Of a DNA stretch of 36,618 bases, positions 1 to 36,618 are shown piece by piece. Position 1 is the first letter of the stretch, and each line of letters begins with the position of its first letter. Below the pieces are notes generated by a model. The model saw only the letters and a list, made by a program, of their open reading frames with translations, was not told where the DNA came from and did no database searches. This stretch comes from Synechococcus sp. BSA11S (lineage in GTDB: Bacteria; Cyanobacteriota; Cyanobacteriia; PCC-6307; Cyanobiaceae), in contig NZ_VNWP01000019.1 in assembly GCF_014224355.1 (NCBI RefSeq), positions 1-36,618 of the forward strand, read 5' to 3'. A program made the position numbers and the translations under genes.

Positions 1-220
1 CGTAGAGCAGGAGCATCGTCATCATCCTGGGATCAAACCCCTTCTCCCCGCGGGGATCTTTGGCCTGAGCCGGGATCAGGATCTCGGAGAGATCCAGCTC
101 CTCTACCAGATCCAGCAAAAAATACACCTGGTGGTCTTCTGCCAGCCACTCACGTGGTGATGGAGGCAGCAAGGTGGTCTGGTCCGGCTGCCAGGGGCGG
201 AACGACTTGGGCTTCTGCAT
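1..220 (-). CDS. IS1182-type transposase, N-terminal part (runs off left edge)
   Basis: Only the first 73 codons are inside the window; the gene continues past position 1. The ATG is at 220. The N-terminus contains FRPWQPDQTTLLPPSPREW followed by a segment with the pattern EDHxVYFLLDLVEELDLS and then KDPRGEKGFDPRMM. This matches the N-terminal domain (DUF772-like) of IS1182-family transposases, which insert DNA through a DDE active site located further downstream. The DDE residues are not visible here, so activity cannot be judged. The outer inverted repeat should lie between this start and the glycosyltransferase end at 371, but I could not define it with only one end present. Confidence 0.72.
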   Translation of the reverse strand, partial: MQKPKSFRPWQPDQTTLLPPSPREWLAEDHQVYFLLDLVEELDLSEILIPAQAKDPRGEKGFDPRMMTMLLLY

Positions 221-370
221 ACCCCATTCTCCCGCTCAGATCCATTGCCGTCACTGCGATCTGGGCGGATTCAGGGGCGTCTGTGGAGAGCTGCCCGTGG
301 ATCTATGCGCGACAGGCTCCTAGCGGCCCTGCAGGCCGCAGGGCAATCTCATTTCAGGCACAGAGGTGCT

Positions 371-1417
371 TCATGGGAGTCGCACAATCCGCCGCAATCG
401 CCCCACTATCCGGCGTGGATGCAACCGGCTCCATGGGGATGGCCGTGTGGGGTACTGGCTCTGAAAGCGGCGATCGGCAAGGGGCAGTGCACGGCGCAGG
501 CCGTCGCTGGTGAGCGGGAAATGTGGGCGCGGGCGAGTGTGGTGCTGCTCAATCAAGGCGAGCCAGAGTCCCAAGCAGTAATCGGCACTGTAGTGAGCGC
601 TCCCCAGTGCACGGGCGCTGCTGGAGCAGTGTTGCCAGAGATCTGGGTCGTGAACCAGGCGCGTGAGTGCGGCGGCGGCCGTGGAGGGATCATTGGGAAC
701 AAGCAACCCCGTGCGCTCATGGTGCACCAGTTCCGGGATGCCGCTGTCGATGGTGCGCACCACGGGCACCACGCCTGAGGCCATGGCTTCGAGCAACGCC
801 ACGGGGAGGCCATCAAACTCAGACATCAACAGGATCGCCTGGCTGCGTTGCAGGAGCGGCTGCACCTGCTCAGGAGGCACGCGGCCGTGGAAGTGGATGC
901 GATCGTCGAGGCCGGCCTGGTGAACAAGCTGTTCGCAGGATGAGCGGGCGTGGCCGTCGCCGATCAAGTGGGCTTCGATCTGGCTGGAGGCCCGGCAGGC
1001 ATGGATGAGGGAGTGCACCACCTGATGGATACACTTCTGCCGGTCGACCATGCGGCCGCTGTACACCACGCGAAATGGTTGATCCGAGAATCTGACCTGG
1101 GCCGTTGGCAGCGTGATGCCGCAGGGGATCACCTGCGGGTTGGTGACGGGCAGGCGCTGACGTAGCTGCTGGGCCAGAAACTGAGAGACGCAGACGCTGC
1201 TGCCGCCGTGGGCTTCCGGGGTGAGCGCTTCGGCGACGCACCAGTAATCGGGGTCGTCGGAATGCATGGTGAAGATCCAGGGCAAGCCCTGGCGACCGGC
1301 GTGGGCGGCGGCGAGGTAGTGCGCGTGCAGGCACTGGGGCAGGAACAGATCGGGCTGCACCTGGTTGAGGAACTGGAGGGTGCGGGAGGCGTGGATCCCG
1401 CCGCCATAGCCGAATGA
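371..1417 (-). pseudogene. GT4-type glycosyltransferase lacking its N-terminal start
   Basis: The reading frame is open from just after the TGA at 1418-1420. The first possible start codon is a GTG at 1360, giving 329 residues. Residues upstream of that GTG still look coding (GYGGGIHASRTLQFLNQ), so the true start has been lost. The C-terminal GT-B half is well preserved: the strand VVYSGRMVDRQK, the EFDGLPVALLEAMASG segment with the two nucleotide-binding glutamates, and GLLVPNDP. GT4 enzymes usually have roughly 80-100 more residues at the N-terminus for the acceptor-binding Rossmann fold. Most likely this is a truncated, inactive remnant of a polysaccharide gene; a shortened expressed protein is less likely. 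It lies in the same frame as the glycosyltransferase gene upstream, separated only by that gene's stop. Confidence 0.7.
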
Positions 1418-2308
1418 TCAGCCGGCCTTGATCAGAGATTGAAGCTTCGACTTAAACCTGAATCGCAGTTGAGTTGCCAGAGAGGGTGTTCGATTAGGCG
1501 TTGTGGCCTTCACAAGGCCTGAGATGGGTCTAGATGGCAAGTGCCGGGAGCGGCCTTCAAGCACACGCCGACAGCAGTGGCTGAATCTATCCTGCGCGCT
1601 CAGGCCCGTTGACGAGTAGATGTGCCAGATGAGGGCCGCCTCAGCGAGGTCAGGTCGCATCCCAACTTGTGCATTGCAGCTGTGCGGAAGGACCTGGAGC
1701 TTGATCTCCTGATCGGCTGAGAGGGCGTTGTTCAACGCCGGCTGATCCCGATACCGTCCCGTGCGCTCCACATTGGCCAGCCAGTTGCAGTGCCAGGCTT
1801 CGGCGAACCTGTGGGCAGCGGGGGTGTCGGCGTGCCAGATCACGCCACCGTTGACGTAGGGCTCGCGCACCTGCCAACCCATGGTGTCGAGGTTGGCCTG
1901 GTCTTCGGACCAGATCTGCTCGGCGAGGGTGTCGGCGGAGTGGTTGGGGGCGGCGGCGATGTCGGCGTGGAGGTTGAGCAGCAGGGTGAGGGGCTTGCGC
2001 ACCACGGTGTCGCTGTCGAGGAAGAGGAAGGGGCCGCGGAGCAGCAGGCGCAGCGTAGTTTTGACGAAGCGGTTGCGGAAGGTGGGCGGGCCGTCGGGTG
2101 TGGGGAAGCCGTGCACGGCGTCGGCTTCGCGCAGCAGCTGGCTGCCAGTGGCCTGAAGGGCCTGGTGGGTCTGCTGGTCGCAGGCGATCTCGATGCGGGC
2201 TGTCGGGTTGGTGAGCCGCACGGTGCCGAGCGACACGCGGGTCATCGCCTCGTAGAGATCACCGCCGCTGGAGGTGAGGCAGTAGACGACGTGGAGGGGA
2301 GGGCTCAT
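1418..2308 (-). CDS. GT-A fold glycosyltransferase (GT8-like)
   Basis: A protein of 296 residues beginning at the ATG at 2308 (MSPPLHVVYCLTSSGGD). The frame is open further upstream to 2422, but that part has poor coding character. The order of motifs fits a GT-A nucleotide-sugar transferase: an N-terminal beta strand, the DxD motif in FLFLDSDTVVRKP that would bind the metal and sugar nucleotide, then PYVNGGVIWHADTP, which resembles the GT8 NGG/NSG acceptor motif, and a late conserved WHIYSS. It probably adds a sugar during surface polysaccharide assembly in the cytoplasm. Acceptor and donor cannot be told. It ends directly at the truncated glycosyltransferase downstream. Confidence 0.68.
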   Translation of the reverse strand: MSPPLHVVYCLTSSGGDLYEAMTRVSLGTVRLTNPTARIEIACDQQTHQALQATGSQLLREADAVHGFPTPDGPPTFRNRFVKTTLRLLLRGPFLFLDSDTVVRKPLTLLLNLHADIAAAPNHSADTLAEQIWSEDQANLDTMGWQVREPYVNGGVIWHADTPAAHRFAEAWHCNWLANVERTGRYRDQPALNNALSADQEIKLQVLPHSCNAQVGMRPDLAEAALIWHIYSSTGLSAQDRFSHCCRRVLEGRSRHLPSRPISGLVKATTPNRTPSLATQLRFRFKSKLQSLIKAG

Positions 2309-2513
2309 CCGGGAGGTCTGGATTGGATTGGGCAGAAGATGGGGGTAGAACCGGTTTGGGCCTTTGCCGACTTGATGGCGATCAGAGCGCGGACGCGATG
2401 TGAAGCAGTATGCGCGGTGCACTGCGAATGGAGAGGATCATGACGCGAGTGCTGAGAGTGACGATCAGTGAGATGGATAATGGGTCACTGAATCAAAGAT
2501 CAGCTGACCTCTA

Positions 2514-3341
2514 TCACAAGCCAAGGCGCCTAATTATTTTTCTGACCGGATTAATTTTTTTCGATACACTGTCGTACAGGTCAAGCGCTTTGCGTGCTTG
2601 AGATGCACGAGGAGCAATGATTGCAAGATCATTCCAGCCTGGCCCACCAGCAGAGAAGACCAGTTCTCGATAAGCCTCAATAACCATATCCATGAAAGGT
2701 TCTCGGGCAAGTGCTTTTCCAGTGCTTCGACAGAACAACGTATTTGAAATCATTCTGAGATCACTGATAAAGCCAGCGCCCTGAAAACGATCGACCAGAA
2801 GATGAGTGATTCGATGCTTCAAATCGACATATGGCTCGTCACTAGAATTCCGGGACAAAAAGATGCAATCATCTGCATCGTCTATCACAATTAAACTGCC
2901 TGGCTTAGTTAATTCATAGAATAAAAAGAAGTCGCGATCGATCCTGCCATCCGCATCTAGCATCAGCATTGAAAGCGAATCGGGACAGCCGCCGCTATTA
3001 GCGAAAGCAAATGAAGACCCTGCAAAGACAGTTACCAATTTTTCAATGCCAGCCCTTGCAAGATTGCTCTTAACTATTTTAATGTTGTCCGCAGGAGATC
3101 CAAATGCAGAACGACTTGAGTATCGCCCTCCAAAGATGTCTACAGTGAAAATATGATTATTTGAGCTTTTCTCTAGCAGCCCGAGCCCTATTGCGGTTGT
3201 AGCTGCCCCGTGGGCCGTGCCAATCTCTAGAACTGCACCATTCCCAAGATTCATAGCGGCATCAAATAATGCCTCATAGACATTGTCTGGGAGCATTCCG
3301 TTGGCTGCTCTGCAATATTCGATTAGCGAGATTTGATTCAT
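2514..3341 (-). CDS. Class I SAM-dependent methyltransferase (Methyltransf_24-like)
   Basis: A protein of 275 residues from the ATG at 3341; an in-frame TTG two codons upstream is less likely. It has the class I fold signature: glycine-rich motif I in AVLEIGTAHGAATTAIG (about residues 35-55), an acidic residue after strand 2 in FTVDIFGG, and the DADGRIDRDFFLFYELTKPGS block followed by IVIDDAD. These fit SAM-dependent methyltransferases found in polysaccharide and cephalosporin-hydroxylase-like gene sets. The substrate is unknown. The gene is clearly richer in A and T than the flanking genes, which suggests transfer together with the polysaccharide region up to about 6.6 kb. Confidence 0.65.
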   Translation of the reverse strand: MNQISLIEYCRAANGMLPDNVYEALFDAAMNLGNGAVLEIGTAHGAATTAIGLGLLEKSSNNHIFTVDIFGGRYSSRSAFGSPADNIKIVKSNLARAGIEKLVTVFAGSSFAFANSGGCPDSLSMLMLDADGRIDRDFFLFYELTKPGSLIVIDDADDCIFLSRNSSDEPYVDLKHRITHLLVDRFQGAGFISDLRMISNTLFCRSTGKALAREPFMDMVIEAYRELVFSAGGPGWNDLAIIAPRASQARKALDLYDSVSKKINPVRKIIRRLGL

Positions 3342-4116
3342 ACACAAAGAGGGTTTTACTTGAACAGTGAAAGCATATCTTAAGATGCTATTTGATATAT
3401 TAAGGTGACATTTGGCTGCTGTTTTAAATCGCCTTAGGCGGTAATAAGAATGAAGATTGTGATAGATTTAGGTTGTCTGAAGCTAGGAGATCAAACTATT
3501 TTCAAGAAAGAAAGTACCTCGAAAAAGATAGGTGCTTTTTATTTTGTATCCCATATCATGCAATAGATTGAGGCATTCAGGTGCGGTAGATTCTCCTCCT
3601 CTTTCTGGTCCTGCATCTAAAGCAATATATTTAGTGCGCCGCAAAGTATCACGGCCCCCTCTTAATATTTCAGGCTCCATTCCTTCTGCCTCAATTTTTA
3701 GAAGCTTGATTGATCCTGACTGATAGACTGAATTTAGGCATTCGTCAAGAGTACTGACTTTTACCTCAACGGTACCTGTAAATATTTGTGGTTTATATAG
3801 GCTGCTATCCGCTTCTGATGTGCTCAGGTAAAATAGTTGTTCACCGTTTATATCCGACAGTGCGCAGTTTACTAATATTGAGTTTGGATGATTTAATGAT
3901 AACGCCTTAAATGCTTCCGGATCTGGTTCTATGGCTATGTATGTGCAGTCGTCGAGCGCACTACAAAAATTGAGCTCCCCGCAGTTTGCTCCTATATCTA
4001 TGACTGTATCGCCCTTTTCGAAGATATTAAGTGGCACTCTATAGTCTGAAAGCAGCCAATTGATCCTAAAAGAAACGCCTCGCTTGTACAGCTCAAACCT
4101 CTTCTGATCAGATATA

Positions 4117-4132
4117 GGGCACCTCGAAATAT
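4117..4132 (+). repeat. Left inverted terminal repeat of the IS5-family element
   Basis: Begins GGGCACCTCGAAA and mirrors 5346-5361. It lies downstream of the transposase stop and is preceded by the TATA duplication at 4113-4116. Confidence 0.85.
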
Positions 4133-4247
4133 TGCCACTACCCATGCTGTCTTGAGAAGCCACATGCTCATCCTCTGCACGTGCAGATCCGCCTGATGAC
4201 TGACATCCATGACTTAAAGGCGGGATAGTTATCCCGGAGCCGAATGA

Positions 4248-5282
4248 TCAGACAGCCAGCATTGCCATTGAGTTGCAATGCAGGTATCGAAGAAAGTTGT
4301 AAGTCAGATTACGCAGTCCCCACCAAGCTCTAGTTCTGGCCAATCCAATCCGCCTTGTCAGCTTGCCGCGCATGCAAGTTGTGATTGCACCAAAGACGTG
4401 CTCAACCCTTGCCCGCACACTCGATCGGACCTTGTTGCGCTCCTGGGCTTCTTCGCTCAAGGGATGGCAGCGTGAGCCCTTCTCATGAATTCTGCTCTCA
4501 AAACCAGCCATGTCCAGGAGATCCTCAAACTGAGCACCTGCATAGCCAGAATCAGCCCAGACAAAGTCATCCCTATTCTCAGGGTCTAGCACCTGCGTAA
4601 GCATCTGGCTGTCGTGAATATTGGCTGGGGTAATGGCAAATCTCCGAATGAAGCCGTGAGTGGCATCAATGCAGATGCTGTTCTTGTAGCCGTAGTGGTT
4701 GACGCCATTCTTCTTGACCCAGCGAGCGTCAGTGTCCTTCTGGCGCAAGCGGTTTGGCTTGTCCAACCACTTCTCTGGAATGGCTCCATCCTTGATGGTC
4801 TTGTTCTCCTCCCTTGAGTTTCGCTGTTTGGGAACAGGTACCAGCGTGGCATCGATGATCTGCCCACCACGGGCCTCCAGGCCCTGGGACCGCAGGTGCT
4901 CCTCAAACCGTTCAAAAAGCTCATCGATGACACCCGCCTTGCGGAGCCGCTCGCGGAAGAAGGCAATAGTGGTGGCATCGGGAATGGTGTTCATCACTCC
5001 CAGTCCGACAAACTCCTCGAATGAGCGTCTGTCGTTGACCTGAAATTCCAGCTCCTCATCGCTGAGGTTGAACAGCTGCTGCAGCACCAGCATCTTGAAG
5101 AGGATGATCGGATCAATCCGCTTACGGCCAGCATTGCTCTTGCGTTCATGGCTGTAACCCTGCTCCAGCAGCGGCCTGAAGGCATCCCAGGGAATCGCCT
5201 CGGACAGGGTCGCTAACGTGGGCTTCTTTTGCTGAAGCCTGTGGATGCGCTTCTCCTCATCCCAGAATCCACGCTGTCCCAT
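4248..5282 (-). CDS. IS5-family DDE transposase
   Basis: A full-length protein of 344 residues from ATG at 5282. It begins with an IS5-type N-terminal domain (residues about 1-110: GFWDEEKRI, then KRIDPIILFKMLVLQQLFNLSD, the DUF772 region that binds the terminal repeats). The catalytic triad is visible: the first Asp in QIIDATLVPVPKQ, the second in FVWADSGYAGAQFED, and the Glu in RARVEHVFGAITTCMRGK, which also has the Y/R-type spacing of the family. The frame has no internal stop and the element has intact ends, so it is probably able to move. It faces the same way as the gene it interrupts. Confidence 0.9.
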   Translation of the reverse strand: MGQRGFWDEEKRIHRLQQKKPTLATLSEAIPWDAFRPLLEQGYSHERKSNAGRKRIDPIILFKMLVLQQLFNLSDEELEFQVNDRRSFEEFVGLGVMNTIPDATTIAFFRERLRKAGVIDELFERFEEHLRSQGLEARGGQIIDATLVPVPKQRNSREENKTIKDGAIPEKWLDKPNRLRQKDTDARWVKKNGVNHYGYKNSICIDATHGFIRRFAITPANIHDSQMLTQVLDPENRDDFVWADSGYAGAQFEDLLDMAGFESRIHEKGSRCHPLSEEAQERNKVRSSVRARVEHVFGAITTCMRGKLTRRIGLARTRAWWGLRNLTYNFLRYLHCNSMAMLAV

Positions 5283-5345
5283 TCAGCTGTGTTGAGCTGA
5301 ACCAATTCTATTGCATATTTCATAGGCTGTCAGGGAGCGCCGTAG

Positions 5346-5361
5346 ATTTTTCGAGGTGCCC
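5346..5361 (-). repeat. Right inverted terminal repeat of the IS5-family element
   Basis: On the minus strand it begins GGGCACCTCGAAA, identical to the left end for 13 bases. It is followed by the TATA duplication at 5362-5365 and lies 64 bases beyond the transposase start. Confidence 0.85.
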
Positions 5362-5733
5362 TATATAAATTTTGGATTTAGTTGTGCTGTCCAGAACATA
5401 ATAGATATTCTCCTTAGAGTCAAAACAAAGAGTGCAACTCTCTGTTTTCTGTGGTTTACATTTTGACCTCAACCAGGTTTTGGGATTTAATTTCATGCTG
5501 TCTTAGAAGGCGTTTATTTAAAAAAACTCATTGCAATTGTTAATCTTTTAAGCTATCTTTGTCAAGCATTATCTGTTCTATTTGTGGCTGCTGCATAGTG
5601 TTGCAGAGTGGTTTTTAAATTAAATCACATCTTCAATGTATTTCAATCTGCACTGGGCTACCAAAGCAAATGTTTTGTTGCCTCCCTTGGTGAGTTTACT
5701 CTCACATCTTGTGGCAAGATTAGGCCAATATTA

Positions 5734-6809
5734 CTAGGATTGCCTGATACACATACTGGCTGACCAGAGTTTTTCGCCAAAGAGTAAGACTTTATTATTC
5801 AAGATCGCAATAGAAGAAATAATAGTTACATTATTGAAATTGGGCCCGTTTAACGTAACAGTAAACGTAACTACATCATCTGTCTTGACAAAATATTCGC
5901 AGCTTATGTTGATAGGTGCGCAAAGGATTGGAATGCCTTCGCTATTTCTGTAGACAAGCTCTGTCCAAATATCTTCATGATCTCCAAGAAATAGTGTTTC
6001 TGATAGCAGAATTGAGATTGTCGCTAATATAATATACCTTGAATCCTCCGCGCCTAGTATCTCTATCTCTATATGACTTTTAGCACTTTTGACTGTAGCA
6101 ATTTTATTTGTATTAGCGTATTCCAGGTGATACTAAATCGAATCAACCATTGGGCCTTCGCACTTGCTTTCTCCTGTTGCTAGGACTATCCCTCTGTCGC
6201 ATAGTCGCAGGAGACAATGATTACAGCGAGATACCATCATTGTTGCGCAATTATTGTTCTCACATGGCGACGGTTCCGTTGAAGCATTTTAGCTGAAACT
6301 GCCTATCGCCTACTGCAAGTACTTCGTCTAATATCAGTATATATTGCTAGGCTGCTTGCCACTCCAAAGCTAAGTCTGAGTTGCATTCCTGAGCTATAGA
6401 CTTGCACCGGGAAATCATCCATCAAATCATTGATCTCAGAAAAATCAATAATCTCATCAAGCTTATCATTGTCTTGTCCATTGCTAAGTCCGAGCAGACT
6501 TGCGTTTATCCGATACTCTCTCTTCCTATTGCTACAGGATTTAAGCCAGCTCCTAGTGCGAATAATTGTCCAACACGCCCCCGCATCTCAATACGTCCGA
6601 TGTCAGGCTTGATCAACCCATTCAGCATCCGCGGCAGTCGTCTAGCCCCACCATTGCGGCCGATCAACCCCAGGCACCCCCCCGCCGCCATGGCGGCGGC
6701 CGCCGATCTCACTGCCCAGGTTCTGCAAGCCAGTGCAGAGCGAACGCTTGAGGCTGCGGCAGAACCGCTTGCTCATGTTCTCCACTGTCACCAGTACGTC
6801 GTCGCCCAT
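5734..6809 (-). pseudogene. Decayed Wzt-type ATPase of a polysaccharide ABC exporter
   Basis: Wzt is the ATP-binding subunit that powers export of finished polysaccharide through the Wzm permease. The remains run across several frames: start MGDDVLVTVENMSKRF (ATG at 6809); then after a jump CLGLIGRNGGARRLPRMLNG, where Walker A should read GRNGAGKT; then GRIEMRGRVGQLFALGAG; a frame change to RINASLLGLSNG and YSSGMQLRLSFGVASS (the region of the ABC signature); another change to ILDEVLAVGDRQFQLKCF (Walker B); then MMVSRCNHC and LCDRGIVLATGE. A stop follows, and the last 125 codons are open with beta-rich sequence (YRNSEGIPILCAPINI, VTFTVTLNGPNFNN) like a Wzt C-terminal glycan-binding domain. Walker A is destroyed and at least three frame breaks exist, so the gene is dead. 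A coding-like frame continues to a stop at 5658. From there to 5497 I see nothing. Confidence 0.82.
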
Positions 6810-6810
6810 C

Positions 6811-6867
6811 TCAGGCACCCATCCGCTCGATCAGGATCGGCGGCGGCTGGCCGGTGAACCAGGCGCG
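6811..6867 (-). pseudogene. Remnant of the 3' end of a Wzm-type ABC permease
   Basis: The last codons read RAWFTGQ followed at once by PPPILIERMGA and a stop, with one base between that stop and the wzt start. The second remnant at 8149-8316 has the same two blocks separated by about 28 more residues that form the last membrane helix. This copy therefore has an internal deletion. The adjacency to wzt is the normal wzm-wzt order, which supports the reading. Just upstream a piece resembling LTPL is present out of frame. Nothing else of the permease remains. Confidence 0.6.
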
Positions 6868-6887
6868 GGGGCAGCGGAGTCAGCCCG

Positions 6888-7109
6888 TCAGGCTTCGGTT
6901 GGGTTGCCATCCGCTTCCAGCAGCCGGCCAGAAGCCCCTGACGATCGATGCAGGGCCAGTTCGAGCACCGTTTCCAGGCGGATCACCCGGCCCTGGAGAT
7001 CGTCGAGGCGGCGTTGCTGCTCCCTCATCAGCCCGGCCATCCCTTCCACCTTGTCGTTCATCCGGATCACGGTGGTGAGCGCCGAGAGAATCCGGTCTGT
7101 CACGCTCAT
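6888..7109 (-). CDS. Small coiled-coil protein, second gene of a pair
   Basis: A protein of 73 residues beginning MSVTDRILSALTTVIRMNDK. Residues about 5-50 form a predicted amphipathic helix or coiled coil (VEGMAGLMREQQRRLDD, then LQGRVIRLETVLELAL). There is no membrane segment or catalytic motif. The start ATG overlaps the stop of the upstream gene in an ATGA, so the two are translated as a pair. Similar short proteins are, from memory, common beside small DNA-binding proteins in cyanobacteria. Function is unknown; a toxin-antitoxin or mobilization accessory role is only a guess from the layout. Confidence 0.6.
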   Translation of the reverse strand: MSVTDRILSALTTVIRMNDKVEGMAGLMREQQRRLDDLQGRVIRLETVLELALHRSSGASGRLLEADGNPTEA

Positions 7110-7429
7110 GGCTGAGCGCCCAAGGCAGTTCTCACCTCGGCCATTGCCGCATCCAGGGTTTGTTCGGTGCGGCTGGTACTGAGTTCCAGCTGCCTGAGGG
7201 CGGCTTCGAGGGCTTCCGCTTCCGCGAGGGAGCGCGCTTCCACCTGGGCGGTGCGGCGGGCGTAGGCCGCTCCCGCCTCACGGAAAAACTGCCCGAGCGA
7301 AAGGCCAAGGCTATGGGCCCGATCGGCATAGGCAGCCTTTTCTGTGGGTGTCATCAACACGGCCACCCGCTCTGTGGCTCGCTCTGGAGGGTGCTGCGGA
7401 GGGCGCTGTGGGTCTGGTCCGGCTGCCAC
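7106..7429 (-). CDS. Ribbon-helix-helix/MobC-like DNA-binding protein
   Basis: The conserved core is RVAVLMTPTEKAAYADRA followed by HSLGLSLGQFFREAGAAY. This is a short beta strand and two helices as in ribbon-helix-helix repressors and relaxosome MobC proteins. A helical, Glu/Ala-rich tail follows (RSLAEAEALEAALRQLE). The start is uncertain: an ATG at 7354 would cut off the beta strand, so a GTG at 7429 or 7441 is more likely; I used 7429 (107 residues). Two direct GCACATG repeats at 7438-7455 lie just upstream and could be its own operator. It overlaps the coiled-coil gene by 4 bases. Confidence 0.55.
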   Translation of the reverse strand: MAAGPDPQRPPQHPPERATERVAVLMTPTEKAAYADRAHSLGLSLGQFFREAGAAYARRTAQVEARSLAEAEALEAALRQLELSTSRTEQTLDAAMAEVRTALGAQP

Positions 7430-7437
7430 GATATTCT

Positions 7438-7455
7438 GCACATGATCAGCACATG
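7438..7455 (-). promoter_or_regulatory. Direct-repeat candidate operator
   Basis: GCACATG occurs at 7438-7444 and again at 7449-7455, so the copies are 11 bases apart, about one helical turn. Ribbon-helix-helix repressors commonly bind tandem sites on one face of the helix with about this spacing. The site lies just ahead of the likely start of the ribbon-helix-helix gene. Autoregulation is an inference. Confidence 0.4.
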
Positions 7456-7640
7456 CTAAGGTGAAGGCAGCAGCATGGGCTGGCGAAGAGGTTGCTGAGG
7501 CTTGGGGTTGGAGCTGCAACCCGTGCGGGGCCTGGCACTGGTGGAGCCTGGTGGCTCAGGGGGAAGCTCCTCCGACGTGCCTAACAATTTCGGGGTTGGA
7601 GACACCAGATGTGGTGTGCTGTTGGCCGGGGTTTGATCGA

Positions 7641-7898
7641 TCAGTCTCCTAGGCCCACAGGAAGTTGCTGCTTGATCGGTTCTGCCAGCAGGCGGCCCAG
7701 GGCTCCTGGATCGATGATGTCGAGGCAGAGCAAGGTGGGGCCAATGAATTCCATGGTGTATCCGTCTCCCTCCACCACCAGATCGGGGATGCCCTGGAGG
7801 GTTGGATGGCGAAACAGGATGGCACCAGTGTCTGAATCCACCGACTGGCGCATGCTCCGCAGCTGATCAGGCAGGGTCAACGGTTGAGAAACAGCCAT
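7641..7898 (-). CDS. Small protein paired with a DUF4258-like gene, possible antitoxin
   Basis: A protein of 85 residues (MAVSQPLTLPDQLRSMRQSV). The middle contains GIPDLVVEGDGYTMEFIGP, which alternates hydrophobic and polar residues as in a small beta sheet. There is no DNA-binding motif that I recognise, no membrane segment and no signal peptide. It overlaps the upstream DUF4258-like gene by 22 bases, a layout typical of toxin-antitoxin pairs, where the overlap couples translation. I infer that it is the partner of that gene. The stretch from 7520 to 7640 holds no gene that I can support. Confidence 0.5.
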   Translation of the reverse strand: MAVSQPLTLPDQLRSMRQSVDSDTGAILFRHPTLQGIPDLVVEGDGYTMEFIGPTLLCLDIIDPGALGRLLAEPIKQQLPVGLGD

Positions 7899-8140
7899 CG
7901 TCCTCCGGCCTGGCGGGCCTTCACGGTTCTTTGGTCAGTCGGGTACACCGTAATCACCCTGGCGTCATCGGGAGTGAGCACGGCAACCCAGGGGCGATCC
8001 AGAAACTCGAACACCCGAGCACGGCTACCGCCCCGGTTGAGATCGAGAAATGTCTCGCCGTCTGCGAGGGCATCACGCACCAGCTCGGGGTTGACGCCAT
8101 AGAGCGTGCATTTGTCGAGGGCGTGTTGGCTGAACTCCAT
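7877..8140 (-). CDS. DUF4258-like small protein, probable toxin of a pair
   Basis: A protein of 87 residues from the ATG at 8140 (MEFSQHALDKCTLYGVNPEL). It has the DUF4258 layout: a helix with a His at the start (SQHALDK), a loop with an acidic cluster (DGETFLDLNRGGSRARVF), and a final strand pair ending ARVITVYPTDQRT. DUF4258 proteins resemble RelE/BrnT-like toxins and commonly stand next to antitoxin genes. The next gene on the same strand overlaps its end by 22 bases. It begins 8 bases after the stop of a broken permease remnant, so it may have been placed here by a rearrangement. Toxicity is inferred only. Confidence 0.62.
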   Translation of the reverse strand: MEFSQHALDKCTLYGVNPELVRDALADGETFLDLNRGGSRARVFEFLDRPWVAVLTPDDARVITVYPTDQRTVKARQAGGRWLFLNR

Positions 8141-8148
8141 GGAGAGCC

Positions 8149-8316
8149 TCACGCACTCATCCGCTCGATCAGGATCGGCATCGCCAGCCTGTACACAATC
8201 CACACCAGCACCGGCAGCACCGCTGAGCTGCCCACCACCTGCGCCCACGCGCCCAGCAGCTGCGGCAGCTGGCCCGTGAACCAGGCCCGGGCATTGAAGA
8301 TCAGCGGTGTGATCAG
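8149..8316 (-). pseudogene. Second Wzm-type ABC permease 3' remnant
   Basis: The open frame reads ITPLIFNARAWFTGQLPQLL, then GAWAQVVGSSAVLPVLVWI and VYRLAMPILIERMSA before the stop at 8149. This is the last extracellular loop and the last membrane helix of an ABC-2 polysaccharide permease, ending in the RLAMPxLIERMSA tail that I know from cyanobacterial Wzm proteins. All upstream helices are missing. The fragment abuts the 3' end of the MsbA-like gene and an inverted copy of a piece of that gene. It is better preserved than the other remnant at 6811-6867 and comes from a similar gene. Confidence 0.6.
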
Positions 8317-8335
8317 CCGCCTCGCTGAAGGCCGC

Positions 8336-8457
8336 ATCGTGGAGCAGGGCCCTCACCCCCGCAGCACCGCCTCGGCCCCGCCCGCCTGCTGCCGCCACAG
8401 TCCCGCATATATCCCGCCCAGCCTCAGCAGCTCGGCGTGGGGGCCCTGCTCCACGAT
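8336..8457. repeat. 17-bp inverted repeat around the 3' end of the MsbA-like gene
   Basis: ATCGTGGAGCAGGGCCC at 8336-8352 is the exact reverse complement of 8441-8457; with small gaps the match extends a few bases at each side. The right arm is coding sequence of the exporter (GRIVEQGPH, minus strand). The left arm lies just past its stop and reads GRIVEQGPH on the plus strand. A short inverted copy of the gene's own 3' region has therefore been placed after the stop. Confidence 0.7.
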
Positions 8458-10302
8458 CCGTCCGCGTTCCATCACCAGGATCCGATCGGCCTTCACGATC
8501 GTGCTCAGCCGGTGGGCGATCACCAGCACCGTGCGCTGCCGCTCGAACTGCTCGATCGCCTGCTGCACCAGCCGCTCACTCTGGGAATCCAGCGCGCTGG
8601 TGGCCTCATCGAGGATCAGCAGCTCCGGATTGCGCAGGATCGCCCGCGCCAGGCTGATCCGCTGCCGCTGCCCGCCGCTCAGCCGGTAGCCCCGCTCCCC
8701 CACCAGCGTGTCGTAGCCCTCCGGCAGCTCTTCGATGAACCCCGCCGCCTGGGCCCGGGCCGCCGCCGCTTTCACATCCGCCCGCGTGGCCCAGGCGCAG
8801 CCGAAGCCGATGTTCTCCGCCAGGGTGGCGTTGAACAGGAACGTGTCCTGGCTCACCACCCCCAGCCGCTGCTGCCAGCTGGGCAGATCGATGCTCTGCA
8901 GGTCGCGGCCGTCCACCAGGATCCGCCCACGGCTGGGGGCGTACAGCCCCACCAGCAGATCAGCGATCGAACTCTTGCCCGCCCCGCTGGGTCCCACCAG
9001 GGCCGCGGTCGACCCCTTGGGCAGCACCAGATCCACCCCACGCAAGGCCTCCGCCCCCTCAGGGCCATACCGCAACGACACCCCCTCGAAGCGCACCTCC
9101 CGCTCCAGGCCCTGGAAGGGGACGCCGCCTTGCCGCCGGAAGCTTTTGTCGTCACGGCGCAACAGGCCATTCAGGCGCCGCAGCCGCACATTGTTCACGG
9201 CCTGTTGCCCGATCAAGCCCGCACACCCGGCCAGGCGCGTGTTCAGGCGCTGCAGCGCCAGCATGAAGGTGATCAGGCTGGGCAGGATGCCCGTGCTGCG
9301 GGCGCCGAACAGCAGCACCGCGGAGGTGGCCACCACCGCCAGGGCCAGCACCGGCAGCAGGTTGCTCACCGGTGCCACCACATTGGTGAGCAGATTCTGG
9401 CGGCGCAGGCTGCGCTCCAGCAGCCCCATCCGCCCCTGAAAGGCCTGGTCGGCAGCATCCAGCTGACCACTGCTGTGCAGCAGCCGCAGACCCTGGATGT
9501 CCTCCGTCGAGCGGGTCGCGATCGCCACCTGGGAGTCGGTCACCAGTTGCGCCTGGCGGCGAATCGCCGGCAGCAGGCTGCGCTGCAGGCCCGACACCGC
9601 CAGGGCCATCACCACCGCCACCAGCAGCAGCCAGGGGGAGATGCCCACCAGGATCAGCAGATAGGCCGCGATCAGCAGCCCATTCAGCAGCAGCCCGTTG
9701 AGGGTTTCGATTTCGATGCGGATCGCTTCAGGCCCCTGGCCCGCCTGATCGAGCAGATCACCCACCCGGTACGACGACGCACAGGGAAAGCTGAAACCGA
9801 GGATCTGGCCGTGAATCAGGCTGGTGATCCGGGCACGGCAGCGGGCCGCGAACCAGCCCACACTGAGCCCATTGAGATACTGCGCCAGGCTCTGCAGCAC
9901 CTGCAGCGCCACCGCTCCACCCAGCAGCACCAGGAACAGCACAGGCCCCGGCAACCCCTGCAGGGCATCCGCCAGGGCCGGGATCCGGCCCACCAGCGGG
10001 TTCGTGCGCCAGCTGATCTCCTCGGCCTTGCCGAGGGCCTCCACCGCCAGAAAGATCAGCGCCAGGGTGCCGCCTTCGCTGATCGCCTGCAGCAGGTTCG
10101 TGCCCAGGTTCAGGGCCAGATACTTCCACTGGGATCGGGCCGTGGAGCGGATCAGCACCGCCGTGGGCTCCGGCCCCCTCAGCGGCTCGAGCAGCCGCTG
10201 CAGCACCCTGGGGGTGAAACGAGGAATCACGCGGCGGTTCGGCTCAACAGGTGGGGTGGCGTGGGCCAGACTGACTCGGGTGGTTGGGACTGCTGCAGGC
10301 AT
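8353..10302 (-). CDS. MsbA-like ABC exporter, fused membrane and ATPase domains
   Basis: About 649 residues if it starts at the ATG at 10302; later starts are possible because the first conserved part begins near PRFTPRVLQRLLEPL. Residues about 60-370 are the six-helix ABC_membrane domain (LLLVAVVMALAVSG, LPVLALAVVATSAVLLFG). Residues about 400-640 are the ATPase: Walker A GPSGAGKSS, Q-loop VVSQDTFLFN, signature LSGGQRQRISLARAI, Walker B LLILDEATSALD and the switch His in IAHRLSTI. Such half-size exporters dimerise in the inner membrane and flip lipids, glycolipids or peptides. The setting among polysaccharide remnants suggests a lipid-linked glycan, but the substrate is not shown. The gene is complete. 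Confidence 0.88.
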   Translation of the reverse strand: MPAAVPTTRVSLAHATPPVEPNRRVIPRFTPRVLQRLLEPLRGPEPTAVLIRSTARSQWKYLALNLGTNLLQAISEGGTLALIFLAVEALGKAEEISWRTNPLVGRIPALADALQGLPGPVLFLVLLGGAVALQVLQSLAQYLNGLSVGWFAARCRARITSLIHGQILGFSFPCASSYRVGDLLDQAGQGPEAIRIEIETLNGLLLNGLLIAAYLLILVGISPWLLLVAVVMALAVSGLQRSLLPAIRRQAQLVTDSQVAIATRSTEDIQGLRLLHSSGQLDAADQAFQGRMGLLERSLRRQNLLTNVVAPVSNLLPVLALAVVATSAVLLFGARSTGILPSLITFMLALQRLNTRLAGCAGLIGQQAVNNVRLRRLNGLLRRDDKSFRRQGGVPFQGLEREVRFEGVSLRYGPEGAEALRGVDLVLPKGSTAALVGPSGAGKSSIADLLVGLYAPSRGRILVDGRDLQSIDLPSWQQRLGVVSQDTFLFNATLAENIGFGCAWATRADVKAAAARAQAAGFIEELPEGYDTLVGERGYRLSGGQRQRISLARAILRNPELLILDEATSALDSQSERLVQQAIEQFERQRTVLVIAHRLSTIVKADRILVMERGRIVEQGPHAELLRLGGIYAGLWRQQAGGAEAVLRG

Positions 10303-10683
10303 GGCGGAAGCTGATGTGCGCTGGCTGCAACGCCTGGACAACTACGGCCGCGCCCTCTGAGCGAGCTGGAGGAGCAGGGCTTGATTCAGGCCTTCGAATT
10401 CACCCATGAACTGAGCTGGCAGCTGTTGAAGGATTTCCTGGTGGATCAGGGTGTGAGTGGCATCAGCGGTTCGCGGGATGCGGTGCGGGAGGCGGTGGTG
10501 AGGGATCTGCTCAGCCCGGGCAGCGAAGCCATCTGGATGGCGATGATCCGCAGCCGCGATCTCACCAGCCACACCTACAACCCCTCCCTGGCCCAGCAGA
10601 TCGCAGGCCTGATCCTGGGGAAGTACGGGGCGGAACTCCAGGCTCTGCATGATGAGATGGCGGAGCGGGCCAGGCAGCGTTGA
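10301..10683 (+). pseudogene. HI0074-type HEPN-like partner of a nucleotidyltransferase, broken near its start
   Basis: The gene opens with MAEADVRWLQRLDNYGRAL and hits a TGA at 10358. The family pattern resumes in another frame as LSELEEQGLIQAFEFTHELSW, then LLKDFLVDQGVSGISGSRDAV, and continues to the stop at 10681. A normal HI0074-type protein has about 10-20 residues between the two pieces, so a short deletion has shifted the frame. A TTG at 10381 could start a 100-residue shortened form. HI0074-type proteins bind the minimal nucleotidyltransferase encoded next door and together form a toxin-antitoxin-like complex. The stop overlaps the TTG start of the next gene (TTGA). Confidence 0.68.
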
Positions 10684-11024
10684 CAGCATCCACAGAATCG
10701 GTCGATGCCGGCATCCCTGGCCTTCCGGCGGAGGTCACAAGCCAGGTGCTGGAGAGGATCCAGCGCCATCCTGAGGTGCGCAGAGTGATCCTGTACGGAT
10801 CGCGGGCGCTGGGCAGGCATCGCTCCGGATCCGACATCGACCTGTGCCTGGAGGCCCCGGCCCTCGACCTGAGCGAGCTGCTGCTGCTCGGCGCCGAACT
10901 TGATGATCTGCTCCTGCCCTGGCGGATCGATCTGCAGCTCCAGCATCTGATCGACCACCCCACCCTGCTGGAGCACATCGCCAGGGCAGGGGTGGTGCTG
11001 TGGGAGCAGGCGGGGCCGAGCTGA
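10680..11024 (+). CDS. Minimal nucleotidyltransferase (MNT/HI0073-like)
   Basis: A protein of 114 residues. No ATG or GTG is available before the conserved part, so I take the TTG at 10680, which overlaps the stop of the HEPN-like gene upstream. The catalytic signature is complete: ILYGSRALGRHRSGSDIDL contains the GSx10DxD motif of the nucleotidyltransferase fold, and the third acidic residue lies in WRIDLQLQHL. MNT proteins of this kind can AMPylate and silence a HEPN partner. Because the partner next door is frameshifted, this one may be an antitoxin left without a toxin. Confidence 0.82.
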   Translation: MTASTESVDAGIPGLPAEVTSQVLERIQRHPEVRRVILYGSRALGRHRSGSDIDLCLEAPALDLSELLLLGAELDDLLLPWRIDLQLQHLIDHPTLLEHIARAGVVLWEQAGPS

Positions 11025-11041
11025 CCTGGCATCAGGTCATC

Positions 11042-11686
11042 TCAGCCCTGCCAGATCTCGCTCAGATCCAGCTTCAAACCAGGCAGCACGTCGCCGCCAT
11101 CGAGCTCAGTGGCGCCCTCCAGACGCTGGGGTTCCGGCAGATCAACACCTTGAGCCTCACCGCCAGGCCAGATCTCCACCCCCTGCTCGTCCGGCAGCAA
11201 CAACCAGCCCAGGGCGGCGCCGTTGGCCTGGTAAGCGGCCATCTTGCGGCTCAGGGCACTGACGCCACGCGGGCCCTGATCGCTGGGGCTGGTCAGGTCC
11301 ACCACCAGGTCGGGGCAGAGGGGCGGGAAGCCGCGGCGTTGCTCGGGGGTGAGCGCCTGCCAGCGATCCAGACGCACCAGGGAGGCGTCCGGGCTGAGCA
11401 CGGAGCCGTCGGCAAGGCGGAAGCCTGCTGAGCTGTCGAAGACCTTCCAGTCTCCAGCGCTTCTGGCAAAGCGTTGCAGCTGGAACAGCAGCTCACTGTT
11501 GCGGCTGCTGGTCTCGCCGCCGGTGGGGGTCATGCTGATCAGCTGGCCGTCGGCATCGAGCTCCATCACCGCCTCAGGATTGGCCGCACACACCAGCTCA
11601 AACTGCTCTGGCGTGAGCTGCAGCTGCTCCGGCAGCAGCAGAGGAGCCAGCGCATCGGCAAGGGCTGGAGCGTGGACCAGGGTCAT
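11042..11686 (-). CDS. Uma2-family (DUF820) PD-(D/E)XK-like protein
   Basis: A protein of 214 residues, the usual length. It carries the family features in order: an N-terminal LTPEQFELVCAANPEAVMEL, then GQLISMTPTGGETSSRNSEL, then GFRLADGSVLSPDASLVRLD, and LCPDLVVDLTSPSDQGP, in which the two acidic residues sit where restriction-endonuclease-fold proteins have theirs. In most members the second strand reads VVEVLSPSD; here it is VVDLTSPSD, a conservative change. Uma2 proteins are expanded in cyanobacterial genomes and their substrate is unknown. It is convergent with the MNT gene (17 bases apart). Confidence 0.85.
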   Translation of the reverse strand: MTLVHAPALADALAPLLLPEQLQLTPEQFELVCAANPEAVMELDADGQLISMTPTGGETSSRNSELLFQLQRFARSAGDWKVFDSSAGFRLADGSVLSPDASLVRLDRWQALTPEQRRGFPPLCPDLVVDLTSPSDQGPRGVSALSRKMAAYQANGAALGWLLLPDEQGVEIWPGGEAQGVDLPEPQRLEGATELDGGDVLPGLKLDLSEIWQG

Positions 11687-11773
11687 GACGCATCGACGCC
11701 ATCAAAGCAACGATAGATGGATCAGGCCCTGGCGACCGTCAAAGGGCATAGGGATGAAGCACGTTCTCAAGCG

Positions 11774-11803
11774 TCAAGGGGGATAGGTGTCGAGCAAGAG
11801 CAT
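11774..11803 (-). pseudogene. Six-codon remnant of a PIN-domain toxin start
   Basis: The ATG at 11803 overlaps the antitoxin stop and begins MLLLDT, the usual first strand and catalytic Asp of VapC-type PIN toxins. It departs into YPP and a TGA. No later PIN motif is visible between here and the Uma2 gene start at 11686. I read this as a deletion that removed the toxin and kept the antitoxin. Confidence 0.45.
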
Positions 11804-12024
11804 CAATGATGGCTCCACTCCTGCCGCAACGCCTCCTGCAGCACCAGTGCGTCAGTCGGTCGGTCTTTCCAGAGGCCAAAGACCTTCTCGTGTCTGGGGT
11901 GTTGTTGCTTCAGCCACAGCCGCAACGCCTCCCGCAGGGCTGCCGCCCTTGAAATGCCGAGCTGCCGGCACTGCGCATCCAGTTGCTCGCGCTCAGGCTC
12001 AGGCAAGTCGACGATCGTTCGCAT
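11803..12024 (-). CDS. Orphan ribbon-helix-helix antitoxin (VapB/CopG type)
   Basis: A protein of 73 residues from the ATG at 12024: MRTIVDLPEPEREQLDAQC, then RQLGISRAAALREALRLWL. These form the beta strand and two helices of a ribbon-helix-helix repressor. The tail (HEKVFGLWKDRPTDALVLQE) is the toxin-binding segment seen in VapB-type antitoxins. The stop overlaps an ATG (TGATG at 11801-11805), as expected for a VapC gene start. That frame reads MLLLDTYPP and then stops, so only the first codons of the PIN toxin remain. The FitA/FitB pair upstream has its own antitoxin, so this gene has no toxin in the window. Confidence 0.72.
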   Translation of the reverse strand: MRTIVDLPEPEREQLDAQCRQLGISRAAALREALRLWLKQQHPRHEKVFGLWKDRPTDALVLQEALRQEWSHH

Positions 12025-12092
12025 CAACTGGTCATTGCTGGGGTGACCGCAGAGGTTGCAGCGAGGGTCATGCTGCCTCCGCAGCAGATGGC

Positions 12093-12512
12093 TCAATCGG
12101 GGAATGGATTGATCAGTCCGATGGTGGTGTCGCTGAAATGGCGTGTGTTGCGGGTGGCCAGCTGGGCACCACGGGCCAAGGCAATGCCAGCAATCAGGGT
12201 GTCACGCAGATCGACTGAGCGTCCCTTGGCCTTGCGCTCGGCGGCCAATACCGCGGCCCTATGGGCCGCGAGGCCATCCAGGGGGGCGATTCGATCCTGC
12301 ACAAGCTGCTCCAGCAACTGATCAAGCCCCTGCTGCAGGGAGCGGCGGCGCTGGCCAGCAGGCAGGATTGCCACTCCATAGCGCAACTCAAACACCACCA
12401 CACTCGGCAGCCACACGTCCTGGGCGGACTGGTCATCCAACCAGCACACCACCGCAGGGTCTGGCTGGTTCTGCATCACGGCCGAGATCACATTGGTGTC
12501 CAGCAGAATCAC
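12093..12512 (-). CDS. FitB/VapC-type PIN-domain toxin
   Basis: A protein of 139 residues from the GTG at 12512. PIN-domain ribonuclease features are all visible: the first Asp in ILLDTNVISAVMQ, the Glu in VVVFELRYGVAILPAGQRR, the Asp pair region GRSVDLRDTLIAGIALARG, and the last Asp/Thr block LATRNTRHFSDTTIGLINPF. The pattern RxGVAxLPxGxRR and the ending GLINPF are typical of FitB. The start codon overlaps the antitoxin stop (GTGA). It should cleave RNA when freed from its antitoxin. The four acidic residues are present, so it is probably active. Confidence 0.88.
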   Translation of the reverse strand: MILLDTNVISAVMQNQPDPAVVCWLDDQSAQDVWLPSVVVFELRYGVAILPAGQRRRSLQQGLDQLLEQLVQDRIAPLDGLAAHRAAVLAAERKAKGRSVDLRDTLIAGIALARGAQLATRNTRHFSDTTIGLINPFPD

Positions 12513-12763
12513 GAGCCCACTGCTGCCGGTGCAGCCTCCTGACCCTGCCACTCGCCAATGGGCTCATTCAGCCCTGCGCCGGCAAACAGTGCCGTCATCT
12601 GTGACCCCAGCCCTGGACCTTCGCTCGGCAGCTGCTCCGCTTCCGCCGCCTGCCGAAGAATCTGGCGGGCCTCCTCCTCCATGCTGCGACCATGGCGCTG
12701 AGCCCGACGTCGCAGCGCCTCCTTCACCGACACATCCAGATTGCGAACCAGCAACTGCGCCAT
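12509..12763 (-). CDS. FitA-type antitoxin
   Basis: A protein of 84 residues from the ATG at 12763 (MAQLLVRNLDVSVKEALRRR). The ribbon-helix-helix fold is seen in the first 45 residues, with AQRHGRSMEEEARQILRQA as the second helix pair, the FitA hallmark. The C-terminal half ends in GLGSQMTALFAGAGLNEPIGEW, the toxin-binding tail. It overlaps the downstream toxin by 4 bases. Antitoxins of this kind bind their own promoter together with the toxin; the upstream stretch ATCACGCTATCAGTATCACG at 12790-12809 contains a repeated ATCACG that could be the operator. Confidence 0.85.
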   Translation of the reverse strand: MAQLLVRNLDVSVKEALRRRAQRHGRSMEEEARQILRQAAEAEQLPSEGPGLGSQMTALFAGAGLNEPIGEWQGQEAAPAAVGS

Positions 12764-12789
12764 CAAGTCATCCCAGACCAAGCGTGCTA

Positions 12790-12809
12790 TCACGCTATCA
12801 GTATCACGG
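12790..12809 (-). promoter_or_regulatory. Repeated ATCACG upstream of the FitA-type gene
   Basis: ATCACG occurs at the start and end of this 20-base stretch, separated by CTATCAGT, just ahead of the antitoxin start at 12763. FitAB complexes repress their own promoter by binding repeats in this position. The motif is short, so chance is not excluded. Confidence 0.3.
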
Positions 12810-12868
12810 GCAGTTCAAGCCTCGCTACCGAGGCGAGGAGGTGCCGCATGCTCGATTTCGCCGGGGGG

Positions 12869-13267
12869 TCAGGAAGCCGGGCGATCCAGCTGGTCCACGA
12901 AGTTGATGGCTTCCTCGGCGGTTGCGATCGCCTGAACGGCATCGGCTCGATCGAACAGCTCCGATGGCGGCGTGGCGTCGATCGGGTAGCGGCTGGTGAT
13001 GGTCATACGGGTGAGGGCCTTCAGGGGTAAGGCCTCGATCACCCCCACATCCACACCCTCAGCCGCCAGGGCTTGCACCAGATCATTCAGGACATGGGTG
13101 TGCGGGGGCTCCTGTCCCAGCTCGAGCAGGGCGCCCCGGAAGGCCTTCTCGGCAGCCTGGGATGCGAAAAAACAGGCCTGCGCCTGAAATCCATTGGTGC
13201 TGGCCAGGCGGGCCAGCTCAAGGTCGTTGAGGGCCTGCCGCGCCCAGGCCTGGGGCCGGGCATTCAT
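12869..13267 (-). CDS. HEPN-domain protein
   Basis: A protein of 132 residues from the ATG at 13267, which overlaps the stop of the nucleotidyltransferase remnant (ATGA). The HEPN signature is present: ARQALNDLELARLA, then CFFASQAAEKAFRGALLELG, a long helix pair, and HVLNDLVQALAAEG. Near the end, RYPIDATPPSELFDRADA carries the RYP segment commonly seen in this HEPN group. HEPN proteins of MNT/HEPN pairs may act as ribonucleases or as the substrate-binding subunit. I do not see the classic RX4-6H ribonuclease motif clearly, so catalytic activity is open. Its nucleotidyltransferase partner is broken. Confidence 0.8.
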   Translation of the reverse strand: MNARPQAWARQALNDLELARLASTNGFQAQACFFASQAAEKAFRGALLELGQEPPHTHVLNDLVQALAAEGVDVGVIEALPLKALTRMTITSRYPIDATPPSELFDRADAVQAIATAEEAINFVDQLDRPAS

Positions 13268-13558
13268 GGCCCGAAGCTCAGCAGTTGCCGGGCCTGCTGA
13301 TGCATGGACCTCCAATGGGGTGAAGTACTGCTGGCCACCGCCTGCCAGCGGGCCCTGCTGAGCGCGATCACATCGGCCCCCAGGCCGGCATCCAGCAGCG
13401 CGTCGGCCATCTGATCGGCCTGGTCCTGGCCATCAGCCACCACCAGCCAACGCATGGGCCGCCAGGCTGGCCTGAACACGCTGCTGCAGCGCAGCCTCGA
13501 AGCGCTGCTGCACCCCTTCACGAAGCCGCTGGAACGTGGAGGGTTGCTGGGTGCCCAT
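13264..13558 (-). pseudogene. Nucleotidyltransferase of a MNT/HEPN pair, catalytic core deleted
   Basis: The start MGTQQPSTFQRLREGVQQRF (ATG at 13558) continues as ALQQRVQASLAAHA and then runs to a stop. In the next frame the sequence resumes as LVVADGQDQADQMADALLDA and continues to LSFGP and the stop that overlaps the HEPN start. In intact relatives the part between is the LYGSRARG...DSDxDLL strand-turn-helix with the catalytic acidic residues; here it is gone and the frame is shifted. The product cannot be an active nucleotidyltransferase. Confidence 0.72.
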
Positions 13559-13567
13559 CGGCTCAGG

Positions 13568-14527
13568 CTAAGGCTGGCGGCAGGTTGCCTTCACCCAGTC
13601 GGCATAGGTGCTGGCCAGCCCGTCGGCCAGCGGAATCCGGGCCTGCCAGCCCAGCGCCGCCAGCCGGCTCACGTCCAGCAGCTTGCGCGGTGTGCCGTCG
13701 GGCTTGCTGGTGTCCCAGGTGATTGCACCGCCATAGCCCACGGTTCGGGCCACCAGCTCGGCGAGTTCACGGATCGGCAGATCCTCCCCCGTGCCCACAT
13801 TCAGGAACTGGGGCCCATCGGCCGCCGGCTGCCACCGCTCCAGGCAGAACACCGCAGTCTCGGCCAGATCATCCACATGCAGGAATTCGCGCCGCGGCGT
13901 GCCCGTGCCCCAGCAGACCACCTGCTCGGCGCCGGCCAGCTTCGCCTCGTGAAAGCGGCGGAGCAGCGCCGGCAGCACATGGCTGTGGCTGGGGTGGTCA
14001 TTGTCGCCGGGCCCGTAGAGGTTGGTGGGCATCAGGCTGATCGCATCAAAGCCGTGCTGGAGGCGCAGCGCTTCGCACAGCTTGAGGCCGGCGATCTTGG
14101 CAATCGCATACCACTCATTGGTGGGCTCCAGCGCGCCGGTGAGCAACGCCTCCTCCCGGATCGGCTGCTCGGCGAACTTGGGATAGATGCAACTGCTGCC
14201 CAGGAACAGCAATCGCCTGGCCCCATGGCGCCAGGCGTTCTCGATCACATGGGTCTGGATCTTGAGATTGTCGAGCAGGAAGTCGGCGGGATAGCAGCTG
14301 TTGGCCAGGATGCCGCCCACCTTCGCCGCCGCCAGCACCACCACGTCCGGGCTGTGATTGGCGAACCACAGCTCCACCGCGCCGGCATCGCGCAGGTCCA
14401 GCTGATCGCGGCCTGCCGTGAGCAGATTGGTGTAGCCCTTCGCCTCCAGGGCGCGCACGATGGCGCTGCCGGCCATGCCGCGATGGCCCGCCACGAAGAT
14501 CCGATCCGATGGCGTGATCAGGGTCAT
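13568..14527 (-). CDS. fcl: GDP-L-fucose synthase
   Basis: A protein of 319 residues, the usual length, from the ATG at 14527. It converts GDP-4-keto-6-deoxy-mannose to GDP-L-fucose in the cytoplasm by epimerisation and NADPH reduction. The Rossmann motif is FVAGHRGMAGSAIVRAL (about residues 10-27), followed by AAAKVGGILANS. The catalytic Ser is in LFLGSSCIYPK and the Tyr/Lys pair in YAIAKIAGLKLCEAL. NLYGPGDN and FLHVDDLAE are family blocks. It is the last intact gene of the export/fucose operon, 10 bases after gmd, and ends 9 bases before the broken nucleotidyltransferase start. Confidence 0.95.
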   Translation of the reverse strand: MTLITPSDRIFVAGHRGMAGSAIVRALEAKGYTNLLTAGRDQLDLRDAGAVELWFANHSPDVVVLAAAKVGGILANSCYPADFLLDNLKIQTHVIENAWRHGARRLLFLGSSCIYPKFAEQPIREEALLTGALEPTNEWYAIAKIAGLKLCEALRLQHGFDAISLMPTNLYGPGDNDHPSHSHVLPALLRRFHEAKLAGAEQVVCWGTGTPRREFLHVDDLAETAVFCLERWQPAADGPQFLNVGTGEDLPIRELAELVARTVGYGGAITWDTSKPDGTPRKLLDVSRLAALGWQARIPLADGLASTYADWVKATCRQP

Positions 14528-14537
14528 CGGATCAGCC

Positions 14538-15632
14538 TCATTCGCGGCTGACCACCACCGGAAAACCCTCCCGGCGCAGGGTGGCCTCCTTGGCGGCCTC
14601 CTCCACATCAGCCGCCACCATCTCCTCCACCAGCTGCTCCAGCGTGGTGGTGGGAGCCCAGCCCAGCCGGGCGTGGGCGCGGCTGGGATCACCCAGAAGC
14701 GTCTCCACCTCCGCCGGGCGGAAGTAGCGCGGATCGATGCGCACCACCACGGCCCCGCTGTCGACCCGGCGGCCCACCTCCTCCAGCCCCTGGCCCTGCC
14801 AGTGGATGCCGCCCCAGCCCAGGGCCAAGGCCGACAATTCGATGAACCGGCGCACGCTCTCCTGCCGCCCCGTGGCGATCACGAAATCCTCCGGTGCCGG
14901 CTGCTGCAGCATCCGCCACTGCATCTCCACGTAATCGCGGGCGTGACCCCAGTCGCGGCGGGAATCGAGGTTGCCCAGGTAGAGGCAGGGCTCCAGACCA
15001 GCGGTGATGCGCGCCAGGCCGCGGGTGATCTTGCGGGTCACGAACGTTTCACCGCGGCGCGGGCTTTCGTGGTTGAACAGGATGCCGTTGCAGGCATACA
15101 TCCCGTAGGCCTCGCGGTAATTCACCGTGATCCAGTAGGCGTAGAGCTTGGCCACGCCGTAGGGGCTGCGGGGATGAAACGGAGTGCTCTCCCGCTGGGG
15201 TGTGTCCTGCACCAATCCATACAGCTCGCTGGTGCTGGCCTGGTAGATGCGGGTGGTGCCGGTGAGGCCAAGCAGCCGCACCGCCTCGAGGATGCGCAGG
15301 GTGCCGAGGCCATCACAATTGGCGGTGTATTCCGGTGCTTCGAAACTCACCGCCACGTGGCTCTGGGCGCCGAGGTTGTAGATCTCATCGGGCCGCACCT
15401 CACCGATGATCCGGATCAGGTTGCTGCTGTCGGTGAGATCGCCGTAGTGGAGCGTCAGCCGCTGATCCCGCTCATGGGGATCCTGGTAGAGGTGATCGAT
15501 GCGGGCCGTGTTGAAGCTGCTGGCCCGGCGCTTGAGGCCATGCACCCGGTAGCCCTTCTCCAGCAGCAGCTCCGCCAGGTACGACCCGTCCTGGCCGGTG
15601 ATGCCGGTGATCAGGGCCGTGGGAGAGCTCAT
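14538..15632 (-). CDS. gmd: GDP-mannose 4,6-dehydratase
   Basis: A protein of 364 residues from the ATG at 15632. It removes water from GDP-mannose to form GDP-4-keto-6-deoxy-mannose, the precursor of GDP-L-fucose and GDP-rhamnose. The NADP site is [19 protein letters not shown] (residues about 6-24), followed by [10 protein letters not shown] and [15 protein letters not shown]. The catalytic set lies in STSELYG (Ser/Thr and Glu) and [10 protein letters not shown] (Tyr, Lys). [17 protein letters not shown] is the family's substrate block. With fcl directly downstream it provides GDP-fucose for a surface glycan. Complete and well conserved. Confidence 0.96.
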
Positions 15633-15731
15633 AACGACGTCAGGGTGAGCAGGGACACACGGCTCCCTGATGGTCGGGCGGTCGCGAGCAGGGCTCCAGC
15701 GACTCGGTCCCTCGGCCGGGAAATGGCCCGA

Positions 15732-16211
15732 TCAGGCTACTGCCGGCAGTTGGGGACTCACCGCCGCCGTCAGGAACGGCAAGCTTCTCAGCACCGCCAG
15801 CTGCTCAGGCAGAGGGCTGGTGCCGGGATGGGTCTGCTGCACGTAGTCCAGAGCCGCCTGCCAGCCCATCCGGCGGCTCTGAATCAACCAGGCCATCGCC
15901 ACCAGGGGCGAGCGCTCCACGCCGGCCACGCAGTGCAGATACACCGGCCCATGCCCGCGCAGCCGGCTCAGTTCCACGAGCACCAGGGAGATCTGCTCGA
16001 TCGTGGGAGCGCAGTGATGATTGTGATCCGGCAGGGGGAGCCGTACCCAGAGAAACCGCTCGGAGATGGCGCCCGGCAGGGGGGCCTCCTCGGCCGAGCA
16101 GAGGCTGATCAGTACCCTGACCCCCTCCTGCTCGAGCCGATCGAGATCCTCGTGGCTGCAGGGAGCCGTTCCCACCGCCAGTTCATCGCTCAACAGCCAG
16201 GTGATGCGCAT
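15732..16211 (-). CDS. Dual-specificity-type protein phosphatase
   Basis: A protein of 159 residues from the ATG at 16211. The active-site loop is YLHCVAGVERSPLVAMAWL, an HCx5R motif with the catalytic Cys and the phosphate-binding Arg. The early block VRVLISLCSAEEAPLPG and the Asp-containing LPLPDHNHHCAP may carry the general acid. This is the DSP/cysteine phosphatase fold, not the low-molecular-weight Wzb type usually paired with Wza/Wzc. It lies 6 bases after the wza-like gene, so it may dephosphorylate a component of the export machine. The tyrosine kinase partner is not in this window. Confidence 0.8.
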   Translation of the reverse strand: MRITWLLSDELAVGTAPCSHEDLDRLEQEGVRVLISLCSAEEAPLPGAISERFLWVRLPLPDHNHHCAPTIEQISLVLVELSRLRGHGPVYLHCVAGVERSPLVAMAWLIQSRRMGWQAALDYVQQTHPGTSPLPEQLAVLRSLPFLTAAVSPQLPAVA

Positions 16212-16217
16212 CCAGGC

Positions 16218-17342
16218 TCAGTTGTCGTTGTCGAGCAGACGGAACAGGGTCAGCACATTGACCAGCCCGGTCAGGGGCTGGCTGACCGCACCGATCGCAT
16301 CGGTGCTGATCGCATAGCGACTGCGGTTGACGATCACCGTGTCGCCATCCACCAGGGGTGGATTCTTGGCGAGCGACACCCCCTGATTGAAGTCAAGCGG
16401 GTAGGTGCGCCGCATGGCGGAGCCGTTGCGGTTGATCCGCACCAGTTCCAGCTTCGAGGTCTTGGCCCGCCAGGTCTCCACACCCCCGGCCGCAAGAATC
16501 GCCTGCATCAAGGGGGTGCTGGCCGGAACCTGCAGCCGTCCCGGCGATTTCACCTCCCCCACCACATTCACGGTGATCTCCTTGGGAGCCAGGGTGGTGG
16601 CGGCCATTTCGGCGGTGTTGGTGGCCAGCTGCTCCGACACCCGCTCCAGCTTGATCGTGTCGCCATCGAAGAGCAGCGGATTCTGCAGCTGGTCGCCGTC
16701 GCGCACCAGGGCCAGCAGATTCACCCGGGCGCGCTTGAAGCGGGAGTCGGCGCCGGGCAGACGCCGCTGCACCACCACCCGCCGCAGGTTCGACATCGCG
16801 GTGATGCCCCCCGCCTTCTGAATGGCATCCACCAACCTCGGCGACCCGCTGATCGAGATCGGCGCTTCGGCGGTGGACGATTCCGAGGTGGTGAGGGTGT
16901 AGATGCCGGGGCGCTCCACCTCACCCACCACGGCGATGCGCAGGGGCCTGGGGCGCACCACGCTCAGCTGCAGATCCGGCCGCTGCAGTTGTTTTCTGTA
17001 GAGCGATTCCAGCCAGAGGCTGGCCTGGGAGAGGGTCAGACCCGAAAGCCTGACGCTACCCAGCAAGGGCAGGGAGGCTGTGCCGTCGTTGAGAATCTCC
17101 AGGGAACTGCTGAGATCATCCACGGCCAGAAATTTCAGGCTGAGGCCATCACCGGAGCCCAGGATGTAGGCATCGTCCTGAAGCATGGGGTCGCTCGAGG
17201 CCGGATCGCCGACGGCCTGGGCGATCGCTCCCCGCTGCAGCTCCTCGGCCGCTGCGGGAGCCAGGGGGCTGGAGAGGCCGAGCAGCAGCAGCAGCGGCAT
17301 GGCCCAGCGCTTTCCCACCAGTTCCACACGCAGGCTCGTCAT
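16218..17342 (-). CDS. Polysaccharide export protein, Wza-like with SLBB domains
   Basis: A protein of 374 residues from the ATG at 17342. A signal peptide is clear: basic start, AMPLLLLLGLSSPLAPAAA, with cleavage near residue 31. There is no lipobox Cys, unlike E. coli Wza. The Poly_export domain covers about residues 55-140 (AYILGSGDGLSLKFLAVDDL, then LLGSVRLSGLTLSQASLWL). SLBB-type domains follow (RIAVVGEVERPGIYTL and TVNVVGEVKSPGRLQVP). The protein would form the periplasmic and outer-membrane channel for capsule or O-antigen export. It is the first gene of the minus-strand operon with the phosphatase, gmd and fcl. Confidence 0.88.
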   Translation of the reverse strand: MTSLRVELVGKRWAMPLLLLLGLSSPLAPAAAEELQRGAIAQAVGDPASSDPMLQDDAYILGSGDGLSLKFLAVDDLSSSLEILNDGTASLPLLGSVRLSGLTLSQASLWLESLYRKQLQRPDLQLSVVRPRPLRIAVVGEVERPGIYTLTTSESSTAEAPISISGSPRLVDAIQKAGGITAMSNLRRVVVQRRLPGADSRFKRARVNLLALVRDGDQLQNPLLFDGDTIKLERVSEQLATNTAEMAATTLAPKEITVNVVGEVKSPGRLQVPASTPLMQAILAAGGVETWRAKTSKLELVRINRNGSAMRRTYPLDFNQGVSLAKNPPLVDGDTVIVNRSRYAISTDAIGAVSQPLTGLVNVLTLFRLLDNDN

Positions 17343-17465
17343 CGCGGAAACGGACAGATAGGGCGAATGTTGCCATGCACCGGTTGAAAAGGTGGCGGCA
17401 GAGGGCCAGTCATCAGCTGGCCATCACGGATAAATTGTTGCCACCTGTCCTCAGCCGCCTTCGAC

Positions 17466-18857
17466 GTGTCCGCCAGGCTGTCTGGATCCAGCGTCACTCC
17501 CTGGCTCAGCCTGCTCACCTCGATCGGCGTGGTGGCTGGCCCAGCAGCCCAGGCACAGTCCCTGGTCTGGGAGCTGCCCACCCCACCCCCTCCGGTGGTG
17601 GTCGTCCCCAGGCAACCGCCACCGCCGGTGCCCAGCCTGCGGGCCCAGGCGCCTGAACCTGCTCCTGCTCCTGCGTCTGCTCCCCGGCCAGGAACCCTCA
17701 CCTGGGAAGCGGTTCCGCCCAACCCGCCAGCCCTGCAGCCGCCGCCGCCCCTGCCCAGCGCTCCAGCAGCGGCCATCGCGGCCAGGCCCGAGCGAGGTCT
17801 CACCTGGGAACTGGTTCCCTTCAATGACGGCAACCTGGCCTTCACGCCTCCTGCCCCACAAGCCAATCCTGAAGCCGGCGTGTTCGGCCAGATGCTGGCC
17901 CGGGAAACCACCCTGCGCTGGTACCTGGTGCCTGAGGATCAGATCCTCGATGCCTCGGTGGCCCTGGCCAGCGGCGATCCCAGGCCCGAACCTCCCTACC
18001 TTCCCGAGCAGCCCCCGCCGATCTGGCCCAAGGTGCGTGGCCTGGCCCGGGGCATCACCGTCAACGGCAACCCCTACCCCGACACGGGTCTGAACGTTCC
18101 CAACGGCTTCGCCCAGGACAAGGAATTCACCGTCTCCACCACCCTCACCGGCACCAGCCGCACCCGCTCCTGCCGGGTGCCCGACGGCGGTAACTGGGTC
18201 GACTGCGCCGACTCCGAGGCCTACCTCGACATCACGCCCTTCAAGGGGGAGTACGCCAGCCTCGGCTTCCAATACACCATTCAGAGTCTGACCAGCCGCA
18301 ACCGAGGCACCGGCCAGTTCGCCGGCCAGAGCATCGGCTTCCGCACGGCCATCAACCTCACCCCCACCACGGGGCTGGCCTTCGGTGGTGAACACATCAT
18401 CCAGCTCGACGACACCACCGACCTGGGCCGCAACTTCTACCTGGTGATGTCCCAGGCCTTTCCCCTCAGCCGCGGTGAGAGTCCGATCCTGCTCGTGGCC
18501 ACCGCCGGCATCGGCTCCGACTTCTACGGCTACGCCGGCAACGGCACCCTGGGATCCACCAACTGCCTGAGCGGCAACAACGTCAGCAGCCTCAACTACC
18601 CCCAGGGCACCGACTGCTTCTGGGGACCGATCGGCGCCCTCAGCCTGCACCTGGGCAGCCAGGTGTCGATCGGCTACGAGTGGTTCGGATTCGGCATCGG
18701 CGCCGGCCTCTCCGTGCGTCCGGTCAAGAACATTCCTCTCACCTTTTCCCTCTACGCCACTGACTTCCTCGGCAACACCCCCAGCTATATCGAAGGGCTC
18801 TGCACCACCGATCCCTGCGAACCCCGTTACTACGGCAGGCTGACCATGTCGTTCTGA
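17466..18857 (+). CDS. Probable outer-membrane protein with proline-rich repeats
   Basis: A protein of 463 residues; the start is a GTG at 17466, chosen because no ATG precedes the signal peptide. Residues about 1-30 look like a signal peptide ending AAQAQ. Residues 30-170 are rich in Pro and Ala and hold four copies of a short motif: LVWELPTP, LTWEAVPP, LTWELVPF and LRWYLVPE. Residues about 190-463 look like a beta-barrel: short alternating strands, many Gly/Asn/Thr, and a final Phe (YYGRLTMSF), the usual barrel-assembly signal. Four Cys lie in the barrel part in two close pairs (SCRVPDGGNWVDC and CTTDPC), with two more between them. I do not recognise a named family. It diverges from the wza-like operon. 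Confidence 0.75.
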   Translation: MSARLSGSSVTPWLSLLTSIGVVAGPAAQAQSLVWELPTPPPPVVVVPRQPPPPVPSLRAQAPEPAPAPASAPRPGTLTWEAVPPNPPALQPPPPLPSAPAAAIAARPERGLTWELVPFNDGNLAFTPPAPQANPEAGVFGQMLARETTLRWYLVPEDQILDASVALASGDPRPEPPYLPEQPPPIWPKVRGLARGITVNGNPYPDTGLNVPNGFAQDKEFTVSTTLTGTSRTRSCRVPDGGNWVDCADSEAYLDITPFKGEYASLGFQYTIQSLTSRNRGTGQFAGQSIGFRTAINLTPTTGLAFGGEHIIQLDDTTDLGRNFYLVMSQAFPLSRGESPILLVATAGIGSDFYGYAGNGTLGSTNCLSGNNVSSLNYPQGTDCFWGPIGALSLHLGSQVSIGYEWFGFGIGAGLSVRPVKNIPLTFSLYATDFLGNTPSYIEGLCTTDPCEPRYYGRLTMSF

Positions 18858-18914
18858 TCACGAAAACGCAGAGACTGCACAATCAGCGCAAGTTGTCAGC
18901 TGTAGACAGTTTCA

Positions 18915-18935
18915 GATCTGGTTTGTGACCAGATC
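18915..18935 (+). other. Perfect 8-bp hairpin between two exported-protein genes
   Basis: GATCTGGT and ACCAGATC enclose a 5-base loop. It lies 58 bases after the outer-membrane protein stop and 62 bases before the next start. No T-run follows, so it is not a classic terminator. It may be an operator or an mRNA 3'-end structure. Confidence 0.35.
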
Positions 18936-18996
18936 CTGCCGCACTTCTCCGTTACCCCTACATTCAGTTCCATTCGGTTTCTGGAACCACCTCCGC

Positions 18997-19668
18997 ATGC
19001 GTTTCACCGTTCCTCTGGCTCTGGCCACGGCCACGGCATTCTCCGTCAGCGCTCTGCCCGTTCGGGCTTTCCCCGGAGCCAGTGTCAACCTCGTGCGCGT
19101 CAACGGTGATGGCGTCACCGCCCTGCCAGGTCTTCAGCCCCCTGCAGTCCAGGTGCCCCCCTCGGCGCCGGGAACGGTCGAACTGATCAGCCAGGCTTCG
19201 GGTGACAGCCAGACGGACTCCGACGTCAGCACCCTGCTCACCGGCACCGAAGACCTCGAAATCAAGTACCAGAGCCCCCTGCCTCGGTTCGGAGAGGGTG
19301 ATTACATCTCGGTTCGCAACAAATCCACCGGTGAAGAGGTGGAGCGCATCTTCCTCAACTCCGATCGGGTCAGCTACTCCAGCGACCGCCGCACCATCAC
19401 GATCGATCCGGAAACCACCATCACCGATGGTGAGGTGATCTGTGCCCTTCTTCCTGATGGGCCCAACACCCTGCCCACCCGCACCACCCCCTGTTGCTTC
19501 ACCGTGGCCAAAGCAGCCGCCTATGTGGAGCCGGCCGGTAGTCCTTTCCCCTGGTGGATCATTCCCGTGGGCCTTGGTCTTGGCGTCGGCATCTGTGCCA
19601 TCGCAGGCTGCTTTGACGGTGGCGGCGGTGGTGGCGGTGGCGGTGGCGACAATCCCGTGTCCCGCTGA
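18997..19668 (+). CDS. Exported protein with hydrophobic C-terminal segment, tandem paralogue 1
   Basis: A protein of 223 residues from the ATG at 18997. It has a signal peptide (MRFTVPLALATATAFSVSA) and the block FPGASVNLVRVNGDGV. A middle domain with beta character follows (LEIKYQSPLPRFGEGDYISV, EVICALLPDGP, TPCCFTVAKAAA). Near the end is a single membrane-like stretch (PFPWWIIPVGLGLGVGICAI), then GCF, a run of glycines and DNPVSR. Five cysteines are shared with the neighbour at 19821. I do not recognise the family; the Gly run and short basic end recall sorting signals, but no known motif matches. A rho-independent terminator follows directly. Confidence 0.75.
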   Translation: MRFTVPLALATATAFSVSALPVRAFPGASVNLVRVNGDGVTALPGLQPPAVQVPPSAPGTVELISQASGDSQTDSDVSTLLTGTEDLEIKYQSPLPRFGEGDYISVRNKSTGEEVERIFLNSDRVSYSSDRRTITIDPETTITDGEVICALLPDGPNTLPTRTTPCCFTVAKAAAYVEPAGSPFPWWIIPVGLGLGVGICAIAGCFDGGGGGGGGGGDNPVSR

Positions 19669-19695
19669 TCCTTCCCCTGGGCTGAGGCCCATGGA

Positions 19696-19735
19696 CCCCT
19701 GAGTCGAGCCCGTCAGGCTCAGCTCAGGGGTTTTT
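19696..19735 (+). terminator. Rho-independent terminator
   Basis: CCCCTGAG at 19696-19703 pairs with CTCAGGGG at 19723-19730, followed by TTTTT. It ends the transcript of the first paralogue, so the second is probably transcribed from its own promoter. Confidence 0.8.
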
Positions 19736-19820
19736 CTGAAAGTGTGTCTTGATCATCACTGCCAGATCGTCCAGCAGCACACATAATGTCCGGGTGATTT
19801 CTTGCATTGGGATGCCGTGC

Positions 19821-20531
19821 ATGCGCTCAGCTTTGTCTCTGGCTGTTCTCTCCGCTTTCACGGTCAGCACCCTGCCTGTTCGGGCCTTTCCCGGCGCCTC
19901 CGTCAATCTGGTGCGGGTGAATGGCGATGGAGTCACCGCCATTCCCGGGCTTCAGCGCACGCCCACCACAGCGGCGCCTCCATCCCTGGCCAGTGACAGT
20001 CAGCTGCTCAGCCAGGCCGAGCTGAGCGATCAGGAGTCGAGGGATGTCACCTATCTCCTCTCCGGCGACGAGGACTTCGAGATCCGCTACGCCAGTCCCC
20101 TGCCCCTCGACCTCACCGGCAACATTTCCATCCGCCGGCGCAGCGCCAATTCAGGTGATGGCGCCAACGGCGAGGAAGTGGAGTCCATCCCCCTGAATTC
20201 TCCCAACGTCACGATTTCCGAGGATCGTCTCACCCTCACGATCAAACACGACCGCGAACTGCGCGACGGTGAGACACTCTGTGCCCTGTTGCCCGATGGG
20301 CCCGCTGCTCTGCCCCAACGCCTGACGCCCTGCTGCTTCCAATTGGCCAAGGCGGCCACCAGCATGGCCAGAAAAACCACTCCCTGCGGCTTGATTCCGC
20401 CTGCCGCCAACAACCCCTTCCCCTGGTGGGTGATCCCTGTGGGCCTCGGTCTGGGCGTCGGCATCTGTGCGGCGGCTGGCTGCTTCAGCGGCGGCGGTGG
20501 TGGTGGCGGCAGCAACAACGTCTCCCGTTGA
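19821..20531 (+). CDS. Exported protein with hydrophobic C-terminal segment, tandem paralogue 2
   Basis: A protein of 236 residues from the ATG at 19821; an ATG three codons earlier is also possible. The layout equals the previous gene: signal peptide (LSLAVLSAFTVSTLPVRA), FPGASVNLVRVNGDGV, a beta-type middle (FEIRYASPLPLDLTGNISI, ETLCALLPDGP, LTPCCFQLAKAA), then PFPWWVIPVGLGLGVGICAA, GCF, a Gly run and SNNVSR. The N- and C-terminal blocks are nearly identical to paralogue 1 while the middle has diverged, and this copy has an insert with an extra Cys (ARKTTPCGLIPPAANN). A tandem duplication is clear. Function unknown. Confidence 0.75.
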   Translation: MRSALSLAVLSAFTVSTLPVRAFPGASVNLVRVNGDGVTAIPGLQRTPTTAAPPSLASDSQLLSQAELSDQESRDVTYLLSGDEDFEIRYASPLPLDLTGNISIRRRSANSGDGANGEEVESIPLNSPNVTISEDRLTLTIKHDRELRDGETLCALLPDGPAALPQRLTPCCFQLAKAATSMARKTTPCGLIPPAANNPFPWWVIPVGLGLGVGICAAAGCFSGGGGGGGSNNVSR

Positions 20532-20636
20532 GGCTTGCGCCCGTTGAGGCCAGCGAAGATGTGCCGCTCACTCCATGTCGGGTTCACCTCCACGCATCCC
20601 GATTACAATCCTCTCAGTCCCCCACGCTCCTCCACC

Positions 20637-20894
20637 ATGGTCAGGTTTCTCACCACCGGTGCACTGGCATTCGGCACCCTGGCAACCCCAGCCTTCGCCG
20701 CCGATCTTGCCGACCTGCCCACCTGCCTGAAGCCCCGCACCCTCAGCGCCGTCACGGCCACGATCACCCAGGCCAGCGTGATCAAGGATCCCCTCGTGGC
20801 CCAGGGATTCAGAACCTCCGACCCCGCCTGCACCTACCAGGTGGCACGCCCCGCACCCGTGTTCGAGGAAGTTCCCGTCCGCGGTCTCTGGTGA
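20637..20894 (+). CDS. Small secreted protein of unknown function
   Basis: A protein of 85 residues from the ATG at 20637. A signal peptide is evident: MVRFLTTGALAFGTLATPA followed by FAA, cleavage near residue 22. The mature part is about 60 residues with two Cys (LPTCLKPRT and DPACTYQVA), which could form one disulfide. It ends EVPVRGLW. I recognise no family. It lies 105 bases after the tandem exported paralogues and 62 bases before cysS, on the same strand, so it may belong to the same group of exported proteins. Confidence 0.65.
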   Translation: MVRFLTTGALAFGTLATPAFAADLADLPTCLKPRTLSAVTATITQASVIKDPLVAQGFRTSDPACTYQVARPAPVFEEVPVRGLW

Positions 20895-20956
20895 TCGGCT
20901 GAGGGAAGGGCTTTTGCCTGACCCCTTACGGTGCCCTCACTCTGCGCCGGCCCACC

Positions 20957-22441
20957 TTGACCCTGCGGCTCACCAACACCCTCACCCGGCGCACTGAGGC
21001 GTTTCAGCCTCTGGTTCCAGGTGAGGTTTCGATCTATTGCTGCGGGGTCACGGTCTACGACCTCTGCCACCTGGGCCATGCCCGCAGTTACATCGTCTGG
21101 GATGTGCTGCGCCGCTACCTGATCTGGAGCGGTTATCGGGTCACCTTCGTTCAGAACATCACCGACATCGACGACAAGATCCTCAGGCGAGCCGCCGAAG
21201 AGGACACGTCGATGGAAGAGGTGAGTGAACGCAACATCACGGCCTTCCGTGATGACATGGCCGCCCTCAACATTCTCCCGCCCGACAAGGTTCCCCGCGC
21301 CACCCAATGCCTCGAGGGCATTCGCGCCATGATCGGCGAACTGGAGGGCTCGGGCGCCGCCTATTCCGCCGATGGCGATGTCTATTTCGCTGTGCTGGGC
21401 CGGCCTGATTACGGCAAATTGAGTGGTCGCAGCCTCAGCGAGCAGCAGGAGGGGGCCAGCGGCCGGCTCAACAGCGAGGAGGAAACCCGCAAGCGTCATC
21501 CCTTCGATTTCGCCCTCTGGAAAGGGGTCAAACCAGGAGAGCCCAGCTTCCCCTCACCCTGGGGTCCGGGTCGGCCCGGCTGGCACATCGAATGCTCGGC
21601 GATGGTGCGTCAGGAACTGGGCACCACCATCGACATTCACCTGGGCGGATCAGACCTGATCTTCCCCCACCATGAGAATGAAATCGCTCAGTCTGAAGCG
21701 GCCAACGGTGAACCCCTGGCCCATTACTGGCTGCACAACGGCATGGTGAATGTGGATGGGGAGAAGATGTCGAAATCCCTCGGCAACTTCACCACGATCC
21801 GTGCCCTGCTCGCCAGCGGCGTGTCGGCCATGACGCTGCGCTTCTTCGTGCTCCAGGCCCACTACCGCAAGCCCCTGGATTTCACAGCCGAAGCCCTCGA
21901 AGCCGCCGCCGCCGGCTGGCACGGCCTCAACGAGGCCCTCGCGCTCGGGCAGAAGCCCAGCCTGCGTGAGGCCCTCACCTGGCACGACGCCGACACCGAC
22001 GCCGACGCCGAAGCCCCCGAGCTGGATGCCGCCCTGCAGAGCGCCCGCGGCGCCTTCATCGCGGCCATGGACGATGACCTCAACACCTCGGCGGCCCTTG
22101 CGGTGCTCTTCGAGCTGGGCCGCCCCCTGCGGGCCCTGGCCCGGCGGCTGGAGCGGGGATCGGCGCCCAGCGACGAGGACCGAGGCCTGCAGGGGCGCTG
22201 GCAGGTGCTGCGCGATCTCTGCGGCGTACTGGGCCTCAGGCAGGAGGCCGGCTCCGGGGCCCAAACAGGAACGGGCGACGGACCGGATCCTGGCCAGATT
22301 CAGGCCCTGATCAGCGAGCGGCTGACCGCCCGGCAGGAGAAGCGCTACCCCGATGCCGATGCCATCCGCGACCGGTTGCGCTCCGAGGGCATCGAGCTGA
22401 TCGATCGCCCCGACGGCAGCACCGACTGGATCCGGCGCTGA
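20957..22441 (+). CDS. cysS: Cysteinyl-tRNA synthetase
   Basis: A class I aminoacyl-tRNA synthetase of 494 residues; it charges tRNA-Cys with cysteine in the cytoplasm. The start is a TTG at 20957, since no ATG lies in frame before the conserved [16 protein letters not shown] is HLGHA at about residues 38-42, KMSKS is in [11 protein letters not shown]. Zinc ligands are C29, the Cys of WHIECSAMV, and the His/Glu of [13 protein letters not shown]. The DALR-type anticodon domain fills the last third. One stretch near residue 340 ([17 protein letters not shown]) is an acidic insertion. Confidence 0.97.
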
Positions 22442-22443
22442 CC

Positions 22444-22686
22444 TCAGCGGGGAGCCTGATCACGCATCAGCGTTTCGATCCGGCGAATCCGGACCCGGGT
22501 GGTCTCCCACACCTCCAGCCTGAAACGGCTGTCCGCCGCTGCCGGCGTGCCTGAGGGAGCTTCGTCCAGGGAGCTGCGCAGTTGCTCCAGCTTCTCCTCG
22601 ATGTCGTCACCGGCCTCGAAGGCATCCCAGAGCTCCCGCTCCAGCCGCGCCCGCTCGATGAAATTCCAACGCTTGAGCCAGAGCAT
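22444..22686 (-). CDS. Small cyanobacterial protein of unknown function
   Basis: A protein of 80 residues ([20 protein letters not shown]). It is helical and highly charged in the first 45 residues ([20 protein letters not shown]) and has a second helix near the end (RRIETLMRD). It has neither signal peptide nor membrane segment. It is convergent with cysS (2 bases between the stops) and divergent from dxr. No family recognised. Confidence 0.6.
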
Positions 22687-22781
22687 CGCGGCCGCCAGAG
22701 GAGAAGTGGATCACCTGCGAGCCAGTGTGCCCGAGCCGCTGGGATCGGTGGGAGACTGGCGCCCGTCGCAGGGATGGCCTG

Positions 22782-24023
22782 GTGAAAGCGATCAGCGTGC
22801 TCGGCTCCACAGGGTCGATCGGCACCCAGACCCTGGCGATCGTGGAGGAGTTCCCCGAACGCTTCCGGGTGGTGGCGCTCACGGCGGGGCGCAATCTCGA
22901 CCTGCTGATCGATCAGATCCGTCGCCATGCGCCCGAGGTGGTGGCCCTGGCCGACGCCGAGGACGTGCCGGAGTTGCGTCGTCGTCTGGAGGCGCTGGAT
23001 CCCTCCCAGCGCCCGCTGCGCCAGCCTGAGCTTCTGGGCGGTGGCGAAGGGCTCTGCGCCGCCGCCGCCTGGTGCAGCGCCGAGCTCGTGGTAACCGGCA
23101 TCGTGGGCTGCGCCGGCCTGCTGCCCACCCTCGCCGCCATCAGGGCCGGCAAGGACCTGGCCCTGGCCAACAAGGAAACCCTGATCGCCGCCGGACCGGT
23201 GGTGCTGCCGGCGCTGCAGGCCAGCGGCAGCCGGCTGCTGCCGGCCGACTCCGAGCACTCCGCCCTGTTCCAGTGCCTGCAGGGCACCCCCTGGGCCGAC
23301 ACCGCCCGCCTCTCCACCGGCGTGCCCACCCCGGGGCTGCGGCGCATCCAGCTCACCGCCTCGGGCGGTGCCTTCCGCGACTGGCCCGCCGCCGACCTGG
23401 CCAAGGCCACCGTGGCCGATGCCACCAGCCATCCCAACTGGAGCATGGGGCGCAAGATCACGGTGGATTCGGCCACCTTGATGAACAAGGGCCTGGAGGT
23501 GATCGAAGCCCACTACCTGTTCGGGCTCGACTACGACCACATCGAGATCGTCATCCATCCCCAGAGCATCATCCACTCGATGGTGGAGCTGGCCGACAGC
23601 TCGGTGCTGGCCCAGCTGGGCTGGCCCGACATGCGCCTGCCGCTGCTCTACTGCCTCAGCTGGCCCGAGCGGCTCGAGACCCCCTGGCGTCGGCTCGATC
23701 TCACCGAGGTGGGCCAGCTCACCTTCCGAGCGCCTGATCAGGCCAAGTACCCCTGCATGGGGCTGGCCTACGCCGCCGGTCGCGCCGGCGGCACCATGCC
23801 GGCGGTGCTCAACGCCGCCAATGAACAGGCCGTGGCCCTCTTCCTCGAGGAGCGGATCACCTTCCTCGACATCCCCCGCCTGATCGAGGCCGTCTGCGAG
23901 CGGCACGGCCCCGATCTGCAGCAGAACCCCAGCCTCGACGACGTGCTGGCCATCGATGCCTGGGCCCGGCGGGCCACCAGCGAGCTGGCCGCCACCCCCT
24001 CGCCCACCCTGCTGACGGCCTGA
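22782..24023 (+). CDS. dxr: 1-deoxy-D-xylulose 5-phosphate reductoisomerase
   Basis: A protein of 413 residues from the GTG at 22782. It catalyses the second step of the MEP isoprenoid pathway: rearrangement and NADPH reduction of DXP to MEP. The NADPH motif is [15 protein letters not shown] near the N-terminus, [11 protein letters not shown] is the linker block, [14 protein letters not shown] carries the metal-binding Asp and Glu, and ASGGAFRDW and [19 protein letters not shown] form the active-site loop and substrate site. All are intact. Isoprenoids here feed carotenoids, phytol and quinones. Confidence 0.96.
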
Positions 24024-24033
24024 CGATCCAGCC

Positions 24034-24396
24034 ATGAAGGTTCAGCGTCATCTGCTGCTCTGCGCCACCCCCACCAAGCCCCTCTGCGGCGATCCGCAGC
24101 TGGGAGCAGCCAGCTGGAGCCGGCTCAAGCAGCTGATCAAGGCGCGGGGCCTGGAGCAGCCCGATCGCCCCGAGGGGCTGGTGCTGCGCACCAAGGCCGA
24201 CTGCCTGCGCATCTGCTCCGGCGGACCGATTCTGCTGATCTGGCCGGAGGGGATCGCCTACGGCGGCGTGAGCCCGGAGCGGATCGAGCGGATCGTGGAG
24301 GACCACCTGATCGGCGGGCGGCCAATCGAGGAGTGGATCGTGGCCCACTACGACCTCGACCCCAGCCGCTGCTCCAGCCAGCGCAGCACCAGCTGA
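24034..24396 (+). CDS. 2Fe-2S thioredoxin-like ferredoxin
   Basis: A protein of 120 residues from the ATG at 24034, 10 bases after dxr. It has the thioredoxin-like [2Fe-2S] pattern: the first Cys pair in LLLCATPTKPLCGDP, the second in KADCLRICSGGPILLIW, then GIAYGGVSPERIERIVEDHL. These small proteins resemble the NuoE-type cluster domain and occur alone in cyanobacteria; the electron partner is not known. The last 49 bases overlap the end of the convergent hydrolase gene. Confidence 0.85.
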   Translation: MKVQRHLLLCATPTKPLCGDPQLGAASWSRLKQLIKARGLEQPDRPEGLVLRTKADCLRICSGGPILLIWPEGIAYGGVSPERIERIVEDHLIGGRPIEEWIVAHYDLDPSRCSSQRSTS

Positions 24397-25367
24397 TCCG
24401 ACCAGCAGCCCCCGGGGCCATGGAAGCCGTTGTGGCCGCCGCCGGGGCTGAGCACCACCTCCAGGGGCGGTCGCAGGGCCTGGGCGCCAGCGGCTGGCAC
24501 CCAGGGATCATCCAGGGCCTGCACCACCAGGGTGGGGGGCAGAGCGGCCTGCCCGGGCTCCGGCGCCAGCAGCCGCGGCAGGGGGCTGGCCTGCCGGTAG
24601 TAGGCCTCCGCGCTGGGGTAGCCCCAGCGGGGCGCCGTGATCAGGGCATCGAAGGCCCGGATGCTGGCCACCCGGCGCAGGCGCTGGCTCAGCTCCTCAC
24701 TGGGCTGGGGAGCATCGTTGAGGGTCTGCCGGCGCAGGCGCTCCAGCAGCCAGCGCTCATAGAAGCGGTTGCGCGGGCTGGAGATGGTGGCGGAGCAGTG
24801 GGCCAGATCGAGCGGACTGCTCACCAGCACCAGGCCCTCCAGCTCCGCCACCCCATCCAGCACCGCGTTGAGCAGCACCGTCCCCCCCAGGGAGAGCCCG
24901 ACGGCCAGCAAGGGGCCACCAGCAGCCAGCTGCCGGGCCTCCTCCAGGGCCGGCGCCAGATCCGTGCTGCAGCGGGCTGCATAGGTGCCGCTGGCCAGGG
25001 CCCGGCCTTCGCCTGCTCCGCGCATGTTCAGGCGCAGCACCGCCAGGCCGGCCCGGTTCAGGCACCAGCCCAGCCGCCGCACCCCCTCCGCCTGGCTGGA
25101 GCCGCCCAGACCGTGCAGCAGCACCACCAGGGCCCTGGGCCTGCCGCAGCCCGCCTCCGGGGCGGGCGGATCGAGCCAGGCCAGCAGCGAGCCGCCTGTC
25201 CCCTGGCTGGAGGGCCCAAGGGGCAGTTCCAGGCGTGTGCCCGGGCGCTGGGGCAGCACATCCGGGCGGAGCGTGTCGCGCAGGGTCTGCAGATCGGGGC
25301 CCCACCAGGGCGGGCGGGGCCGGAACGGCTCCAGCCCCAGCCGCTCCAGCAGGGCCCCGGAGCTCAC
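24348..25367 (-). CDS. YheT-like alpha/beta hydrolase
   Basis: A protein of 339 residues from the GTG at 25367, which overlaps the stop of the NAD(P)-binding gene upstream (GTGA); a GTG at 25394 is an alternative. The fold is clear: GPDLQTLRDTL near the start, oxyanion block VLLHGLGGSSQAEGVRRLGW, NMRGAGEGRAL, the nucleophile elbow AVGLSLGGTVLLNAV with its Ser, the Asp in LVVQALDDPWVP and the His in LSPGGGHNGFHG. The catalytic triad is complete. YheT-type enzymes are esterases of unknown natural substrate. The gene ends inside the ferredoxin gene on the other strand. Confidence 0.88.
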   Translation of the reverse strand: MSSGALLERLGLEPFRPRPPWWGPDLQTLRDTLRPDVLPQRPGTRLELPLGPSSQGTGGSLLAWLDPPAPEAGCGRPRALVVLLHGLGGSSQAEGVRRLGWCLNRAGLAVLRLNMRGAGEGRALASGTYAARCSTDLAPALEEARQLAAGGPLLAVGLSLGGTVLLNAVLDGVAELEGLVLVSSPLDLAHCSATISSPRNRFYERWLLERLRRQTLNDAPQPSEELSQRLRRVASIRAFDALITAPRWGYPSAEAYYRQASPLPRLLAPEPGQAALPPTLVVQALDDPWVPAAGAQALRPPLEVVLSPGGGHNGFHGPGGCWSDQLVLRWLEQRLGSRS

Positions 25368-26083
25368 GCCGGCTGGGGCTGCCTGGCCAGCCACTGCTCC
25401 AGGGAGAGGGGCTCCACACCGGCGGCGCTGGTGACCTCGATGATCCGGCCGATCGAGGCCGGCGCATCGAGCGCCTCCAGGCAGACCCGGGCCACCAGCC
25501 GGCGGGGAATGCTGTTGCTCTCCTGCTGGTCAGGCCCGCTGTAGCGGATGCCCTGGGCGTCGAGGTCGTCCTCCGTCTCCTTGAGGCCACCGGGGCGCAC
25601 CACGGTCCAGTCGAGGCCGCTGGCCTCCAGCCAGCGCTCCCCCACCCGTTTCCAGACCAGGATCAGCCCGAAGAGGTTGAGCGGGTGGAACCAGCGGCCG
25701 CTGCAGAGCGAGCTGACCAGCACCACCCGCTTCACCCCGGCCGCGCGGCAGGCGGCACACTGCTGGCGGATCGCCAGCGCATCCACCTTCAGGGGGCCGG
25801 CCAGATCCACCGAAGGGCGGGCACCGGTGGCGATCACCAGAGCCACGGTGCCCTCCAGGGCCCGCTCCAGGGCCGCCTGATCAGTCAGCTCCAGGCGGAT
25901 CAGCTCCGCCCCCTGCAGCCCCTCGGGAACCTCGGATCCCGGTCGCAACAGGGCCTTCACCCGGTACCCCCTGCCCAGTGCCTCCTCGACGACACGCCAG
26001 CCGGTCTTGCCGGAAGCACCGCTCACGGCCAGGCAGGGCGCCGGCCCGGCGGCCGAGCCGGTGGAGATGGACGTGGAGGGCAC
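25364..26083 (-). CDS. NAD(P)-binding atypical SDR (NmrA/HSCARG-like)
   Basis: A protein of 239 residues from the GTG at 26083; the open frame continues upstream but that part is not protein-like. The dinucleotide motif is LAVSGASGKTGWRVVEEAL, followed by ATGARPSVDLAGPLKVD, VVLVSSLCSGRWFHPL and WTVVRPGGLKETEDD. The atypical SDR family lacks the YxxxK pair, as here, and often binds NAD(P) without redox activity. It may act on a substrate linked to pigments, as many such proteins do in cyanobacteria, but that is a guess. It overlaps the hydrolase downstream by 4 bases and follows the small 26089 gene by 5. Confidence 0.82.
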   Translation of the reverse strand: MPSTSISTGSAAGPAPCLAVSGASGKTGWRVVEEALGRGYRVKALLRPGSEVPEGLQGAELIRLELTDQAALERALEGTVALVIATGARPSVDLAGPLKVDALAIRQQCAACRAAGVKRVVLVSSLCSGRWFHPLNLFGLILVWKRVGERWLEASGLDWTVVRPGGLKETEDDLDAQGIRYSGPDQQESNSIPRRLVARVCLEALDAPASIGRIIEVTSAAGVEPLSLEQWLARQPQPA

Positions 26084-26088
26084 GGAAC

Positions 26089-26265
26089 TCAGAGCAGGGG
26101 CAACAGTTCCTGTTCTAGGCAACGGGCCTGGGGATACTCCCCCCGATGGCGCAGCTGGCGCACCCGCAGGATCAGGGGATCGATGTCGCACTCCTGGCCG
26201 TAGCAGTCCTCCAGATGGTCACGGGACCCGGGCTGGAATCGGCTGGTGGGTCGCGGGTTGTCCAA
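26089..26265 (-). CDS. Small conserved cyanobacterial protein (hypothetical)
   Basis: About 58 residues, with a TTG at 26265 as the likely start; upstream starts in the open frame to 26313 cannot be excluded. The conserved-looking core is DHLEDCYGQECDIDPLILRV followed by RQLRHRGEYPQARCLEQELL, a short helical protein with three Cys. It sits 5 bases ahead of the NAD(P)-binding gene on the same strand, so it is probably co-transcribed. Function unknown; I recall similar short proteins in picocyanobacteria but not a name. Confidence 0.5.
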   Translation of the reverse strand: MDNPRPTSRFQPGSRDHLEDCYGQECDIDPLILRVRQLRHRGEYPQARCLEQELLPLL

Positions 26266-26395
26266 CGGTGAAAGGGGGCGAGGACAGATGAGATGTCCGG
26301 AAGTTAGGGACAATCCCGGCGGGTGCCCTGATCACAAACACTCATCTTCGCTGGAGTGCACGCACAATGACGCCACCTCTGCGGTCGCCGCTGCC

Positions 26396-27856
26396 ATGGA
26401 CACCACCGCCAGCGGCAGACCCTCCTTTGATCTGTACGGCCCCGGCCTGCGGCTGCGGCCGCGCCAGTGGCAGTCGCAGCTGATCCAGCTGCTGCGCCGT
26501 CGCCTGGAGGTCCCGGGCCCCGACGGCCAGGACGTGCTGGTCCATGCCGGCCCCGGGGCGGGCAAGACCTTCGGCGCGCTGCTGGGCTTCCAGGCCCTCC
26601 TGCGCGAGGGCCGGCTCAGCCATCTGCTCGTGTTCTGCCACCGCAGTTCGATCGCCGCCCAGTGGCGCGACTCGGCCCGCAGCCTGGGGATCGAGCTGCG
26701 CGAGTGGGATCCGTCGCTGGCCCCGGAGCAGGTCCAGGGACTGCTGCTCAGCTACCAGAGCGCCGCCCGGCACCGGCTGCGGCTGCAGCAGGAGCTGGCT
26801 CGTTTCCTGCCCGGCCAGGCCCTCACGGTGGCCGACGAGGTGCATCACCTCGGCCTCGATCCCGAGGAGCCGGAGGCCACCGCCTGGGGCCATGCCTTCA
26901 GCGAACTCAGCCGCGGGCACGCCCTGCGGCTGGGATTGAGTGGCACACCCTTCCGCGCCGACAACCTGGCCTTCTGCGCCGCCCGGCGCGTCCCCAGGCG
27001 GCAGGACGGGGTGCTGATCGAGCAGATCGAGCCCGACCTCAGCGTCGAGCCTCGCCGCTTGATCGTGGCGGGTGATGTCAGGCCGCTGGAGTTCCGCTTC
27101 CAGGACGGCTGGGTGGACCACGGCCATGGCGAGAACGAGGCGGAAAGCGCCCTGGAACGTTCTCCGTTGTCGCTGGAGACGCGCGAGAGCTGGCGGGCCC
27201 GCAACCTGCGCCGCGCCATCCGGCTCGGCGATCGGAGCAGCATCGCCCTGAGGATCCTGCTCAACGCCCGCAAGCGCCTGGCCCGCCTGCGCGACGACGA
27301 CCATCCCCAGGCGGGGGGTCTGGTGATCGCCCGCGACATCGCCCATGCCAGGGGGCTGAGCAGCCTGCTGGAGGAGGAGGGGGATCGGGTGCGGCTGGTG
27401 CATTCCCAGGACCCGGAGTCGGCCTCGCACCTGCAGGCCTTCCGGGCTGGGGAGGCCGACTGGCTGGTGAGCATCGACATGTGCGCCGAAGGATTCGACG
27501 CCCCACGGCTGCGGGTGGTGGCCTACCTGAGCACGGTGGTGACCCGCAGCCGCTTCCTGCAGGGGATCACCCGGGCCGTGCGCGTCGATCCCGGCCGGGC
27601 CGCCCTGGAGCCCGTGCCGCGCCGGCCCTCCTATGTGTATGCGCCGGCTGATCCACTGTTGATGGGCTATGCCCGCAGCTGGTCGGTGGCCGATCCCTAC
27701 GTGATCCGGCCCAGAACCCTGCCGGACGCCGAGCCGGCCGCAGGCGGCGTCCCCGGAGGGCAGCTGCCGCTGGAGGCCCTGCGGGACGGGGCCGGGGAGG
27801 TGATTCGCCTGCGCGGACCCCAATTGCCAGGATTCCTTGACAGCCGGACCGCCTGA
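26396..27856 (+). CDS. Superfamily 2 DEAD/DEAH-type helicase
   Basis: A protein of 486 residues from the ATG at 26396; the frame is open further upstream but lacks protein-like sequence. Motifs in order: Q-like LRPRQWQSQLI, motif I HAGPGAGKTFGALLG, motif Ia VFCHRSSIAAQW, motif II ADEVHHLG (DEVH), motif III LGLSGTPFRADN, motif V SIDMCAEGFDAPRL and motif VI QGITRAVRVDPG. A complete two-lobed ATPase of the UvrB/RAD3-like type, with no added nuclease or methylase domain. It stands alone between unrelated housekeeping genes, so a defence role is not supported; DNA or RNA unwinding in repair is possible. Confidence 0.85.
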   Translation: MDTTASGRPSFDLYGPGLRLRPRQWQSQLIQLLRRRLEVPGPDGQDVLVHAGPGAGKTFGALLGFQALLREGRLSHLLVFCHRSSIAAQWRDSARSLGIELREWDPSLAPEQVQGLLLSYQSAARHRLRLQQELARFLPGQALTVADEVHHLGLDPEEPEATAWGHAFSELSRGHALRLGLSGTPFRADNLAFCAARRVPRRQDGVLIEQIEPDLSVEPRRLIVAGDVRPLEFRFQDGWVDHGHGENEAESALERSPLSLETRESWRARNLRRAIRLGDRSSIALRILLNARKRLARLRDDDHPQAGGLVIARDIAHARGLSSLLEEEGDRVRLVHSQDPESASHLQAFRAGEADWLVSIDMCAEGFDAPRLRVVAYLSTVVTRSRFLQGITRAVRVDPGRAALEPVPRRPSYVYAPADPLLMGYARSWSVADPYVIRPRTLPDAEPAAGGVPGGQLPLEALRDGAGEVIRLRGPQLPGFLDSRTA

Positions 27857-27988
27857 ATCCCCGCGCAAACGGCGCCGACTCAGTGCCGTCGGTTACACCC
27901 GAAAAACGAAGAGAGTGCGAACATCTCCAAATCCACACCACAGATGTGCCACTGGCCATCCAACGTGGTGCGCACCCGGAGATGGATC

Positions 27989-28207
27989 ATGTCCAAGGCC
28001 TCTCCCCATCGCCACCTCACCGCCCTGGCGAGCTGGGCCATGGCCCGCATCGCTGAACTCGACCGTCAGGAACGCTTCGAGGAAAGCTTTGCGATCACCG
28101 AGGAATTCCGCGAATGGATCCTCTGCCACGACCTGCACCCGCAGCTGCTCGACCCCTTGCTGATGCCCCGGGGACGCGGGCTGAGCGCACTGGACATGGC
28201 GGAATGA
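27989..28207 (+). CDS. Small cyanobacterial protein of unknown function
   Basis: A protein of 72 residues from the ATG at 27989 (MSKASPHRHLTALASWAMAR). The centre is helical and charged (IAELDRQERFEESFAITEEF) followed by REWILCHDLHPQLLDPLL. It has neither signal peptide nor membrane span. It lies 132 bases after the helicase stop and 134 bases before the NTRC gene. No family is recognised. Confidence 0.55.
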   Translation: MSKASPHRHLTALASWAMARIAELDRQERFEESFAITEEFREWILCHDLHPQLLDPLLMPRGRGLSALDMAE

Positions 28208-28341
28208 GGCGAGGCCAGGGCCGAAACCGGATTCAAATCTAAAGCAAGCCTTAAGAAGGCTGAGCCCCAGCCCACACCTGTCTCATTTCTTCAACGCTCC
28301 GTGACCTAAGGTCAACTCATACTCAGTCCGCCTTGGATCCG

Positions 28342-29742
28342 ATGAGCGCTTCCGCCGACCCCCGCGCAGACGTGGCCGCGGTGGAGAACCTGGTGATCGT
28401 GGGCTCCGGCCCCGCCGGTTACACCGCCGCCATCTATGCGGCCAGGGCCAACCTCAATCCCGTGCTGATCACCGGCTTCCAGGACGGCGGCATCCCCGGC
28501 GGTCAGCTGATGACCACCACCCATGTGGAGAACTTTCCGGGATTCCCCGATGGCATCCTCGGCCCCGACCTGATGGACCGCATGAAGGCCCAGGCCGTGC
28601 GCTGGGGCACCCGCCTGGTGGAGGCCGATGCCGAAGCGATCGATCTCTCGCAGCGCCCCTACCGGGTCAGCGCCGAGGGACAGACGATCCAGACCCAGGC
28701 GGTGATCCTGGCCACGGGCGCCAGCGCCAACCGGCTCGGCCTGCCCCATGAGCAACAGTTCTGGAGCCAGGGGATCAGCGCCTGCGCCATCTGCGACGGG
28801 GCCACCCCCCAGTTCCGCAACGAGCAGCTGGCGGTGGTCGGCGGGGGGGATTCCGCCTGTGAGGAAGCGGTGTATCTCACCAAATACGGCAGTCACGTCC
28901 ACCTGATCGTGCGCCGTGACAGCCTGCGCGCCAGCGGGGCCATGGCCGACCGGGTGCTCGCCAACCCCGCCATCAGCGTGCACTGGCAGCGGGAGGTGGC
29001 TGACGTCTCGGGCAATGGCTGGCTGGAGGCCCTCACCCTGCGCAATTCCGCCGACGGCAGCAGCGAGGAACTACCGGTGCGGGGCCTGTTCTATGCCATC
29101 GGCCACACCCCCAACACCCGGCTGGTGCGCGATCAGCTGGCCGTGGATGCCAAGGGGTATCTGGTCACCACCCCCGGGCAGCCCGACACCAGCCTCGAGG
29201 GGGTGTTCGCCGCCGGCGATGTGGCCGACGCCCAGTGGCGCCAGGGGGTGACCGCCGCCGGCAGCGGCTGTCAGGCGGCCCTGGCCGCCGAGCGCTGGCT
29301 CACCCACCACGGCCTGGCCACCACGGTCAGGCGCACCAGCGTGGAGCCGGAGCCCAGCGGGGAACCCGTCCACACCGCCGTGAGCGACGCCGACAACTAC
29401 GACCCCGCCGCCCTCTGGCAGAAAGGGGGCTACGCCCTGCGCAACCTCTACCACGACAGCGACAGGCCGCTGCTGGTGGTCTACACCTCCCCCAGCTGCG
29501 GCCCCTGCCACGTGCTCAAGCCCCAGCTCAAGCGGGTGCTGCAGGAGCTCGACGGCGGCGCCCAGGGGGTGGAGATCGACATCGAGGTCGAGCAGGAGAT
29601 CGCCAGCCAGGCCGGCGTCAACGGCACACCCACCGTGCAGCTCTTCCACGGCAAGGAGCTGCGTCAGCAGTGGCGTGGCGTGAAGCAGCGCAGCGAGTTC
29701 AAGGCCGCGATCGAAGCACTCCTGCCCGTACCGGTGGGCTGA
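28342..29742 (+). CDS. NADPH-thioredoxin reductase fused to thioredoxin (NTRC)
   Basis: A protein of 466 residues from the ATG at 28342. It passes electrons from NADPH to its own thioredoxin domain and on to 2-Cys peroxiredoxins, an antioxidant route of chloroplasts and cyanobacteria. The FAD site is NLVIVGSGPAGYTAAIYAAR, then GGIPGGQLMTTTHVENFPGF; the redox pair is in ISACAICDGA; the NADPH site is VVGGGDSACEEAVYLTKYG, then VFAAGDVAD. After residue about 345 a linker leads to the thioredoxin domain with VVYTSPSCGPCHVLKPQL (CGPC) and NGTPTVQLFHG (cis-Pro). Both redox centres are complete. Confidence 0.95.
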   Translation: MSASADPRADVAAVENLVIVGSGPAGYTAAIYAARANLNPVLITGFQDGGIPGGQLMTTTHVENFPGFPDGILGPDLMDRMKAQAVRWGTRLVEADAEAIDLSQRPYRVSAEGQTIQTQAVILATGASANRLGLPHEQQFWSQGISACAICDGATPQFRNEQLAVVGGGDSACEEAVYLTKYGSHVHLIVRRDSLRASGAMADRVLANPAISVHWQREVADVSGNGWLEALTLRNSADGSSEELPVRGLFYAIGHTPNTRLVRDQLAVDAKGYLVTTPGQPDTSLEGVFAAGDVADAQWRQGVTAAGSGCQAALAAERWLTHHGLATTVRRTSVEPEPSGEPVHTAVSDADNYDPAALWQKGGYALRNLYHDSDRPLLVVYTSPSCGPCHVLKPQLKRVLQELDGGAQGVEIDIEVEQEIASQAGVNGTPTVQLFHGKELRQQWRGVKQRSEFKAAIEALLPVPVG

Positions 29743-29774
29743 GACACGGCCCGGCGCCCCTGGAGATCAGCGGA

Positions 29775-30044
29775 TCAGCGCCGCCTCGGTCCTCCGGGGC
29801 GGTTGCCGCCGGGCCGTGGGCCTGTGGCACCGGCATTGCGTTCCCGGTAGGTGATCCGGCCACGGGTGAGGTCGTAGGGGCTGATCTCCACCAGGACCTT
29901 GTCGCCGGCGAGCAACTTGATGCGGAACTTGGTGAGCTTGCCGGCGGCGCGGCAGAGGCACTGGTGCCCGGAGGGCTGATCGAGGGTGACCAGGTAGAAC
30001 CCGTTGCCCTGTTCCTTCTCGATCACTCCCGAGGTTTCGATCAT
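29775..30044 (-). CDS. infA: Translation initiation factor IF-1
   Basis: A protein of 89 residues from the ATG at 30044 (MIETSGVIEKEQGNGFYLVT). IF-1 binds the A site of the 30S subunit and assists selection of the initiator tRNA. The OB fold is complete: LTKFRIKLLAGDKVLVEISP followed by YDLTRGRITYRERN. The C-terminus adds a Gly/Arg/Pro tail (PGGNRPGGPRRR) beyond the usual 70-odd residues, which is seen in some picocyanobacteria. It is convergent with NTRC. In many bacteria infA lies in a ribosomal operon; here it stands alone. Confidence 0.93.
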   Translation of the reverse strand: MIETSGVIEKEQGNGFYLVTLDQPSGHQCLCRAAGKLTKFRIKLLAGDKVLVEISPYDLTRGRITYRERNAGATGPRPGGNRPGGPRRR

Positions 30045-30129
30045 GCGCTGCCGTGGCTCGATGCAAACATCACTCCACCCTAAATTGGCACCCTGCAGCC
30101 CTAGGGTCTGGGGCCTTACCGGTTTCCCC

Positions 30130-30228
30130 TTGGTCGTTCCACCTCTGACCCTTGATCTGGGCCTGTTGCTGATCTCGATCGGGGTGGTGAACCTCTGGAA
30201 AGCCCGCCGCAGCGATGGCAGGCTCTGA
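30130..30228 (+). CDS. Possible 32-residue single-span membrane peptide
   Basis: From a TTG at 30130 the frame reads a hydrophobic stretch (LDLGLLLISIGVVNLW) and ends KARRSDGRL. One membrane helix with a basic tail is plausible. It overlaps the pseudouridine synthase start by 14 bases. The weak start and the small size make this uncertain. Confidence 0.3.
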   Translation: MVVPPLTLDLGLLLISIGVVNLWKARRSDGRL

Positions 30229-30871
30229 TCCTGCAACCAGGGGACAGCCGGCCCCGACCACCCTGCTGCTGCACAAGCCCTATGGGGTGCTCAGCCAGTT
30301 CAGCCCGGAAGCGCACAGCGCCTGGTCGACCCTGGCTCCGCTGGTGCCCGTGCCCGGGGTTTACGCCGCCGGCCGCCTCGATGCCGACAGCGAAGGCCTG
30401 CTGCTGCTCACCGGCGATGGACGGCTGCAGCAACGGCTCACCGACCCCCGCTGGGGCCACTGGCGCCGCTACTGGGTCCAGGTGGAGGGCACCCCGTCTG
30501 AACCGGCGCTGCAGCAGCTGCGGGAGGGGGTGATGGTGCAGGGCCGGCGCACCCTCAGGGCCCAGGCCATCGCCCTGGACGACCCGGGGCTGCCGGAGCG
30601 GATGCCGCCGATTCGTCAGCGCCGCTCGATCCCCACCGCCTGGCTGGAGCTGGGCCTGCGGGAGGGTCGCAACCGCCAGGTGCGCCGCATGACCGCGGCC
30701 GTGGGGCTGCCCACCCTGCGGCTGCTGCGCGTGGCCATCGACCTGATGGATGGGGGGCCACCCCTCAGCCTCGCGGGGCTGGCGCCCGGCCAATGGCGGC
30801 CGGTGACCAGCGCCGAGCAGGAGCGCCTGAGCCGACTTGGCGGGGGGCGAGGCGGCCGGCTCAGCCGATGA
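30215..30871 (+). CDS. RsuA/RluE-type pseudouridine synthase
   Basis: A protein of 218 residues from the ATG at 30215. It isomerises uridine to pseudouridine in rRNA. The catalytic block is AAGRLDADSEGLLLLTGDG with the essential Asp of GRLD; earlier TLLLHKPYGVLSQF and later LREGRNRQVRRMTAAVGLPT, then LLRVAIDLMDGG, are typical of the family. There is no N-terminal S4 domain, as in the RluE group that modifies 23S rRNA, so RluE-like is the best guess; the site is not shown. Its last 11 bases overlap the convergent 30861 gene. Confidence 0.9.
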   Translation: MAGSDPATRGQPAPTTLLLHKPYGVLSQFSPEAHSAWSTLAPLVPVPGVYAAGRLDADSEGLLLLTGDGRLQQRLTDPRWGHWRRYWVQVEGTPSEPALQQLREGVMVQGRRTLRAQAIALDDPGLPERMPPIRQRRSIPTAWLELGLREGRNRQVRRMTAAVGLPTLRLLRVAIDLMDGGPPLSLAGLAPGQWRPVTSAEQERLSRLGGGRGGRLSR

Positions 30872-31076
30872 CCTGCTGCAGTTCGCGCACGGTCTGAAGC
30901 TGGCCGTAGTAGTAGTTCGCCCTCGCGCGCCGGTCGGCCTCCTCGAGGCTGTCGAGGGCATCGAACCCCAGGCTCATCCAGAGCTCATGGCCGCAGGCGC
31001 GGTTCAGCTCAGCGGTGGCCTCCTGCTCCAGATTGGCGAGCCGGCGCTGCAGGTTCTTGATCTGGGCAATGGACAT
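30861..31076 (-). CDS. Small cyanobacterial protein of unknown function
   Basis: A protein of 71 residues (MSIAQIKNLQRRLANLEQEA) with a helical N-terminal half and the block NRACGHELWMSLGFDALDSL. The end (ARANYYYGQLQTVRELQQVI) is helical and Tyr-rich. It follows ycf39 on the same strand after 48 bases and may share its transcript. No family recognised. Confidence 0.58.
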   Translation of the reverse strand: MSIAQIKNLQRRLANLEQEATAELNRACGHELWMSLGFDALDSLEEADRRARANYYYGQLQTVRELQQVIG

Positions 31077-31124
31077 GGCCGGAGCGGAAGCGACAACCGA
31101 TGGTACAAAAGAACTGCCGGCAGC

Positions 31125-32087
31125 TCAGAACGGCAGCTTCTTCTTGCCCTCCTTGTCGAGGTCGGCATCGAGCTCGCGTAAGCGGCGCAGGATCGTGTCG
31201 TAGTACTCCTTGAGGTAGTCCTCCAGGCGGGTGGTCTCGGCCGCATCCAGCCCGAAGGCCGCGTAGCTCTCCTCCATCGGGGCATCCAGCGGCTGCCCGC
31301 CACCGGTGACCTCGGCGAAGGCCAGCCGTTCGGCCACCGTCACGCCGGGTTCGAAGAAGGAGGCCAACCCCTGCATCATCCGGATCAGGAACGGCCGCAC
31401 CCGGAACACCCGCGCCGGCTTGCCGCTGTAGCGCTCGCACAGCTGGGTGACCTCCCCGGTGTTCCACGCCCTCGGACCCACCACCGGGAACGCCTGGCGC
31501 ACGGTGGCGGCCTGGCCGAGGGCCGCCACGGCGAAGCGGGCCACGTCCTGGGTGTTCATGTAGGCGATCGGGGTGGGGGTGCCGCTCACCCACACGGTCT
31601 GTCCCTCGAGCACGGGAATGGCGAACTGACCGATCACCCCCTGCATGAAGGCCACACAGCGCAGGATCGTGTAATCGAGGTCGGAGCTGATCAGCAGCTG
31701 TTCGGTGCAGTACTTGATGTCCATCAGCGGCACCTGCCGGTGGCGCTCGGCCTCCAGCAACGAGACGAACACGACGCGCTTCACCTCGGCCTTCTCACAG
31801 GCCCGGAGCAGGTTGACCTTGCCGTCCCAGTCGATCCGGTAGATGCCGGCGCTGTCGGTGGGCCGGGCCGTGGCCGCGTCGATGATGGCCTCCTGCCCCT
31901 CGAGGGCGTAGGCAAGGCTTTCGGGCTCGAGCAGATCACCGCGGGTGAGCTCACAGCCCCACTCCTGCAGAAAGGCCGCCTTGCGCGGTGAGCGCACCAT
32001 GCAACGCACCTGATGGCCCTGATCGAGGGCACGGCGGGCAATCTGGCGACCAAGGGTGCCGGTGCCGCCAACGACCAGAACCTGCAT
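31125..32087 (-). CDS. ycf39: Photosystem II assembly factor Ycf39
   Basis: A protein of 320 residues from the ATG at 32087. Ycf39 is an atypical SDR that helps deliver chlorophyll to newly made D1/D2 reaction centres together with Hlip proteins; the plant homologue is HCF244. The dinucleotide motif is VLVVGGTGTLGRQIARRALD (residues about 3-22), followed by CMVRSPRKAAFLQEWGCEL. Family blocks include GDLLEPESL, VKRVVFVSLLEAERHRQVPL and DYTILRCVAFMQGVIGQFA. Length and order match the cyanobacterial protein. It lies directly downstream of petM, as in other Synechococcus, and is linked in function to psbD at the right edge of the window. Confidence 0.94.
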   Translation of the reverse strand: MQVLVVGGTGTLGRQIARRALDQGHQVRCMVRSPRKAAFLQEWGCELTRGDLLEPESLAYALEGQEAIIDAATARPTDSAGIYRIDWDGKVNLLRACEKAEVKRVVFVSLLEAERHRQVPLMDIKYCTEQLLISSDLDYTILRCVAFMQGVIGQFAIPVLEGQTVWVSGTPTPIAYMNTQDVARFAVAALGQAATVRQAFPVVGPRAWNTGEVTQLCERYSGKPARVFRVRPFLIRMMQGLASFFEPGVTVAERLAFAEVTGGGQPLDAPMEESYAAFGLDAAETTRLEDYLKEYYDTILRRLRELDADLDKEGKKKLPF

Positions 32088-32174
32088 GAAGCACCCGATC
32101 AGAAGGGGCTGAGCCTAGAGGTGCGCCTGTCGGCGGCGCGCCCCGGGCAGGCTCCGGGCTCCATGGATGCCGGC

Positions 32175-32273
32175 TCAGTCTTTCTGCAGCTTGAGCAGCA
32201 GCGCGCCGCCCACCAGACCGACGGGGATCAGCACCCAGAAGATCGCAGCCGTGAAGAAGATTTCCGAGGCCAT
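32175..32273 (-). CDS. petM: Cytochrome b6f complex subunit PetM
   Basis: A 32-residue protein from the ATG at 32273 to the TGA at 32175. The sequence begins [20 protein letters not shown] and ends LLLKLQKD. It is one membrane helix with the short stroma-side basic tail typical of PetM, the small subunit VII of cytochrome b6f, which passes electrons from plastoquinol to plastocyanin or cytochrome c6. The gene lies 17 bases after the trm1-like stop and 87 bases before ycf39. Confidence 0.93.
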
Positions 32274-32290
32274 GGGCGAGGCGAGAACGG

Positions 32291-33328
32291 CTACCTATCT
32301 AGCGTCCCATCCCCCGCGGCGGCCAGCTCCAGCACCTGCCGCCAGGGGGCTGAGCTGCGCAGCTGGCCCGGCATCACGCCACTGGCGCTCGCGCTCCAGC
32401 CCGCCAGGCGCACCCGCCCCCCCAGCCGCCGCAGGCGCACCGTGCCACCGGGTGATCGCCGCGCGATCTCCGCCATCGGCCAGACCCTGGCGCCGTCGGC
32501 GCTGTCGGCGGCCAGGCCGCTGAGCCACCGCCGTGCCTGCTCCCCCACATGGCCCTCCGCGGCGAGGTGGATCAGGCCCTCCAACCAGGCCGGATCCTGC
32601 GGCGGGCCGATCCAGAGCGGACCGCTCACCGCCAGGGGCGGCGGGGCGGCGCAGCCGCAGGGCTGCCAGCGGCGCAGACGCCGCAGGCTCTGCACCTGCT
32701 GATCACCGCAGCCGTGGCAGTGGGCCAGCAGGCCGAGCCGGTCCTCCTCGAGCAGCTCCGGGCTGCGCAGCACCTGAACGGCCGTGCGGAAGGTGCGGCC
32801 ATCACTGACGTTCAGCAGTGGCCGCAGGCCCCGGCCCAGGGACCAGGCGGAACGGGCCAGGACCCCGAGCTGAAGGCGCAGGGCCAGCTCCCAGCTGGCC
32901 GGATGGGCCCGGGCGGCCGCCCCCAGCGAGCGCAGGGCCGCCGTCCGGTCATGGCCGGTGGGGGAGCGGCCGTCGGTGCTGGCCAGATAGAGCACCCCGC
33001 CGAAGCGGACGGCCTCCAGGGCACGGGGCACCAGGGCCCCGGGGCAGCCGAAGGCATCGAGGTCCACCAGGTCGAAGCGCTGATCGCGCAACAGGCAGGC
33101 GGCCAGGAGCTTCTGGGCGGTCAGGGCACTCAGCCGCAGCGCCAGGCGCCCCCGCAGAGGCTCCAGGTTGGTGCGCAGCACCGGCAGCCGCTCCGGGTCG
33201 GCATCGTTGGCCCAGACCGCACTAGCTCCGGCCTCGAGGCCATAGCGCAGGGAGCGCACCCCGCAACCCGCCATCAGATCCAGCACCTCCAGGGGCCCCT
33301 GGCCCGCCAGCCGGCGGGCCAGCAGCAC
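32291..33328 (-). CDS. tRNA (guanine-N2)-dimethyltransferase, Trm1-like
   Basis: The annotated part from GTG at 33328 has 345 residues. It should dimethylate a guanine of tRNA (position 26 type). The methyltransferase motifs are [20 protein letters not shown] (motif I), [12 protein letters not shown], and [13 protein letters not shown] (the DxDPFG-like catalytic block). A zinc-binding-like Cys set is present ([12 protein letters not shown] and QPCGCAAPP). Homologous-looking residues continue upstream of the GTG to about 33393 (YCEGAARLRLGEGFF, RADSRPARDLG), but no ATG, GTG or TTG occurs there before an in-frame TGA. The real start is therefore unclear. The 5' end lies close to the divergent hydrolase start at 33423. 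Confidence 0.82.
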
Positions 33329-33422
33329 CCCCAGATCCCTGGCCGGGCGCGAGTCGGCCCGGAAGAAGCCCTCCCCCAGCCGCAGCCGGGCCGCTCCTTC
33401 GCAATAGTGAGGGTCGTTCGGC

Positions 33423-34370
33423 GTGGCTCAGGCTCCGGTGGTGACAGCTCCAGCCCAGCCTGTCGCAGGGGATGGCATCGACTGGGGCCTGCACGGCACC
33501 TGGCACTGGCGTGGCCTGGCCTGCCACTGGCGCGTGCTCGGTGACCCCAGCGATCCCCCCCTGCTGCTGCTCCATGGCTTCGCCGCCAGCAGCGGCCACT
33601 GGCGCCACAATGTGGCCGGCCTGGCGGCGGCGGGCTGGTGCGTCTACGGCCTGGATCTGATCGGCTTCGGCGGCTCCGACCAGCCGGCCCTGCACCTCGA
33701 CAACCGGCTCTGGGCCCGCCAGAGCGCCGCCTTCCTGCAGCAGGTGGTGCAACAGCCCGCCGTGCTGCTCGGTCACTCCCTGGGGGGGCTGGTGGCCCTG
33801 AGCGCGGCGGTGTTCAGCCCAGAGTGGGTGCGGGCGGTGGCCGCCTTGCCCCTGCCGGATCCCAGCCTGGTGATGGCCATACCCCGGCGGCGCCCCCCCT
33901 GGCGGCGGCGGCTGCAGCGGCTGGTGGTGCACCTGCTCTGCAGGCTGCTGCCCCTGGAGCTGCTGGTGCCCCTGATCGCCCGCACCCCCCTGCTCGACCT
34001 GGGTCTGCAGTCGGCCTACAACCAGCCGGTGCTCGGCGACGGGGAGCTGCGCCGACTGTTCGCCCGTCCGGCCCGGCGACCGACCGCGGCCTGGGCCCTG
34101 CGCGGGATGAGCATCGGCATGGCCCTGCGCCCGCGGGGGGCCACGGCCGAGGCGCTGCTGGCGCGCCTGGTGCAGCCCCTGCTGCTGATCTGGGGCGAGG
34201 CCGACCGCCTGGTGCCGATCGAAGTGGCGGAGCTGATCGCGAGCCTCCGGCCGGAACTGCGCCTGGAGAGGCTGGCAGGGGTCGGCCATTGCCCCCACGA
34301 TGAGGCCCCCGAGGCTTTCGAGGCCCTGCTGCTGCCCTGGCTGGAGGGGCTTCAGGAGGCCGGCACGTAA
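33423..34370 (+). CDS. Alpha/beta hydrolase, cyanobacterial/plastid type
   Basis: A protein of 315 residues from the GTG at 33423. The fold is complete: [15 protein letters not shown], then [17 protein letters not shown] (oxyanion hole), [14 protein letters not shown], the nucleophile elbow [15 protein letters not shown] with its Ser, the Asp of [12 protein letters not shown] and the His of [14 protein letters not shown]. This group occurs in cyanobacteria and plastids; some members take part in chlorophyll or lipid turnover, but the substrate here is not shown. It ends 38 bases before ilvH. Confidence 0.85.
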
Positions 34371-34408
34371 TTTGGGGCCTTGATGCCCCGTCGAGCGCCG
34401 CCCCGGCC

Positions 34409-34939
34409 ATGAAACACACCCTCTCGGTGCTGGTGCAGGACGAATCCGGCGCCCTCAGCCGCATCTCCGGGCTGTTCGCCCGCCGTGGCTTCAACATCGA
34501 CAGCCTGGCGGTGGGGCCGGCCGAGCAGCGCGGCCACTCCCGGCTCACCATGGTGGTGGAGGGCGACGATCGCACCCTCGAGCAGATGGTCAAGCAGCTG
34601 AACAAGCTGATCAACGTGCTCAATGTGATCGACCTCACCCGTATTCCAGCGGTGGAGAGGGAGCTGATGCTCCTGAAGGTGTCGGCGCCGCCGGAGAACA
34701 GGGCGGCGATTCTCGATCTGGTCGAAGTCTTCCGCGCCAAGGTGGTCGACGTGGCCGACAACGCCCTGATCCTGGAGGTGGTGGGCGATCCGGGCAAACT
34801 GGTGGCCCTCGAGCAGATTCTCGAGAGCTTCGGCATCCTCGAGATCGCCCGCACCGGCAAGGTGACCCTGGAGCGGGCCTCGGGCGTGAACACCGCTCTG
34901 CTCAAGGTCACCGCCTCCGACAAGCGCGTGCCCGCCTGA
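34409..34939 (+). CDS. ilvH: Acetolactate synthase small subunit
   Basis: A protein of 176 residues from the ATG at 34409. It regulates acetolactate synthase of branched-chain amino acid synthesis and carries the valine-feedback site. The N-terminal ACT domain is [20 protein letters not shown] with [13 protein letters not shown] and [12 protein letters not shown]; the C-terminal domain starts after about residue 80 ([16 protein letters not shown]) and contains [20 protein letters not shown]. Length matches the family. Confidence 0.96.
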
Positions 34940-34950
34940 GACGGCCCAGC

Positions 34951-35661
34951 TCAGGGCTCGCCCTTCACCAGGGTGCCCCCCTCCACCAGCGTGGCCTTGA
35001 TCAGGCGGTCGCCCTGCTTGATCTTGTCGACCACCTCCATCCCCTTCACCACACGGCCGAACACCGCGTAGCGCCCATCGAGCTCGGTGAGGGGCTTGAG
35101 GGCGATGTAGAACTGCGCGCTGGCGGAATTGGGATCGGCCGAGCGGGCCATGGCCAGGGCCCCGCGGTCGTGCTTGAGCCTGAGCTGGAGGCTCTCGGCC
35201 GGATCCAGCACCTCGGCGCCGTAGCGGGGCTCGGGCTCCCCTTCGATCGCCAGTTCCAGGGGGATCAGCCTGGGCTGGTCGGTGGCCGGATCCACGAAGC
35301 TGCCGGTGCCATAGAGGTTGGACGGCACCTTCGGGTCGGCGCTCTGGGGATCGCCCCCCTGCACCACGAACGGGGTGGGCTCGTTCACCACCCGATGGAA
35401 CACGGTGTTGTTGTAGGCGCCGCGGCGCACCAGATCGACGAAGTTTCCGGCCGTGAGCGGCGCGGCATCACCGATCAGCTCCACCTCCACATCCCCGCGG
35501 CTGGTCTTCAGTGACACCAGGGCCTTGCCGCTCAGGCAGGCCGCTCCAGGGGCCGCGCAGCCCAGGGGACTGCGGGGGGCATCGGCAGCGCAGGCTCCGA
35601 GGCCGAAGGGGGTGAGCAGCAGCACACCAAGAAGCAGAAGACGGCTGAGGCGCATCGTCAT
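34951..35661 (-). CDS. Lipoprotein cyclophilin-type peptidylprolyl isomerase
   Basis: A protein of 236 residues from the ATG at 35661. It catalyses cis-trans isomerisation of prolyl bonds outside the cytoplasm. The N-terminus is a lipoprotein signal: MTMRLSRLLLLGVLLL followed by the lipobox LGAC, so the mature protein is probably anchored by Cys. Cyclophilin motifs: VELIGDAAPLTAGNFVDLVR, YNNTVFHRVV, FVVQGGDPQS, GALAMARSADPNSASAQFYI, VFGRVVKGMEVVDKI. The key Arg of FHRV and the FYI block are intact. It is convergent with ilvH (11 bases apart) and follows ycf4 by 4. Confidence 0.93.
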   Translation of the reverse strand: MTMRLSRLLLLGVLLLTPFGLGACAADAPRSPLGCAAPGAACLSGKALVSLKTSRGDVEVELIGDAAPLTAGNFVDLVRRGAYNNTVFHRVVNEPTPFVVQGGDPQSADPKVPSNLYGTGSFVDPATDQPRLIPLELAIEGEPEPRYGAEVLDPAESLQLRLKHDRGALAMARSADPNSASAQFYIALKPLTELDGRYAVFGRVVKGMEVVDKIKQGDRLIKATLVEGGTLVKGEP

Positions 35662-35665
35662 CGGA

Positions 35666-36289
35666 TCAGACCCCCTCCAGGGGAACTTTGAGGAAGCGGG
35701 CCAGTTCGGCGCCGCTGCGCTCGAGCTCGGCCAGGGGCAGGGGCTCTCCCACCCGGGTCAGGGGCAGGTCGCGGCGGCCCTGCAGGCGCAGCGCCAGGCG
35801 GCGACGGGGGTTGAGGCCGTCGCGCACGTCGACCTTCACCGCCAGGACCTCACGCAGGGGGATCTCCACGTCGATCTTCTGACGGAAGCCGCGGCGGGTG
35901 ATGCTGGCCAGGTTGCTCTCCTTGTCGAAGCGGTTGCTGCCGGCCCCCACATCCAGTGCGATCACCGCCCAGAGGTAGGTGGCCAGCAGCACGCCGGCGG
36001 TTCCATAGGCCCCCATCACCAGTCCCTGGGGAACCCACTCGAGTTCGGCCGGATGGCCCAGGGGCAGCAGGTCGAGACCGAGGCGGCTGGAGAGGCTGGT
36101 GAGCAGGAAGCCGACTCCTCCCAGGCTGACCGCGGAGGCCACCAGGTAGTTGGAGAGGCGGCGGGAGCCCTGGACCGTCTGCTCGAGCAGGGAGGCGCGG
36201 GCGTTGTCGTTGGCCGCTGGACGCGGCGCTGGAGCGGCCGAAGGGGAAGCCGGGGCCATGGGGGCGGCGGGGAGGCGATGGACCGTCAT
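35666..36289 (-). CDS. ycf4: Photosystem I assembly protein Ycf4
   Basis: A protein of 207 residues from the ATG at 36289. Ycf4 helps assemble photosystem I in the thylakoid membrane. After a Pro/Ala-rich N-terminus it has the family block [20 protein letters not shown], then [15 protein letters not shown], two membrane helices (one in the first block, one around [20 protein letters not shown]) and the typical [16 protein letters not shown]. The C-terminal domain with [20 protein letters not shown] is conserved. The N-terminus is longer than in most Ycf4 proteins. It is divergent from psbD, an arrangement common in Synechococcus. Confidence 0.93.
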
Positions 36290-36492
36290 CTTGGCCGTCG
36301 CCGGGGAAGGGTCGGCGGGCCGATCACCCCAGCCTGCGGCGCAGGGGGCGGGAACAAATGGAAGAAATACCTAAAAACCCTGCCGCGACAGGCAATGTCA
36401 GCCCGTTGCGGGCTTGCTCGCGCTGCCCGTGAACATTGTTACCATCGCCCGGTATCCCAAAGCCAAGCGGGATTTCCGCACCGTTTCAACCC
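36290..36492 (+). promoter_or_regulatory. Shared ycf4/psbD upstream region
   Basis: The 203 bases between the two divergent starts must hold both promoters. A possible -10 is TACCAT at 36440-36445. The short hairpin GCCCG-TTG-CGGGC at 36401-36413 is also present. No strong -35 is evident. Light regulation is likely from psbD biology but is not shown by the sequence. Confidence 0.4.
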
Positions 36493-36618
36493 ATGACGAT
36501 CGCTTTAGGGCGCGCGCCTGCCGCACGGGGATGGTTCGACGTCCTCGATGACTGGCTGAAGCGTGATCGCTTTGTTTTTGTCGGGTGGTCCGGTCTGCTG
36601 CTGTTCCCCACCGCCTAT
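36493..36618 (+). CDS. psbD: Photosystem II reaction centre protein D2, N-terminal part
   Basis: The first 42 residues are inside the window (ATG at 36493); the gene continues past the right edge. The sequence starts [20 protein letters not shown] and continues [20 protein letters not shown], the near-invariant D2 N-terminus with the start of the first membrane helix. D2 pairs with D1 to carry the photosystem II charge-separating pigments. Because psbD genes overlap psbC in cyanobacteria, psbC probably follows outside the window. Confidence 0.97.

Follow-up and report, generated by a model that had tools for sequence, protein, structure and literature searches.

The window analyzed here, a 36,618-nucleotide contig (G000:C11) of the 2.88 Mb genome of Synechococcus sp. 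BSA11S (G000, the window's own genome), encodes two adjacent exported proteins, A and B, which share a Trp-rich hydrophobic segment and a glycine-rich tail at their C-termini. The initial annotation likened this C-terminus to a sorting or anchoring signal and raised the prospect of a fixed processing enzyme, so that the locus poses two linked questions, viz., whether the segment is a sorting signal or a membrane anchor, and what A and B do together with the genes that surround them (Table 1). The left half of the window contains genes for a GDP-mannose dehydratase, an epimerase, an ABC-exporter and glycosyltransferase-like proteins. A DDE transposase gene (window 4248-5282, minus strand) lies beside the polysaccharide genes.

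Table 1. Features of the A/B locus, in window coordinates.
Feature	Position	Strand	Length or basis
Dual-specificity phosphatase-like gene adjoining the OPX gene	15732..16211	-	
Wza-type polysaccharide export (OPX) protein, divergent from the barrel gene	16218..17342	-	Poly_export + SLBB; Wza structures, E 3.5e-9
Barrel-like, putative outer-membrane protein ending in MSF; undescribed family, proposed partner of A/B	17466..18857	+	463 aa
Gene A: signal peptide, conserved block, linker, Ig-like domain, hydrophobic segment, Gly tail ending in NPVSR	18997..19668	+	223 aa
A, conserved block directly after the signal peptide (residues 25-46)	19069..19134	+	
A, predicted Ig-like (SbsA/Big_5-type) domain (residues about 77-170)	19225..19506	+	AF2, Foldseek, profile match to a Big_5 domain
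A, C-terminal hydrophobic segment PFPWW...GCF (residues 183-206)	19543..19614	+	
A, Gly-rich tail ending in S-R	19615..19665	+	
Terminator-like hairpin between A and B	19693..19733	+	folding
Gene B, paralogue of A, ending in NNVSR	19821..20531	+	236 aa
B, C-terminal hydrophobic segment (residues 199-222)	20415..20486	+	
Small secreted protein with a Cys pair, ending in PVRGLW-COOH	20637..20894	+	85 aa
Codons of the C-terminal VRGLW of the small protein	20877..20891	+	

The description of A and B as tandem paralogues is confirmed by their alignment (57% identity over 219 aligned positions, E = 4e-79). As read from the sequence, each starts with a hydrophobic, signal-like N-terminus ending in VRA, an end to which the -3/-1 rule for signal peptide cleavage applies. 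The two proteins are identical at 21 of 22 positions in the block following the signal, 22 of 24 in the hydrophobic segment and 11 of 14 in the tail, versus 12 of 34 in the linker and 43 of 79 in the Ig region, so the near-identical ends and diverged middle that had been noticed at the outset are borne out region by region. Identical residues are specified by different codons at 12 of 21 sites in the block and 8 of 22 in the hydrophobic segment, which indicates that the likeness is kept at the protein level by selection rather than reflecting a fresh duplication, and likewise disfavors recent gene conversion as its source. In two of the six genomes with a tandem pair (G002 and G006; L033, L035) the hydrophobic segment of B differs, whereas that of B in the other four is of the A type; given these odd segments, an older exchange between A and B is possible. 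The strong terminator-like hairpin reported between the two genes is supported by folding (-30.3 kcal/mol, z = -5.1), and a T run comes after it; it is absent from the list of a consensus terminator scanner, probably because that scanner allows loops of 3-8 only.

Searches with A as query matched 12 of 149 genomes, G000 included, and those with B matched 22 of 201, of which 18 were counted as confident (E = 6.7e-7 or better) and four (G016, G066, G174, G251) were set aside as weak. The tandem pair occurs in six genomes of the window's genus (G000, G001, G002, G003, G005, G006) and a single copy in two more (G007, G008); G004, a one-contig genome of the same genus, had neither A/B nor the barrel-like protein in these searches. 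Named records with a relative of A include Synechococcus sp. Cruz-7E5, 1G10, WH 5701, RedBA-s, J7-Johnson and CS-1329, as well as a Cyanobium MAG; in WH 5701 (L034) the gene set is complete. Across 386 genomes of the phylum, a family profile recovered full-length relatives only in G000, G038 and G069, along with short matches to the Ig region in three long ORFs (G159, G398, G520). As to a phage origin of A, tblastn gave no match in 50,697 phage records. The 14 aligned relatives, with identities down to about 30%, all retain the post-signal block, the Ig-like middle, the hydrophobic segment and the Gly-rich tail.

The diverged middle is predicted to adopt an Ig fold of the Big_5/SbsA type. The AF2 model of A shows a beta-sandwich in this region (block means mostly 70-86) and nothing confident outside it (mean over A, 53.6). 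In Foldseek, Ig-like domains of an S-layer protein rank first (E = 4.2e-4, prob 1.00) and CopC comes lower, and the same S-layer Ig domains are the best, albeit weak, matches of the A/B profile among PDB sequences (E = 0.19). Pfam Big_5 itself is matched by one of 14 family members (E = 0.0015), which is neither A nor B; in the reverse direction, the short match of the family profile in G520 falls on a Pfam Big_5 domain (E = 4.8e-21) within a 1,358-aa frame.

The closest associate of A and B is the barrel-like protein, found in 35 of 201 family genomes: it is present in all 18 genomes with a confident B relative versus 17 of the 183 others (Fisher p = 2e-16, kinship not corrected for). Its gene lies directly upstream of A/B in 15 of 17 compared loci, the two exceptions being G223 and G069, where it is located elsewhere in the genome, unlinked to A. 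Three additional genomes (G040, G074, G081) combine a barrel-like protein with an exported protein of the A/B C-terminal layout that the B search had missed; the latter follows the barrel gene in G040 and G074 and lies at a contig end in G081. Because the tails from G040 and G074 were part of a second tail profile (A5), its matches in these two genomes are circular, whereas that in G081 (E = 9.8e-5) is not. Of the other 14 genomes with a barrel-family gene, ten (all but G075, G082, G086 and G215) were inspected and had no tail protein in the stretch examined. All 20 members in a 20-row alignment of the barrel-like family lack a Pfam match at E = 0.1, and the window's protein has no convincing match among PDB sequences (best E = 0.038, to a designed protein). 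Its predicted structure (pLDDT 27.5) was not used, so the label "barrel" derives from the look of the sequence. The Pro-rich N-terminal part carries LxWExVP-like repeats, and similar WEPV(P) repeats are seen in distant members (L128-L130). The barrel-like protein, A, B and the small protein all stay below the curated cut-offs of Pfam and NCBIfam. The initial annotation had singled these genes out as the best candidate in the window for an undescribed envelope system; this view is partly supported, the gene set being conserved across several genera and outside any curated family, whereas the idea that the A/B segment is a sorting signal is not supported, as detailed below.

The OPX gene is near A/B in 12 of 17 compared loci and the phosphatase gene in nine of 17; no OPX gene occurs in the stretch taken at the remaining five (L047, L048, L049, L051, L054). 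The OPX protein has both Poly_export and SLBB domains and matches Wza structures, the best Wza alignment ending at residue 231 of 374, which bears on Wza_C, the C-terminal outer-membrane helix that is a feature of OPX class 1. Given the proximity of the OPX and phosphatase genes, and with the genes named above for the window's left half also in favor, export of a surface polysaccharide is the best guess for the role of the system.

Based on the above, we propose that A and B are periplasmic Ig proteins that are anchored in the inner membrane, belong to a polysaccharide-export locus and serve the barrel-like protein, a reading for which we regard the chances as evenly balanced. The signal peptide would be cut after VRA, placing the conserved block and one SbsA/Big_5-type Ig domain in the periplasm; the C-terminal hydrophobic segment would act as a stop-transfer sequence and inner-membrane anchor; and the tail, which is short, Gly-rich and ends in S-[RQN], would remain in the cytoplasm or at the membrane face. 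Thus positioned, A and B would serve the dedicated outer-membrane barrel-like protein, whose gene lies just upstream and next to that of the Wza-type exporter; most likely they would form a bridge, or act as an assembly factor, between the inner membrane and an outer-membrane export complex for surface polysaccharide. While the conservation, co-occurrence and gene order of the set are direct observations, we infer the topology, the role in polysaccharide export and the contact with the barrel-like protein. The barrel-like protein, the Ig-domain anchor proteins and the small protein with its candidate tag constitute an undescribed, conserved envelope gene set at a picocyanobacterial polysaccharide-export locus.

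How the C-terminus itself is to be read was addressed with profile and layout searches. When a profile of the A/B C-terminal segment was run against eight genomes, A (E = 3.5e-18) and B (1.4e-16) were its sole clear matches in G000, the next standing at 0.99, and seven weak matches were judged on reading to be wrong frames or integral membrane proteins. The full layout combines a hydrophobic segment with a Gly/Ser/Asn-rich tail that ends in [ST][RQN]. None of the 7,247 ORFs (six frames, at least 60 aa) in 800 kb (28%) of the own genome shows it, and the four with a looser layout there lack the [ST][RQN] end; a 50-kb E. coli control likewise gave none in 316 ORFs. Around relatives of the locus, the same scan gave 15 matches in 2,786 ORFs, of which 13 are members of the A/B family or their positional counterparts and two were judged spurious, being frames that run opposite to the gene of the barrel-like protein. 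A genome-wide sorting signal on A/B is accordingly rejected: the profile search suggested earlier for other exported proteins bearing the segment returned only these relatives, as far as the eight genomes and the 28% sample reach. Judged from these comparisons, the segment is best read as a family-specific anchor.

It is rather unlikely that the segment is just an ordinary membrane anchor, with the Gly run and the terminal S-R arising by low-complexity drift without a role. Its restriction to the A/B family and the variable length of the Gly run among relatives would fit such drift; however, an S-[RQN] end is kept in 13 of 14 aligned relatives (the exception being G245) despite the variable tail before it, and the layout turns up again in the proteins of G040, G074 and G081, although the full-length profile hardly reaches the first (E = 0.015) and misses the others.

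We consider it improbable that A and B act like E. coli GfcA and YjbE, small exported proteins of capsule and exopolysaccharide operons. GfcA and YjbE of E. coli K-12 have a signal-like start, a hydrophobic stretch and a Gly/Ser/Thr tail (ending in STTR and TSTQ, respectively), features that recur in A and B, which are likewise exported and encoded beside barrel or OPX genes. The gene complements also resemble each other, in that gfc encodes GfcD, the export lipoprotein GfcE and a phosphatase and yjb encodes YjbH, while the window has the barrel-like, OPX and phosphatase genes. For GfcA, the authors of PMC8592465 suggest a possible O-antigen modification and direction to the barrel GfcD. Against a shared mode of action, A and B contain an Ig domain that is absent from the short GfcA and YjbE, the layout scan is passed by GfcA but not by YjbE even at a relaxed threshold, and the comparison involves two E. 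coli proteins only. Homology to YjbE is rejected by model searches both ways, the YjbE family scoring nothing at A/B and A/B matching no YjbE model; for GfcA, neither Pfam nor NCBIfam offers a model over cut-off with which homology could be assessed. Relatives of GfcA and YjbE were not found on plasmids. The parallel is thus one of layout only.

That the Gly-rich segment instead contributes to an export pore, by insertion in the outer membrane or by glycine-zipper-like self-assembly, is very improbable: most copies in the window's genus have an alternating GLGLGVG, but other clades have plainer Val/Ala/Leu/Ile segments. Least credible, to the point of being nearly dismissible, is a sorting signal cut by a dedicated intramembrane protease, as, despite the signal peptide and the C-terminal hydrophobic segment, the segment is absent from other proteins in the above searches, no NCBIfam model matches over cut-off, and the tails of the relatives have the Gly run on the wrong side, after the hydrophobic segment, with scattered Arg (none to three) but no basic cluster. 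The initial suggestion of a sorting signal with a fixed processing enzyme is hence not supported, and the anchor reading is retained.

The sorting-signal idea finds a strong candidate not on A or B but on the small neighboring protein, whose RGLW end is the most interesting point of the locus, for many unrelated exported proteins share it, some of them from well-known domain families. Downstream of A/B, a small protein with this end is present in 13 of 18 loci, counting the window and 17 others; G223 is one of the 13. At the loci where tblastn with the window's small protein matched (L032-L038, L046, L047, L049), 10 of 10 end in RGLW; this sample is the freest for judging the constancy of the motif, yet its query contains the RGLW end. 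Inside the chain of two A-like proteins, L122 (G040) and L142 (G081), PPVRGLW is present.

A DNA pattern for [VI]-[RS]-G-[LF]-W-stop had 66 matches in 16 genomes (0 to 11 per genome), versus eight (0 to 2 per genome) for the reversed pattern, the counts in G040 and G076 being scarcely different from the control (2 vs 2 and 3 vs 2). With a stricter pattern, 58 genomes of the window's family (f1) gave 64 matches versus 14 reversed, 36 of these genomes, including every sampled g18 and g39 genome, being without a match, while genera such as g1, g6 and g10 are rich in the motif; 328 other genomes of the phylum gave 42 versus 25, not far above background. The last codon of both patterns admits TGG too, and the first pattern admits VRGFW. 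When 39 of the 42 matches outside the family were read in the DNA, 20 ended an ORF of 60 aa or more, and the remaining sites were mostly short frames or not stops. A VRGFW short frame (G000:C35:5226, with repeated sites in G089) lies in near-identical DNA that looks like a mobile element.

Reading a part of the pattern matches yielded 74 different ORFs, each at least 60 aa long, that end in [VI]RGLW-COOH; since the pattern is what selected them, an invariant motif among them is no evidence. BLAST with the last 12 residues removed separates them into 20 groups, or about 17, because L211 and L220 belong by position to the small-protein family (49-locus, G245) and L286 is a DUF1400 protein by Pfam. 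A signal-like N-terminus is seen in 65 of the 74, versus 180 of 624 control ORFs, by a crude rule that misses the window's own small protein, and L234 has a lipoprotein-like start. Among 19 different RGLW proteins scanned with Pfam are DUF1400 hydrolases, META, Fasciclin and PG_binding_1 proteins and, just below cut-off, an Opacity/Surface_Ag_2-like barrel; the others had no match over cut-off. G000 alone has five such sites, found in two exported proteins (C1:56345, C38:42122), a DUF1400 protein (C5:26829), the small protein (C11:20877) and an Opacity-like barrel (C15:16052). In an unselected 837-kb own sample, RGLW ends two of 5,292 ORFs and every other permutation none or one, numbers too few for a test alone. 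A cause at the DNA level is not favored, because different sites use different codons for V/I, R, G and L and different stop codons. No NCBIfam model reached cut-off for ten RGLW proteins, the window's included. In the full-text literature collection searched, no paper joins RGLW with "cyanobacteri", and among the matches listed none of the papers mentioning RGLW is on cyanobacteria by title.

In the wide sense of a C-terminal motif shared by unrelated exported proteins, RGLW thus qualifies as a candidate sorting signal. We propose, in the belief that it could equally well prove right or wrong, that [VI]RGLW-COOH is a hitherto undescribed tag with which cyanobacterial envelope proteins end and which one fixed periplasmic receptor reads. 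A flexible linker, often rich in Pro/Ala, would carry the tag at its tip, and the receptor, e.g., a PDZ-type protease, a chaperone or a tether, would decide the retention, placement or turnover of its bearers. That a peptide ending in Trp lies accessible at the C-terminus of proteins whose domains assign them to different envelope locations suggests a periplasmic reader, and analogy to DegS, which recognizes the C-termini of outer-membrane proteins, suggests a PDZ-type protease or chaperone as the candidate. If a single factor does read RGLW, the motif would serve the cyanobacterial envelope as a code for sorting or quality control, and the barrel-like, A/B and small proteins would link surface-polysaccharide export to this tagging system.

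Comparisons with known systems place the locus as follows. With OPX/beta-barrel export systems (PMC9601211, PMC9603273) it has in common an OPX gene beside that of an outer-membrane barrel-like protein, and it differs in that its barrel-like protein falls outside Pfam families and convincing PDB sequence matches; the word stem "cyanobacteri" is absent from the main text of both papers. With the gfcABCDE-etp-etk (group 4 capsule) and yjbEFGH operons (PMC8592465) it shares a small exported protein and an outer-membrane barrel and, with gfc, also an OPX protein and a phosphatase; in contrast, no sequence relation was found, A and B have an Ig domain, and the window's phosphatase is of the dual-specificity kind. 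LPXTG, PEP-CTERM and GlyGly-CTERM are defined (PMC3237569) by a motif followed by a transmembrane helix and then a basic cluster; A/B and RGLW share with them the C-terminal position and the occurrence on exported proteins, but A/B have Gly after the hydrophobic segment, lack the basic cluster and are confined to one family, whereas RGLW spans many families, but is without both the transmembrane helix and the basic cluster. Finally, the middle domain of A/B is predicted to have the same fold as Big_5 and SbsA-type Ig domains, and while the Big_5 example recovered here is embedded in a 1,358-aa frame, A and B each carry a single such domain on a C-terminal anchor.
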